Assembly (NCBI GenBank): GCA_003221515.1
Contig: QHSI01000021.1
Span: forward strand, 33,355-90,047
Direction of reading: 5' to 3'
DNA length: 56,693 nucleotides
DNA from: Candidatus Rokuibacteriota bacterium
GTDB taxonomy: Bacteria; Methylomirabilota; Methylomirabilia; Rokubacteriales; CSP1-6
Numbering within the stretch: position 1 is the stretch's first letter; the number at the start of each line of letters is the position of its first letter. The notes beneath the pieces were generated by a model. That model ran no database searches. It was not told the origin of the DNA and was given only the letters and a program-made list of their open reading frames with translations. Positions 1 to 56,693 of this stretch are shown here, piece after piece. The position numbers were made by a program, and so were the translations under genes.

Positions 1-3000
1 TGGCCGCCGAGCACCCGTACGCCGACTGGCTCCGCGAGAACCTCGTCCGCCTCGAGGAGCTGCCCGCGCACTCCCTGCCCGAGCCCGACCACGAAACGGT
101 GGTCACCCGGCAGATCGCCTTCGGTTACACCCACGAGGACCTCCGCATCCTCCTCGCCCCGATGGCCAAGAACGGCGAGGAGGCGATCGGCTCGATGGGG
201 ACCGACACGGCGCTGGCCGTGCTCTCGAACCGGCCGCGGCCGCTCTACGACTACTTCAAGCAGCTGTTCGCGCAGGTCACCAACCCGCCGCTCGATCAGA
301 TCCGCGAAGAGCTGGTGACCTCGATGGAGTCGACGGTCGGGCCCGAGCGGAACCTCTTGAAGCCCGAGCCCGAGTCCTGCCGTCAGATCGTGCTCAAGGA
401 TCCGATCCTGTCGAACGAGGAGCTGGCCAAGCTCGCGCACGTCGCCGAGCGCGGCTTCAAGGCCCTCACGCTTCCGATGCTCTATCCGGTGGCCGAGGGT
501 GCCCCCGGGCTCGAGCGCGCCGTCGAGGATCTGCAGCGCCGCGCGAGCCGGGCGATCGCGGACGGGCACAACGTGATCATTCTGTCGGACCGGGGCGCCA
601 GCCACGAGAAGGCGGCGGTCCCGAGCCTGCTCGCCACCGCCGCAGTGCACCACCATCTGGTCCGTCGCGGCGAGCGCGCGCGGTGCGGTCTCGTCGTCGA
701 GACGGGCGATGCGCGCGAAGTGCACCACATGTGCCTGCTGATCGGTTACGGCGCCGGCGCGCTCAATCCGTGGGTGGCGTTCGAGACCCTCGACGACATG
801 ATCCGCGAGGGGCTGCTCACCGACACCGACCACAAGAAGGCGGTGACGAACTACATCAAGGCGCTCAACAAGGGGATCCTCAAGGTCATGGCCAAGATGG
901 GGATCTCGACGCTGCAGAGCTACTGCGGCGCTCAGATCTTCGAGGCCGTCGGTCTCAACGGCGATTTCGTCCACCGCTACTTCACCGGGACCGTCTCGCG
1001 CGTCGGGGGCATCGGCGTCGACGTGGTGGCCGAGGAGGTGCGGCAGCGGCACGAGCACGCGTTCCCGACGCGGCCGGCCGGCTCGCCCGAGCTCGACTGG
1101 GGCGGCGAGTACCAGTGGCGGCGCGACGGCGAGCACCACATGGTCAACCCCGACATGATCGCGCGGCTCCAGCACTCGACCCGCGTGGGGAGCTATGCCC
1201 TCTTCAAGGAGTACACGCAGCTCTGCGACGACCAGAGCCGCCGGCTGGCGACGCTCCGCGGCTTGATCGAGCTGAAGCCGGCCGCGACGCCCCTGCCGAT
1301 TGCCGAGGTCGAGCCGGTCGAGTCGATCCTCAAGCGCTTCGCCACTGGCGCGATGTCGTACGGGTCGATCAGCCAGGAGGCCCACGAGACCCTCGCCATC
1401 GCGATGAACCGGATCGGCGGCCGCTCCAACACCGGCGAGGGTGGCGAGGATCCGGCGCGGTACACGCCCGATCCGAACGGCGACTTGCGACGCAGCGCGG
1501 TCAAGCAAGTGGCCTCCGGCCGCTTCGGCGTGACCAGCGAGTACCTGGTGAACGCGACGGATCTACAAATCAAGATGGCGCAGGGCGCCAAGCCCGGCGA
1601 GGGCGGCCAGCTCCCCGGCGGCAAGGTCTATCCCTGGATCGCCAAGGTCCGCTTCGCGACCCCGGGCGTCCAGCTCATCTCGCCACCACCGCACCACGAC
1701 ATCTACTCGATCGAGGACATCAAGCAGCTCATCCACGACCTGAAGAACGCCAACCCCGAGGCGCGCGTGCACGTGAAGCTCGTCGCCGAGATCGGCGTCG
1801 GCACCGTCGCGGCAGGGGTGGCCAAGGCCTTCTCGGACGTGGTCCTGATCTCCGGCCACGATGGCGGCACCGGCGCCTCGCCGCTCACCTCGATCAAGCA
1901 CGGCGGCGTGCCCTGGGAGCTCGGGCTCGCCGAGACGCAGCAAGTGTTAGTGATGAACAAGCTGCGAGACCGGATCGTCGTCCAGGTCGACGGCCAGATG
2001 AAAACCGGGCGCGACGTGGTCATCGCCGCGCTGCTCGGCGGCGAGGAGTACGGGTTCTCCACGGCGCCGCTGGTGGTGCTGGGCTGCATCATGATGCGCG
2101 TCTGCCACCTCAACACTTGCCCAGTCGGCATCGCCACCCAGGACCCGGAGCTGCGCAAGCGCTTCGGTGGGCGCCCCGAGTCCGTCGTGAACTTCTTCCG
2201 GTTCCTGGCCGAGGAGGTCCGCGAGCACATGGCCGCGCTCGGCTTCCGGACGATGGACGAGATGATCGGGCGCGTGGACCGGCTCGATTTCAAGCAGGCG
2301 CTCGACCACTGGAAGGCCCGCGGGCTCGACATCGCGTCGATCCTCTATCAGCCGCCGATGCCGCCCGAGGTGGCCCGCCGGCGCGTGCGGCCCCAGGAGC
2401 ACTCGCTCGACCAGTCCCTGGATGCCACGACCCTGATCCCGGCGTGCCGCGCGGCCATCGAGCACGGCCAGGCGGTCGAGCTTCGGCTGCCGATCCGCAA
2501 CGTCAACCGCACGGTCGGCACGATGCTCGGCTACCACGTCACCAAGCGGCGGGGCAGCCGCGGGCTGGCTGACGACACGATCCGCGTCCACTTCACCGGC
2601 TCCGCGGGCCAGTCGTTCGGCGCGTTCGTGCCGCGGGGCATCAGCTTCACGCTCGAGGGCGACGCCAACGACTACTGGGGCAAGGGGCTCTCGGGCGGCA
2701 AGCTCGTCGTCTATCCGCCCCGCGCGTCGACCTTCGTGGCGGAAGAGAACATCGTGATCGGCAACGTCGCGCTCTACGGCGCCACCGGCGGCGAAGCGTA
2801 CGTGCGGGGCGTCGCCGGCGAGCGGTTCTGCGTACGCAACAGCGGCGTGCACGCGGTCGTCGAGGGCGTGGGCGACCACGCGTGCGAGTACATGACGGGC
2901 GGTCGGGTCGTCGTGCTGGGGCCGAGCGGGCGTAACTTCGCCGCCGGCATGTCGGGCGGCATCGCCTACGTGCTCGACGTCGACGGCGACTTCAAACGCC

Positions 3001-3263
3001 GGTGCAACCTCGGGATGGTGGACGTCGAGCCGCTTGTCCAGGCCGAGGAGATCGGCCTGGTGCGCGACCTGATCCGGCGCCACATCGAGTACACGGGCTC
3101 GACCTACGCGAGCGGGATCTTGCGGGACTGGATGGGAGCGCAGGCCCGCTTCGTCAAGATCATGCCCCGCGACTACAAGCGCGTGCTGGCGGCCGAGGCG
3201 CGGGCGCAGGCGGAAGGACGGGCGCCGACGTTCGCCGAGTTGGTCGGGACCGGCGGTGGGTAA
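1..3263 (+). CDS. gltB: Glutamate synthase large subunit (3' part, 5' end outside window)
   Basis: Large subunit of glutamate synthase, which makes glutamate from 2-oxoglutarate and glutamine-derived ammonia in the cytoplasm. The frame is open from base 3, so the start and the N-terminal glutaminase domain lie left of the window. Visible in order: the central domain; the FMN-binding synthase domain, with the [14 protein letters not shown] and [10 protein letters not shown] stretches and the glycine-rich [12 protein letters not shown] loop; the 3Fe-4S cysteine region [19 protein letters not shown]; and the C-terminal GXGXG beta-helix domain, with repeated GG-containing turns up to about base 3000. 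The last codons overlap the gltD start by 8 bases, so the two subunits are translationally coupled. No disruption is seen in the visible part. Confidence 0.97.
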
Positions 3264-4557
3264 GGTCACCGGTTTCCTCGAGATCAAGCGGAAGAAGCCG
3301 CCGGCGCGCCCGGTGGCCGAGCGGCTCCGCGACTGGAAAGAGGTCTACCTCCCCTACCCGGACGAAGAGCTGCGGAAGCAGGCCGCGCGCTGCATGGATT
3401 GTGGGATCCCCTTCTGCCACCAGGGCTGCCCGCTCGGCAACATCATCCCGGACTGGAACGACCTGGTCTACAAGGACCGCTGGCGCGAGGCGCTCGACCG
3501 CCTGCACGCCACGAACAACTTCCCGGAGTGGACCGGACGGCTCTGTCCGGCGCCGTGCGAGGGATCGTGCGTGCTGGGCATCAACGACGACGCGGTGACG
3601 ATCAAGGGCGTCGAGCTGGCGATCGTCGAGCATGGGTTCGACGAAGGCTGGATCGGACCACAGCCCCGCATCGCCAGGACCGGGAAGCGCGTCGCCGTGA
3701 TCGGCTCGGGTCCCATGGAGAAGGACGGGGTCGCCTTCCGGCCGAACAGTCACGTCGGGGTCAACGTCCGCGTCGCCGAGCTACGGCGGGAGTTCGACGC
3801 GCTCGTCCTGGCCGGCGGCGCCTGCTGGCCGCGCGATCTGCAGGTGCCCGGGCGCGAGCTGCGGGGCATCCACTTCGCGATGGAGTATCTCAAGCTCCAG
3901 AACCGGCGCTGCGAGGGCGACCCGATCCCCGACGAGAACTTCATCACGGCGCGGGACAAGCGCGTCGTGATCATCGGTGGCGGTGATACCGGCGCCGACT
4001 GCCTGGGCACCGTCCACCGCCAGGGCGCCGTGTCGGTCCACCAGTTCGAGCTGTTGCCGCGGCCGCCGGACGAGCGCGCGCCGGACAACCCGTGGCCCCA
4101 GTGGCCGAACATCTTCCGCGTGTCCGGCGCCCACGAAGAGGGCGGCGACCGCGTGTACGCGGTCTCGACCCAGCGGTTCACCGGCGACGCCGAGGGCCGC
4201 GTGAGGCAGCTCCAGGCCGTGAAGGTCGACATGGTGCGCGAGGGCGGCCGGATCGATTTCAAGCCGATCGCCGACAGCGAGTTCACGCTCGAGGTCGACC
4301 TCGTGCTGCTGGCGATGGGATTCCTCGGCGCCGAGCGTCCGGGGATGCTGAGCGACCTCGGCGTCAAGCTGACCGAGCGCGGCAACGTGTGGCGTGACGC
4401 GAGCTGGATGACGTCGGTGCCGGGCGTGTTCGCGTGCGGCGACATGCAGCGCGGTCAGTCGCTGATCGTCTGGGCGATCGCCGAGGGGCGCTCGGCCGCG
4501 CGCGGTGTGGATCAGTACCTGATGGGCAAGTCCGACCTCCCCGCCCCTCTCGCGTAG
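3256..4557 (+). CDS. gltD: Glutamate synthase small subunit with internal deletion of the FAD site
   Basis: Small (beta) subunit that passes electrons from NADPH through FAD to GltB. A GTG start overlaps the gltB stop. The N-terminal Fe-S cysteines are present ([14 protein letters not shown], then [10 protein letters not shown]). The second nucleotide-binding fold is intact ([13 protein letters not shown]), as is the C-terminal [12 protein letters not shown] motif. The protein is 433 residues, whereas family members are usually about 480. The missing segment is inside: after VAVIGSGP (to residue 153) the sequence jumps to MEKDGVAF. It skips roughly 49 residues that normally carry the rest of the first dinucleotide fold and the LRYGIPDFK region. 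The reading frame is kept across the junction near base 3714/3715. It is either a real in-frame deletion, probably crippling FAD binding, or an assembly collapse. Confidence 0.92.
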
Positions 4558-4558
4558 C

Positions 4559-4679
4559 AGGCTGCTGAAACAGGCCCATCTGCTTCGTTGGCGCCCTCGA
4601 CCGCACGCTCACGTACTCGAAGTACGCTCGCGTGCGGCCTTCGGGCGCCGCCTCGCATCTGGACCTGTTTGAGCAGCCT
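4559..4679. repeat. 121-bp palindromic intergenic element
   Basis: An almost complete inverted repeat centred on base 4619. The left end AGGCTGCTGAAACAGG matches the reverse complement of the right end with one mismatch. The arms stay similar inward (CATCTGC, GGCGCCC, CCGCACGC) to a perfect core CGTACTCGAAGTACG at 4612-4626. It lies between the convergent genes gltD and the SLC13-type carrier, two bases after the gltD stop. It can fold into one long hairpin on either strand, so it could end transcription in both directions. It resembles dispersed palindromic repeats (REP/MITE-like) known from many bacteria. No second copy occurs in this window. Confidence 0.85.
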
Positions 4680-4707
4680 TTCCCGGTGGGCCCGCACTAG
4701 TGCGCGC

Positions 4708-6117
4708 CTACTGACGCAAGGGCTCGCCGACCAAGGACCACCAGGGCAACGCGACGAGCAGGATCGCGATCCAGCCGACCAGGGTCATCCAGAGGCCGAA
4801 CCGCAGCATCTCTCCGGCCGACACGTGTCCGCGCTCGTAGATGACGAGCGCCGAGGAGCTCTGCGCCGGGTAGTAGACGACCGCGTCGCCGGTGATCATC
4901 ACCACCAGCGCGCAGACGACCGGATTCAGTCCGGTCTCCCGACCGACTGACATCGCGATGGGCAGAGCGAGCGCCAGGAATCCCGAGATGTTCGGCACCA
5001 GCACGCGCAGCGCCGTCGCGCCGAGCATCAGGAGCACCACGACCGCGAGTGCGCTGTCGCCGAGGATCGGCAGGCCGCCGACCAGCACCCGGCCGAGCCA
5101 CGGCGCGGCGCCGCTGGCGACCAGGGCTTGGGCCAGCGAGATCGACGCCGCGATGACGAAGAAGTTCGCCCAGCCGACGCCGCGGTCGAGATCGGACCAG
5201 ACGAGCGGTCCCAGGCGCGGCGTCAGCAGCGCGACGAAAGCCAGCAGGGCGGGCAACGCGGGGTCCAGGTGGTGGAAGCCGTCGGTGAGCCAGAGGACGG
5301 ACGCGCCCAGGATGATCGCGATCGTTCGCCACTCCACGCCGGAGATGGGCTGCCGCTGCGCCCGCTCGGGCACCGGCAGCCCACGGCCGAAGCCCCGGCG
5401 ATAGAGCGTGTACGTGAGCACGCTGCCCATCAACAAGATTGCGTAGTACGGCACGGACATCAGCGTGAACCAGGCGCTCCACGACATGCCCCCGATGATG
5501 GCCGCGCTCATGACCGGCGTGATGCCGCCGGTCAGCAGCGTCGTGGACGCGAGGCGATTCATCGAGGACAGCGCCAGCATGACGGCCTTGGCGACGTCGG
5601 CGCCGCGCGGCACGCCGCCGAGGGTGAACAGCTCGTCGTAGATGTGGATGAGGATGCCGGAGCGCGTGGTCGCCGAGGGCAGGATGAACGTCAGGACGGG
5701 AAACGAGAACACCAACTGGAGGTAGACCGTCAGGCTGCGCCCGCGCGCGCGCTCGAGGATCGTGCGGGCGAGGCGCTCCGCCAGCCCGCTGCGTACGACC
5801 GCCACGCCCATCGTCAACACGCCGACCAGGAAGAAGGGCACGGGGTTGGCGAAGCCCTGGAGCGCGTCGCGCAGGCTCTTGGTCGCGCCGCTCAGCGCCA
5901 GCAGCGTCACCCCGATCAGGGCGGCGACGCCGGGCTCGAGGATCTCGCCGGTCCACAGCACGATCGTGATGACCGTGACGATGAGCGCCCGCTGGCCGGC
6001 CAGCGACAGACCGGTGAACACCGGGGGGAGGAACAGCGCCGCCACGAGGGCGGCGAGCGGCACCGCGAGCGCTCGCCGTTTCGCTTCGCGGGCCTCGGCC
6101 GTCTCGGTTCGACGCAT
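4708..6117 (-). CDS. SLC13/DASS-family anion transporter
   Basis: Integral membrane protein of 469 residues with about eleven to twelve hydrophobic segments, of the divalent anion:sodium symporter (SLC13/DASS, TC 2.A.47) family. These proteins import di- or tricarboxylates or sulfate with sodium. Two re-entrant hairpin-like motifs are visible: PSATTRSGI in the first half and VPNISGFLALALP in the second. They sit where the family has its Ser-Asn-Thr substrate signatures, and the first has lost the Asn. Substrate cannot be told from sequence: C4-dicarboxylate, citrate or sulfate are all possible. It converges with gltD across the palindromic element, and the Sel1 gene lies 66 bases upstream on the same strand. 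Confidence 0.85.
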   Translation of the reverse strand: MRRTETAEAREAKRRALAVPLAALVAALFLPPVFTGLSLAGQRALIVTVITIVLWTGEILEPGVAALIGVTLLALSGATKSLRDALQGFANPVPFFLVGVLTMGVAVVRSGLAERLARTILERARGRSLTVYLQLVFSFPVLTFILPSATTRSGILIHIYDELFTLGGVPRGADVAKAVMLALSSMNRLASTTLLTGGITPVMSAAIIGGMSWSAWFTLMSVPYYAILLMGSVLTYTLYRRGFGRGLPVPERAQRQPISGVEWRTIAIILGASVLWLTDGFHHLDPALPALLAFVALLTPRLGPLVWSDLDRGVGWANFFVIAASISLAQALVASGAAPWLGRVLVGGLPILGDSALAVVVLLMLGATALRVLVPNISGFLALALPIAMSVGRETGLNPVVCALVVMITGDAVVYYPAQSSSALVIYERGHVSAGEMLRFGLWMTLVGWIAILLVALPWWSLVGEPLRQ

Positions 6118-6183
6118 CGCGCGGGCGCCATCCTCCCACGGAGGGCGTCGCCGAGTCGAGTGACCAGTGCGCGCCGACCCCGA

Positions 6184-6966
6184 CTACTTCCCGAGGGCCT
6201 TCAGGCGTTGCGCAGCCGACTCGCTACCGCCGGCGGCGGCCTTTCGATACCACTGGACGGCTTCGACGCGATCCACAGCGACGCCGGTGCCGCGCTCGTA
6301 TGCGCGGCCGAGAAGGTACATCGCGTAGCTGTCCCCGCCTTCCGCGCTTTTCCGGTACCATCGCAACGCCTCGGACTCGTTCTTCTCGATCCCGCCGCGC
6401 CCGGTCTCGTACATCGTGCCCAGACCGGCCATGGCCCGCAGGCTCCCGCCGTCGGCGCCGCGGCGATACCACGTTGCCGCCTCGGCGTCGTCCTGGGACA
6501 GCCCACCGCGCCCGCGCGAGTACATGACGGCCAGATTCGTCATGGCGCCGGCGTTGCCGGCGTCGGCCCCCTTCCGGTACCACTTCACCGCTTCGGCATC
6601 GTCCTGGGCCAGCCCGCCGCTCCCGCGCTCGTACATCCAACCGAGCGCCGCCATGGCCCGGGAGTTCCCCCCCTCGGCCAGCCGGCGATACAAAGGCGCC
6701 GAGTCGTCCTCGCTGTTCATGCACTCCACGAGACGGTTGTACTCGGTTTGGGTTTGCGCCATGGACGCGTGCCAGGATCCGTTGGGCGCCACGCGGTCGA
6801 GATTCACGTTGATCGCGTTCGTGCGCGTCTTGCAGTCCGCGAACTTCGCCATCACCCATTCCTGCTCGGGCGTGAGGTTGGCGCCGGCGCAGCCGCCGAC
6901 CACGACGATCACGAGGGCCAGAAACAGCGACCGACTCCGGGCTCGGGGGCTCCTCGCGAGCATCAC
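6184..6966 (-). CDS. Sel1-repeat lipoprotein
   Basis: A 260-residue protein of unknown specific role. The N-terminus is a basic stretch followed by a hydrophobic core and a lipobox (VVGGC, Cys about residue 26), so it is probably an outer-membrane or periplasmic lipoprotein. The C-terminal two thirds hold four to five Sel1-like repeats of about 36 residues. Each carries an alpha-helical A-M-x-x-L-G-x-M-Y-x-x-G core, then D-x-x-E-A-x-x-W-Y-R-K. Sel1 repeats are usually protein-binding scaffolds. A GTG start at 6966 and an ATG at 6963 are both usable. The lipobox makes the protein a plausible substrate for Lgt, encoded further along the same strand. Confidence 0.85.
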   Translation of the reverse strand: MMLARSPRARSRSLFLALVIVVVGGCAGANLTPEQEWVMAKFADCKTRTNAINVNLDRVAPNGSWHASMAQTQTEYNRLVECMNSEDDSAPLYRRLAEGGNSRAMAALGWMYERGSGGLAQDDAEAVKWYRKGADAGNAGAMTNLAVMYSRGRGGLSQDDAEAATWYRRGADGGSLRAMAGLGTMYETGRGGIEKNESEALRWYRKSAEGGDSYAMYLLGRAYERGTGVAVDRVEAVQWYRKAAAGGSESAAQRLKALGK

Positions 6967-6983
6967 GCGGCCCGACGCCGGCG

Positions 6984-7694
6984 TCAGCGGTGTGGGCTCT
7001 GCCAGAGCGCGTGGCCGACGAAGAACGGGCCGAGCGTCTGGAGATACTGCGAGGTCTGCATCGTCTTCCGCATGGCCTGCACTAGGTGAGACAGCGGATG
7101 GAGCTCGCGGCCGACGAGGCCGATGACGAAGTCGTTGTCATGGAGATCGAGGCCGTGACAGGCCAGGCGGACGTCGTGGGCGAGATCGGCGTCGCCGTAG
7201 GCGCGGCCCAGGACGCTGTGCTCCCGGATGATCGCGCCCTGTTCCTGGGGCGTGAGCCGGCTGAAACCGCCGGTGCGGCGCAGCGGGTACCAGATGGCCC
7301 ACGGCCACGCCGGGTTCAGCGCCGTGCGGCGCGGGCGGCGCAACAGCCACTCGTCCAGGTCCGCTTCGAAGCCCGACGCGTAGGTCCGGCCGAACATGGT
7401 GAGCTCGGGCTTCGGGGCCAGCGCGGCGAAGGGCTCGGCGTTGAGCAGCTCGCGCAGGCTGCTCACGAAGAAGGTCGGGTCCTCGCTCATCGCCAGCACC
7501 GCGATCCCGCGCGGATCGTTGGCGTCGTGGTACAGGACGGCCTCGACGCGGCTCGACTCGAGGGCCCGCAGCGGCGCCTTCGCGTCGAGGCAGCCGCCGA
7601 ACACGTGCAGCTGCATGAAGAGGCGCCGATCGGAGACCTGCTGGTTGGCGCCGTGCTCCTGAACGTCGGTCTTCGGCGTGTCGGGCAAGCTCAC
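6984..7694 (-). CDS. Chlorite dismutase/HemQ-like haem protein
   Basis: A 236-residue protein of the chlorite dismutase superfamily (dimeric alpha-beta barrel). This family includes true chlorite dismutases, coproheme decarboxylases (HemQ) and proteins of unknown role. Family landmarks are visible in the second half: WAIWYPLRR, IIREHSVLGRAYG, CHGLDLHDNDFVIGL and the C-terminal TLGPFFVGH. By comparison with the family from memory, His159 in REHS would be the proximal haem ligand and Arg176 a candidate distal residue. The variable N-terminus is short, with no export signal, so the protein is likely cytoplasmic. Start is GTG at 7694 behind a strong GGGGAGGG Shine-Dalgarno. The window carries most of a haem pathway elsewhere, so a haem-synthesis role is possible but unproven. 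Confidence 0.8.
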   Translation of the reverse strand: MSLPDTPKTDVQEHGANQQVSDRRLFMQLHVFGGCLDAKAPLRALESSRVEAVLYHDANDPRGIAVLAMSEDPTFFVSSLRELLNAEPFAALAPKPELTMFGRTYASGFEADLDEWLLRRPRRTALNPAWPWAIWYPLRRTGGFSRLTPQEQGAIIREHSVLGRAYGDADLAHDVRLACHGLDLHDNDFVIGLVGRELHPLSHLVQAMRKTMQTSQYLQTLGPFFVGHALWQSPHR

Positions 7695-7778
7695 CGTCTG
7701 CCCTCCCCTGTTTGTCGCCGCGCCTCGGCCGGCGGGGCCCCAGTCCCGCGACGGTCTGCGGCGCGCGCCGCGTGCGGG

Positions 7779-8801
7779 CTAACCGCCCCGGGTGTGCATC
7801 TCCAGGTGCGGATCTTCGCGGAGCCGGCCGATCTGCACGAGCGGCGTCCGTTCACGCAGCTTCAGCCGCTCCTCGGCGCCCCGATCGGCGCGCCGTGTCC
7901 AGGCGGAGGCGATCAGCGCCTTCAGATCGTCCGCCGTCGCCCCGCCGCGGAGCGGGCCGCGGAGATCGATGCCCCGCTGCGCGTAGAGACAGAGGTACCA
8001 CATGCCGTCCGCGGTCAGCCGGCTCCGATCACAGCTCGCGCAGAACGGCGCCGTCGTCGAGGAGATGATCCCGAAGACGGTGCCGTTGGCGAGGCGGTAG
8101 CGGTCGGCCGGTGCGCTGCTCGTCTCGACGATGGGCTCGATCGTCCCGTAGCGCCGGCCCAGCACTCCGAGCATCTCGGCGCGGCTCACGACCCTGTCCA
8201 TCGACCAGCGCGTCGCACCGCCCACGTCCATGTACTCGATGAAGCGCACCTCGGCCGAGACGCTCCGGCCGTACTCGATCAGGTCGGCCAGCTCGTCGTC
8301 GTTCACGGAGCGCATCACGACCGTGTCGAGCTTCGTCCCGCCGAATCCCACGCGCCCCAGCGCGGCGATGCCGTCGAGGACCTGGGCGTGATGAGTGCGA
8401 CGCGTGAGCATCGTGAACCGGTCGGGACGGAGCGTGTCGAGGCTCACCGTGACCCGATGGAGCCCGGCGCTCTTCAGCGCGCGGGCCTGCTCGGCGAGCA
8501 AGACACCGTTGGTCGTCATGGCCAGATCGCGGAGTCGCGGCTTGGCGACCAGCAGCCGCACGAGCTCCGGCAGATCGCGGCGCAGGAGCGGCTCGCCGCC
8601 GGTGAGTCGGATCTTGTCGACACCCAGGTCCATGAAGACGTCGACGAGCGCGCCCATCTCCTCGAAGTGGAGGATCTGCTCCCGCGGCAGCCAGACGTAC
8701 TCCTCTTCCGGCATGCAGTAGGCGCAACGCAAGTTGCATCGGTCGGTCACCGAGATCCGGAGATTCCGGAGCGGGCGCGCGAACGTGTCCTCGACTCTCA
8801 T
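7779..8801 (-). CDS. moaA: GTP 3',8-cyclase, molybdenum cofactor synthesis
   Basis: Radical SAM enzyme that starts molybdopterin synthesis by rearranging GTP to 3',8-cyclo-GTP. It is 340 residues, the usual size. The N-terminal radical SAM cysteines are CNLRCAYC (Cys22, 26, 29), followed by the [12 protein letters not shown]-binding motif. The C-terminal second 4Fe-4S site is CASCDRSRL with a further Cys about 13 residues on. The chain ends in the conserved double glycine. The open frame runs far upstream to 9776, but the ATG at 8801 begins the conserved sequence and overlaps the upstream stop (ATGA). moeA and the molybdo-enzyme fdhA lie elsewhere in the window, giving the pathway an obvious client. 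Confidence 0.95.
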
Positions 8802-10552
8802 CGACCCGCTCCGCTCGCGGCCGCCGCGACCGCTCCGGCCGCACTCGCGGCGGCCGCTCCGGCCGCCAGGGCGTCCTCGGCCCGCGTGCGCTCCCACTCG
8901 CGCAGGAGACCGGCCTTCTTGACGCCGACGTCGAAGTGATCCCACGGCAGCCGCTCGTCGGTGGAGCGCTCGCGGGTCGCGTAGAAGTCGGCGTCGCCGT
9001 CCCACTCGCGGAGCGCGCGCCGCCAGTCGCCTTCGTACGAGGCCGCCAGCTCCAGGAAATCCGCGACCCGCCGGTCGCCGCGCGCCAGCAGCGCCTGCAG
9101 CGCCGCCTCGCGCGGGTTCTCGTGCAGTACGCGCACGTTGTGCAGGCGCCGCACGCCGCGCTTGATGGTCTCGAGCTTGGCCCCGAGCGACGCGGCGCCG
9201 TCGAACCCGACCCACTGGAACGGCGTCCACGGCTTGGGCACGAAGGACGAGATCGACAGCGTCAGACGGCCGAACGGCTGGCCCGACGGGTCGAGCACGC
9301 GCAGACGCTCGAGCATCCGTCCGGCCAGGGCTGGGATCGCCTCGACGTCCTCGCTCGTCTCGGTCGGCTGGCCGATCATGAAGTAGCACTTGAGGTTGGG
9401 GATGCCGTGGGCCCGGACCAGATCGCACGCGGTCGTGAGCTGGTCGTCGGTGATCGGCTTGCGGATCGCGCGTCGCAGCCGCTCCGTCCCGGCCTCCGGC
9501 GCCATCGTGAGCGTCCGGTGGCCGCCCCGCGCGAGCGCCGCCACGAGATCTTCGGTCAGGCTGTCGGCGCGCAGCGACGAGATCGAGAGCTCGAGACCAT
9601 TTTCCTCGACGATCTTCAAGAGCTCGCCGATCCACGGATAGTCCGACACGCACGCCCCGACCAGCCCCACGCGGCGCTCGCCGTTGGCCGCCATCTGGGC
9701 GACGGTCTCCCGAAGCGCGTCCACGCTGCGGTGTCTCACCGGGCGGTACACCTGCCCCTCGAGGCAGAAGCGGCATCCCCGGCCGCAGCCCTTGCCCACC
9801 TCGAGGAGCGCCATGTGGCCGTACTCGGCGTGCGGGGTCTTCACCGCCGCGACCGTCTCGAACGCATTCACGTTCCTGAGCCGCCGCTTGGTCACCACCG
9901 CCGGCGCCGCCCCGCGCGTGGCCACCGATGCCAGCGTGCCGTCGGCCGCATAGGCGACGTCGTACTCCGCGGGCACGTAGATGCCTTCCATGGCGGCGAG
10001 CGATGCCAGGAGCTTCTCGCGATCCCGGTCGCCGTTGCGGTAGGCGGCGATCAGCTCCACGACCAGCTCCTCGCCCTCGCCGACGACCACGAAGTCCATG
10101 AACGGCGCGAGCGGCTCGGGATTCGAGAAGGCGCAGACGCCGCCCATCAGCACCAGTGGATCGCGGGCGCCCCGGTCGGCGGCCCGCAGCGGGATGGACG
10201 CCATCGCGAGCAGCCGGAGGACATTGATGTAGTCACCCTCGTAGGTCACGGAGAACCCGATCATCTGGAAATCGGCGAGCGGCCGGAGCGACTCGAGCGA
10301 GAACGGCGACGTGCCGGACCGGCGCATCTCGTCGGCGTCTTCTGGATTGGGAAGGAAGACGCGCTCGCACACCACGTCGGGCAGCGCGTTGAGATGGCGG
10401 TAGATGGTCTGGAAGCCGAGGTTCGACATCCCGACGGCGTAGGTGTTGGGATAGACGAGCGCGACGGCGACCTTCCCGCCCCAGTCCTTGCTGACGGTCC
10501 CCTGCTCGTCCCCCAGCAGCGCCTGGGCTTTTCTCTTCAATTTCCAGGACAT
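8798..10552 (-). CDS. TIGR03960-type radical SAM protein with B12-binding-like N-terminus
   Basis: A 584-residue protein of the radical SAM superfamily, close to the TIGR03960 group, whose biochemical role is not established. The N-terminal part (residues about 30-210) resembles a cobalamin-binding-type domain with a [17 protein letters not shown] start. The radical SAM cluster motif is [11 protein letters not shown] (cysteine spacing CxxxCxxC), preceded by LLEVGKG. The central barrel follows to about residue 500. The last 30 residues are a low-complexity Ala-rich tail. The gene overlaps the moaA start by four bases, so the two are co-translated here. A TGGTACACT extended -10 lies only six bases before the ATG and there is no Shine-Dalgarno, which suggests a leaderless mRNA. 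Confidence 0.85.
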
Positions 10553-10558
10553 CGCGTT

Positions 10559-10567
10559 AGTGTACCA
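10559..10567 (-). promoter_or_regulatory. Extended -10 promoter element before the radical SAM gene
   Basis: Minus-strand TGGTACACT (TGn plus TACACT). Only six bases separate it from the ATG at 10552, so transcription would begin at or beside the start codon. No convincing -35 is seen. Confidence 0.4.
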
Positions 10568-10609
10568 CGCGCCTTTAAGGTAGGTCGCGCGGCGGCGCCC
10601 TCCCTTCGG

Positions 10610-11413
10610 CTAGGCCGCGGTCTGGGGGGAGGCGCGGCGGCTCGTCCACGCGAGGCCGGCCACCGCTACGAAGATGCCGATGACGCTCGCGATCTGAGGC
10701 ACGCGGAACGAGCCCAGCCAGAAGCTGTCCAGCCGCAACGCTTCGATCGCGAAGCGACCGATCGAATAGAGACCGATGCAGGAGAAGAACAAAGCGCCAG
10801 GCCGATCACGGAATTTCGGGCGCAGCCACACCGCCAACACCACGAAGACGGCGAAGTCCCACAGTGATTCGTAGAGGAATGTCGGGTGGAAGTGCTCGTA
10901 CTGCGCGTAGCCGAGCGGCCGGCGCTCGGGCGAGATGTAGAGCTTCCAGGGCAGATTGGTCGGCCGGCCGAACGCCTCCTCGTTGAAGAAGTTCCCCCAG
11001 CGGCCGATCGCTTGTCCGAGCACCATCGCCGGCCCGGCGACGTCGAGCCCGCGCAGCACCGGCAATTGCCATCGAATCGCGAGCCACACACCGACCAGCG
11101 GGCCCACGATCAGCCCCCCGTGCATGGCGAGCCCGCCTTCCCACACCGCGATGATCTTGGTGGGATAGCGGCCGTAGTAGTCCCAGTTGAACGCGACCTC
11201 GTAGAGGCGCGCGCCGACGAGCCCGGCCAGAATCGCCCACTGACCGGCGCTGATGATGTCGTCGGCCGGAAGCCCGTCACGCCTCGCCCGGCGATGACCG
11301 ACCCAGAGCCCCACGACGATCGACGTCGCCATGAGGATGCCGTACCAGCGGATGACTACGGGGCCGACCTGGAAGGCGATGGCGCCTGGCGAGGTCATGA
11401 CGAAGGCCAGCAC
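10610..11413 (-). CDS. lgt: Prolipoprotein diacylglyceryl transferase
   Basis: Inner-membrane enzyme that transfers diacylglycerol from phosphatidylglycerol to the lipobox cysteine of prolipoproteins. It is 267 residues with about seven membrane segments. The family signature GRWGNFFNEEAFG is present, as are IRWYG near the N-terminus, the catalytic-region MHGGLIVG and the periplasmic HPTFLYES motif. The GTG at 11413 gives an N-terminus (MLAFVMTSPG) that aligns with the usual Lgt start. An ATG at 11398 is the alternative. Likely substrates encoded here include the Sel1 protein and CpoB. A TATCCT box lies seven bases before the GTG. Confidence 0.95.
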   Translation of the reverse strand: MLAFVMTSPGAIAFQVGPVVIRWYGILMATSIVVGLWVGHRRARRDGLPADDIISAGQWAILAGLVGARLYEVAFNWDYYGRYPTKIIAVWEGGLAMHGGLIVGPLVGVWLAIRWQLPVLRGLDVAGPAMVLGQAIGRWGNFFNEEAFGRPTNLPWKLYISPERRPLGYAQYEHFHPTFLYESLWDFAVFVVLAVWLRPKFRDRPGALFFSCIGLYSIGRFAIEALRLDSFWLGSFRVPQIASVIGIFVAVAGLAWTSRRASPQTAA

Positions 11414-11420
11414 AGCGGGC

Positions 11421-11426
11421 AGGATA
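11421..11426 (-). promoter_or_regulatory. -10-like element before lgt
   Basis: Minus-strand TATCCT, seven bases before the GTG start of lgt, with no Shine-Dalgarno between. This is consistent with a leaderless transcript; the -35 region is weak. Confidence 0.3.
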
Positions 11427-11468
11427 GCACGGGGTTGTCGAGGATCAGTTGGGTTGGACGAGAGGACC

Positions 11469-11554
11469 TGGTAGGGGCGGCAGGAGTCGAACCTGCACGT
11501 CCTTTCGGACAGAGGATTTTAAATCCTCAGCGGCTGCCATTACGCCACGCCCCC
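11469..11554 (-). tRNA. tRNA-Leu (anticodon UAA)
   Basis: Folds as a class II tRNA. The acceptor stem is GGGGGCG paired with CGCCCCT, and the anticodon stem GAGGA/TCCTC encloses TTTAAAA, giving anticodon UAA. A long variable arm (TCC-GAAA-GGA) and a T arm GCAGG/CCTGC with TTCGACT follow. The 3' CCA is encoded at 11469-11471. It is the last of three tRNAs in transcription order Gly-Cys-Leu. Confidence 0.97.
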
Positions 11555-11556
11555 GC

Positions 11557-11928
11557 TCAGAGGCTCTTGACCTTCTCGTTGACCTCCCGGATGCGTCGCT
11601 GACGCTCCTCTTCCTCGGCGAGCGTTTTGGCCTTCTTCTGCTTCTCGGCCTCCTCCTGCTCCAGGAGACTCCTGTTCGCGCCGGCGATCCACTTGTCGAC
11701 GTACTGGATCCACGTCGGCAGATGGCCCTCGTCCGACTTGAACACCAACGCCTGGTGCATCATGCCGAGACGGCGCGGATGACAGAGGACCGTCGACTCC
11801 GCCGGCTCGGAGAAGAACTTCGACCACTCTCGCGACGGCGCGCCGCTGAGCTGGATACTCCACGTGAACTCGTCGCCCTTGAGATCGGTCGCTTTCGGGG
11901 GCCCCACCCGCTTGATCTCCTCGGCCAT
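11557..11928 (-). CDS. Unknown protein, 123 residues, helical charged tail
   Basis: I do not recognise this protein. It lies between tRNA-Cys and tRNA-Leu, ending two bases before the tRNA-Leu 5' end, so it is probably on the same precursor transcript. The N-terminal two thirds look globular, with mixed hydrophobic and aromatic residues (FTWSIQLSG, WIQYVDKWI). Residues about 88-123 are rich in Glu, Lys, Arg and Gln and should form one long helix or coiled coil. There is no signal peptide or membrane segment. An AAGGAG sequence lies 13 bases before the ATG. Codon use looks like the neighbours. Confidence 0.75.
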   Translation of the reverse strand: MAEEIKRVGPPKATDLKGDEFTWSIQLSGAPSREWSKFFSEPAESTVLCHPRRLGMMHQALVFKSDEGHLPTWIQYVDKWIAGANRSLLEQEEAEKQKKAKTLAEEEERQRRIREVNEKVKSL

Positions 11929-11967
11929 GTCGGTCTCCGCGAATCTCCTTAGAGCTGGTTGAGATGG

Positions 11968-12043
11968 TGGAGGCGGCGCGCGGATTCGAACCGCGGAGTA
12001 GAGGTTTTGCAGACCTCCGCCTTAACCACTTGGCTACGCCGCC
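11968..12043 (-). tRNA. tRNA-Cys (anticodon GCA)
   Basis: The acceptor GGCGGCG pairs with CGCCGCC. The anticodon stem GAGGT/ACCTC holds CTGCAAA, giving anticodon GCA. The T arm has TTCGAAT and the CCA end is encoded at 11968-11970. About 37 bases separate it from tRNA-Gly. Confidence 0.97.
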
Positions 12044-12080
12044 GTCCCGATGGAGGGAACCGGTCGATCGAAGAGAAGTC

Positions 12081-12155
<75 letters not shown>

Positions 12156-12182
12156 GCCACAGCGGTGGATGTTATCACGATT

Positions 12183-13181
12183 TCATCCCGGGCCTGCCCG
12201 CAGCACGTCGGCGGCGTCCTCCGGCGGCATCGGATTGATGAAGAACCCGCTGCCCCACTCGAAGCCGGCCACCCGCGTGAGCTTGGGGATGATCTCCAGA
12301 TGCCAGTGGAACGACTCGAGATGGCCCTCGCGAAGCGGCGCCGTGTGCAGCATGAAGTTGAACGGCGGATCGCTCAGGACCCGGTTCATGCGACGCAGGA
12401 ACTCACCGAGGGCGGTCGCCAGCCCGCGCAGCTCCTCCTCGGTGCAATCCTCGAACGCCGCGCGATGGTGGACCGGCAGGATCCATGTCTCGAACGGGAA
12501 CCGGGGCGCGAACGGCGCCAGCGCCACGAATCCCTGCGTTTCGAGGATGAGACGGAGGCCGCCCCGGCGCTCCTGCCGCAGCATGTCGCACCAGACGCAC
12601 CGCTCCTTCATCTGGAAGTACTGGGCCGCGCCCGTGAGTTCCTCCGCCACCATGATCGGGATGATCGGCGTCGCGATGAGCTGGGAGTGCGGGTGCTCGA
12701 GCGACGCCCCCGCCGCCTCGCCGTGGTTCTTGAACACGAGCACGTAGGCGAGCCGCGGGTCTTTCTTCAGATCGCGCGCGCGCTCGCGGAACGCCAGGAG
12801 CACGTCGGTGACGGCGTCGACGCCGAGAGCGGCCAGTGAGGTCGCGTGCTGCGGCGCCTCGATCACGACCTCGTGGGCGCCGATCCCGGTCATCCGATCG
12901 AAGAGCCCCTCCCCGGCGGTCTCGAGGTCGCCCTCGATCCGGAGCGCCGGGTACTTGTTCGGCACGACCCGGTACGTCCAGCCCGGCCCGTTCGGCTCAC
13001 TCCCGGCCGGACGGCCCGCGAGGATCTCGGGCGGGGTGGTGCCCTCGCGGCCCTCGCAGAACGCACAGTCCGCGGCGAGCGGGCGGACCGGCTGGCTGAC
13101 GAAATCGGATGGCCGCCGCGCGCGCTCCGTCGAGATGATCACCCATCGGCCCACCACGGGATCCTTGCGCAGCTCCGACAT
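12183..13181 (-). CDS. galT: Galactose-1-phosphate uridylyltransferase
   Basis: HIT-superfamily nucleotidyltransferase that swaps UMP between UDP-glucose and galactose-1-phosphate. It is 332 residues from the ATG at 13181, a normal length. The catalytic His-Pro-His is in EHPHSQLIATP. Cysteine pairs CAFC near the N-terminus and CVWC in the middle fit the metal site of the family. The alternative longer start (13235) overlaps gpsA by 50 bases and adds unconserved sequence. Four bases separate it from the gpsA stop. No other galactose genes are nearby, so a different sugar-1-phosphate substrate is possible. Confidence 0.9.
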   Translation of the reverse strand: MSELRKDPVVGRWVIISTERARRPSDFVSQPVRPLAADCAFCEGREGTTPPEILAGRPAGSEPNGPGWTYRVVPNKYPALRIEGDLETAGEGLFDRMTGIGAHEVVIEAPQHATSLAALGVDAVTDVLLAFRERARDLKKDPRLAYVLVFKNHGEAAGASLEHPHSQLIATPIIPIMVAEELTGAAQYFQMKERCVWCDMLRQERRGGLRLILETQGFVALAPFAPRFPFETWILPVHHRAAFEDCTEEELRGLATALGEFLRRMNRVLSDPPFNFMLHTAPLREGHLESFHWHLEIIPKLTRVAGFEWGSGFFINPMPPEDAADVLRAGPG

Positions 13182-13185
13182 GGCG

Positions 13186-14175
13186 CTACCGGTCCTCTCG
13201 CTTGGGCGGACGCTCGAGGAGCGCGGTGAGCGCATCGACCGGCGACTTGCCCTCGAACAGCACCGCGCCCACCTCGTGGCAGATCGGCAGGCTCACCGAG
13301 TGGCGGCGGGCGAGCGCCAGCGCCGACGTGACGGTGCGCGCGCCCTCGGCGATCATCCGCGTCTCGCGCTCGAGCGACGCCTTGCTCTCGCCTTTCGCGA
13401 GGGCCATGCCGAGCTGGCGGTTGCGCGACAGGCTTCCCGTGCACGTGAGGACGAGGTCGCCGAGCCCGGCCAGCCCGGCCATCGTTCCCGACGCCGCCCC
13501 CAGCGAAACCGCGAGCCGAGTCATCTCGGCGAGGCCCCGCGTGATGAGCGCCGCGCGGGCGTTCTCGCCGAGCCCGAGGCCGTCGGCGATCCCGGTCGCG
13601 ATGGCCATGACGTTCTTCATCGCGCCACCGGTCTCGACTCCCACCACGTCGCGGTTCGAGTAGAGTCGGAACTCGCGAGTGCCGAGCCGCCGCTGGAGTG
13701 ACGCCGCCAGCGTGTCGTCGCGCGAGGCGACCACCGCCGCCGTCGGACGACCCAGCGCGACCTCGCGGGCGAAGGTCGGGCCCGACAGCACCGCCACGCG
13801 CGCGTCGGGGAATTGCTCGGCGATCACCTCGCTCACGCGCCGGTGACGCTCGGGGTCGAATCCTTTCGTCGCAGACAGGATGGGCACGTCCGGCGGGATC
13901 GGCGGCAAGAGCTTGAGCGTCGCCGCGACGAACTCCGACGGCACCACGACGATCACCAGCGTGGCGGCGTGCAGCGCCTCGCCCATGTCCGTCGTCGCTT
14001 CGACCGCGGCCGGGACGCTGATATCGGCGAGGTACCACGGGCTCCGGCGTCGGGCGCGGATCCCCTCGACCACCTCGGTCTCGCGGGCCCAGAGGCGCAC
14101 CGGTCCGGCGCTCCGCGCGACGTGGATCGCCAGCGCGGTTCCCCAGCTGCCGCCGCCGATGATCGCGACGCTCAT
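13186..14175 (-). CDS. gpsA: Glycerol-3-phosphate dehydrogenase [NAD(P)+]
   Basis: Cytoplasmic enzyme reducing dihydroxyacetone phosphate to sn-glycerol-3-phosphate, the acceptor used by PlsY just upstream. It is 329 residues. The N-terminal dinucleotide fold is IIGGGSWGTALA; the SATKGFDPE stretch, SGPTFAREVA and the catalytic-region GGAMKNVMAIATG are visible. The TCTGSLSRN and SLPICHEV segments mark the C-terminal domain. The ATG at 14175 overlaps the plsY stop (ATGA). An upstream extension of the frame to 14496 has no family similarity. Confidence 0.95.
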   Translation of the reverse strand: MSVAIIGGGSWGTALAIHVARSAGPVRLWARETEVVEGIRARRRSPWYLADISVPAAVEATTDMGEALHAATLVIVVVPSEFVAATLKLLPPIPPDVPILSATKGFDPERHRRVSEVIAEQFPDARVAVLSGPTFAREVALGRPTAAVVASRDDTLAASLQRRLGTREFRLYSNRDVVGVETGGAMKNVMAIATGIADGLGLGENARAALITRGLAEMTRLAVSLGAASGTMAGLAGLGDLVLTCTGSLSRNRQLGMALAKGESKASLERETRMIAEGARTVTSALALARRHSVSLPICHEVGAVLFEGKSPVDALTALLERPPKREDR

Positions 14176-14786
14176 GCCGACGAGCGCCGTTCTCCCAGCT
14201 TCGGCTCCTGACCGGCGAGCAGGCGGGCGATGTTGGCGTGATGGCGCGTGACGACGAGTAGCGAGATCGCGAGCGTCGCCAGCACCGAGGGAGCGGAGTG
14301 GCCGAGGAGCAGCGCGCCGAGCGGCACGCACAGCGCGGCCAGGATCGAGCCCAGCGACACCCAGCGGAAGCTGATGGTGACCGCGAGCCAGACGGCGCCC
14401 GCCGGCAGCACCGCCAGCGGCACCAGCCGCAGGAGGGCGCCGAGCCCCGTCGCGACTCCCTTGCCGCCGCGGAAGCCGAGGAAGACCGACCAGCAATTGC
14501 CGATGACCGCGGCGACGGCGCAGGCGGCGGGTGCGGCCTGATCGCCGCTCGCCGCGCTGGCGGCCAGCGCTCCACCGAGGACCACCGCGACGTAGCCCTT
14601 CACGATGTCCCCGCCGAGCGTGAGGATCGCCGGCAGTCGGCCGGCGGTCCTGAGGACGTTGGTCGCGCCGATGGTTCCGCTGCCGTGCCGCCGGATGTCG
14701 GCAACGCCAAAGGCGCGCCCGACGAGGTAGCCGATGGGCACCGCGCCGATGAGGTACGCGGCGATGATCCCGACGGCGCCGCTCAC
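14172..14786 (-). CDS. plsY: Acyl-phosphate:glycerol-3-phosphate acyltransferase
   Basis: Polytopic membrane enzyme (204 residues) that acylates glycerol-3-phosphate at position 1 with acyl-phosphate, the first membrane step of phospholipid synthesis. Family motifs are visible: IGYLVGR, GSGTIGATNVLRTAG and FLGFRGGKGVATGLG, then HHANI in the last third. A GTG start at 14786 overlaps the pgsA stop as GTGA. The longer open frame upstream is a different-frame shadow of pgsA. With gpsA and pgsA it forms a compact phospholipid block. Confidence 0.93.
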   Translation of the reverse strand: MSGAVGIIAAYLIGAVPIGYLVGRAFGVADIRRHGSGTIGATNVLRTAGRLPAILTLGGDIVKGYVAVVLGGALAASAASGDQAAPAACAVAAVIGNCWSVFLGFRGGKGVATGLGALLRLVPLAVLPAGAVWLAVTISFRWVSLGSILAALCVPLGALLLGHSAPSVLATLAISLLVVTRHHANIARLLAGQEPKLGERRSSA

Positions 14787-15352
14787 GACCAGCGTTCTTC
14801 GCCCGGCACGATGGCCCGGTAGTCGGCCTTCCGGAGGAATCGGTAGAAGTAGTCGATGGCCGAACCCACCGTGAGGGCGAGCGCGACCCACAGGACCGTG
14901 GTGGCGGCGACGTGGAATCCGGGCGGGGCGAACCCTTTCTCGACGATCAGCATCGTGATCGCGACGTACTGGCTCACCGTCTTCCACTTGGCCAGCCGCG
15001 AGGCCGGCACGATGACTCCGACCGACGCCGCGACCGCGCGCAGACCCGTCACCGCCAGCTCGCGGCCGACGATCACGACCACGATCCACGCCTGGATCTT
15101 GTCGATCGCCAGCAGCGAGACCAGCGCCGCCGCCACCAGGAGCTTGTCGGCGATCGGATCGAGCAGGGTGCCGAGCGTCGTGACCTGGTTCCGCCGGCGC
15201 GCGAGCATGCCGTCCGCCCAGTCGGTGATGGCCGAGAGGATGAAGATCGCGGCGGCGATCACCGCGTGCACCCGAGAGGACGAGATCAGGAAGACGATCA
15301 GCAGGGGCACGGCCACGATGCGAGTCAGGGTGAGGCCGATCGGCAAGTTCAC
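14783..15352 (-). CDS. pgsA: CDP-diacylglycerol-glycerol-3-phosphate 3-phosphatidyltransferase
   Basis: Membrane CDP-alcohol phosphatidyltransferase making phosphatidylglycerophosphate. It is 189 residues from the GTG at 15352, which follows a GGAG at good spacing. The catalytic signature D-x2-DG-x2-AR-x8-G-x3-D-x3-D is intact, starting at DWADGMLARRR and ending DPIADK. About five membrane segments are expected. The GTG starts the typical NLPIGLTLTRI N-terminus; the longer frame to 15418 overlaps comB. Downstream the string runs plsY-gpsA-galT and then tRNA-Gly, Cys and Leu, resembling pgsA-glyW-cysT-leuZ of enteric bacteria. Confidence 0.93.
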   Translation of the reverse strand: MNLPIGLTLTRIVAVPLLIVFLISSSRVHAVIAAAIFILSAITDWADGMLARRRNQVTTLGTLLDPIADKLLVAAALVSLLAIDKIQAWIVVVIVGRELAVTGLRAVAASVGVIVPASRLAKWKTVSQYVAITMLIVEKGFAPPGFHVAATTVLWVALALTVGSAIDYFYRFLRKADYRAIVPGEERWS

Positions 15353-15389
15353 GCTGGGACTCCGTCGCCGGGACCAGTCAGCGGCGCCA

Positions 15390-16121
15390 TTATCGGGGGT
15401 CGCCCACGATCTTGTCAACGCTGGGCACGTAGCGGGGCACGAGCGTCGTCGTGTCGAGACGCAGGCACGCGTCCACGTCGGCGGACCGGCCGGCGGCGAT
15501 CAGTTTCCGGGCCCACGGCGCGTCCCGCTTGAGTCGGCTGAGGTCGTCGCGGTAGCGGCGCCCGGTGTCGAGCGCATCGCGGGCTCCTTCGCTCAGGACC
15601 GCCGCCGGGATGGTCGCCAGCAAGCGAGCCACCACGAGTCCGGCGCACGTCCAGTCCTCGAGGGCCGGCGCGCCGAGCGATCCCGAGCACAGCACCGTGA
15701 CGTCACGGCCGCCAGCGGCGGCCCACGCCGCGGCCGCGGTGACGTTGAGGAGCGCCGCCACGCCGATCGCCCGCGCCGTCCGCGCCGCCAGGAGCGTCCG
15801 CGTGCCGTTGCTGGTCGTGAGGAAGACGGTCTTGCCGTCCAGGCGCGCGGCGCCGAACTCCACCGGTGAGTTGCCGAGATCGAACCCCGGGATGGGCTCC
15901 CCGCCCCGCTCGCCGGCCGTCAGCCCGCCGTCGCCGGCGACCGCGCCGGCGCGGCGCCGAGCGTCGGCCGGATCGCGGACGGGCACGATCTCACGGCAGC
16001 CGTGGGCGAATGCGGTGATGATCGTGGTCGAGGCGCGGAGGACGTCGATCACCAGCGCCGTCACGCCGTCGAGGTCGGCCGGAACAACCGCGTCGGCGGT
16101 CGGGACGACCTCGATCCGCAC
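15390..16121 (-). CDS. comB: ComB family: probable 2-phosphosulfolactate phosphatase
   Basis: A 243-residue member of the ComB family, named for the coenzyme M pathway enzyme of methanogens. It is also scattered in bacteria without coenzyme M, where its substrate is unclear. Family stretches are visible: VIDVLRASTT near residue 25, FDLGNSPVE, and FLTTSNGTR, the acidic and glycine-rich segments that bind Mg and substrate. A GTG start at 16121 lies three bases after the argG stop. Nothing else of sulfolactate or coenzyme M metabolism is in the window, so the assigned reaction rests on family only. Confidence 0.85.
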   Translation of the reverse strand: MRIEVVPTADAVVPADLDGVTALVIDVLRASTTIITAFAHGCREIVPVRDPADARRRAGAVAGDGGLTAGERGGEPIPGFDLGNSPVEFGAARLDGKTVFLTTSNGTRTLLAARTARAIGVAALLNVTAAAAWAAAGGRDVTVLCSGSLGAPALEDWTCAGLVVARLLATIPAAVLSEGARDALDTGRRYRDDLSRLKRDAPWARKLIAAGRSADVDACLRLDTTTLVPRYVPSVDKIVGDPR

Positions 16122-16124
16122 GGG

Positions 16125-17333
16125 CTAGGACGTACGGTCGCGGAGCGCGCGGATCTTGAGTCGGAGGGCGTTCAGATTGATGAAGCCCTCGGCGTCCCGC
16201 TGCCGGTAGACCGTGTCCGCCTCGAAGGTGGCGAAGTCGGTGCGATAGAGGGAGCGCGGCGAACGCCGCCCGGTGACCGTGACCGCTCCCTTGTAGAGCG
16301 TGAGCCGGGCGTCGCCGGTGACGTCGCCCGCGCAGTCGTCCACGAAGGCCTGGAGCTTCTGGCGCTCGGGGGCGAACCAGAAGCCGTAATAGATCATCTC
16401 CGCGTAGTGCGGGATGATCGAGTCGCGCAGGTGCAGTACCTCGCGGTCGAGCGTGATCGACTCGACCGCGCGCCGCGCCACGTGCAGGATCGTCCCCCCC
16501 GGCGTCTCGTAGACGCCGCGCGACTTCATGCCGACGAAGCGGTTCTCGACGAGATCGACGCGCCCGATGCCGTGCTCGCCGCCAAGGCGGTTGAGCCGAG
16601 TCAGCAGCGCGACCGGCCCGAGGCGCTCGCCGTCGATGGCCACGGGGTCACCGCGGTCGAACGAGACCTCGACGGTCACCGGAACGTCCGGGGCCGCCTC
16701 CGGGTCGCTGGTGAGCTGGAACATCTTCGCCGGCGGCGCGGCCCACGGGTCCTCCAGGACGCCGCCCTCGTACGAGATGTGGAACAGGTTGCGGTCCGTG
16801 CTGTAAGGGCGCTCCACCGTCACCGGCACCGGGATGTCGTGGTGCTTCGCGAACTCGATCAGCGCGGTGCGCGAGTCGAGCTCCCATTCCCGCCACGGCG
16901 CGATCACCCGGAGATGCGGAGCGAGCGCCGCGTACGTGAACTCGAAGCGGACCTGATCGTTGCCCTTCCCGGTGGCGCCGTGGGCGACCGCGTCGGCGCC
17001 TTCCTGGGCGGCGATCTCGACCTGCGCGCGCGCGATGAGCGGTCGCGCGATCGAGGTGCCCAGCAGATAGGCGCCCTCATACACGGCGTTGGCCCGCAAC
17101 ATCGGGAAGATGAAGTCGCGGACGAACTCTTCGCGCAGATCGACGACGTGCACGGCGGCGGCGCCCGTCCGCAGCGCCTTGTCGCGCACGGGGATCAGCT
17201 CCTCGCCCTGGCCCAGGTCGGCGCAGAACGCGACGACCTCGCACCGATAGCGCTCGATCAGCCACCGGAGGATCACCGAGGTGTCGAGCCCGCCCGAGTA
17301 GGCGAGCACCACGCGCTTGGGATCAGGTGTCAT
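16125..17333 (-). CDS. argG: Argininosuccinate synthase
   Basis: Cytoplasmic enzyme joining citrulline and aspartate with ATP to give argininosuccinate. It is 402 residues, the usual length. The N-terminal P-loop-like motif AYSGGLDTS begins at about residue 11. The [13 protein letters not shown] segment and [19 protein letters not shown] are typical of the synthetase domain. The ATG at 17333 overlaps the argF end by 11 bases. argH, the next step, is not in the window. Confidence 0.97.
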
Positions 17334-18245
17334 CGAGCGACCCGCCGAGCAGCTTGTGGATGACCGCTTTCTGCGCGTGGAGCCGGTTCTCCGCCTGCTC
17401 GAGCACGATCGACCGCTTGCCATCGAGCACCGTGTCGGTGATCTCCTCGCCCCGGTGCGCCGGCAGACAGTGCATGATGAGCGCCGACGGCTTGGCGAAG
17501 CCGACCAGCGTCTCGTTGAGCTGGTAGCGGCTGAACGCTTCGAGCCGCCGCTCGTGCTCGGCCTCTTGCCCCATGCTCGTCCACACGTCGGTGTAGAGCA
17601 CGTCGGCGCCGCTGGCCGCGGCGCGCGCATCCTCCGTGATCTCGAGCCGGCCGCCGAGGCGCCGCGCGGTCGCCTGCACGCCCGCGTCGGGCTCGTAGCC
17701 GGGCGGGCACGCCACGACGATCGAGACGCCCAGCAGCGCGGCCAGGATCATCACCGAGTGGCAGACATTGTTGCCGTCGCCGATCCAGGCCATCCGCATC
17801 GTGGTGAAGTCGACGCCGCGCTCGTAGAGCGTGAAGAAGTCGGCCACCGCCTGACAGGGGTGCTCGAGGTCCGACAGCCCGTTGATGACGGGGACGGTGG
17901 CGTGCCGGGCGAGGTCGGTGACGGTCGCGTGGGCGTAGACGCGCGCCATGATGCCGTCGACCCACCGCGAAAGATTGCGTGCGACGTCGGGCACCGTCTC
18001 CCGCGTGCCGAGGCCGATCTCGCGAGCCGCCAGGTGCACGGCGTGGCCACCGAGCTGGGTGATGCCGACCTCGAAGGTCACGCGGGTGCGCAGCGAGGGC
18101 TTCTCGAAGATCATCGCGAACGTCTTCCCGGCCAGGGTCGTCGAGGGGCGGCCGGACTTCCGCCGTTGCTTGAGCTCGGCGGCGAGCGCGAACAACTCGA
18201 GTGCCTCGTCGCGGGTCAGGTCCGCGGCGGAGAGGAAGTGCCGAT

Positions 18246-18249
<4 letters not shown>
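17323..18249 (-). CDS. argF: Ornithine carbamoyltransferase
   Basis: Transfers the carbamoyl group from carbamoyl phosphate to ornithine, giving citrulline. It is 308 residues. The carbamoyl-phosphate site appears as FEKPSLRTR (Leu replaces the usual Thr, a common variant in this family). [20 protein letters not shown] and the ornithine-binding [11 protein letters not shown] motifs follow. The ATG at 18249 overlaps the argD stop (ATGA); the longer frame to 18297 adds unconserved sequence. Confidence 0.97.
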
Positions 18250-19453
<1,204 letters not shown>

Positions 19454-19457
<4 letters not shown>

Positions 19458-20317
19458 AGGACGATTTCGGTTCCGATACCTTCGCGGGTGAAGAGCTCGA
19501 GCAGGATCGCGTGCGGCTTGCTGCCGTCGATGATGTGCGCCTTGGCGGTCCCGCCCTCCAGCGCCCGGAGCGCGGACTCGACCTTCGGCAGCATGCCGCC
19601 GTCGATGACGCCCTCCCGCATGAGACGCTCCGCGTCCTTGCGGGTGAGGGTGCTGACCAGGCGGCCGTCGCCGTCGCGAATTCCCTGAACGTCGGTCATG
19701 TGGATCAACTTCTCGGCGCCGAGCGCGGCGGCGATCTCTCCGGCGACCAGGTCGGCGTTGATGTTGTACGTCTCGCCGGCGGCGCCCACGCCGACCGGGG
19801 CGATCACCGGCACGCAGCCGCCCTGCTCCAGCATCCGGATCGCGTCGACGTTGACCGCCTCGACCTCGCCCACCAGGCCGATGTCCACGGTCTCGCCGCT
19901 GGGAAGGCGGTGCAGCCGCCGGCGTGCCCGCAGGAGGCTCGCGTCCTTGCCGGAGATGCCGATCGCCTTGCCGCCGTGGTGGTTGATGAGCCCCACGATC
20001 TCCTTGTTGATCTTGCCGACCAGCACCATCTCGACGATCTCGACCGTTTCTTGGTCGGTGACGCGCATTCCCCCGACGAAGCGCGGCTCCTTGCCGAGGC
20101 GCTTCATCAGAGCCCCGATTTGTGGCCCGCCGCCGTGGACGATGACCGGATTGATGCCGACGAGCCGAAGGAGGATCACTTCCTTGGCGAACAACTCCTT
20201 CAGGTCGGCCCGCTCCATCGCCGCGCCGCCGTACTTGATGACCATGGTCTTGCCGCGGAACTCGCGGATGTACGGCAGGGCTTCTAGAAGGATTTCGACG
20301 TGGCGCGGATCCGTCAT
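19454..20317 (-). CDS. argB: Acetylglutamate kinase
   Basis: Amino-acid kinase family enzyme phosphorylating N-acetylglutamate, usually the committed and often arginine-inhibited step. It is 287 residues. Motifs: MVIKYGGAAM at the N-terminus, VIVHGGGPQIG for phosphate binding, YNINADLVAGEIAAALGA and LIHMTDVQGI further on. Other arginine genes (argC, argJ, argA, argH) are absent from the window. It is placed 22 bases after hslU, so arginine synthesis here seems to share a transcript with the HslUV protease. Confidence 0.96.
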
Positions 20318-20339
20318 GGGCCCGCCCCGCGCTCGGCCA

Positions 20340-21725
20340 TCACAGGATGTACCGCGACAGGTCCTGGTCGCGGGTGATGTCGGCGAGCCGCTGCTGCACG
20401 TACTCGGCGTCGATGACCTGCTCCTTGCCGGGCATGTCGGGCGCGTTGAACGAGATCTCCTCGAGCAGCTTCTCCATGACCGTGTACAGACGCCGGGCGC
20501 CGATGTTCTCCGTGCTCTCGTTGACTTTCATCGCGATCTCGGCGATCGCCTCCACCGCCTCCGGCGCGAACCGGAGACTCACTTGCTCGGTCTTCAGGAG
20601 CTCCACGTACTGCGTGATCAGGGCGTTCCGCGGCTCGGTAAGAATGCGGACGAAATCGTCGCGCGTCAAGGGGTCCAGCTCGACCCGGATCGGGAACCGC
20701 CCCTGGAGCTCGGGGATCAAGTCCGACGGCTTGGCGACGTGGAAGGCGCCGGCCGCGATGAACAGGATGTGGTCGGTGCGGACGATCCCGTACTTGGTCG
20801 TGACCGACGAGCCCTCCACGATCGGGAGGAGGTCGCGCTGCACCCCCTGGCGGCTCACGTCGGGCCCGTGACCGCCCTCGCGCCCGGCGATCTTGTCGAG
20901 CTCGTCGAGGAACACGATGCCGGAGTTCTCGGCTCGGTGGATCGCCTGGGTGACCACCTCGTCCATGTCGACGAGCTTCTGGGCCTCCTCCTGCACGAGG
21001 AGCCGCCGCGCCTCGGCGACACGGACCCGGCGCCGCTTCGTCTTGGCGGGCATGAAGTTCGACAGCATGTCTTTGAGATGGATGCCCATCTCCTCCATAC
21101 CCTGGCCGGAGAGGACCTCGATCATGGGCAGGGAGTGCTGCTGGGTTTCCAGCTCGACGAGGCGCTCGTCGAGCCGCCCGGCGCGGAGCTGGCCACGGAG
21201 CTTCTCCTTCGTCGTTTCCCGCGAGGCGTCCGGGGCGATCTCCTCCAGCGACCCGCTCGAGTACGGCTCCGGCGAACGGCGCGGCAGCAGGACGTCGAGC
21301 AGCCGCTCCTCCGCGAGCTGCTCCGCCTTCTCCTGCACGTTCGCCATCATCTCGGCCTTGACGATGTTCACCGACAGCTCGGTCAGGTCGCGGATCATCG
21401 ACTCGACGTCGCGCCCGACGTAGCCGACCTCGGTGTACTTCGACGCCTCGACCTTGAGGAACGGCGCCTGCGACAGCTTGGCCAGGCGGCGGGCCACTTC
21501 GGTCTTCCCGACCCCGGTGGGGCCGATCATGATGATGTTCTTCGGCGCCACCTCGTCGCGGAGCTCGGGCGGGACGCTCTGCCGCCGCCAGCGGTTGCGG
21601 AGCGCGATCGCGACGGCGCGCTTGGCCTTTTCCTGGCCGACGATGTAGCGGTCGAGCTCGGTCACGATCTGCGCCGGGGTCAGGGTCGAGCCGATGTGCG
21701 AGTCGGTCATTGTAGCGGGGTCCAT
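20340..21725 (-). CDS. hslU: HslU, ATPase subunit of the HslUV protease
   Basis: AAA+ unfoldase of the HslUV (ClpYQ) complex, which feeds substrates to the HslV peptidase in the cytoplasm. It is 461 residues. Walker A is GPTGVGKTE and Walker B is IVFLDELDK. The Tyr-Val-Gly pore motif is in [11 protein letters not shown], and the I domain lies between about residues 110 and 245. The C-terminus ends DLSRYIL, the tail that docks in HslV. ATGs at 21725 and 21710 are both usable. An 88-base gap with a repeat-like sequence separates it from hslV. Confidence 0.97.
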
Positions 21726-21775
21726 GAGGCCGGCTTCGACCGAGGGTGGCCTGATCTAGATGCGATCCGGCTCCG
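21726..21775. repeat. Diverged copy of the actA-actB intergenic repeat
   Basis: The gap between hslV and hslU begins with GAGGCCGG, then ACCGAGGGTGGC and, at similar spacing, GGCTCCG. The same three blocks occur in the same order at 35496-35545 between actA and actB, at nearly equal spacing. I read this as a degenerate member of a dispersed intergenic sequence family. The rest of the 88-base gap shows nothing I can assign. Confidence 0.5.
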
Positions 21776-21813
21776 CACGCCCGGTCTTTCCGAATGCGTG
21801 GTACGGCTCTGCT

Positions 21814-22362
21814 TCATAGGACTTCGACGGTGATGGAGTCGTTGGTGTAGATGCAGATCGCCGCGGCAATCCGCATCGCTTCCGTCGCGATGGCCTTGGC
21901 GTCCAGGTCGGAGTGGACCGTGAGGGCGCGCGCGGCGGCCAGCGCGTACGCGCCGCCCGAGCCGATCCCGATCAGGCCGTCGTCCGGCTCGATGACGTCG
22001 CCGGTGCCGGAGACGATGAACGAATGCTCGCGATCGGCCACCGCCAGGAGCGCCTCGAGCCGCCGCAGCACGCGATCGGTCCGCCAGTCCTTGGCGAGCT
22101 CCACCGCGGCGCGCGGCAGGTTCCCGCGGTGCTCGTCGAGCTTGGCCTCGAACCGGGCGAAGAGCGTGAACGCGTCGGCGGCCGCGCCGGCGAATCCGGC
22201 CACGATACCGCCGTTGTAGAGCTTGCGCACCTTGCGGGCGCTCGCCTTGACGATCGTCTGGCCGATCGTCACCTGCCCGTCGCCGGCCAGCGCCACCTGG
22301 CCGCGGTGGCGGACCGCCACGACCGTGGTGGCGTGGAACGCGGCTACTGGTTCGGCAGGCAT
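21814..22362 (-). CDS. hslV: HslV, peptidase subunit of the HslUV protease
   Basis: Threonine peptidase of the proteasome beta family, a double-ring partner of HslU. It is 182 residues. The mature N-terminal threonine lies in [10 protein letters not shown], with [10 protein letters not shown] downstream as in family members. [17 protein letters not shown] and the [14 protein letters not shown] segment are conserved. The propeptide is about ten residues. It starts 19 bases after the xerC stop. Confidence 0.97.
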
Positions 22363-22381
22363 GAGACCGGTATCACTGGGC

Positions 22382-23256
22382 TCATTGTACGTGGGCGCGC
22401 GGGTGGGCGGCGTCGTAGACGCGCATGAGCTGGTCCGAGCCCACGTGGGTGTAGCGCTGCGTCGTCGACAGCCGGCTGTGGCCCAGGAGCTCCTGGATCG
22501 CCCGCAAGTCCGCGCCCGCGTCGAGCAGGTGGGTCGCGAACGTGTGGCGCAGCGTGTGCGGGCTGACCCGCCGCGTGATCCCGCTCGCCGCCGCGCTCCG
22601 CTTCACGATCGAATGGATCGATCGGACCGTCAGCCGCCGGCCGCGCCGACTGGTGAAGAGCGGTCCGCGCTCCGCGCGTTCCGCCAGGTACGCCTCCAGC
22701 GCCGTCGCGGCGCGCCGCCCGTAGGGCACGATGCGCTCCTTGCCGCCCTTGCCGAGGACGCGCACCGTTTGCTGGGCGCGATCGAGCCCACTGACGTCGA
22801 GGCCGGCGGCTTCCGAGACGCGGAGGCCGGTGGCGTAGAGAAACTCCAGCAGGGCGACGTCGCGCCGGCGCTCGGCGCCTCCGATCGCCCGGCCTTCCAC
22901 CAGCGACGTCGCCTCGTCGATCGGCAGGAACGAGGCCAGCTTGCGCGGGAGCCGCGGCCCACGGATCTCGCGCGCCACGTTACGCTCGAGGACTCCGCGC
23001 CGTACCAGGAACCGGAACCAGCTGCGGAGGGACGCGAGCTTGCGCGCCACCGACACCGCGTCGAGCCCGCGCCCGTGCAGGTGCGCCAGGTAGGCGCGCA
23101 CGGCCCGGGCGTCGACGGCGCGGAGCCAGGCGGACGACGCGTCGGCGCCGCCCAGGCGGGTGAACTCGAGGAGGTCGGTGCGGTAGCCGCGCAGCGTGTG
23201 GGGCGACGCGCCCTTCTCGAGGGCGAGATGGCGCAGAAACGCTTCCAGCGGATCCT

Positions 23257-23260
<4 letters not shown>
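22382..23260 (-). CDS. xerC: Tyrosine recombinase XerC
   Basis: Site-specific tyrosine recombinase (292 residues) that resolves chromosome dimers at dif with XerD. The N-terminal SAM-like domain is residues about 1-85. Catalytic residues are visible in order: Arg in [12 protein letters not shown], Lys in [10 protein letters not shown], His-x-x-Arg in [12 protein letters not shown], His in [10 protein letters not shown] and the nucleophile Tyr in QRYTHV. The position topA-xerC-hslV-hslU is a conserved bacterial order (as in Bacillus xerC/codV-clpQ-clpY). This argues for the chromosomal recombinase rather than a mobile integrase. ATGA overlap with topA sets the start at 23260. Confidence 0.93.
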
Positions 23261-25506
<2,246 letters not shown>

Positions 25507-26421
25507 CTACGCTCTCCCCGCACGCGTCGTGACCGAGACCCACCGCTGTCCCGTCAGCTGCCGGGCCCAACCGCCCAGCTCGAGGGCCACGAGCGCCGTC
25601 GCCGCCCGCGCCGGATCGAATCCGCCGTGCGTGATCAGCTGCTCGATGTGCTGCGGCTCGTCGACCGCCAGCAGCGCCAGCATCTTTCCCTCGTCGCTCT
25701 CCTTCTCGGGTGTCGACTGCGCGCCCATCGGCGCCGACATCCCGCGCACGGCGCGGCGCCATTGATCAGGTAATTCTGACACGACGTCCTGCCAACAAGT
25801 TACCAGTTTAGCACCGTCCTGGATGAGCCGATTCGCGCCGGCGCTCGTCGCCGACGTGATTCGGCCAGGAATGGCGAAGGTTTCACGGCCGAGATCGCCG
25901 GCGAATCCCGCCGTGATGAGGGCGCCGCTGCGCTCGGCGGCCTCGACCACCACTACCCCCAGCACAAGCCCCGCGATCGTCCGGTTCCGCGCCGGGAAGT
26001 GCCCGGCCAGGGCCGGCAGACCCGGCGCGAACTGCGACAGGAGCGCCCCGTGCGCCTCGATCGACCGCGCGAGGTCGACGTTCTCCGGTGGGTAGACGAC
26101 GTCGACGCCGCAGCCCAGCACGGCCAGCGTGCGCCCGCTGGCCGCGAGCGCGCCGCGGTGCGCCGCGGTGTCGATGCCGCGCGCCAGGCCGCTCACGATC
26201 GTCACGCCGCGCGCCGCGAGCTCGGACGCGAGCTGCTCCGCGACGCCGGCCCCGTACGGGGTGGCGTGGCGGGAACCCACGATGGCGATCGCCAGTGCGT
26301 CCTCGTCCTCGAGCGAGCCGCGCACGTAGAGCCGCGGCGGCGACGGGATCGCGCCGAGCAACGCCGGGTAGCGTACGTCACCGGGCAGGATCTCGATCAT
26401 CGGCATGGCAGTCGTGGACAT
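25507..26421 (-). CDS. dprA: DprA-like DNA processing protein, lacking the N-terminal domain
   Basis: Rossmann-fold protein that binds single-stranded DNA and loads RecA during natural transformation. The core is complete: AIVGSRHATPYG, SGLARGIDTAAHRGAL, VLGCGVDVVYPPEN, FPARNRTIAGL and SGALITAGFA. A C-terminal winged-helix domain (about residues 240-300) follows. The N-terminal SAM-like domain of many DprA proteins is missing: sequence begins directly at EILPGDVRYPALL. The frame stays open upstream to 26613 but with no family likeness and overlapping cpoB. ATGs lie at 26421, 26406 and 26400. The TATACT promoter box at 26424-26429 favours 26406 or 26400, because 26421 would lie upstream of the expected transcription start. 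Confidence 0.88.
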   Translation of the reverse strand: MSTTAMPMIEILPGDVRYPALLGAIPSPPRLYVRGSLEDEDALAIAIVGSRHATPYGAGVAEQLASELAARGVTIVSGLARGIDTAAHRGALAASGRTLAVLGCGVDVVYPPENVDLARSIEAHGALLSQFAPGLPALAGHFPARNRTIAGLVLGVVVVEAAERSGALITAGFAGDLGRETFAIPGRITSATSAGANRLIQDGAKLVTCWQDVVSELPDQWRRAVRGMSAPMGAQSTPEKESDEGKMLALLAVDEPQHIEQLITHGGFDPARAATALVALELGGWARQLTGQRWVSVTTRAGRA

Positions 26422-26423
26422 GG

Positions 26424-26451
26424 AGTATAGCGATGGCGTCAAGACCCGCAA
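26424..26451 (-). promoter_or_regulatory. Candidate promoter for the dprA-topA-xerC-hslVU string
   Basis: Minus strand: -35 TTGCGG (26446-26451), 16-base spacer, -10 TATACT (26424-26429). The expected start of transcription is near 26417, giving an almost leaderless dprA message starting at ATG 26406 or 26400. Confidence 0.45.
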
Positions 26452-26480
26452 CGCCGCGGAACGGATACGGCCGCGGAAAA

Positions 26481-27419
26481 CTATCGCTGCGCGGCCGCGT
26501 GCGTGTGGAGCAGCTGCTGCGCCGTGGCCGCCGCCTCCGATCGCGGATACTCGCGGAGCGCGCGCTGCCAGAGATCCTGCGCGCGCCGAACGTCGCGCAG
26601 CTTCACCCAGCACAAACCCATCTTGACGAGCGCGTCGGGCGCCTTGGCGGGGCCGTACTCGAAGACCTTCTGGAACTCGACCAGCGCTTGCCGGTAGTCG
26701 CGCTGCGCGTAGTACGCCTCGCCGATCCAGTACTGAGCGTTCGCGGCCAGCGGGTGGCGCGGATACTTCGCGATGAAGTCGAGGAAATCGAGGACGGCCT
26801 GGCCGTGCTCGCGCGATCTGAACGTTTGAAGCGCGGTGTTGTACACCTGCTCCGGCGCGATCGCGCGCGGCGTCTGAGCCTCGCGCGGCCGCTCGAGTGG
26901 CGGCGGCGCGGCGACCGGCGGCGTGGGCGCGGCCGCCGGCGGTGGTGTCGGTGTGGCGCCCGCTGGCGGCGTGGGTGCGGCCGCCGCCGGTGGTGTCGGC
27001 GCGGTGACCGCTGGCGGCGTCAGTGGCACGCCTGGAGGCGGCATCGGCGCCGGGACGCGACGCGGCGCGGTCAGGACGGGCGGTGGTGGAGTCACGGCCG
27101 GTACCGCGAGGGCTTCCACGCGAGCGCGGGCCTCCCCGACCGCGCGATCCGCGGCGTCGATCCGCTGGCCCAGGCGCGCGATTTCATCGGCGAGGGTCTT
27201 GGCGCGCGCCTGGGTCTCGGTCGTGCGAGCGCCGATCGACTGCACTTCGGGAGCGAGACGGGCGAGATCGTTGCTCGTGGAGTCCTGCGCACTGCGGACC
27301 GCCGCCAGCTCCACGCGGAGCCTGGCCACCTCCAACTCGAGTCGCGCCACCCGGCCCCGACTAGCGCAACCAGTCGCGAGGATCGCTAGCGCGGCCACCA
27401 CGCATAGGGCACGACTCAT
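26481..27419 (-). CDS. cpoB: CpoB/YbgF-like periplasmic TPR lipoprotein
   Basis: Protein of the Tol-Pal associated CpoB (YbgF) family, which coordinates outer-membrane constriction with peptidoglycan synthesis. It is 312 residues from ATG 27419. The N-terminus MSRALCVVAALAILATGC is a lipoprotein signal, whereas the Escherichia protein is soluble. Then come a coiled coil (about residues 25-100), a linker of about 70 residues with repeated TPP/APTPP units, and three C-terminal TPR motifs (VYNTALQTFRSREH, YWIGEAYYAQRDY, and LVKMGLCWVKLRD). Tol and pal genes are not in the window. The promoter lies eight bases upstream. Confidence 0.85.
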   Translation of the reverse strand: MSRALCVVAALAILATGCASRGRVARLELEVARLRVELAAVRSAQDSTSNDLARLAPEVQSIGARTTETQARAKTLADEIARLGQRIDAADRAVGEARARVEALAVPAVTPPPPVLTAPRRVPAPMPPPGVPLTPPAVTAPTPPAAAAPTPPAGATPTPPPAAAPTPPVAAPPPLERPREAQTPRAIAPEQVYNTALQTFRSREHGQAVLDFLDFIAKYPRHPLAANAQYWIGEAYYAQRDYRQALVEFQKVFEYGPAKAPDALVKMGLCWVKLRDVRRAQDLWQRALREYPRSEAAATAQQLLHTHAAAQR

Positions 27420-27427
27420 CCGCGCCG

Positions 27428-27457
27428 ACCGTAGCACGCGGCTGAAAACGCTGTCAA
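27428..27457 (-). promoter_or_regulatory. Strong sigma70-type promoter of cpoB
   Basis: Minus strand: perfect -35 TTGACA (27452-27457), 18-base spacer, extended -10 TGCTACGGT (TACGGT at 27428-27433). The ATG of cpoB is eight bases after the -10, so the mRNA would carry almost no leader. Confidence 0.6.
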
Positions 27458-27498
27458 CGTCGCAGCGTCGTCGCAGCGTCGTCCGGGCGCTCCGCGCG

Positions 27499-28698
27499 TC
27501 AGCTCGGCGCGCGGAGGAGGATCACGTCGACCGCGTCGCCGGCGGGGATCGTCGTGTCGCCCGTGACGACCGCCAAGCCGTCGGCCAACACCATCGAGCG
27601 GAGGATCGCCGAACCCTGGTCACCGGTGAGGCGGGCGCCGTAGCCGTTGCCATCGCGCGTGAGGGTCACGCGCAAGTAGCCGCGCCGGAATCCCGGGTTC
27701 GCGATCGCTTCCAGCGCGCGGGCGCGTACGCGCGGCCGGTCGACCGCGCGGGCGCCCGCCATCCGCCGCAGCGCCGGCCGCACGAACAGCTCGAAGGTGA
27801 CCATGGCCGAGACCGGATTGCCGGGCAGCCCGAACACGGGCCGGCCGGCGCGCGTCCCGAACGTGATCGGCTTGCCCGGGCGCATGGACACCTGCCACAG
27901 GTGGAGCTCGGCGCCGCACCGCTCGAGCGCATCGCGCACCAGATCGAGCTCGCCGACCGACACGCCCGCCGACGTCACGAGCACGTCGGCGGCCAGGCCC
28001 CACTGCAGACGCTCCGTGATGGACTCGAGCCGATCGGGCGCGACGCCGAGGTTGATGGGCTCGGCGCCCGCCTCGAGCACCTGCGCCATCAGCGAGTAGG
28101 TATTCGTGTTGGGGATCTGGCCCGGCGTCGGCTCCGTCCCGAGATCCGCCAGCTCGTTGCCGGTCGAGAGCACCGCGACGCGCGGTCGCCGGAAGACGCG
28201 CACCTGCGAGTAGCCGAGCGTCGCCAGCAGGCCGACCTCGGCCGCGCCGACGACGTGACCGGGCTGCACGACGACGTCGCCGACGCGCACGTCCTCGCCA
28301 GCGGGGCGGACGCACGCGCCGGTCTCGATCCGGCCGCGGATCGTGACGCGCTCGCCGTCGGCGGCCACGTCCTCCTGCGGCACGACGGCGTCGGCTCCGT
28401 CCGGAAGCGGCGCACCCGTGAAGATCCGCATCGCCTCCCCCGCCCGCAGCGGACGGGACGGCATCGACCCGGCGACGATTCGGCCGACGACGGCGAGCTT
28501 CACCGGCTCGCCTCGCGTGTCGGCGGCGCGGAGGGCGTAGCCGTCCATCGAGGAATTGGCCCACGGCGGAATCAGGGCGCGCGAGACGACGGGCTCGGCC
28601 AGAACGCGCCCGAGCGCCGCCATCACGTCCACTCGCTCGACCGCGAGCGGCTCGATGCGCGACAGAATCGCGTCTTGCGCTTCTTCGACCGTCAGCAC
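27499..28698 (-). CDS. moeA: Molybdopterin molybdenumtransferase
   Basis: Inserts molybdate into adenylated molybdopterin, the last common step of molybdenum cofactor synthesis. It is 399 residues. N-terminal conserved PPWANSSMDGYALRAAD; the central MPT-binding domain has LSTGNELADLG, PNTNTYSL, VTSAGVSVGELD and GLPGNPVSAMVTFELF; the C-terminal domain IV follows. The GTG at 28698 starts at the usual LTVEEAQ position. A TAGAGT box lies six bases before the GTG and no Shine-Dalgarno is seen. It fits the formate dehydrogenase encoded about 19 kb away on the same strand. Confidence 0.96.
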   Translation of the reverse strand: MLTVEEAQDAILSRIEPLAVERVDVMAALGRVLAEPVVSRALIPPWANSSMDGYALRAADTRGEPVKLAVVGRIVAGSMPSRPLRAGEAMRIFTGAPLPDGADAVVPQEDVAADGERVTIRGRIETGACVRPAGEDVRVGDVVVQPGHVVGAAEVGLLATLGYSQVRVFRRPRVAVLSTGNELADLGTEPTPGQIPNTNTYSLMAQVLEAGAEPINLGVAPDRLESITERLQWGLAADVLVTSAGVSVGELDLVRDALERCGAELHLWQVSMRPGKPITFGTRAGRPVFGLPGNPVSAMVTFELFVRPALRRMAGARAVDRPRVRARALEAIANPGFRRGYLRVTLTRDGNGYGARLTGDQGSAILRSMVLADGLAVVTGDTTIPAGDAVDVILLRAPS

Positions 28699-28835
28699 AC
28701 GGTAACTCTACTACACGCGGCGATCTCGCCGGGGGTGGTGGCGGGCGAGGGGGCTCCGGCGCCCTGGTAGCGCACGCTGCGTGAGGTTGCGCTGGCGCTT
28801 GGCGGCGCTGGCAGTCCTGACTACACAGGCAATGT

Positions 28836-29078
28836 CGAGGCGCGCCACGGCTGGGCCGGGGCGCGGCCGAGCGCTGGGTTTGGGGGGCCCTTCGAGGCCT
28901 CGGGGACGCCGAGCAACATCGAGGAGCGCCACGGCTACACCGGGGCGATCCGAGCGTTGGGGGGCTTGGGGGGCCCTTCGAGGCCCCGGGGACGCCGAGC
29001 AACATCGAGGAGCGCCACGGCTTCCGCCGGGGCGATCCGAGCGCTGGGGGGCTTGGGGGGCCCTTCGAGGCCCCCCAT
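28836..29078. repeat. Three-copy 86-bp repeat with GC hairpins, moeA-actF gap
   Basis: The 384-base gap (28699-29082) has no credible gene. It holds three tandem copies at periods of 84 and 86 bases, each with CGAGGMGCGCCACGGCT, then a GCGATCCGAGCG-like block, then GGGGGGCC-CTTCGA-GGCC. The last part folds as a stem with a six-base loop (8 bp in the rightmost copy). The rightmost copy begins four bases after the actF stop, so on the minus strand it is the first thing transcribed after the act operon. It may act as a terminator or 3' stabiliser, but no T run follows any copy. The period is not a multiple of three, which argues against coding. Confidence 0.8.
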
Positions 29079-29082
29079 CTAA

Positions 29083-30192
29083 TCAATGCCCGGTGTGCGG
29101 GAGATTCAGGACCGGCTTGAAGCGGCTGAAGAACCAGCGTCGGCTCAGCACGAACAGCGCCAGGAAGCCCGCGGTGATCGCGAGATCGCGGGGCCCCATC
29201 GGCAGACGCGCGTCCGCCGAGACCGACGGGAACACGACGAGCACGCGCTCGAGGAAGATGCCGACCAGCCCGAAGATGGCGATCACGAAGAGCGGCGCGT
29301 GGCGCTGGGGTGGGCGGCCCGTCAGCCGCTTGACCAGGTACGCGAACGGGATCAGCCAGCCGATGATCAAGACCACCCAGGCCAGGGTCTGCCAGGGCTG
29401 GACGAAGAATCGCTGGACGACGAAGCGCGTCTCGACCGGCACGTTGCCGTACCAGATCACGAGGTACTGCGACCAGAAGAAGTACATCCAGACGATCGAG
29501 AACGCGAACTGCAGCTTGGCGACGTCCTGGACCGCGGCCGGTGGAATCGAGGCCTGGCCGCGCGCGTTGGCCCGGATCGCGAAGATCGAGAGCAGGCAGA
29601 ACGCCGTGTAGAGCGTGCTGACGGCGAAGTATCCGCCGAAGAGGCCGCTGTACCACTTGGGGTCCAGCGACATCACCAGGTCGAATCCCCAGAGCGACAC
29701 GATCACGAGCCAGAGCGCGAGCAGGGCGACCGAGAGGCGATTGCGGTTCGCGCGGTCGTGTGGGTTGTCCGGCGGGATCGGGTCGCGCAGCAGGGCTCGC
29801 ACGAAGAAGAAACACACCGCGAACAGCAGGGCGGCGCCTCCGAGCGTGCGCAGCCAGAAGAACGGCACGTTGAGCCACCCGGCCTTGGCCGGGATCGGCG
29901 TGGTCACCCACGGGTAGAGCGCCGTCTGCCCCATATAAAGGATGAGGAGCAGGATGAACGACGTCGGCAGGAAACCGGAGGTCGTCAGCGCGATCCGCCG
30001 GATGCTCGGTGACCAGCGGGCCTCCGTGATCTGCATCATGCCGGCGATCGCCGGGCCGGTCACCGCGAGGCCGGACCAGAACACGAGGTTGACCAGATAG
30101 ATCGACCAGACCTGCGCCGCGTCCCCGGAGTTCGCGCCGAGGAGGAAGACGACCGCGCCCACCACCGCCACCAGACCCCAGAACACGTTCAT
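29083..30192 (-). CDS. actF: Alternative Complex III subunit ActF (membrane)
   Basis: Polytopic membrane subunit (369 residues, about ten hydrophobic segments) of Alternative Complex III, related to ActC and NrfD. Together ActC and ActF form the two membrane halves of the quinol-oxidising complex. Conserved-looking loops include FDLVMSLDPKWYSGLFG and WMYFFWSQYLVIWYGN. The ATG at 30192 overlaps the actE stop (ATGA). The longer frame upstream is an out-of-phase reading of actE. It is the last gene of the act operon; the repeat array follows directly. Confidence 0.93.
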   Translation of the reverse strand: MNVFWGLVAVVGAVVFLLGANSGDAAQVWSIYLVNLVFWSGLAVTGPAIAGMMQITEARWSPSIRRIALTTSGFLPTSFILLLILYMGQTALYPWVTTPIPAKAGWLNVPFFWLRTLGGAALLFAVCFFFVRALLRDPIPPDNPHDRANRNRLSVALLALWLVIVSLWGFDLVMSLDPKWYSGLFGGYFAVSTLYTAFCLLSIFAIRANARGQASIPPAAVQDVAKLQFAFSIVWMYFFWSQYLVIWYGNVPVETRFVVQRFFVQPWQTLAWVVLIIGWLIPFAYLVKRLTGRPPQRHAPLFVIAIFGLVGIFLERVLVVFPSVSADARLPMGPRDLAITAGFLALFVLSRRWFFSRFKPVLNLPHTGH

Positions 30193-30695
30193 TTCTGTGC
30201 GACTGACCGGAGATAGTTGACGATGTGCCACGCCTCGTGCGACGAGAGCGCCTCGCCGTACGCGGGCATCACGGCGCCGCCGACGACGATGTAGCTGTGC
30301 CAGTACCCGTCCGTCCGCTGCCGCTGGAGCTCGGCGTTCGTCAGGTCGGGCGTCGGGATGAACTTCGTGGCGACGGGGCCGGTGGTGCCCCCCTTCGCCT
30401 CCGACCCATGGCAGGGCACGCAGAACGTCACGTAGCGCTCGCGGCCCAGCGCCACCGACCCCGGGGACGACTTGACCGGGTTCGGGCGCTTGGCGGCGAT
30501 GTCCCGCTGCTCCCTCGGGATCGTCATCTCGCCCCCGCGCGGGACCACGCCCGCCGGCATCGAGAACACGCGCTCGCCGGGCATGATGCGCGGGGTCTGC
30601 GTCATGTTGTCGTTCCAGCGGATCACCACGGCGGTGAGCCACAGGCCGGCCGCAGCGGCGACCACCAGCAAGGTCAGGATGAACACGTATTTCAT
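30189..30695 (-). CDS. actE: Alternative Complex III subunit ActE (monohaem cytochrome c)
   Basis: Membrane-anchored c-type cytochrome of 168 residues. One N-terminal hydrophobic helix (FILTLLVVAAAAGLWLTAVV) is followed by a periplasmic domain. That domain has a single haem site CVPCH in the TFCVPCHGSEAKGG region and a probable Met ligand in VMPAYGEAL. It likely passes electrons out of the complex to a soluble cytochrome or an oxidase. The ATG at 30695 lies 13 bases after the actD stop. Confidence 0.92.
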   Translation of the reverse strand: MKYVFILTLLVVAAAAGLWLTAVVIRWNDNMTQTPRIMPGERVFSMPAGVVPRGGEMTIPREQRDIAAKRPNPVKSSPGSVALGRERYVTFCVPCHGSEAKGGTTGPVATKFIPTPDLTNAELQRQRTDGYWHSYIVVGGAVMPAYGEALSSHEAWHIVNYLRSVAQK

Positions 30696-30708
30696 GCGCG
30701 CCGGGCTC

Positions 30709-31245
30709 TCATCGAGACTGCACCGCTTCGGCGCCGGCCGCGCGCAGGAGGTCGCGCACGGAGCCGCCGCGCTCCGGGGCGCAGTGGACGGCCACGCCGA
30801 AGCGATCGTTGGTGAACCGCGGATCGAACGTCGAGCTCGGACGGAAACGCGGCAACCCACCCAGCACGACCATGCCGATCACGGTCGCGAGACCGCCGAA
30901 GAGCACCATCATCTCGAACGCGATGATGAAGAAGGGCGGCAGCGACGAGCCGGAGATCCCGCCGGACCCGAGCTGCATGTACTTGCCGCCGGTGACGAGG
31001 CCCCACACCAGCGAGCTCCAGATCGTCAGCAGGAAGGCCGAGGCGATTCCGGTGAGTCCCCCGATCAGCGTGAACAGGCGCACCCGGCTCACCGGCCGAC
31101 CGCGCTCCAGGACCTCCTCGATCTCGTGGACCGGCAGCGGCGTGTACACGGTGAGGTCGTGGTAGCCGTGCGCCCGCAGCTCCTCGAGGGCGCGGACCGT
31201 GGTGTCCACGTGGGCGAAGACGCCGAGGACCGTCTCAGTGGGCAT
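30709..31245 (-). CDS. actD: Alternative Complex III subunit ActD (DUF3341)
   Basis: Membrane subunit of 178 residues with two transmembrane helices (about residues 58-80 and 105-130). The N-terminal domain starts VLGVFAHVDTTVRALEELR and has a ferredoxin-like look. The C-terminal part ends in a domain with DRFGVAVHCAP. The order actC-actD-actE identifies it. It overlaps the end of actC by 11 bases. Confidence 0.92.
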   Translation of the reverse strand: MPTETVLGVFAHVDTTVRALEELRAHGYHDLTVYTPLPVHEIEEVLERGRPVSRVRLFTLIGGLTGIASAFLLTIWSSLVWGLVTGGKYMQLGSGGISGSSLPPFFIIAFEMMVLFGGLATVIGMVVLGGLPRFRPSSTFDPRFTNDRFGVAVHCAPERGGSVRDLLRAAGAEAVQSR

Positions 31246-32578
31246 GGGGGCCCTCCCGCATCGGCGGCGGGATCGTCTCCTTGACCTCGACGATCGAGAG
31301 CGACGGCATCAGCTTGATGAAGCCCAGGAACAGCAGCAAGAAGAAGGCGAAGCTGCCCAGCACGATCGCCGTGTCGGTCGGGCTCGGATAGTAGATGCCC
31401 CACGTGTACGGGTAGAAGTCGTGGCCCAGCGACGGGACGATGATGTTGAAGCGCTCGAACCACATCCCGATCAGCACCAGGATCGACACGACGTACAGCA
31501 CGAACGGGCTCGTCCGCGCCTTCCGCCAGAACAGGATGAGTGGGGCGACGCAGTTGCAGAAGTACATGGTCCACAGCGCCCACGCGTACGTCTGGGTCAC
31601 CTTCCAGAACAGCGACGCCTTCTCGATGTGCTCGCCGCTGTAGAGGGAGGTGAAGATCTCGCAGATGTAGAAGTAGGTCAGCACCAGCCCGGTGACCAGG
31701 ATGAGCTTGCCCATCGCGTCGAGGTGCTTGTCCTGGATGTAGGCGTGCAGCCCGAAGAAGTGACGCATGGGCAGGACCAGCACCAGCACCATCGCGAATC
31801 CCGAGAAGATCGCGCCGTCCACGAAGAACGGGGCGAACAGCGTCGAGTGCCACCCCGGGACGAGCGCCATCGCGAAGTCCCACGACACGACGCTGTGGAC
31901 CGAGAGCACCAGCGGCGTCGCCAGCGACGCGAGCAGGCCGTAGGCGCGGCGATAGTGACGCCACTGCGTGTCCGAACCCTCCCAGCCGAGCGCCAGCATC
32001 GAGAAGATGCGGCGGCGCCAGCCGGTCGAGGCGTCGCGCAGCGCGGCGATGTCCGGGACGAGGCCGACGATGAAGAACACGGTGCTGATCGAGAGGTACG
32101 TGGAGATCGCGAACACGTCCCAGACGAGCGGTGAGCGGAAGTTGGGCCACAGCGTCCGCTGGTTCGGGTACGGCAGCAAGTAGTACGCGAACCACATGCG
32201 CCCGGCGTGGATGAGCGGGAACAGGCCCGCCGTCATGACCGCGAAGATCGTCATCGCCTCGGCGGCGCGATAGATCGACGTGCGCCAGCGCGCGCGGAAC
32301 AGATAGAGGATGGCCGAGATCAGCGTCCCGGCGTGGCCGATGCCGATCCAGAACACGAACGTGGTGATGTACATCGCCCACATCTGGGGCACGCGCTTGC
32401 CGGCCATGCCCATGCCCCACCACACCTGGCCCGCCCACGCGAGGAAGAACCCGGCCAGCCCGAGCGCTACCACGCACATCCAGGCGAAGTAGAGGTTGCC
32501 CGGCGGGTTCAGCGTCCGCAGGACGTCACGGTTGACGTCGGCGAACGTGGGAGAAGACGTGGTCCGGGAGTCGCTCAT
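31235..32578 (-). CDS. actC: Alternative Complex III subunit ActC (NrfD-like)
   Basis: Large NrfD/PsrC-type membrane protein, 447 residues with ten hydrophobic segments, thought to hold the quinol site on the periplasmic side. Visible conserved loops: WAMYITTFVFWIGIGHAGT, FPLIHAGRMWF, PYPNQRTLWPNFRSPLVWD and SVHSVVSWDFA. It starts four bases after the actB stop. This is the family that also anchors formate dehydrogenase here (45775-46650), but the two proteins are not close copies. Confidence 0.95.
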   Translation of the reverse strand: MSDSRTTSSPTFADVNRDVLRTLNPPGNLYFAWMCVVALGLAGFFLAWAGQVWWGMGMAGKRVPQMWAMYITTFVFWIGIGHAGTLISAILYLFRARWRTSIYRAAEAMTIFAVMTAGLFPLIHAGRMWFAYYLLPYPNQRTLWPNFRSPLVWDVFAISTYLSISTVFFIVGLVPDIAALRDASTGWRRRIFSMLALGWEGSDTQWRHYRRAYGLLASLATPLVLSVHSVVSWDFAMALVPGWHSTLFAPFFVDGAIFSGFAMVLVLVLPMRHFFGLHAYIQDKHLDAMGKLILVTGLVLTYFYICEIFTSLYSGEHIEKASLFWKVTQTYAWALWTMYFCNCVAPLILFWRKARTSPFVLYVVSILVLIGMWFERFNIIVPSLGHDFYPYTWGIYYPSPTDTAIVLGSFAFFLLLFLGFIKLMPSLSIVEVKETIPPPMREGPHAH

Positions 32579-32582
32579 CGGC

Positions 32583-35483
32583 TCAGGCGTGCTCCCGAAC
32601 GACCTTCTTGAGATACGTCACCGACGGCCGCGTGCCGATCTCGTCGAGCACGTGGTAGGCGCGCGGCGAGCGGGCGAGCTTGGCCGCCTCGCTGGCGTCG
32701 TCCTTGAGATTGCCGAACGTGATCGCCTTGGTCGGGCACGTCTGCTGGCACGCCGGCACGATGTCGCCGTCGCGCACCGAGCGCTTCTCGTCGCGGGCGC
32801 GGTCCTTGCCGGCGACGATGCGCTGGATGCACATCGTGCACTTCTCCATGACGCCGAGCTGGCGGACCGTGACGTCGGGGTTCAGCTGGACCTCGAGCGG
32901 CGCCGGGAACTCGTACTGGAACCAGTTGAAGCGGCGCACGTGATACGGGCAGTTGTTGCCGCAGTATCGCGTGCCGACGCAGCGGTTGTAGACCTGACCG
33001 TTGAGCCCCTCGTCCGTCCGATACGCCGCGTACACCGGGCACACCGGCTCGCACGGCGCGACCTCGCAGTGCTGGCAGAGCATCGGCAGGAACATGTTCA
33101 TGGGATGGGCCGCACTTCCCTCGGCCCAGCGCTCGAGGCGCATCCAGTGGAGCTGGCGGCCATAGGCGGCGGACGCTTTGCCGACGACGGGCACGTTGTT
33201 CTCGGCCTGGCACGCGACGACGCACGCCTGGCACCCCACGCACGCGTCGACGTCGATCGACATGCCCCAGCGATAGCCGGGATACTTCTGGTTGTCGTAC
33301 ATCGTGACGTGCGCTTCGGCCGGTCCCTTGCCCCGCAGCGCCTGCTCGCGCGCGGCGCGGAGGTCCACGTGGCGCGCCAGCTCGCGGTCGTCCTGGTCGT
33401 GCGTCGCCTGCAGCACCGCCAGCGGACGGCGCGTGCCGAGCTTCGTGAGCGTGACCTTCACCGCCATGAACGCCAGACCGCCCGAGGTCGCGTCGGCCGT
33501 GGCCGGCAGGAGCGCCATCGGGTTCAGCGAGCGCAGGTCGGCCGCGACGTACCGGGGGCGCTGATACGGCGAGTAACGGTGGCCGAGCGGAATCGCGACC
33601 GTCCCGGGGTGGAGCGTCGGCGAGATGTACGCCGGAAGCTCGAGACTGCCGTGCGGCGACTTGACCGCGAGCATGTCGCCCTGCGCCACGCCGAGCTTCT
33701 TGGCGGTCTCCTCCGGAACCTCGACCCATGCGTCCCACACCGCCTGCGTGATGCTGTCGGGCGCTTCCTGGAGCCAGGAGCTCACCGCGCTGCGGCCGTC
33801 GTAGAACCGCAGCGACGGATACGCGAGCAGGGTCAGGCCGCCGGCGTCGCCCTCGAGCTTGGCCGGCGCCGGCTCACCGGCGGTCACCTTCGCGGTGACC
33901 GCCACCGGAGCGACCTCGCCGAACAGGCCGCCGCGCCGCAGCGCGGCTTCGAGCTGTCCTTTCACGAGAGGTTCCCACGCTGCCTTCAGATATTGCTCGA
34001 AGGTCGGCCACGGCAACGGCCCCTTGCCTTCCTCGGCGCCGAGCGCGACGCGTCCGATGCGGAGCAGCGTATCGCCCATGGGCCGTGCGTCGCGGATAGG
34101 CGCCATCGTCGGCTGGAGAAGCCCGAGCACGCCCTCGCGCGGCGCGTAGTCGCCCCACGACTCGAGCCAGTGCGTGTCAGGCAGGCTCACGTGGGCCAGC
34201 TCGGTCGTCTGATCCGGCAGGTTCGCAAAGCTGACGACGAGCGCCACCTTGCGGAGCGCGTCGGCGAACTTGAGGCCCGACGGCAGCGTGAAGACGGGAT
34301 CGACGCCCCCTCCGAGCACCAGCACCTCGATCTCGCCGCCGGCCATCGCGCGCGCCAGCGCGGCCACCTCGGCGTGCGGGGTGACCTTGCCGTACGCGGA
34401 GTCGGGGCCGAAGCGCACGGTCTTGCCGACGTTGCCGGCCGCCGCGTTCAGGAGGTTGATGGCGACCTGGGTCTGCGTCGCGTTGGAACCGGTGACCGCC
34501 ACGCCGCCGCCGATCGCCAGCCCGGGCTTAGCGTGAGCGAAGACCTTCGCGAGGCGCTTGATCGTCGGAAGGCCGACGCCGGTTTCCTCGGCAGCCCGCT
34601 TGAGGTCGACCTGGGCGACCGCCTCGGCGAAGCGCTTGTCGGCCGCGCCCTCGTCCACCATCACCCGGAGGATGGCGAGGGCGAGCATCGCCTCCGTCCC
34701 CGGAACGTTGCGAACCCACTCGTCCGCGTTCGCCGCCGTCAGCGACTGTCGGGGCTCGACGTGGATGAACGTGCCGGCGCGTCCGTCGCGGAACGAGTGC
34801 ATCCGGGTGAACGTGCGCGTGTAGTTGACGTTCGACAGCCACGTCTCGACGAAGTCGGCGCCGAACGACAGCACGACTTCCGCGTCCTCGAACGCGTAAT
34901 GCGGGATCGCGTCCCGATTGAACGTGATCTTGTTCGCGGCCCGGATCGACTCGTAGCCGAACGGCTCGAGCGTCACGCGCGGGCGCGCCCCCAGCGCCTG
35001 AATCCAGCGGTCGAGCAGCGCGCCGAGGTTGCCGGTCTCGAGCTGCGACACGACGGCGATCGCGCGGCCCTTCCCGGCCGCGCGGAGCGCGCCGATGCGT
35101 TCGGCGACGAGCTTTTCGGCCGCGTCCCAGAGAATCGGCTTCGCCGGGCCGCCGGCCTCGCGCACGCTCGGGCCGGAAAGCCGGTCGGGATGGTAGAGGC
35201 CCTGAAGCGCGGCCTGTCCGCGCAGGCACAGCGCGCCTTCGTTGACCGGATGGTCCGGATTGCCCTCGAGCTTCACGACACGCCCCTCGCGGTTGCGCGC
35301 GATGACGCCGCAGCCGGCCGGGCATTCGCGGCACACCGTGGCGTACCACGAGGCGACGCCGGGCACGATCTGGTCGTTGGGCACCACCAGGGGAAGAATG
35401 GTCTCGGTGGCCTGCTGGCACCCGCCGCTGGCCGCGGCCGCGCCAGACGCCGTCACGATCTTGAAGAAGTCACGCCTGTTCAT
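32583..35483 (-). CDS. actB: Alternative Complex III subunit ActB (fused molybdopterin-like and Fe-S domains)
   Basis: Exported 966-residue electron-transfer subunit with a Tat signal (MNRRDFFKIV). Residues about 40-650 resemble a molybdopterin oxidoreductase but in this family bind no molybdenum. The N-terminal cysteines CRECPAGC and GALC (Cys51, 54, 58, 86) could still hold a cluster. The C-terminal part is a ferredoxin domain with four cluster sites: CVGCQACVVAC, CQHCEVAPCEPVCP, CVGTRYCGNNCP and CTMC, with CQQTCP near the end. Fusion of both parts in one chain is normal for ActB. A 49-bp tandem repeat separates it from actA. Confidence 0.94.
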   Translation of the reverse strand: MNRRDFFKIVTASGAAAASGGCQQATETILPLVVPNDQIVPGVASWYATVCRECPAGCGVIARNREGRVVKLEGNPDHPVNEGALCLRGQAALQGLYHPDRLSGPSVREAGGPAKPILWDAAEKLVAERIGALRAAGKGRAIAVVSQLETGNLGALLDRWIQALGARPRVTLEPFGYESIRAANKITFNRDAIPHYAFEDAEVVLSFGADFVETWLSNVNYTRTFTRMHSFRDGRAGTFIHVEPRQSLTAANADEWVRNVPGTEAMLALAILRVMVDEGAADKRFAEAVAQVDLKRAAEETGVGLPTIKRLAKVFAHAKPGLAIGGGVAVTGSNATQTQVAINLLNAAAGNVGKTVRFGPDSAYGKVTPHAEVAALARAMAGGEIEVLVLGGGVDPVFTLPSGLKFADALRKVALVVSFANLPDQTTELAHVSLPDTHWLESWGDYAPREGVLGLLQPTMAPIRDARPMGDTLLRIGRVALGAEEGKGPLPWPTFEQYLKAAWEPLVKGQLEAALRRGGLFGEVAPVAVTAKVTAGEPAPAKLEGDAGGLTLLAYPSLRFYDGRSAVSSWLQEAPDSITQAVWDAWVEVPEETAKKLGVAQGDMLAVKSPHGSLELPAYISPTLHPGTVAIPLGHRYSPYQRPRYVAADLRSLNPMALLPATADATSGGLAFMAVKVTLTKLGTRRPLAVLQATHDQDDRELARHVDLRAAREQALRGKGPAEAHVTMYDNQKYPGYRWGMSIDVDACVGCQACVVACQAENNVPVVGKASAAYGRQLHWMRLERWAEGSAAHPMNMFLPMLCQHCEVAPCEPVCPVYAAYRTDEGLNGQVYNRCVGTRYCGNNCPYHVRRFNWFQYEFPAPLEVQLNPDVTVRQLGVMEKCTMCIQRIVAGKDRARDEKRSVRDGDIVPACQQTCPTKAITFGNLKDDASEAAKLARSPRAYHVLDEIGTRPSVTYLKKVVREHA

Positions 35484-35503
35484 TTATCGATTGCTCGAGG
35501 CCG

Positions 35504-35607
35504 GGTCCAACCGAGGGTGGCGAGTGATAGACACTGGTGGCTCCGATTCAGCGGTCCAACCGAGGGTGGCGAGTGATAGACACTGGTGGCTCCGATTCAG
35601 CGGTCCA
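35504..35607. repeat. 49-bp tandem repeat between actA and actB
   Basis: Two exact head-to-tail copies of a 49-base unit (starting 35504 and 35553, each beginning GGTCCAACCGAGGGTGGCG), then six bases of a third (35602-35607). The 189-base gap (35484-35672) otherwise holds no gene. On the minus strand the repeat precedes the actB start by about 20 bases, so it sits in the intercistronic mRNA just ahead of the actB ribosome-binding region. A related sequence is found between hslV and hslU. Confidence 0.9.
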
Positions 35608-35672
35608 GGTGCGATCGGCGACATCTGGCCACGGGTTTCCCAATCCGATCGTTGGCGGCGAATCTTGGATTT

Positions 35673-36266
35673 TCAATGGTGGCAGGTCACGCAGTCGAGC
35701 GGCGCTTGCTTGCCGGCCGCGTTCTGTTCGCGGTGACACTCGATGCACCAGCCCATCGAGAGCGGCGGCCCGCCGGGCTTGAGACCGACCAGGTACAGGA
35801 GGTCGTTGGTCACCCGCGGCCCCGTCGTCGCACCGAACGTCGTCATGGTCTCGACCGCGCCGTGACAGGTCTGGCACTTGAGGTTCGCGCGGATGTGCGC
35901 CTTGTGGGGAAAGTACGTGAACTCGGGCAGCTTGTTGACGCGCACCCACGGGATCGGCTTCTTGTCGGCGTGGTACGCGGCGAGCTTCTTGATCTCTGGC
36001 TTGTCGGCGGCGGCAATCTTGTGGCAGCCCATGCAACGCTCCACCGACGGCAAACCCGCGTACTCCGAGCGCCGCGCCTCGCTGTGGCAGTACTGACAGT
36101 CCATCTTGTACGTCCCGACGTGAACGCTGTGCGGGAAGTTGATGGGCTGGACGGAGGGCTTCGCGTCGGCCGCAGACGATTGGCGACTCCACGATGAGAT
36201 CGCCAGGAAGATCAGAACCGCGAGGAGCACCACGCCGAGTGCACCCACGGCTGCCTTGCCGCTCAT
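35673..36266 (-). CDS. actA: Alternative Complex III subunit ActA (pentahaem cytochrome c)
   Basis: First gene of the act operon. It is 197 residues with one N-terminal membrane helix (VGALGVVLLAVLIFLAISS) and a periplasmic domain. Five CxxCH haem sites are visible: CQYCH, CMGCH, CQTCH, CIECH and CVTCH, the last two residues from the end. Extra histidines (FPHSVHVG, FPHKAHI) are likely axial ligands. Class III/c7-type spacing matches ActA of other bacteria. It probably collects electrons from the Fe-S subunit and hands them to ActE or an acceptor. Confidence 0.95.
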   Translation of the reverse strand: MSGKAAVGALGVVLLAVLIFLAISSWSRQSSAADAKPSVQPINFPHSVHVGTYKMDCQYCHSEARRSEYAGLPSVERCMGCHKIAAADKPEIKKLAAYHADKKPIPWVRVNKLPEFTYFPHKAHIRANLKCQTCHGAVETMTTFGATTGPRVTNDLLYLVGLKPGGPPLSMGWCIECHREQNAAGKQAPLDCVTCHH

Positions 36267-36308
36267 CGACAGTCGATCGCCCTCCGCGGGAATGAACGAT
36301 GCTTGTGA

Positions 36309-36338
36309 ACCCTATCACGCGCTCTACGCGGCCGTCAA
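36309..36338 (-). promoter_or_regulatory. Promoter of the act operon
   Basis: Minus strand: -35 TTGACG (36333-36338), 18-base spacer, extended -10 TGATAGGGT (TAGGGT at 36309-36314). It leaves a leader of about 36 bases with GGAGG before the actA ATG. Confidence 0.6.
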
Positions 36339-36356
36339 TCTCTTCGGGTGCTTCCC

Positions 36357-36372
36357 CGCCCCGAACGGGGCG
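36357..36372 (-). terminator. Hairpin after hemL
   Basis: A six-base-pair stem CGCCCC/GGGGCG with loop GAAC, about 38 bases beyond the hemL stop on the minus strand. No T run follows, so a terminator role is only suggested by its place between hemL and the act promoter. Confidence 0.35.
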
Positions 36373-36409
36373 CGCGCGAACCCGCCGCGGACGTGTGCGA
36401 TGCCGGCGA

Positions 36410-37687
36410 TCAGGCGGCGGCGAGCGCCTCGGCGGCGGCGCGCCCGGCCAGCGCGATGTCCGCGTCGGTGTGCGCGAGCGAGACGAAGGCCGCCTCGAAC
36501 TGGGAGGGCGCCAGAAACACGCCACGCTCGAGCATCGCGTGGAAGTAGCGGGCGTAGCGCTTGGTGTCGGCGCGCTTCGCCGACGCGTAGTCGGTCACCG
36601 CGCCGTCGCAGAAGAAGGCCGTGAGCATCGACCCGACCCGGTTGACCGTCAGCGGGACGTTCGCCTTCGCGGCGGCGTCGCGCAGCCCGCGCTCGAGCTC
36701 GCTGCCGAGCGCCTCGAGCCGGCGGTACACCTCGCGGTCGCGGAGCCTGGCCAGCGTCGCCAGCCCCGCCGCGACGGCGAGCGGGTTGCCCGACAGCGTG
36801 CCGGCCTGGTAGACCGCGCCAAGCGGCGCGACGTGATTCATCAGGCTCCGCGATCCACCGTAGGCGCCAACCGGGAGTCCGCCGCCGATGATCTTGCCGA
36901 GGCACGTGAGGTCGGGTTGAACGCCGTAGAGCTCCTGGGCGCCGCCGTAGGCGACGCGGAAGCCCGTGATCACCTCGTCGAAGATCAGGACGGCGTCGTG
37001 AGCCTTCGTGAGCTCGCGAAGCCCTTCGAGGAACCCCGGACGCGGCGGCACGACGCCCATGTTCCCGGCCACGGGCTCGACGATCACCGCGGCGATCTTG
37101 CGCCCGCGCTCGCGGAAGATAGCCCGCACGCCGTCGAGGTCGTTGAAGGCCGCCGTCAGCGTGAGCTGGGCCAGCCGGGCCGGTACGCCGGCGCTGTCGG
37201 GGATGGAGAACGTCGCGCCGCCCGAGCCCGCCTTCACCAGGAGGCTGTCGGAGTGACCGTGATAGCAGCCGTCGAACTTCAGCAGCAGCTCGCGCCCGGT
37301 CGCTCCCCGCGCCACGCGGATCGCGCTCAGCGCGGCCTCGGTCCCCGAGCTCACCAGCCGCACGAGCTCGATCGACGGATACGCCGCGGTGATCGCTTCG
37401 GCCATCTCCACCTCGAGCGCGGTCGGCGCGCCGTAGCTCGTGCCTCGCGCCGCCGCCTCGGTGACGGCCGCGACGACCGTCGGCGCCGCGTGGCCCAGGA
37501 TCAGCGGACCCCAGGAGCCGAGGAAGTCCAGGTACGACCGGCCCTCGACGTCCCAGATCCTGGCGCCCTCGCCCCGCGCGACGAAGAACGGCTCGCCGCC
37601 GACGCCGCGGAAGGCACGCACCGGGCTGTTGACGCCCCCGGGAATCCGGCGGCAGGCCGCTTCGAACAGGCTCTTCGAGTCCCGCAT
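36410..37687 (-). CDS. hemL: Glutamate-1-semialdehyde 2,1-aminomutase
   Basis: PLP-dependent mutase making 5-aminolevulinate from glutamate-1-semialdehyde, the product of HemA. It is 425 residues. N-terminal [14 protein letters not shown] is a family hallmark; [16 protein letters not shown] and [14 protein letters not shown] bind PLP; the Schiff-base lysine is in [17 protein letters not shown]. The ATG shares one base with the mec stop (TGATG). It is separated from the rest of the haem genes by the cysteine module, but same-strand spacing suggests one transcript. Confidence 0.96.
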
Positions 37688-38226
37688 CAGGCGTTCCTTC
37701 CTCGTCGCGCGCCGAGTCCGATCTGCTCCCAGAGTCGGCCGACCGCGAAGAGCACGCGCTCGTGCCACGCCCAACCGTCGACGCCGACGTCGACCGGCGT
37801 GAAGTCTCGCTCGCCCGAGTTCCAGCGAAAGCCGGCGCTGGCTTCCGCCCGCCCGCCGACGACCGACGTGACGATGTAGGTGGCCGCGGGATACGTCGGC
37901 TCGCCGCCGATCAGGGCTTGCTGCTTGTCCGTGGGCGAAAAGTACGCGCCCGCGTCGACGTGGGAGTGATAGATCACCGCGATGTCGAAGCCGTCACCCT
38001 CGAGGCGCCCGATCTTCAGCAAATCCTGAGGATCGATGAAGTACGCCGTCCGCGCGTCGCGCGGATGGCGCTGGGGATCCTTGGCGTGCAGCTGGTCCTG
38101 GATGTTCCGGCACTTGATCAGCTGCCGAACTCGGCCCCGCGTGAGCACGACCCCGCACGATTCCCGCGGGTATTCGTCGACCGCCTGCTGGCGGATCGTC
38201 TCGAGCTCCTCCGCGGTGACGATCAC
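37687..38226 (-). CDS. mec: Mec-like JAMM metallopeptidase
   Basis: Zinc peptidase of the JAB1/MPN/Mov34 (M67) family, 179 residues. The active site is complete: Glu22 in RESCGVVL, then H84-x-H86-x7-S94-x2-D97 in [16 protein letters not shown]. In Mycobacterium, Mec cuts cysteine from the C-terminus of the sulfur carrier CysO. In the Pseudomonas quinolobactin pathway a JAMM enzyme (QbsD) first trims a tail from its carrier. Either fits the adjacent carrier and cysteine synthase. A GTG start overlaps the carrier stop (GTGA). The last 40 residues are an extra segment beyond the JAMM core. Confidence 0.9.
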
Positions 38227-38525
38227 GGCCGGCCGAGGGCTCGGGCACGACCCCCGCCCGCGAGGGCGGGGATGATCGCAACCTCGTCGCCGTCCTTGAG
38301 GAGAGTGCGCACTCCTTGCAGCGATTCGATGGCCTCGTTGTTCACGTAGATGTTCACGTGACGGTGCACTTCGCCCCCTTCGTCGCGCATGAGACCTTTC
38401 AGGCCCTGGTACGAGGCCTCGAGCTGATCGAGCAGCCGACTGATGTCGGGCGCGGCGAGCTCGACGCGATCTCGGTTGTTGGTGACCCGACGGAACGACG
38501 TCGGGATGTACACCGTCACCGCCAT
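38223..38525 (-). CDS. cysO: ThiS/MoaD-like sulfur carrier (CysO type) with C-terminal tail
   Basis: Ubiquitin-fold protein of 100 residues. The MoaD/ThiS fold is seen in VTVYIPTSFRR, NIYVNNEAIESLQG and LLKDGDEVAIIPALAGG. CysO proteins end at the double glycine, whose C-terminus becomes a thiocarboxylate for cysteine synthesis. Here nine more residues (GRARALGRP) follow, so the glycine is masked. Removal of this tail, probably by the adjacent JAMM peptidase, would be needed before activation. The activating E1-like enzyme (MoeZ/MoeB) is not in the window. It starts six bases after the cysM stop. Confidence 0.88.
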   Translation of the reverse strand: MAVTVYIPTSFRRVTNNRDRVELAAPDISRLLDQLEASYQGLKGLMRDEGGEVHRHVNIYVNNEAIESLQGVRTLLKDGDEVAIIPALAGGGRARALGRP

Positions 38526-38531
38526 GCCGAC

Positions 38532-39455
38532 CTATCCTCCCGGGCTCAGGTATCGCTCGCCGGTGTCGGGCAGGACGGTGACGACGAGCTGGCCCCCCGC
38601 CATCTCCGCGGCCACCTGGCACGCCGCGAACGCGGCGGCGCCGGCCGAGACGCCGACCAGCAGGCCTTCTTCGCGGGCGAGCCGGCGCGACCACGCGAGC
38701 GCGTCCTCGTCGCGCACCAGGAGGATCCGGTCGATGATCGCCCGATTGAGGACGCCGGGCACGAACGACGCTCCGATCCCCTGGATCGCGTGAGGCCGCG
38801 CCCGGCCGCCGGAGAGCACCGGCGAGATCGCGGGCTCGACCGCGACCACGCGCACCGCCGGGATCTTCTCCTTGAGGACCTCGCCCACGCCGGTCAGCGT
38901 CCCGCCCGTCCCGACGCCGACGACGAACGCGTCGAGCCGCCCGCCGACCGCGTCCAGGATCTCCACCGCGGTGGTGCGGCGGTGCGCCTCCGGGTTCGCC
39001 GGGTTCTCGAACTGCTGCGGCATGAAGTAGTCGGGATGCTCCCGGAGCAGCTCGCGCGCTGCGTGGACCGCGCCCGTCATCCCCTCGATCGCCGGGGTGA
39101 GATGGAGCTCGGCGCCGAACCGGGCCAGGAGCCGCTGGCGCTCGACGCTCATGTCGTCGGGCATCGTCAGGATCAGCCGGTAGCCTCGCACCGCGGCCGC
39201 CATCGCCAGCCCGATGCCGGTGTTGCCGCTGGTCGGCTCCACGATCGTGGCGCCGGGCTTGAGCACGCCCCGCCGCTCGGCGTCCTCGAGCATCGCGACG
39301 GCGATGCGGTCCTTGACGCTCCCACCGGGATTGAGCGACTCGAGCTTCGCCACCACGGTCGCGCCGCCCGCCTTGGGCAAGCGATTGAGTCGGACCATCG
39401 GCGTGTGGCCGACCAGCTCCAGCACCGAGCTCGCGATCTTCGTCGTCGGGGTCAT
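38532..39455 (-). CDS. cysM: Cysteine synthase (CysM/CysK family)
   Basis: PLP enzyme of the beta-substituting family, 307 residues. The PLP lysine is Lys48 in NPGGSVKDR; the substrate loop is PTSGNTGIGLA; the phosphate-binding loop is GVGTGGTLTG. Neighbours (carrier and JAMM peptidase) suggest it uses the carrier thiocarboxylate with O-phosphoserine, as Mycobacterium CysM does, rather than free sulfide. From sequence alone, ordinary O-acetylserine sulfhydrylase activity cannot be excluded. Its ATG overlaps the stop of the rrf2 gene (ATGA). Confidence 0.92.
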   Translation of the reverse strand: MTPTTKIASSVLELVGHTPMVRLNRLPKAGGATVVAKLESLNPGGSVKDRIAVAMLEDAERRGVLKPGATIVEPTSGNTGIGLAMAAAVRGYRLILTMPDDMSVERQRLLARFGAELHLTPAIEGMTGAVHAARELLREHPDYFMPQQFENPANPEAHRRTTAVEILDAVGGRLDAFVVGVGTGGTLTGVGEVLKEKIPAVRVVAVEPAISPVLSGGRARPHAIQGIGASFVPGVLNRAIIDRILLVRDEDALAWSRRLAREEGLLVGVSAGAAAFAACQVAAEMAGGQLVVTVLPDTGERYLSPGG

Positions 39456-39892
39456 ATGTGATACATCGGGCGGGCCGCGCTCCGGCGCGCGAGCGCGCGA
39501 GCGGCCAGCTCACCGAACGTCAGCCGGTCGACGACCTTCGACACCGCGCTCGAGATCTCCTCCCACAGCTCGGCGAGGTCGTGCCGCTCGCTCGTGGTCC
39601 GGCCGCCCCGGCGCTGCGTCTCGAACGGCGCGCCGGCGCCCTCGACGGCGCGAAGGACGTCGCCGACGGTGATCTCCTCGGGCGGACGCGTGAGATGGTA
39701 ACCGCCGGCCGATCCCCGCTTGGACGTGAGGAGCTCCGCGCGCTTCAGCGCGAGCAAGACCTGCTCGAGGTACCGCTGGGGAATCGCCTGGCGCGCCGCG
39801 ATCTCCTGAATGGGCGTGAGCCCGTGCTGCCGGTGGATGGCCAGGTCGAGCACCGCCTGGATCGCGTACTCGCCCTTCGCCGAGATTCGCAT
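39452..39892 (-). CDS. Rrf2-family regulator without cluster cysteines
   Basis: Winged-helix DNA-binding protein of the Rrf2 family, 146 residues. The start MRISAKGEYAIQAVLDLA, recognition-helix region PQRYLEQVLLALKRAELL and wing KRGSAGGYHL are typical. It contains no cysteine at all, so it cannot bind the Fe-S cluster of IscR or NsrR. In this it is like CymR, the Rrf2 repressor of cysteine metabolism in Gram-positive bacteria that works with cysteine synthase. Being first in line before cysM, it probably controls the cysteine genes. The last 30 residues are an Arg- and Ala-rich tail. Confidence 0.88.
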   Translation of the reverse strand: MRISAKGEYAIQAVLDLAIHRQHGLTPIQEIAARQAIPQRYLEQVLLALKRAELLTSKRGSAGGYHLTRPPEEITVGDVLRAVEGAGAPFETQRRGGRTTSERHDLAELWEEISSAVSKVVDRLTFGELAARALARRSAARPMYHI

Positions 39893-39917
39893 GGTCTAGC
39901 TCAACCTGCTGTTTTTG

Positions 39918-39923
39918 ATCATA
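39918..39923 (-). promoter_or_regulatory. -10-like box before the rrf2-cysM-cysO-mec module
   Basis: Minus-strand TATGAT between hemB and the rrf2 start, about 25 bases before the ATG. The -35 region is poor. It would allow the cysteine module to be expressed independently of the haem genes. Confidence 0.35.
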
Positions 39924-39934
39924 GGGTTCGCCTC

Positions 39935-39951
39935 GCCGTGCCGAGCACGGC
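39935..39951 (-). terminator. Hairpin directly after hemB
   Basis: A seven-base-pair stem GCCGTGC/GCACGGC with a three-base loop, beginning at the base after the hemB stop. No T run follows. It could end or dampen transcription between hemB and rrf2, or be an operator for the Rrf2 protein, since it is a near-perfect inverted repeat just ahead of that gene. Confidence 0.4.
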
Positions 39952-40944
39952 TCAGCTCACACTGCCGCCGCCACGCTCGAGAACGCGCGCCGCGTCTCTG
40001 GCGAAGTACGTGATCACGACGTCCGCGCCGGCGCGCCGGATCGACGTGAGCGCTTCCATCATCGCGCGCTCCTCGTCGAGCCAGCCCAGGCGGCCGGCCG
40101 CGCGGATCATCGCGTATTCACCCGAGACCGAGTAGGCGGCCAGCGGAACGCCGAACTCCGCTTTGGCCCGCGAGATGATGTCGAGGTACGGCAGCGCGGG
40201 CTTGACCATGACGATGTCGGCGCCCTCGTCGAGATCGAGCGCGATCTCGCGCATGGCCTCGTTGCCGTTGGCCGGGTCCATCTGGTACGAGCGCCGATCG
40301 CCGAACTGCGGCGTCGACTCGGCGGCGTCGCGGAAGGGACCGTAGAAGGTCGACGCGTACTTCGCCGAGTAGGCCATGATCGGCGTGTCGGTGAAGGTCG
40401 CATCGTCGAGCGCGTCGCGGATCGAGCCGATCCGGCCGTCCATCATGTCGGAGGGCGCGACCATGTCGGCGCCCGCCTCGGCGTGCGAGATCGCGACCCG
40501 CGAGAGCAGCTCGAGCGTCGCGTCGTTGCGGACGGTGCCGCCCTCGACGATCCCGCAGTGGCCGTGACTCGTGTACTGGCACAGGCACACGTCGGTGATG
40601 ACGAGCAGGTCCGGGACCACGTCCTTCACCGCCCGCACCGCCTGCTGCACGATGCCGTCCTCGGCGTACGCTTCGGAGCCGCGCGGGTCCTTGTCGGATG
40701 GGAGGCCGAACAGGAGCACGGCCGGGATGCCCATGCTCGCGATGTCCTTCGTGTCCTTCACCATCTCGTCGATCGAGAGATGGAACTGCCCGGGCATCGA
40801 CGCGATCGGCTCGCGGACGCCGCGGCCGTGCACCGCGAAGAGCGGATGCACGAGGTCGTCGACGGCCAGCGCCGTCTCGCGAACGAGCTTACGGAGCAGC
40901 GGCTTCTCGCGCAACCGCCGGGGGCGGAACAACGGATGTGCCAT
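39952..40944 (-). CDS. hemB: Porphobilinogen synthase
   Basis: Condenses two 5-aminolevulinate molecules to porphobilinogen. It is 330 residues. The catalytic lysines are in [18 protein letters not shown] and [13 protein letters not shown] cysteine-rich metal site [14 protein letters not shown] shows the zinc-dependent form. The ATG at 40944 shares one base with the hemD stop (TGATG). The longer upstream frame (to 41625) is an out-of-phase reading of hemD. Confidence 0.97.
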
Positions 40945-41789
40945 CACACGCTCCTTCTGGATCGGGGACCGGCGTTTCGCCGGGTGCGGGAGAAGTAGTC
41001 CGCCAGCGCTCTCGCCAGGGCCGGAATCGTGTACTCGGTCGGCATCACGTCGGTGGCCAGGCCGTACTCGGCGGCGGTCGCCGCGGTGATCGGGCCGATC
41101 GACGCGACCGCCGTCTTCCCTCGCCACGCGCTCCGCTCGTCCTCGCTGAACTGCTCGGCGAAGTTGCGCGCGGTGGACGAGCTCGTGAACGTGACGGCGT
41201 CGACGTTGCCCGACGCCAGCGCCTCGCGCAGACGGACGACGCCGTCTTCCACCCGGCGCGTCTGATACGCGGGCACCTCGGTGACGGAGACGCCCAGGCG
41301 CCGGAGCTCCACGACCAGGATGTCGCGGGTGTCCTTCGCCCTCGGCAGCAGCACGCGATCGGCGGGCCCGAGGACCGCCCGTAGTCGCTCCACCAGCCCC
41401 TCGGCCCGGTATTCGGCCGGGACCGCCTCGACCCGGACGCCGTGCTCGGCGAGCGCGTCGGCGGTGGCCGGCCCGATCGCCGCCACCCGCTTGCGCGCGA
41501 TCGCCGCCCACGGGATCCCCCGCGCGACCAGACGCCGGTCCACCATGGCGACGCCGTTCACGCTCGTGAAGATCAGCCAGGTGAACGAGTCGAGCGCCGC
41601 GAGCGCGGTGTCGAGCGGCTCCCACGAGGCCGGGGGCTCGATCACGATCGTTGGCGCTTGTAATACGCGCGCGCCGGCCGCTTCCAGGAGCTGAACGAAC
41701 CGCTGCGCCTGGGCGCGGGCGCGCGTGACCACGATGGTGCGGCCCTTCAGCGGCTGCGGCTCGGCGGTGGCGCGGCTCACGCGGGCCAT
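40944..41789 (-). CDS. hemD: Uroporphyrinogen-III synthase
   Basis: Closes and inverts ring D of hydroxymethylbilane. It is 281 residues with the two-lobed fold of the family. Sequence is poorly conserved generally, but [13 protein letters not shown] at the start, [34 protein letters not shown] and [12 protein letters not shown] are typical stretches. The place between hemC and hemB supports the call. It overlaps hemC by 13 bases. Confidence 0.93.
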
Positions 41790-42715
41790 GGGGCCTCCGG
41801 CCGCAGCGCGGTCACCGAGGCGGCGCCCTGCTCGAGCAGCGCCTCGGCGAGCCGGCGGCCCAATCCCTCCGGTGCCGCGGGGCTCGCGCTGGCGCTGCCG
41901 CGAAGGACCTTGCGTCCGTCCTCGCTCGCGACCAGCGCGGTCATTCGGAGCGTGCCGGCGGCGATCACGGCGTGCGCCGCCATCGGCGAGTTGCAGGAGG
42001 CGCCGAGGCGGCGGAGGTACGCCCGCTCGGCCAGCGCGCAGGCGCGCGTCGCCGCGTGGTCCAGCCGCTCCAGCAAGGCGCCGGCGCGGCGATCGTCGGC
42101 CCGCGCCTCGATGGCCAGGACGCCCTGCCCCACCGCGGGCACGAACACCTCCGGGTCCAGCGGCTGCGCGTGCGGGGCGGTCAACCCGAGGCGCGCCAGA
42201 CCGGCTGCGGCGAGCAGCACTCCGTCGAAGGCGCCGCGCTCGAGTCTGCGCAGCCGCGTATCGACGTTGCCGCGGATGGGCTCGACCACGAGGTCCGGCC
42301 GAAGCGCCAGCGCGAGGGCACGCCGGCGGGGGCTCGAGGTGCCCAGCACCGCGCCCGGGCGCAGGTCCTCGAAGCGCGTCCGTTCCCGCGCCACGAGAAC
42401 GTCGCGCGGGTCCGCGCGCTCGGGAAACGCCGCGAGCGCCAGACCGGCCGGAAGATTGGCGGGCAGGTCCTTGAGGCTGTGGACGGCGCAGTCGAGGGCA
42501 CCGGCCAGGAGCATCTGCTCGATCTCGCGGACGAAGAGCCCCTTGCCGCCCACGTCGGCCAGTCGCGCGTCCAGACGCCGGTCGCCCTCCGTCCGCACCG
42601 GCACGATCTCGACCTCCACGCCCTGCTCGCGCAGGGGGGTCGCGACCGCCTCGGCCTGGACCAGCGCCAGCGGGCTTCCCCGCGTGCCGATCTTGAAGGT
42701 CGCCGTCGCGGTCAT
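41777..42715 (-). CDS. hemC: Hydroxymethylbilane synthase
   Basis: Polymerises four porphobilinogens on a dipyrromethane cofactor. It is 312 residues. The cofactor cysteine is in [13 protein letters not shown]; the active-site stretch [12 protein letters not shown] and the arginine-rich [12 protein letters not shown] are intact. The ATG at 42715 overlaps the hemA stop (ATGA). The longer frame to 42757 adds no conserved sequence. Confidence 0.97.
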
Positions 42716-43980
42716 TTCCGTCCCAGCCCGAAGAGCTCGTGGACGAGCTCGAGCCACGAGCGGGACGACCCGGCGCGAGACGACTCGCGCAGCTTGGTGA
42801 TCGGCGCGTGCAGGATCTTGTTGACGATCGCCGTCGACATCGCCTCGATCGCCTCGCGCGTCTCCGGCGTCGCGGCGGGCAGCCGTCCCAGCGTGCGCTT
42901 GACCTCGCCCGAGCGGATCGCCTCGAGGCGCTCCCGGAGCGACACGATCGTGGGGATCACTTCGACGTCGCCGAGCCGGGCGAGGAACTTGGCCACCTCG
43001 CGGTCGACGATCGCCTCGGCCCGGTGGGCCTCGCGGCCACGCTCCCGGATGTTGGCGTCGACGACCTGCTTCAGGTCGTCGATGTCGTAGCAGTACACGT
43101 CGTCCAGCGTGTCGACCGAGTCCTCCACGTCGCGCGGGACCGCGATGTCGATGAAGAACAGCGGCCGTCCGCGGCGCGCGTGGATGATCCGCTGGACCGC
43201 CTCGCGCTTGATCACCGGCTCCGGCGCGCCGGTGGACGTGATCACGATGTCGACGGCGGCCAGCGCGGTCGCCAGCTCGTCGAAGGGCACGGCGGTGCCG
43301 GCCAGCGCGCGGGCCATCTCTTGCGCCCGGGCCCCGGTCCGGTTGGTGACGTAGATCGGGAACGCGCCGTGCTCGACGAGGTGTCGGGCCGCGAGCTCGC
43401 TCATCTTGCCTGCGCCGACGAGGAGGACCGCCTTACCGTCGAGCCCCTCGAAGATCTTCTTCGCCAGCTCGACCGCGGCGAACGAGACGGAGACGGCGTG
43501 CCGCGCGATCTCCGTCTCCGAGCGGACCCGCTTGGCGACGGCGAAGGCCTGCGTGAACAGCGTGTGGAGCGCCGGACCGACCGTCTCGCACGACTGAGCG
43601 AGCGCGAACGCGTCCTTCACCTGGCCGAGGATCTGGGGCTCGCCGATCATCATCGAGTCGAGGCTCGACGCCACCCGGAAGGCGTGGCGCACCGCCTCGG
43701 CGTCGGCGTGCGTGTAGAGGAGCGCCTCGACCGGCGCCGTCTCGATCCCGCGGTGACGGCACAGCCGGCGGAACAGCGCCCCGCGCGCCTCGCCCGGCAC
43801 GTCGGCGACGGCGTACACCTCGACCCGGTTGCACGTCGACAAGACCAGGACCTCGCGCACCGCGCCCGACGCGGCGGCGTCGCGGAGCAGCTCGCGCAGC
43901 TTGTCCTCGTCGACGGCGAGCTGCTCCCGCAGCTCAACCGGCGCGTTCCGGTGCGAGAGGCCGGCCACGAAGAGCGGCAT
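42712..43980 (-). CDS. hemA: Glutamyl-tRNA reductase
   Basis: First committed step of C5-pathway tetrapyrrole synthesis: reduces glutamyl-tRNA to glutamate-1-semialdehyde. It is 422 residues. The catalytic cysteine is Cys50 in LSTCNRVEVYA; MIGEPQILGQVKDAF and the NADPH-binding VLLVGAGKMSELAARHL follow; the C-terminal dimerisation helices lie after about residue 310. It abuts the hemX stop. HemL is encoded about 5 kb downstream in the same direction. Confidence 0.97.
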   Translation of the reverse strand: MPLFVAGLSHRNAPVELREQLAVDEDKLRELLRDAAASGAVREVLVLSTCNRVEVYAVADVPGEARGALFRRLCRHRGIETAPVEALLYTHADAEAVRHAFRVASSLDSMMIGEPQILGQVKDAFALAQSCETVGPALHTLFTQAFAVAKRVRSETEIARHAVSVSFAAVELAKKIFEGLDGKAVLLVGAGKMSELAARHLVEHGAFPIYVTNRTGARAQEMARALAGTAVPFDELATALAAVDIVITSTGAPEPVIKREAVQRIIHARRGRPLFFIDIAVPRDVEDSVDTLDDVYCYDIDDLKQVVDANIRERGREAHRAEAIVDREVAKFLARLGDVEVIPTIVSLRERLEAIRSGEVKRTLGRLPAATPETREAIEAMSTAIVNKILHAPITKLRESSRAGSSRSWLELVHELFGLGRK

Positions 43981-44778
43981 CTAGCCGTGCCTCCCCGGCA
44001 GGAACAGCCCGGCGCCCAGCGTGAGCGCCAGGACGGCGAAGCCGAGGATCGCGAAGTACGCCGTGCGGCGGCCGTGCCACCCCGCGGTCGCGCGTCCAGC
44101 CAGCGCCAGGGCGTACACGGCCCACGCGACGAGGGACAGGAGCGCCAGCGGGTCGAACGCGAACACGCTGCCCCACGCCGCACCCGCCCAGAGCGCACCG
44201 AGGATCAGGCCGATCGTCAGGAACGGGAAGCCGAGCGCGAGGGTACGGTACGTGAGCCGGTCGAGCGTCTCGAGCGCGGGCAGCCGGTAGTAGAGCGCGC
44301 CCGGCCGCTTGGTCTTGAGCTGTCGCTCTTGCAGGAGGTACATCAGCGCGCCCGCGAAGTTCAGAACGAACGCGGCGATCCCGACCAGCGCCAGGAGGAT
44401 GTGCACCCAGACCCACGCGCCGCGCAGCGTGGAGCCGATCAGCGGGCGCATCGGCATCGACTGAAGGCTGAACGCGAGCGCGACCGGCAGGACGAACGCG
44501 CCGAGGACCGGGAGGCCGTAGCGACGCTCGAGCCACATCTCGACGAGAACCACCACCCACACGGCGACCAGGAGCGCCTCCGGCAGGCTCCCGAGCGGCG
44601 GTCGTCCCAGGTCCAGCGCCAGGGTCAGGAGCGCGACGGTATGAAGGATCCAGCTCGCCAGCGTCGCGAGCGAGGCAAGGCGATGGATCAGCTCGTCCCG
44701 CTGGACCAGGAACGCCAGGGCGAGCCCCGTGGCGATGACGTATCCGACGATCGCGAGGGTCAGCAGAGTTTGGTGCAT
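43981..44778 (-). CDS. HemX/CcsA-like membrane protein
   Basis: Membrane protein of 265 residues with about eight hydrophobic segments, related to the cytochrome c assembly (CcsA/CcmC) family and often called HemX next to hemA. The tryptophan-rich haem-handling motif of CcsA is only partly recognisable here (WGSVFAFDPLALLSL); conserved His residues are present (HTVALLTL, WVHILLAL). In Bacillus HemX lowers HemA levels; in other bacteria such proteins serve cytochrome c biogenesis, which the c-type ActA and ActE here would need. It is first of the hem genes. Confidence 0.85.
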   Translation of the reverse strand: MHQTLLTLAIVGYVIATGLALAFLVQRDELIHRLASLATLASWILHTVALLTLALDLGRPPLGSLPEALLVAVWVVVLVEMWLERRYGLPVLGAFVLPVALAFSLQSMPMRPLIGSTLRGAWVWVHILLALVGIAAFVLNFAGALMYLLQERQLKTKRPGALYYRLPALETLDRLTYRTLALGFPFLTIGLILGALWAGAAWGSVFAFDPLALLSLVAWAVYALALAGRATAGWHGRRTAYFAILGFAVLALTLGAGLFLPGRHG

Positions 44779-44804
44779 GGCTCTAAAAGATCAAGCGTAG
44801 CGAG

Positions 44805-44810
44805 AGTTTA
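44805..44810 (-). promoter_or_regulatory. -10-like box before the haem operon
   Basis: Minus-strand TGGTAAACT (TGn plus TAAACT) starts a few bases after the fdhE stop and about 26 bases before the hemX ATG. No clear -35 is seen. Confidence 0.35.
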
Positions 44811-44828
44811 CCACATTCCCGATGCGGA

Positions 44829-45731
44829 TTATCCCCGACACAGCGCCGAGAGCGGAGCCGGAGCTGGCCTCCCATACCCGGCACGCTCGCCGACCAGATC
44901 GAGGTGGGGAGAACCCCAGTCCTCGATGAGCGCCGACTGGGCGTTCCAGCGTACCCGCCGATCGAGCTCCTTCACGTACATGTGGCAGTGCTTGCACGCG
45001 ATCAGGAGATACCCTTGATCGACGGTCTCCGGCTCGAGCCGCACCAGATCCTGAGAGCTCTCGGTGCCGCAGAACGGGCACTTCACGCGGGAGTAGATCC
45101 AGCCCCCACCGCACAGATGACACGCGAGACGCCTCCTGCCGTCCTCGAGCACGTCCGAGAAGCCGGCGGGACCACCGCAGAACGGGCACGCGGCGAGTCT
45201 CCACGCGTCCCCGCTCAAATGAGCGCGGACCGATGCGAAGTAGACGTCGAGAGCCGGCCTCAAGCTGCCGTAGGCGAGGAGCGCGACCAGCTCGGGCGCC
45301 AGGCCCGACGTTTCTTCGACGAGTCCGGACCCGATGCGTCCGGCAACGGGAAAGAACGCGTGAGGCCGGATCGCACCGCGATCCCACGCTTCGGCCAGTC
45401 GTTGCAGCTCGGGGGCTGCGCGCTGGCGCAGCTCGGCGATGCGCTCCATCAAGGCGCCCAACAGGTCCTCGATCTCGTCAGCGCCGATCGGGGCGGGCGC
45501 CTCCGCGAGCAGGGGCACTCCCCGTTCCCAACGCTCGCGGCACTCGGCCGCCGTCCACGAGAGCGGAGACAACCGCGTGGCCGACCAGCGTGCCCACAGA
45601 TCGAGGATGTCGCCGCAGACCGAGAGGGGCGCGTGGAACGACGGCCGCCGCTCGAGCAGATCCTCCCACTCCGCCTTGAGCTTGCCCAGCGTCACGTCAG
45701 TCGATTCTTCATCGGGATCCGAAGACACCAA
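44829..45731 (-). CDS. fdhE: Formate dehydrogenase accessory protein FdhE
   Basis: Cytoplasmic chaperone-like protein needed to make active exported formate dehydrogenase, thought to bind the catalytic subunit before Tat export. It is about 300 residues. The conserved C-terminal part has four CxxC pairs: CPFCGG, CHLCGG, CPFCGT and CKHC, expected to form two rubredoxin-like iron sites. The start is uncertain: TTG at 45731 or GTG at 45728, both inside or beside a strong hairpin. It is the last gene of the fdh operon. Confidence 0.92.
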   Translation of the reverse strand: MVSSDPDEESTDVTLGKLKAEWEDLLERRPSFHAPLSVCGDILDLWARWSATRLSPLSWTAAECRERWERGVPLLAEAPAPIGADEIEDLLGALMERIAELRQRAAPELQRLAEAWDRGAIRPHAFFPVAGRIGSGLVEETSGLAPELVALLAYGSLRPALDVYFASVRAHLSGDAWRLAACPFCGGPAGFSDVLEDGRRRLACHLCGGGWIYSRVKCPFCGTESSQDLVRLEPETVDQGYLLIACKHCHMYVKELDRRVRWNAQSALIEDWGSPHLDLVGERAGYGRPAPAPLSALCRG

Positions 45732-45749
45732 GGGGCCCTGGCGGGCCCC
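45732..45749 (-). promoter_or_regulatory. Hairpin between nrfD and fdhE
   Basis: A seven-base-pair GGGGCCC/GGGCCCC stem with loop TGGC, directly in front of the fdhE start codon. It may partly terminate transcription or hide the ribosome-binding site, keeping the accessory protein below the level of the enzyme. Confidence 0.45.
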
Positions 45750-45774
45750 CGGGAAACGGAAGGAGATGCCGGGC

Positions 45775-46650
45775 TCAGACCTGACCTGCGGCCATGATCA
45801 GGGTCTTCACGAGGAATCCACCAACCAGGACCAGCACGGACGTGACTGCGGTCAATCCCACGGACGGGCGCATCAGCCCTACCAGGCCCAGGAGAATCGG
45901 GAGAACGGAGCCGGCGACGATCGCGCCGCCCCAGAACAGCATGCTGTATGGACCGCTGGTGATCAGCGCGAGCGCGTTCAGGGCCGGCGCCGACCCCGAC
46001 GCGCGAACCGACCAGACGAACCCGATCATCGCGACCAACTGGATCACGACGGCCAGCACGGTGGTCGTGGCGAGCCTGGCGATACCGTCCCCGCTGCGCC
46101 GGCTGAGCGCTGCCAGCACGAGCGCCATGGCCGCGGCGCCCGACGAGGCGCCAACCGCGAGGAACAGGGCGCCTAGCGTGTGGGCGTTGATCCACAGCGG
46201 GCGCGCGGTAGCGCCGAGGAGAACGCCGGGGTACGCCGCGAGGAAGAAGCCGAGGAACCCGCCGACCACGCCGATCACGGTCTTCGGCCGAGACAGGTTC
46301 CGAGCTTTCCCGAGGTCCTCGAGCAACGTGAGGAGCGCGGCCAGGAACGCCGCCGCGGAGAAGCCGAGCAGCGCCCATGCCCCCATGCTCATCGGCGAGC
46401 GCGGGTTGAAGGTCATGACCATGTTCATGAATCGCACGGGTACGCCGAGATCCACGATGAGGATCACCGGACACGGCACGAGGGCGACGAGGGCCAGGTA
46501 GTACCCGACTCTTGAGACGTCGCGGTATCGAACGGAATCGACGATCAGCGCGGCGGTGGCGATGACGAACGCGCCGCCGGCGAGGCCCCCCAGGAAGAAG
46601 TACACGTCGATCAGGAAGGGCCAGTGCGCGGACTGGAGCAGGCCGCCCAT
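45775..46650 (-). CDS. nrfD: NrfD-type membrane anchor of formate dehydrogenase
   Basis: Polytopic membrane protein of the NrfD/PsrC family, 291 residues from ATG 46650, with eight hydrophobic segments. Early conserved stretch FFLGGLAGGAFVIATAAL, then MSMGAWALLGFS. It should anchor FdhA and FdhB and pass electrons to quinone. It replaces the cytochrome b subunit FdnI of enteric formate dehydrogenase-N, so it has no haem. The gene follows the Fe-S subunit stop by one base. Confidence 0.9.
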   Translation of the reverse strand: MGGLLQSAHWPFLIDVYFFLGGLAGGAFVIATAALIVDSVRYRDVSRVGYYLALVALVPCPVILIVDLGVPVRFMNMVMTFNPRSPMSMGAWALLGFSAAAFLAALLTLLEDLGKARNLSRPKTVIGVVGGFLGFFLAAYPGVLLGATARPLWINAHTLGALFLAVGASSGAAAMALVLAALSRRSGDGIARLATTTVLAVVIQLVAMIGFVWSVRASGSAPALNALALITSGPYSMLFWGGAIVAGSVLPILLGLVGLMRPSVGLTAVTSVLVLVGGFLVKTLIMAAGQV

Positions 46651-46651
46651 G

Positions 46652-47425
46652 TTAGGCCTCTCCGCCCGTGCCGCGCTGCCGGAACGCGACCAGCGCGCCG
46701 ATGCCGACCAGCAACGCGGAGCCAATCGACAGCAGCGAGTCCACGAAGATGTTCTTCTGCGGGAGCTTCGGGTTCTCCGGCAGCCCGTATGTCGACGGCT
46801 TGGACAGGAGCAGGAAGAAGGCGTTCAGGCCGCCCAGGAAGCCCGACGAGTCGGCGCCGTAGAGCTGAGCGTCCTTGAAGCCCATCGCCTTGAGCGTCTC
46901 GACCCGCTTCTGCGCTCGGCCCACGAGCTCGTCGCGGAAGCCGAACTGGATGGACTCGGTCGGGCACGCCTTGGCGCACGCCGGGCCGAGCCCGTTGTGG
47001 ATGCGGTCGTTGCAGAACGTGCACTTCTTGGCCGTGCCGGTGTTCTCGTTGAAGCTCACCACGCCGAACGGACACGCCGAGACGCAGTAGCGGCACCCGT
47101 TGCAGACGTCCTGGTTGATGTTGACCGTACCGAACTGCGTCCGGTAGATCGCGCCGGTCGGGCACGCGTTCAGGCAGCCGGCGTCCGCGCAGTGCTTGCA
47201 CACGTCCGACATGAGCAGCCACGCGAGGTCGCCGCTGGGCTTGGGCTCCTCGATGAAACGCACCAGCCGGAAGGTCTTGTCGGTGAAGTGGGTGTGATTC
47301 TGGTAGGTGCCGGTCCACTCCGGCAGCTCGAGGCCGAGCTCGTTCCACTGCTTGCAGGCGACCTGACACGCCCGGCAGCCGATGCACAGCGAGGTGTCGG
47401 TGAACATGGCCAGCGTGCGCGCCAT
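46652..47425 (-). CDS. fdhB: Formate dehydrogenase Fe-S subunit
   Basis: Ferredoxin-type electron-transfer subunit, 257 residues, of the FdnH/FdoH kind. Four 4Fe-4S sites are visible: CIGCRACQVAC, CKHCADAGCLNACP, CNGCRYCVSACP and CTFC with CAKACP. A C-terminal hydrophobic helix (SLLSIGSALLVGIGALVAF) anchors it to the membrane. There is no export signal of its own, so it is probably carried through Tat by FdhA. It starts two bases after the fdhA stop. Confidence 0.95.
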   Translation of the reverse strand: MARTLAMFTDTSLCIGCRACQVACKQWNELGLELPEWTGTYQNHTHFTDKTFRLVRFIEEPKPSGDLAWLLMSDVCKHCADAGCLNACPTGAIYRTQFGTVNINQDVCNGCRYCVSACPFGVVSFNENTGTAKKCTFCNDRIHNGLGPACAKACPTESIQFGFRDELVGRAQKRVETLKAMGFKDAQLYGADSSGFLGGLNAFFLLLSKPSTYGLPENPKLPQKNIFVDSLLSIGSALLVGIGALVAFRQRGTGGEA

Positions 47426-47427
47426 GG

Positions 47428-50400
47428 CTACACCACCCCCTTCTTCACGTTGCAGACGAAGGCTTTCGTCTCCTGGATGTAGACGTTGGGGTCTCCGACC
47501 GTCGCGGAAAGGTCGTTGGTGATGTCGCCCTTGCTACCGGGCAACTGTTCGATGCCGTTGTAGCCCCAGTGCCAGGGCACGCCGATCTGGTGCACCGTCT
47601 TGCCGTCGATGATGAACGGCTTGAACCGGTTCGTCACCATCGCCCTCACGTGGATCTTGCCCCGCGGCGTCATCACCGTGACCATGTCGCCGTTGGTGAG
47701 GCCCAGCTCCTTGGCCAGCTCGTGGCTGATCTCGGTGAAGTGCGAGTAGTGGAGCTCCGCCAGCATCGGCAGGTAGCGGGACATGACGCCCGAGAGGTGG
47801 TGCTCGGTCAGCCGGTACGTCGTGATCACGTACGGATAGTCGGTCGATCCGACGCCCGCCAGCTCGTTCTTCTGGTCGGGCACCTTCCAGATCTTCGCCA
47901 CCGGGTTGTTCTGCTGCTTCGACAACAGATTTTTGACCGGCGACTCGATCGGCTCGTAGTGCTCGGGGAACGGGCCGTCGTTCAGCGGACCGAAGAAGCC
48001 GCCGACCAGGTCGGTGCGCATGATGAACGGCTTGTCGCCGTTCTTGGCGTCGGGCGCCAGGAAGGGGTTGAAGTCGGGAACGTCCAGGCCCACCCACTTG
48101 CCCTTCTTGTCGGGCGCGTTGCCGGGGGCCTCCGCGTCCCACCAGATGAGCTTCTTCTTCTCGCTCCACGGCTTGCCGGCGAGGTCGGCCGCCGCGCGGT
48201 TGTAGAGGATGCGCCGATTCGCCGGCCACGCGAACCCCCAGCCGTGACCGAGGTAGTCCTTCTCGTCGGCCGGCTTGCGCGCGTTCGCCTTGTTGATGAG
48301 CTTGCCGTCCGCGTCCTCGACGGTGACGCCGGTGTAGATCCAGCAGCCGCCGGCCGTCTTGCCGTCGTCGGTCATGTGGGCGAAGCTGCTGAGCGCCTGG
48401 CCCTTCTTGTAGACGGGCTTGCCGTCCTTGTCGACGATCTCCTCGGTCGCGTAGCCGTTGACCTCCTTGAGGACCTCGACCATCTCCGGCTCGTTGGGGT
48501 TGCTGCCGTACTTGAAGCTCGCCGCCAGGAACCCGCGATCGCGCTCCTTCTTGGAGCCGGCGTAGAGCTTCTGGAGCCGCTGGGCCAGCGTGCACACGAA
48601 CTCGGCGTCCGAGGTGACGTCGCCGGGCGGGTTCACCGCCTTCTCGTGCCACTGGATGAGCCGCATCGTGTTCGTCAGCGACCCGTCCTTCTCGGCCGCC
48701 GGCGCCGCCGGCATGAAGAAGACCTCGGTCTTGACGGTCTTGGGATCGGTGCCCGGCGCCTTCCACACCTCGGCCGTCTCGGTCAGGAAGATGTCCTTCA
48801 CCACGAGCCAGTCGAGGCGCTGCATGGCGCTGCGGGCCAGCTTGGCGTTGGGGCCGCCGACCGCGGGGTTCTGGCCGAGGGCGAGGAACCCCTTGATCAC
48901 GCCGTTGTACATGTCCACGAAGATGTGCTGGTGGCTGTACGCGTCGGCCGACGCGCGCTTGGGCAGCCACTGGTAGCCGAACTCGTTGTCCTTCGTCGCC
49001 GCGTCGCCGTAGAACGCCTTGAGCAGGCTCACGAAGAACTTGGGCTTGTTGACCCAGAAGCCGCCCTTCGGCGTCTCCTTCTCCAAGTAAGCCGTGAGGT
49101 CCGGATGGGCGTCGCGTAGCGGCTGGGCCATGTACCCGGGCAGCTCGTGGTAGAGCAATTCCAGATCCGTGGCGCCCTGGACGTTGGCGTGCCCGCGGAG
49201 CGCGGTGACGCCGCCGCCCGGCCGTCCGATGTTCCCGAGCAGGAGCTGCAGCATGCACAGGGCGCGGATGTTCTCGACGCCGTTGGTGTGCTGCGTCAGG
49301 TTCAGCGCGTAGGTGATGGTGCCGGTCTTCTCGGGCCCAGAATTGGAGCAGAAGAGCTTGGCCACCTCCTCGAACTTCGCCTGCGGAATACCGCACACGC
49401 GCTCCACCATCTGCGGCGTGTAGCGACTGTAGTGGCGCCGCATGAGCTGGAAGACCGAGTTGGGATCCTTGAGCGTCAGGTCGCGCTTGGGATTTCCCTC
49501 GCCGTCGAGCTGATACTTCCAGGAGGTCCGGTCGTACGTCCCCTTCGCCGCGTCGAACCCCGTGAAGAGGCCGTTGCCGTCCGTCGCGGTCTTGAACGCG
49601 GGGTCAATCAGGTACGGCGCGTTCGTATAGTGGACGACGTAGTCCTTGAAATAGAGGTTGTTCTGGATGGCGTAGTTGATGAGGCCACCGAAGAACGCGA
49701 TGTTCGTGCCCGACCTGATCGGGACGTGGATGTCGGCCGCGGCGCTCGTGCGCGTGAACCGCGGGTCCACGTGGATGAACTTCGCGCCGCGCTCCTTGGC
49801 CTTCATCACCCACTGGAAGCCCACCGGGTGGTTCTCGGCCATGTTGGAGGTGGCCATGATGACATCCGAGTTCTGGATGTCGATCAGGTTCGTCGTCATC
49901 GCCCCGCGACCGAACGTGGTCCCCAAAGCTGGGACCGTGGCGGAGTGTCAGACTCGGGCCTGGTGTTCGTGGTAGACGATGCCGAAGGTGCGGTTGAGCT
50001 TCGACAGGAGGTAGCACTCCTCGTTGTCGGCGCACGCCGACCCGAGCGAGGCGATCGCGTCCAGCCGATTCACCGTCACCGCCAGGCCGTCCTTGTTCTT
50101 CTCCTTCTCGATGAAGTGCTTTTCGCGCGCGTCGTAGTAGCGCCGGGCGATCTGGTCGTACATCCAGTCGAGCGGCTTCTCCTCCCACGTGTCCGACCCG
50201 GGCGCGCGGTAGAGCGCCTTCGTGGGCCGCAGCGGGTTGTTGGAGAGCTGGATGGTCGCCGCGCCCTTGGGACAGAGCCGGCCCAGGGTGTGCGGAGTGT
50301 CGGGATCGCCCTCGATGTCGATGATCTTGCCGTCCTTGGCGTAGATCAGCTGGCCACAGCCCACCGCGCAGTACGGACACACACTACGGACGGCCTTCGC

Positions 50401-50526
50401 CTCTTTGATTTTCAGTGACGTCGCCGCGGCCTCGACCGGGGCGAGATCGAGCGCCTCGCCCGCAACCGCCACGCCCGCGGCGGTCGCGCTGCCGAACTTC
50501 AGAAAATCACGCCGGGACAGGCTCAT
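47428..50526 (-). CDS. fdhA: Formate dehydrogenase catalytic subunit, selenoprotein
   Basis: Molybdenum or tungsten formate dehydrogenase of the FdnG type, oxidising formate to CO2 in the periplasm. A Tat signal (SRRDFLKF) starts the chain. The 4Fe-4S site is CPYCAVGC plus Cys85 (Cys50, 53, 57, 85). At codon 193 (49948-49950) an in-frame TGA replaces the catalytic residue, in EHQARV-U-HSATV. Exactly this position is selenocysteine in FdnG and FdhF, and the frame continues with TFGRGAMTTN and ENHPVGFQWV. Reading through gives 1032 residues, a normal length; standard translation would wrongly split it. A SECIS-like hairpin follows the TGA. A strong GAGGAGG precedes the ATG. selABC genes are not in the window. 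Confidence 0.95.
49918..49936 (-). promoter_or_regulatory. SECIS-like hairpin of fdhA
   Basis: In the mRNA, 11 bases after the UGA, GGUCCC pairs with GGGACC around a seven-base loop (AGCUUUG). The 11-base spacing and the size match, from memory, the SECIS of Escherichia fdhF. It would recruit SelB with selenocysteyl-tRNA. Confidence 0.75.
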
Positions 50527-50564
50527 ATGAGTTCCTCCTCATCACGGCATTCGCGATGCGGCGC

Positions 50565-50843
50565 TTACCACTCGGGACTGGTGAGCTCGTCCCACGCGCG
50601 GCGTACGACGACGATCCGCTGGGGACTTCCCGTGTTGCCTTCGAGCTTTACGATGTCACCCGGATTGAGCGTCTGAAGATCGGTGCTCGAACCCTCGTCG
50701 GAGACGACAAGAGTTTCCCCCGAACACGTCAGGTCGGTGCAGACTTCGGATGCCTCTTTGACCCGAACATGCCTCGAGGTGTGATCCACGGCCACGACGA
50801 TCATTCGATTCTTGAGGAGGGATTCGGTGAAGCTCTGCGCCAT
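50565..50843 (-). CDS. Unknown small protein, first gene of the fdh operon
   Basis: I do not recognise this 92-residue protein. It has its own good promoter and an AGGAGG ribosome site eight bases before the ATG, so it is very likely translated. The middle has two cysteines (EVCTDLTCSGETLVV) and the C-terminal half is rich in beta-type residues (DIVKLEGNTGSPQRIVVVRR), like a small barrel. There is no signal peptide or membrane helix. The fdhA gene follows after 38 bases, so a link to formate dehydrogenase, such as cofactor handling, is plausible but unproven. Confidence 0.75.
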   Translation of the reverse strand: MAQSFTESLLKNRMIVVAVDHTSRHVRVKEASEVCTDLTCSGETLVVSDEGSSTDLQTLNPGDIVKLEGNTGSPQRIVVVRRAWDELTSPEW

Positions 50844-50882
50844 CGCCTGGTCCTCCTTGACGAAGGTGGCGTACGTCCGGCG

Positions 50883-50912
50883 ATCGTAATGTGGTCAAAC
50901 CAGATTTGTCAA
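50883..50912 (-). promoter_or_regulatory. Promoter of the fdh operon
   Basis: Minus strand: perfect -35 TTGACA (50907-50912), 18-base spacer, -10 TACGAT (50883-50888). Transcription would start near 50876, about 33 bases before the orf92 ATG. Confidence 0.7.
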
Positions 50913-50917
50913 GATAC

Positions 50918-50938
50918 GCCGCGCTCTAAGTGCGCGGC
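50918..50938 (-). terminator. Hairpin between orf107 and the fdh promoter
   Basis: A seven-base-pair stem GCCGCGC/GCGCGGC with loop of seven. It lies 18 bases beyond the orf107 stop and five bases above the fdh -35. It may terminate the pssA-leuA-asd-truA transcript, or serve as an activator site centred near -52. Confidence 0.5.
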
Positions 50939-50955
50939 TTCATGTGAAGAATCTC

Positions 50956-51279
50956 TCACCCTTCCTCCCGGCCGGTCCCCTCCATTCTCGCGTAGAGCGC
51001 CAACCGCTCGTCGAGGAGGCCCCGGGCTTCGTCGGTCCGGGAGGCCTGGAGGAGCTCGACGATGCGGCGACGGGTGGCCAGGTCGACGATCGGGCCGTGC
51101 ACGAGCGGGTTGTAGAATTTACCGAGCTCGAGCAGGATCCGGTCGACGCGGGCCACGTCCCCCAGATGGGCCTGCGCTTCCCTGAAGAGCTCGACGGCAT
51201 AGTCGTCGCGCTTGCGGAACCGGAGGCCACGACGGTGGCGCTCGGTCTCGGCCGCGTCGTCGCGGGGCTCGTCAGCCAC
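50956..51279 (-). CDS. Unknown small helical protein
   Basis: A protein of about 107 residues that I do not recognise. From the GTG at 51279 it begins MADEPRDDAAETER. After a charged start, residues about 25-105 look all-helical with regular Leu and Arg, containing KFYNPLVHGPIVDLATRRR and LLDERLALYARM. It has no membrane segment or cysteine. It overlaps the preceding very short frame by eight bases and is last in the pssA-truA string. An alternative longer start at 51345 would overlap that frame fully. Confidence 0.6.
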   Translation of the reverse strand: MADEPRDDAAETERHRRGLRFRKRDDYAVELFREAQAHLGDVARVDRILLELGKFYNPLVHGPIVDLATRRRIVELLQASRTDEARGLLDERLALYARMEGTGREEG

Positions 51280-51379
51280 GGGGCCCCGCGGCTTCCGCGT
51301 TGAGCAGGGGCTGCTCTCGCACGACCTCGCCGGAGACCTCGTCACCGCGATTGCCGCGGACTCGGATGTACGTGCGCAT
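51272..51379 (-). CDS. Possible 35-residue protein
   Basis: An ATG at 51379 opens MRTYIRVRGNRGDEVSGEVV and runs 35 codons to 51272, between truA and the next gene and overlapping the latter. The start is neat and the gap would otherwise be about 120 bases, but no ribosome site is clear. It is unrecognised and could be chance. Confidence 0.35.
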   Translation of the reverse strand: MRTYIRVRGNRGDEVSGEVVREQPLLNAEAAGPRG

Positions 51380-51399
51380 ATTCGGCTCGCTCGACGATC

Positions 51400-52122
51400 T
51401 TAGCCCGGATAGAGGACGCGGACCAACGCCAGCCCTTGCGCGGGCGCCGTCTGGCCCGCGCGCGTGCGATCTCGCGAGGCGCGCACGGCCCCGAGCCAGT
51501 CGGCGTCGCGGGCGCCGCGTCCCACGGCGACCGCGCTGCCGACGATGTTGCGCGCCATGTGATGGAGGTAGCGATCCGCCGACAGGAGCACCGCGAGCCG
51601 CTCCTTGCGACGGATCACGTGGAGCCCACGCACGACGCACATCGGATCCGTCGCGCGCCCCGGCGCGGCGCAGAACGCGCCGAAGTCGTGACGGCCGCGG
51701 AGCGCCGCCAGGGCCCGCCGCATCGCGTCCGCGTCGAGCGCCTGCGGGATGTGCCAGGCGTAGCGCGAGAGGAGCGGGTTCGCGACCCGCCCGTTGTCGA
51801 TGAGGAACGCGTAGCGTTTGCCGATCGCCCCGCGCCGCGCGTCGAAGTCGGCCGGCGCCTCGAGCGCCTGCAGGACGCGGATGTCGCGGGGAAGGTCGGC
51901 GTTGAGGGCGCCCCGAATGCCGGCGCCGGCGACCCGCGCCGCCGTCGTCAGCGACGCGACCTGCCGCAGGGCGTGCACGCCCGCGTCGGTCCGGCTGGCG
52001 CCGGTGACGCGGGTGTCCCCGCCGAATCGTTGACGCGCCGCTTCGAGCAGGGCGCCCTGCACCGTGCGGGCTCCCGGTTGGACCTGCCAGCCGTGGTAGT
52101 CGGTGCCGTCGTAGGACAGCAC
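51400..52122 (-). CDS. truA: tRNA pseudouridine synthase A
   Basis: Modifies U38-U40 in tRNA anticodon stems. About 240 residues. The catalytic aspartate is in GASRTDAGVHALRQ; the N-terminal SYDGTDYHGWQVQ and the late MARNIVGSAVAVGRG segments are typical. The start is a problem: similarity seems to begin at about STFRLVLSYDG, five or six residues before the first usable codon, GTG at 52122. No ATG, GTG or TTG lies in between, and the frame stays open upstream through the next gene. Either the protein starts at this GTG or a rare codon is used. Confidence 0.92.
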   Translation of the reverse strand: MLSYDGTDYHGWQVQPGARTVQGALLEAARQRFGGDTRVTGASRTDAGVHALRQVASLTTAARVAGAGIRGALNADLPRDIRVLQALEAPADFDARRGAIGKRYAFLIDNGRVANPLLSRYAWHIPQALDADAMRRALAALRGRHDFGAFCAAPGRATDPMCVVRGLHVIRRKERLAVLLSADRYLHHMARNIVGSAVAVGRGARDADWLGAVRASRDRTRAGQTAPAQGLALVRVLYPG

Positions 52123-52148
52123 CAGGCGGAAGGTCGAGCGGGCCTGGG

Positions 52149-52478
52149 CTATCGCGACCGCGGACGGCGGCGCGCGCCGCGCGCCGGGACGAAGGTGAGC
52201 CAGACGGCCGCGACCAGGAGGAAGAGGACGGCGTCGATCGCGATCTCCCACGACACCCCGGGAAGCACGGCCGGGACGACTTGGCGCCCGAGCCAGTCCT
52301 GCCGCTCGAAGTCCTTGGGCTCGTAGTAGGCGGGGTTGTAGCCGCTGATGGCCTCGACGAATCGGACGACGGGCGGCACCAGCACGTACGCCACCACCAG
52401 GATCGTGAAGATCATGGCGATGTGGAAGCGCTCGCTGTAGCCGAAGCGTCGATGGTAGTAGCGACGGGGGGAGATCAT
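52149..52478 (-). CDS. Small membrane protein, unknown
   Basis: A 109-residue protein with two hydrophobic helices (residues about 18-42, IAMIFTILVVAYVLVPPVV, and 78-97, IAIDAVLFLLVAAVWLTFV) joined by a loop of about 35 residues containing GYNPAYYEPKDFERQDWL. The N-terminus is basic and Tyr-rich (RRYYHRRFGYSERF) and the C-terminus is a run of arginines. Not recognised. It stands 15 bases after asd and before truA in the same string. Confidence 0.75.
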   Translation of the reverse strand: MISPRRYYHRRFGYSERFHIAMIFTILVVAYVLVPPVVRFVEAISGYNPAYYEPKDFERQDWLGRQVVPAVLPGVSWEIAIDAVLFLLVAAVWLTFVPARGARRRPRSR

Positions 52479-52493
52479 CCGCCCGACGCGCGC

Positions 52494-53501
52494 TCAGAAC
52501 TGGAGCAGCAGTTCGGCGATCTGGACCGCATTCGTGGCCGCGCCTTTGCGCAGTTGGTCGCCGACCACCCAGAAGCTCAGTCCGTTCGGGCTCGAGAGAT
52601 CTTCGCGGATCCGGCCCACGAAGCAGTCGTCCTGCCCCTCGACCGCCACGGGCATCGGGTAGCGCTGCTGGGCCGGGTCGTCCCACAGCTTGAGGCCGGG
52701 AAAGCGCTCGAACAGATCGCGGGCGCGCCCGGCGCTGATCTTGACCTCGGTCTCGGCGATCACCGCGATCGAATGGGACGTGAAGACCGGCACCCGCACC
52801 GTCGTCGGCGCGATCGGGAGCCCGGGCGCCTCGAGGATCTTGCGCGTCTCGTTCACGAGCTTCATTTCCTCGCCGGTGTAGCCGTCGGGCCCGAACGTGT
52901 CGATCGCCGGGATCAGGTTGAAGGCGATCTGATGCGGGAAGTGACGGGGCACCATCGCCTCGCCGCGCGCCCACGCGAGGGTCTGCTCGCGCAGCTCGGC
53001 GATCCCGTTGACGCCGGCGCCGGAGACCGCCTGGTAGCTGCTGGCGATCACGCGGGTGAGCCGTCCGGCGTCGTGGAGCGGCTTGAGCGGCATCACCGTC
53101 ACGATCGTCGTGCAGTTCGGGCTCGCCAGGATGCCCTGGTGGCGCCGGGCCGCGTGCGCGTTGATCTCGGGCACCACGAGTGGCACCAGGGGATCCATCC
53201 GGTAGGCGTTCGACTTGTCGATCACCGTCGCGCCGGCCTTGACGATCATCGGCGCGTATTCCTTCGACTGCGCCGAGCCCGCCGAGCAGAATGCGATCTC
53301 GACACCCTTGAACGCCGTCGGCTCGATCTTCCGGATCGGGACGGGCTCGCCGCGGAACATCACGGTCTTGCCCACCGAGCGCTCGGAGGCGAAGGCCCGG
53401 AGCTCCCGCAGGGGGAACTTCCGCTCCTCGAGGATCCGGAGCGTCATCTGGCCGGCCGCGCCGGTGGCGCCGACGACGGCGATCGTGTGGCCCGCGGCCA
53501 T
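52494..53501 (-). CDS. asd: Aspartate-semialdehyde dehydrogenase
   Basis: Reduces aspartyl phosphate to aspartate semialdehyde, the branch point for lysine, threonine and methionine. It is 335 residues. N-terminal NADPH fold IAVVGATGAAGQMTL; the catalytic cysteine is in LASPNCTTIVTV; the substrate region includes SYQAVSGAG. The ATG shares a base with the leuB stop (TGATG). Linkage with leuA-leuB is common in several bacterial groups. Confidence 0.97.
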   Translation of the reverse strand: MAAGHTIAVVGATGAAGQMTLRILEERKFPLRELRAFASERSVGKTVMFRGEPVPIRKIEPTAFKGVEIAFCSAGSAQSKEYAPMIVKAGATVIDKSNAYRMDPLVPLVVPEINAHAARRHQGILASPNCTTIVTVMPLKPLHDAGRLTRVIASSYQAVSGAGVNGIAELREQTLAWARGEAMVPRHFPHQIAFNLIPAIDTFGPDGYTGEEMKLVNETRKILEAPGLPIAPTTVRVPVFTSHSIAVIAETEVKISAGRARDLFERFPGLKLWDDPAQQRYPMPVAVEGQDDCFVGRIREDLSSPNGLSFWVVGDQLRKGAATNAVQIAELLLQF

Positions 53502-54586
53502 CAGTACTCCCGCTCGACTTCCTTCACGATCAGGTCTCCCATCTCGCGTGTCCCTGATACCTTCGCCCCGCGCGACGCGATGTCGGCCGTCCGGTGACCG
53601 TGCTCGAGCACCCGCAGCACCGCCCGCTCGACGCGGTCGGCGTCCTTCTCGCGGTTCAGCGAGTACCGGAGCAGCATGGCCGCCGAGAGGATGGCCGCGA
53701 TCGGGTTCGCGATCCCCTTGCCCGCGATGTCCGGCGCGGTCCCGTGCACCGGCTCGTACATGCCGACCGATCCCCCGAGCGACGCCGACGGCAGCATGCC
53801 CATCGAGCCGGCGAGAATCGCGGCCTCATCCGACAAAATATCACCGAAGGTGTTCTCGGTCACAATCGTGTCGAACTGCGTCGGCCGGTGTACCAGGGCC
53901 ATCGCACAGTTGTCGACGAGCACGTGCTCGAGCGTCACGTCGGGGTATTCGCGCCCGACCTGGTTCACGACCTCGCGCCACAGCTGCGAGACCACCAGCA
54001 CGTTCACCTTGTCGACCGAGGTGAGGCGTCGCCGGCGCTTGCGCGCGACTTCGAATCCGGTCCGCGCGATCCGCTCGATCTCGCGCGACGTGTAGGCCAT
54101 GGTGTTGATCGCGCGCGCCCCGCCGTCGGCGAAGCGCTCGACCCCGCGCGGCTCGCCGAAGTAGAGGCCCCCGGTCAGCTCGCGGATGACGATCAGGTCC
54201 GTGCCCTCGACGACCTCCCGCTTGAGGGGTGAGGCGTCCACGAGCATCGGGAAGCACTTCGCCGGCCGGAGGTTGGCGTAGAGGTCCAGCTCCTTGCGGA
54301 TCGCCAGCAGCCCGCGCTCAGGTCGCTGCTCGTGCGGGACGTCGTCCCACTTGGGACCGCCGACTGCCCCGAACAGGATCGCGTTCGCCGCGCGGCACAG
54401 CTCCAGCGTCCCCGGGGCCAGCGGCTTGCCGGTCGCGTCGATCGCGGCGCCGCCCACCAGTCCCCGCTCGAACTCGAACCCGATGCCCGCGTGCTTGCCG
54501 ACCGTTTCGAGCACGCGGACGGCCTCGGGCGTGACCTCCTGGCCGATGCCGTCGCCGGGCAGGACCGCGATCCGGAACGTCGTCAT
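53501..54586 (-). CDS. leuB: 3-Isopropylmalate dehydrogenase
   Basis: Oxidative decarboxylation of 3-isopropylmalate in leucine synthesis. It is 361 residues. N-terminal [26 protein letters not shown]; the catalytic Lys-Val region SVDKVNVL; metal-binding [12 protein letters not shown]; and the nucleotide loop [18 protein letters not shown] are all intact. The ATG shares a base with the leuA stop. leuC and leuD are not in the window. Confidence 0.97.
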
Positions 54587-56133
54587 CAGGGGCCGACTTC
54601 CTTCACCCGCTGGGCCGACGGCTGGGCCACCCGGTTCAGTGCGCTCAGATAGGCTCGGGCGCTCGCCTCGATGACGTCGGTCGATGCGCCCTTGCCGGAC
54701 ACGAGCGTGCCGTCGAAGTCGATCTTCATCGCGACCTCGCCGATCGCGTCCTTGCCCGACGTCGCCGAGCGCAGCGAGTAGTCTTGCAGGCGGCCCTTCA
54801 TCCCGGTGATCGCGTCGATGGCCGCCAGCACCGCGTCGACGGGCCCATCGCCCACGCCCGAGTCCTGGAACGTCTGGCCCTCCTTCTTGAGCCGCACGGT
54901 GGCCGAGGGCACGACCCCGGTGCCGCTGATGACGTGGAGGTAGTCGAGCTCGTAGAGCGGCGCGACCGTCTGGGTCGCCTCGTCGGTCACGATCGCCATC
55001 AGATCCTCGTCGAAGACTTCCTTCTTCCGGTCGGCGAGGTCCTTGAAGGCCTTGAACGCCCGGTCGAGCTCTCCGCCGGCCAGCGAGAAGCCGAGCTCCT
55101 TGAGGCGCGACGCGAGGGCGGCCCGTCCCGAGTGTTTGCCGAGGACGAGCTTGTTCGACGGACGCCCGATGTCCTCCGGCCGCATGATCTCGTACGTCAG
55201 CTTCTCCTTGAGGACCCCGTCCTGATGGATGCCGGCCTCGTGGGCGAAGGCGTTTTCGCCGACGATCGCCTTGTTCGGCTGGACGTGCACGCCGGTGATG
55301 TGGGAGAGCAGCCGCGACGTCTTGAAGATCTCCTCGGTCCGTACTCCGGTCTCGATCACGAAGAAGTCCTTCCGCGTCCGCAGCGCCATCACGATCTCTT
55401 CGAGCGACGCGTTGCCGGCGCGCTCTCCGATCCCGTTGATCGTGCACTCGATCTGACGGGCGCCGTGCATGAGCGCGGTCAGCGAGTTGGCGACGGCCTG
55501 CCCGAGGTCGTTGTGGCAGTGCACCGAGAGGACGACCTTGTCGACGCCCTGCACCTTCTCGCGGATCCGGGCGATCCGCTCACCCCACTCACGGGGGACG
55601 GCGTAGCCGACGGTGTCCGGGATGTTGATCGTCCCGGCGCCCGCCTCGATCACCGCCGACAGGACGTCGCACATGTAGTCGAAGTCGGAGCGCGACGCGT
55701 CCTCCGGCGAGAACTCCACGTCCTCGCAGTACGCCCGCGCGTGCCGGACCGCGTCCACCGACGCCTTGAGCACCTCGGCCCGCGACTTGCGGAGCTTGTA
55801 CTTCAGGTGGATGTCGGAGGTGGCCACGAACGTGTGGATGCGCGGCTTGCGGGCGTACTTCACCGCCTCCCAGCAGCGGTCGATGTCGCCGAGCCCCACG
55901 CGGGACAGCCCGCAGATGGTCGGCGCGTTGTCGAGCGTCCCCACCTGCTTGGCAACCTCGCGGGTGGCCTCGAAGTCCTCGTCCGAGGAGATCGGGAAGC
56001 CGGCCTCGATGACGTCGACTTGCAGTCGGGCCAGCTGACGGGCCATCTCGAGCTTCTCCATCGTGTTCATGGAGAATCCGGGGGCCTGCTCGCCGTCGCG
56101 AAGCGTCGTGTCGAAGATAATGACGCGGTCCAT
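54586..56133 (-). CDS. leuA: 2-Isopropylmalate synthase
   Basis: Condenses acetyl-CoA with 2-oxoisovalerate, the first leucine-specific step. It is 515 residues, the long class with a C-terminal regulatory domain. The catalytic barrel begins [18 protein letters not shown] and has the metal-binding [15 protein letters not shown] and the [13 protein letters not shown] loop. The C-terminal leucine-sensing domain covers about residues 390-505, so feedback inhibition is expected. An AGGAGG site lies five bases before the ATG at 56133. Citramalate synthase activity cannot be ruled out. Confidence 0.96.
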
Positions 56134-56141
56134 AAGTCCTC

Positions 56142-56693
56142 CTACACCCCTTCTTTGCTGGGGATCTCGGACGGTACCGATAGCGACCGTCCGACGACCA
56201 GGCGCCGTAGCGGTCCGGAGAGCGCGTAGCCCGTGAACAGCACGAACAGGAAGAGATCGTGCTTGGTGGCCACGATCATGATCGCCAGGACGACGACCAG
56301 CAACGTCTGGAGCGGTCGGCGTCGGACGAAGTCGACCTCCTTGAAGCTCCAGTAGCGGAACGTCGACACCATCATCAGCGCCAGTACTCCGGCGGCGGCC
56401 GCGAGCGCGACCTGGGCCCACCGCGGCGGCTGGCCGTCGCCGAGCAGCAGGATGCTGGCGGCGACCACGCCCGCGGCCGCCGGCGTGCTCAAGCCGATGA
56501 AGAAGCGCCGATCGACGGTCCCGGTCTGCACGTTGAAGCGCGCCAGCCGCAGCGCGCCGCAGATGACGAACAGGAACGCCCCGAACCAGGCCGGCCGGCT
56601 CAGGTCCTTGAGGGCGTAGGAATACACGAGGAAGGCCGGCGCGACGCAGAACGAGACGACGTCCGCCAGCGAGTCGAACTCGACGCCGAACTG
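56142..56693 (-). CDS. pssA: CDP-diacylglycerol-serine O-phosphatidyltransferase (5' end outside window)
   Basis: Membrane enzyme making phosphatidylserine. The last 184 codons are seen; the start lies right of the window. At the window edge FGVEFDSLADVVSF holds the last two aspartates of the CDP-alcohol phosphatidyltransferase signature, followed by VICGALRLARFNVQ and FIGLSTPAAAGVVA, typical of bacterial PssA (archaeal/Bacillus type). Five hydrophobic segments follow. leuA begins eight bases after its stop. Phosphatidylethanolamine formation would also need psd, perhaps just outside the window. Confidence 0.93.
   Translation of the reverse strand, partial: QFGVEFDSLADVVSFCVAPAFLVYSYALKDLSRPAWFGAFLFVICGALRLARFNVQTGTVDRRFFIGLSTPAAAGVVAASILLLGDGQPPRWAQVALAAAAGVLALMMVSTFRYWSFKEVDFVRRRPLQTLLVVVLAIMIVATKHDLFLFVLFTGYALSGPLRRLVVGRSLSVPSEIPSKEGV

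What the first reader, a model, noticed from the sequence alone, without database searches (positions are those of the whole stretch)
38223..38280. Sulfur carrier with a masked di-glycine
The carrier continues GRARALGRP after the LAGG end that should become the thiocarboxylate. The JAMM peptidase gene overlaps its stop. In quinolobactin synthesis a JAMM enzyme trims a two-residue tail from QbsE; a nine-residue tail in a CysO-type carrier would make the same peptidase act first as activator and perhaps again in releasing cysteine. That is a proteolytic switch on cysteine synthesis.
Basis: partly seen in the sequence, partly recalled or inferred. Interest (0 to 1): 0.7.

Follow-up and report, generated by a model that had tools for sequence, protein, structure and literature searches.

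The report
Sulfur carrier made as masked precursor
In this soil bacterium (a Rokubacterium) a small sulfur-carrying protein is made with extra residues covering its active end, and comparison with about 150 other genomes suggests that the protein-cutting enzyme encoded next to it removes them; this is a new twist on a known trick, not a new kind of system.

Summary
The 100-aa CysO/ThiS-like carrier (38223-38525, minus) reads ...[17 protein letters not shown], and its TGA overlaps the GTG of a JAMM peptidase gene. It is not an indel: five congeners carry 8-9-aa tails with the same 4-nt overlap, and the closest lacks the G run. Tail sequence drifts freely while Gly-Gly is invariant. All 53 Rokubacterial carriers of this type with a readable carrier end have something after Gly-Gly: 1-29 residues, or the JAMM domain itself (three congeners and two other genera are direct carrier-JAMM fusions). 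In other Methylomirabilota the carrier is fused to its E1 or, for a second carrier, to a cysteine synthase. A paralog not linked to JAMM ends exactly at Gly-Gly in 12 of 45. In 50 genomes from other phyla, a masked carrier goes with a Mec-type JAMM gene (21/23, versus 9/27 for exposed; p=3e-5, uncorrected for relatedness). Best reading: a disposable C-terminal mask that the adjacent JAMM removes before the carrier can be loaded. The dual role in cysteine release is plausible but undemonstrated; the synthase is CysK-type, and nothing supports a regulatory 'switch'. JAMM maturation of carriers is known (QbsE, HcyS, MoaD-MoaE); a masked cysteine-operon carrier is a new variant.

The parts
38253..38525 (-). 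sulfur-carrier (ThiS/CysO-like beta-grasp) core, 91 aa ending at Gly90-Gly91
   Evidence: Pfam ThiS 1.3e-13; M. tuberculosis CysO 3dwg_C 1.2e-15
38253..38258 (-). internal di-glycine that should become the thiocarboxylate end
   Evidence: aligned with the C-terminus of CysO; invariant in the alignment of 13 relatives
38226..38252 (-). nine-residue C-terminal mask GRARALGRP
   Evidence: translation; tails of 8-9 aa in five congeners; sequence drifts much faster than the core
38223..38226 (-). GTGA overlap of carrier stop and JAMM start (likely translational coupling)
   Evidence: same overlap in most relatives
37687..38226 (-). JAMM (Prok-JAB) metallopeptidase gene, 179 aa; proposed unmasking enzyme
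   Evidence: Pfam PF14464 3.7e-14; only such match in the genome
37927..37968 (-). JAMM metal/catalytic motif [14 protein letters not shown] (H-x-H-x7-S-x2-D); the motif glutamate is Glu22
   Evidence: read from the translation; retained in the rows shown of the alignment of relatives
38532..39455 (-). PLP-dependent cysteine synthase, CysK (O-acetylserine sulfhydrylase) type
   Evidence: TIGR01139 cysK 426 bits, cutoff 351; best PDB matches are CysK chains
39452..39892 (-). Rrf2-family regulator heading the operon
   Evidence: Pfam Rrf2 3.8e-35; CymR model 98 bits, below its cutoff of 195

Best explanation
The carrier is translated as an inactive precursor whose Gly-Gly is capped by a dispensable C-terminal peptide. 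The JAMM peptidase encoded by the overlapping next gene cuts after Gly91 and exposes the terminal glycine. The rhodanese-MoeB E1 encoded elsewhere in the genome can then adenylate and thiolate it, so that it can donate sulfur, most likely to the cysteine synthase of the same operon. The same JAMM probably also hydrolyses carrier adducts afterwards. Shown by sequence: the mask, the overlap, the intact JAMM motif, the single JAMM and the single full-length E1, mask retention across the family, and the fusions. Inferred: the cleavage itself, its site, loading by this E1, delivery to the synthase, and the second cut.
For: (1) A C-terminal Gly carboxylate is the chemical substrate of ThiF/MoeB-type E1s (established knowledge), so a capped or fused carrier of this type has to be cut first. 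(2) Mask retained in 53 of 53 JAMM-linked Rokubacterial carriers while its sequence and length vary, and Gly-Gly kept throughout, including in fusions to JAMM, E1, cysteine synthase or NIL. (3) Carrier-JAMM fusions in G003, G005 and G006 (one supported clade) and in G009 and G023. (4) Modelled natural fusion: both domains confident, while the Gly-Gly linker (89-91) is the low-confidence joint; its domains match CysO (3dwg_C) and JAMM1 (5lda). (5) JAMM co-occurrence: masked 21/23 versus exposed 9/27, p=3e-5. (6) Experimental precedents: a Deinococcus JAMM cuts a MoaD-MoaE fusion to leave a C-terminal Gly (PMC8832034); MoaX must be cut after Gly-Gly to work (PMC4326299). QbsE/QbsD and HcyS/HcyD are cited from memory.
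Against: No biochemical data. The association tests are not corrected for relatedness, and most genomes are MAGs. Two masked carriers (L181, L219) sit in MAGs where no JAMM was found; two Rokubacterial MAGs lacking this operon (G030, G085) keep a second carrier ending GG-R without a detected JAMM, so a one-residue cap may be removed by something else or tolerated. The synthase is CysK-type, so delivery of sulfur from the carrier to it is unproven.
Confidence: 0.75

Rival explanations
1. The carrier is a ubiquitin-like modifier (SAMP/TtuB-like) rather than a dedicated cysteine donor: the JAMM matures it and also removes it from target proteins, and the cysteine synthase neighbour only reflects sulfur supply.
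For: Best NCBIfam models, both below cutoff, are SAMP1 for the carrier and desampylase for the JAMM; JAMM domain matches PfJAMM1-SAMP2 (5lda); the synthase is CysK-type and the genome has CysE, so sulfide plus O-acetylserine could suffice.
Against: No E2/E3-like gene was noticed in the operon; the neighbourhood is a cysteine synthase with an Rrf2 regulator; the closest solved carriers are CysO proteins.
Confidence: 0.15
2. The tail is neutral baggage fixed by the overlap with the JAMM start codon; a general peptidase trims it, or the carrier works without trimming.
For: Tail sequence evolves without constraint; lengths vary widely; GG-R carriers occur in two incomplete MAGs without a detected JAMM.
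Against: An overlap is possible with an exposed end (GGATGA), yet none of 53 has it; tails persist where genes no longer overlap (L016, L017, L020); full-domain fusions cannot be trimmed by an exopeptidase; masked carriers go with JAMM across phyla.
Confidence: 0.12
3. One reading: cleavage is a regulated proteolytic switch on cysteine synthesis.
For: JAMM is positioned to act before loading and after cysteine formation; MoaX cleavage was described as slow or regulated (PMC4326299).
Against: No sign of regulation; protease and carrier genes overlap and are sometimes one polypeptide; an Rrf2 regulator gene heads the operon.
Confidence: 0.08
4. Sequencing or assembly indel in the G run; the true gene ends at Gly-Gly or is fused to the JAMM.
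For: A one-base insertion would give an in-frame fusion like that of sister species.
Against: Five independent assemblies keep the same frame and overlap, and G002 lacks the homopolymer.
Confidence: 0.02

Closest known systems
CysO-CysM-Mec cysteine pathway (Mycobacterium tuberculosis)
   Same: ThiS-fold carrier of the same size and Gly-Gly position, cysteine synthase and JAMM in one operon
   Different: CysO ends at Gly-Gly, so Mec only releases cysteine; here Gly-Gly is capped, gene order differs, and the synthase is CysK-type
HcyS-HcyD (Wolinella homocysteine pathway) and QbsE-QbsD (quinolobactin); from memory
   Same: carrier made with 1-2 extra residues removed by a dedicated JAMM; HcyD also releases the product
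   Different: different sulfur acceptors and gene clusters; here the cap reaches 9 residues, and in relatives it is the protease itself
JAMM-cleaved MoaD-MoaE fusions (Deinococcus DR0402/DR2607; M. tuberculosis MoaX, protease unidentified) (PMC8832034, PMC4326299)
   Same: carrier freed by cutting after the Gly-Gly of a natural fusion
   Different: molybdopterin synthase fusion, not a cysteine-operon carrier; no small-peptide mask
Operon class 4c of Iyer et al. 2006 (PMC1779556): ThiS/MoaD, E1-rhodanese, JAB, cysteine synthase
   Same: same gene set; the authors predicted that JAB frees fused carriers
   Different: E1 is elsewhere in this genome; masks and carrier-JAMM fusions of this kind were not found in the passages read

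Membership tests
CysO-CysM-Mec system | ThiS-fold carrier related to CysO | tested here: met
   Pfam ThiS 1.3e-13; 3dwg_C 1.2e-15; Foldseek TMt 0.85 for the carrier domain of the congener fusion
CysO-CysM-Mec system | carrier ends at Gly-Gly | tested here: not met
   nine residues follow
CysO-CysM-Mec system | O-phosphoserine-type CysM | tested here: not met
   over the cutoff for cysK, under it for cysM; best PDB matches are CysK chains and M. tuberculosis CysM is not among the 60 shown; genome has CysE
CysO-CysM-Mec system | JAMM hydrolase with intact H-x-H-x7-S-x2-D motif in the operon | tested here: met
CysO-CysM-Mec system | E1 with rhodanese domain in the genome | tested here: met
   single full-length match, rhodanese-MoeB, with in-frame UGA at the active-site Cys position
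CysO-CysM-Mec system | hydrolysis of carrier-cysteine | not testable with these tools
   needs biochemistry
JAMM-matured sulfur carriers (QbsE/HcyS/MoaD-MoaE type) | residues or a domain after Gly-Gly | tested here: met
JAMM-matured sulfur carriers (QbsE/HcyS/MoaD-MoaE type) | dedicated JAMM encoded with the carrier | tested here: met
   overlapping genes, fused in relatives
JAMM-matured sulfur carriers (QbsE/HcyS/MoaD-MoaE type) | cleavage after the second Gly | not testable with these tools
   needs mass spectrometry
SAMP-type ubiquitin-like modifiers | SAMP1/desampylase model membership | tested here: not met
   SAMP1 51.6 bits, cutoff 60; desampylase 39.1, cutoff 130

The most novel reading that the evidence does not exclude
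Methylomirabilota run a precursor-style sulfur-relay economy: carriers are made capped or chained to their protease, E1 or cysteine synthase, and JAMM peptidases both activate them and release their products, so sulfur flow passes the same protease twice; in Rokubacteria the E1 that loads them uses selenocysteine.
Probability: 0.35. Interest if true: 0.65.

Novelty: new variant of a known kind. Interest (0 to 1): 0.48.

Why it matters
It suggests that JAMM-dependent maturation, best known from siderophore, methionine and molybdopterin carriers, also governs cysteine-operon carriers in a whole phylum, and that it can evolve into a direct carrier-protease fusion. It gives a simple, testable reason why many bacterial sulfur-carrier genes sit next to JAMM genes, with a genomic prediction (masked carrier implies JAMM) that already holds in 21 of 23 genomes outside the phylum.

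Tried and rejected
Sequencing indel: rejected, since relatives keep the frame and one lacks the G run. Programmed frameshift producing a fusion: rejected, the slippery run is not conserved. Tail as a conserved functional peptide: rejected, codon positions 1-2 change about as fast as position 3 in the tail but much slower in the core. IMG/VR viral contigs: no relative. Cis versus trans cutting in the fusion: not decided, because the model's domain placement is uncertain (pTM 0.63). Literature search for the Wolinella paper gave only papers that cite it or share words; it is used from memory.

Full report
What is there. On the minus strand lie, in order, an Rrf2-family regulator (39452-39892), a cysteine synthase (38532-39455), a ThiS/CysO-like carrier (38223-38525) and a JAMM peptidase (37687-38226), followed by hemL. 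The carrier reads MAVTVYIP...[21 protein letters not shown]. Its TGA overlaps the GTG of the JAMM gene by four bases. Gly90-Gly91 align with the C-terminal end of M. tuberculosis CysO. The JAMM has the intact H-S-H-x7-S-x2-D motif. Close relatives carry Candidatus Rokubacteria (Methylomirabilota) titles.

Not an artefact. Among eight congeners, G001, G002, G004, G007 and G008 have 8-9 residue tails with the same 4-nt overlap; G003, G005 and G006 have the carrier fused in frame to the JAMM through LAGG-A[SR][TA]-IVTAEE. G002 lacks the G run but keeps frame and tail length. Within the tail, first and second codon positions change about as fast as the third, while in the core they change about three to four times slower: the tail has no visible sequence constraint, whereas Gly-Gly does.

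A family-wide mask. In 53 carriers of this type from Rokubacteria, none ends at Gly-Gly (one ends AGGG, ambiguous). Tails are 1-29 residues, some made of PALAGGG repeats, and five are JAMM fusions. A tree of carrier plus JAMM shows the three fused congeners as one supported clade nested among tailed ones, and the other two fusions near a 2-residue-tail genome of the same genus as one of them. In other families of the phylum the carrier is fused to a MoeB-type E1, and a second carrier in two genomes is fused to a cysteine synthase, with the di-glycine motif kept. A paralog next to threonine synthase, not JAMM-linked, ends exactly at Gly-Gly in 12 of 45 (Fisher p=3.5e-5 against 0 of 53; rows are related, so this is only indicative).

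Masked carriers go with JAMM. From 80 loci in GTDB genomes, tails were read and a Prok-JAB gene was sought in 50 genomes outside the phylum. Counting matches better than 1e-9 as Mec-type (weaker ones look like RadC-type JAB proteins by length), masked carriers have it in 21 of 23 and exposed ones in 9 of 27 (p=3.3e-5). The two exceptions are small MAGs. Verrucomicrobia and Cyanobacteria dominate the exposed class, so relatedness inflates the test. Two Rokubacterial MAGs without this operon (G030, G085) retain a GG-R paralog with no detected JAMM, so one-residue caps are weaker evidence than long tails and fusions.

Mechanism. A thiocarboxylate can only form on a free C-terminal glycine, so the capped carrier has to be cut. 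This genome has a single Prok-JAB match, the adjacent gene, and a single full-length ThiF/MoeB E1, a rhodanese-MoeB fusion. The AlphaFold model of the natural fusion has two confident domains matching CysO and JAMM1 structures, joined by a low-confidence Gly-Gly linker. Cutting by JAMM after the Gly of a carrier fusion has been shown in Deinococcus (PMC8832034), MoaX needs cutting after Gly-Gly (PMC4326299), and Iyer et al. predicted the same role for JAB peptidases (PMC1779556). I therefore hold JAMM maturation to be likely (0.75). Delivery of sulfur to the neighbouring synthase and a second cut releasing cysteine are inferences: the synthase is CysK-type and CysE is present. I found nothing for a regulatory switch.

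Novelty. JAMM maturation of carriers is known; the cap on a cysteine-operon carrier, its retention across a family, and the carrier-JAMM and carrier-E1 chains in this phylum make a new variant. I did not find this described in the papers searched, but most subscription papers are not held.

Noticed in passing
L142:1060-2340 (G000:C126:55434-56714): The only full-length ThiF/MoeB E1 of this genome is a rhodanese-E1 fusion with an in-frame UGA at the active-site Cys position (GLVPS-U-SEAGVLG). The UGA and a conserved hairpin-forming stretch after it (CCUGGGCGUGCUCCCAGG) recur in the 20 loci of this genome and relatives that my pattern could read, and a tRNA-Sec gene is present: a likely selenocysteine sulfur-activating enzyme. 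Sec-MoeB is a known family (PMC1088965).
   Followed up: yes
L051:1777-3308 and loci L174-L223: A carrier paralog lies directly downstream of threonine synthase in Rokubacteria, Verrucomicrobia, Cyanobacteria, Aquificota and others, an unexplained and widespread pairing; possibly a sulfur route using O-phosphohomoserine.
   Followed up: partly
L212:2501-3013: A deltaproteobacterial carrier next to threonine synthase is fused after Gly-Gly to a NIL domain, a domain I recall as linked to homocysteine formation.
   Followed up: partly
L040, L043, L182, L208: Carrier-E1, carrier-cysteine synthase and carrier-synthase-CBS fusions with the GG motif kept inside the chain.
   Followed up: partly
L016, L017, L020, L092, L095, L105: Carrier tails built of repeated PALAGGG or PALAGG units, i.e. 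several potential cut sites in tandem.
   Followed up: no
L036 (G029): The carrier frame shifts near residue 72, so the ORF joins the JAMM while the LAGG end lies in another frame (LAGGCR*); assembly error or decay.
   Followed up: partly
window 36410-43980: The operon is flanked by genes that read as heme synthesis: hemL on one side and hemB, hemD, hemC and hemA-like genes on the other (by reading the ORF list; only hemL was tested, as Aminotran_3).
   Followed up: no

Follow-up and report, generated by a model that had tools for sequence, protein, structure and literature searches.

A probable selenocysteine-containing formate dehydrogenase in an uncultured Rokubacteria genome, with complete selenocysteine machinery and a remnant of fdhD

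Formate dehydrogenase is described as the most widely distributed selenoprotein family of bacteria, and a Methylomirabilota metagenome-assembled genome with 63 predicted selenoprotein genes has already been published (PMC13188914). Rokubacteria are placed in Methylomirabilota (PMC8780371). Since selenocysteine (Sec) use in Methylomirabilota is already in print (PMC13188914), the locus described here leaves knowledge of recoding unchanged. The same source models the bacterial Sec insertion element (SECIS) as a stem of 4-16 bp with a loop of 3-9 nt, a UGA-to-loop distance of 16-37 nt, a G within the first two loop positions and a minimum free energy (MFE) of at most -7.5. Maturation requires a further factor. 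FdhD is a sulfur-transfer chaperone essential for all three formate dehydrogenases of E. coli, and FdhF produced without it is inactive, although its chemical sulfuration is possible (PMC6239281). These enzymes are stated to need the sulfido ligand for activity (PMC12140954). The titles and abstract openings listed for Rokubacteria selenocysteine, selenoprotein or formate dehydrogenase, or for Methylomirabilota selenocysteine, contain no description of the present gene. It encodes an ordinary selenoprotein, a member of the already known family of Sec formate dehydrogenases, recoded in a well-known way. Our analysis adds a well-supported case from uncultured Rokubacteria, in a genome that also encodes the complete Sec machinery.

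We analysed a stretch of 56,693 nucleotides from Candidatus Rokuibacteriota bacterium, an organism of soil or groundwater (contig QHSI01000021.1), henceforth referred to as the window. The gene for a formate dehydrogenase alpha subunit of the FdnG type lies at 47428..50526 on the minus strand and encodes 1032 residues across one TGA. Two minus-strand open reading frames share its frame: 49948-50526 (192 aa, starting with ATG) and 47428-49926 (832 aa, starting with TTG). According to the list of open frames and the translation, the TGA at 49948-49950 (minus strand) is the sole interruption. The preliminary description had proposed that two same-phase open frames of an FdnG/FdhF enzyme meet at a TGA in the position of the catalytic residue, and each part of this proposal held. 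The coordinates and the single 1032-residue translation agree with the shared phase. A profile search with TIGR01553 (formate dehydrogenase-N alpha) gave 1160.9 bits over residues 3-1029 (cut-off 814.2), and at the catalytic position, where this class carries Sec or Cys, the window has the TGA of codon 193. In the sequence alignment, U193 pairs with the X (a modified residue) in ARIXHSAT of PDB 1h0h_A. Pfam profiles identified TAT_signal, Fe4S4, Molybdopterin and Molydop_binding (dinucleotide-binding) domains, and the PF00384 cofactor domain spans the TGA (residues 164-649). The protein resembles PDB 1h0h, 8cm4 and E. coli FdnG (1kqf) over its full length (895, 869 and 867 bits, respectively). 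It shares the Tat signal, the Fe4S4 domain and the Sec position with the solved alpha subunits, the Sec alignment having been inspected for 1h0h. We consider it very probable that alpha is a Sec-containing, Tat-exported formate dehydrogenase subunit in which UGA codon 193 is decoded by the standard bacterial route. Sec insertion is a well-supported prediction that draws on the reading frame, homology, conservation of the hairpin, the sel genes and the operon order.

The partner genes differ from those of E. coli FdnGHI. All are on the minus strand, and the order after alpha (beta, NrfD-like, FdhE-like, ccsB-like) recurs in many related loci. The beta subunit (46652..47425) is of the ferredoxin type and matches Fer4_11 above the cut-off, whereas its TIGR01582 score of 216.7 bits is below the 334.7 bits that mark the FdnGHI beta type. 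Where FdnGHI has the cytochrome b gamma subunit FdnI, the window operon has an NrfD-like membrane subunit (45775..46650; PF03916, 115.2 bits), which also sets it apart from the solved Sec alpha subunits 1h0h, 8cm4 and 1kqf. The ATG at 46650 is the probable start of the NrfD-like gene; the list of open frames gives a longer version starting at TTG 46725. A search of the genome for the cytochrome b gamma subunit (TIGR01583) gave a best score of 75.2 bits, on contig C55, under the cut-off of 115.85. With a third subunit of another family and a beta subunit under the FdnH-type cut-off, the complex is not FdnGHI. The FdhE-like accessory protein (44829..45731, start uncertain) is a weak match: it scored 43.2 bits with TIGR01562 (cut-off 187.65), and FdhE_central and FdhE_C were just under their cut-offs.

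Directly upstream of alpha is orf92 (50565..50843, minus strand), which encodes a conserved 92-aa protein found in Rokubacteria operons of the Sec as well as the Cys type. One Cys column is invariant in all 29 aligned members, and none of the 29 matched Pfam or NCBIfam at E <0.01. The protein is predicted to have an OB-type fold: its AlphaFold model (pLDDT 76.3) has weak structural matches, the best with E 3.3e-3, to proteins that we take to be OB folds. Between orf92 and the fdhD remnant described below there is a further open frame (50956-51345, minus strand) without a Pfam match, whose DNA aligns at the same place in the related loci L089 and L117.

The preliminary description had also taken the in-frame TGA to imply a full sel system in this genome. 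The search for it recovered all four components above their cut-offs. tRNA-Sec (selC, anticodon TCA) is at C184:8663 (69.8 bits, gathering score 47), and profile searches placed selA at C184:10072 (567 bits, cut-off 268), selB at C184:11502 (359 bits, cut-off 242) and selD at C150:27763 (L019:1486-2445; 339 bits, cut-off 125). selC, selA and selB thus share one contig, on which selC lies 2839 nt upstream of selB. selD is itself a second selenoprotein gene, with its own in-frame TGA at CAGUASK and a strong hairpin behind it. Among the 39 genomes surveyed (the window's genome and its relatives), SelB is above the cut-off in 38 and tRNA-Sec in 34. tRNA-Sec was not found above the cut-off in G004, G008 and G016, three genomes that carry a TGA copy of alpha. 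In these genomes the contig starts 409, 1972 and 2879 nt before selB, and because selC is expected about 2.8 kb upstream, it probably lies off the contig.

From these components we propose that SelA and SelD would charge tRNA(Sec) with selenium, and that SelB, predicted to bind the hairpin 11 nt downstream of the UGA, would deliver Sec-tRNA(Sec) to codon 193. Sec193 would then supply the protein's ligand to the bis-MGD cofactor (Mo or W). Electrons would pass from alpha to the iron-sulfur beta subunit and on to the NrfD-like, quinone-facing membrane subunit. The system would thus oxidize formate in the periplasm, with quinone as the acceptor.

Selection on alpha was assessed on both sides of the TGA. 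In pairwise comparisons with eight orthologues, dN was ~0.07-0.16 and dS ~0.41-0.82 on both sides in 8 of 8 cases. Over the 487 codons downstream of the TGA, dN/dS was 0.104 and 0.082 against the two nearest relatives. Judged from these rates, purifying selection acts on sites both 5′ and 3′ of the TGA.

The gene next to the operon is in a different state. Close relatives carry an fdhD gene immediately upstream of the operon. Alignment of the window DNA to L089 leaves a remnant of 35 codons plus stop at 51272..51379 (minus strand), with 222 codons lost in frame relative to L089 and a junction at ~51306 with a 1-2 base overlap. No FdhD was found elsewhere in the window's genome with TIGR00129 and PF02634 at E up to 0.001, whereas 36 of the 39 genomes have one. 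FdhD loss as a general trait of Sec carriers was therefore rejected. An fdhD match occurs in 29 genome_contigs loci: it is unbroken in 27, ends at a contig edge in one and is broken in one (L117). The remnant is the only part of the locus that a specialist would reexamine, the loss of a neighbouring helper gene being less expected than the recoding.

As fdhD is a remnant, the enzyme may carry Sec yet lack the sulfido ligand, and since the assembly shows the gene deleted, it is doubtful whether the enzyme is active in this strain. One reading, compatible with Sec insertion, is that Sec is inserted into an enzyme that is inactive because fdhD has been deleted and the operon is in early decay. 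We regard this as a possible though less likely state of affairs. In its favour, the window's genome has only the 35-codon remnant, whereas FdhD is present in 36 of the 39 genomes. In addition, fdhD of a near relative, G004, is also broken by a deletion and a frameshift (L117:2963-3609), and G002 has neither FdhD nor a close alpha copy. The FdhF precedent, inactive without FdhD and chemically sulfuratable (PMC6239281), points the same way. However, alpha is strongly constrained by the dN/dS values given above, and the window's genome is 95.4% complete, so that a second fdhD may be unassembled. Local assembly faults are also conceivable: alpha of G008 is broken near residue 690 by a short deletion (L089:7950-8200), and alpha of L114 has a run of N. 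The fdhD break of G004 and the alpha faults of G008 and L114 may reflect either real decay or such local faults. The activity of alpha in this strain is thus uncertain, unless the fdhD deletion is an assembly fault.

It is much less probable, and in our judgement improbable, that the Sec formate dehydrogenase functions without FdhD, the sulfido ligand being supplied by, say, orf92 with its one invariant Cys or by free sulfide. On this reading, fdhD would have been deleted in the lineage while alpha, the SECIS hairpin and the sel genes stay under selection. If real, the remnant would provide a test case for formate dehydrogenase maturation without FdhD.

Returning to the recoding itself, we surveyed the codon at the Sec position. 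A TGA is present there in 18 of the 39 genomes (G000, which is the window's genome and carries the window on its contig 34, G003-G010, G012-G017, G021, G023 and G025). In the genome_contigs survey, 45 of 50 loci cover the residue, and the 46 copies comprise 29 TGA, 13 TGC and 4 TGT at residue 193; the two surveys partly overlap, some contigs being identical. TGA copies also occur in loci of Chloroflexi, Bryobacterales, Desulfobacca, Geomonas and Phycisphaerales. The TGA is kept across independent assemblies. Compared with other Sec families, the window's alpha belongs to its own Rokubacteria clade and carries Ala where most other TGA families have the Gly of the SECIS-coding PALG stretch.

The candidate SECIS is a hairpin at 49918..49936 (minus strand) with a 6-bp stem and the 7-nt loop AGCUUUG (GGUCCC-AGCUUUG-GGGACC), supported by a register scan, covariation, synonymous-site conservation and folding. 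Its stem begins 11 nt and its loop 17 nt past the UGA, exactly the 11 bases at which a SECIS-like hairpin had been noted beforehand, and it is conserved among the TGA homologues. The hairpin agrees with the published model (PMC13188914) in stem, loop, loop G, spacing and energy, although C stands after the loop G, a place where G or U is commoner. Rfam models at gathering scores detected three tRNAs only, and no SECIS, in the whole window. The MFE of the isolated hairpin is -9.9 to -11.6 kcal/mol. A surrounding 71-nt segment has no stronger fold than shuffled sequences (z 0.20); a trimmed 25-nt stretch gave z -2.47 but was picked after the fact. Folding energy by itself is thus weak evidence for the element.

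The homologues are more informative. Among 200 downstream registers, this hairpin has the highest pairing across 17 distinct TGA homologues: 95% over its 6 pairs, as against 69% in 14 Cys homologues. The SECIS alignment left out identical 63-nt rows (10 duplicates, some of them one locus twice) and L047 (28 nt, at a contig end). In alignment A1, 89.1% of hairpin cells are paired and the covariation score is 0.296, each value being reached by 0 of 500 shuffles, and compensatory changes on both sides occur in 7 cells, which again no shuffle attains (0 of 500). Such two-sided change is limited to two pairs, however, a number that 284 of 500 shuffles also reach. In alignment A2, which comprises 9 Cys paralogues and from which 5 Cys rows of distant families used in the register scan are absent, 73.0% of hairpin cells are paired and no two-sided changes were detected. 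That the Cys paralogues are still 73% paired indicates that conservation of the protein sequence, together with G+C content, accounts for part of the pairing. We also compared synonymous sites in 20 TGA rows, each against the window sequence. Codons 4-10 past Sec have 98.6% synonymous identity, compared with 74.7% over 86 other downstream codons, and this stretch ranks top of 108 sliding stretches, tied with the stretch one codon earlier. On the evidence of these alignments, it is the comparison across homologues, not the energy, that lifts the hairpin above chance.

These observations bear on the possibility that the gene is a pseudogene or contains a sequencing error, the TGA being either a nonsense mutation or a substitute for the Cys codon TGC or TGT. 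Such an account can appeal to the Cys paralogues of the same family with TGC or TGT at this codon and to the adjoining broken fdhD, which makes operon decay conceivable. We nevertheless give it hardly any weight. The occurrence of TGA in 18 of 39 related genomes excludes sequencing error, and its recurrence there and in the more distant groups already refutes the account. Moreover, comparison with the two nearest relatives shows purifying selection on alpha downstream of the TGA (dN/dS 0.08-0.10), and the hairpin is conserved. Equally negligible is the reading of two separate proteins, a 192-aa product ending at the TGA and an 832-aa product beginning at its own TTG (49924-49926, 21 bases from the TGA), because PF00384 runs across the TGA, the family forms one chain in solved structures and the Cys paralogues have one uninterrupted frame without stops. 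We therefore rejected the sequencing-error, pseudogene and two-protein readings on the recurrence of the TGA, selection, the hairpin and the span of PF00384, and retain the reading of alpha as a probable selenoprotein.

The Cys paralogues of Rokubacteria (for example L093, L094 and L095) are 62-63% identical to the window's alpha and have the same orf92-alpha-beta-NrfD order; where the window's alpha has TGA they have TGC or TGT, and they lack a covarying hairpin. The presence of Sec and Cys paralogues within one family, both of which occur in L080, is useful for dating the Sec-Cys exchange. In that locus (L080:5647-15111), the Sec and Cys formate dehydrogenase operons are arranged in tandem, each with one orf92.
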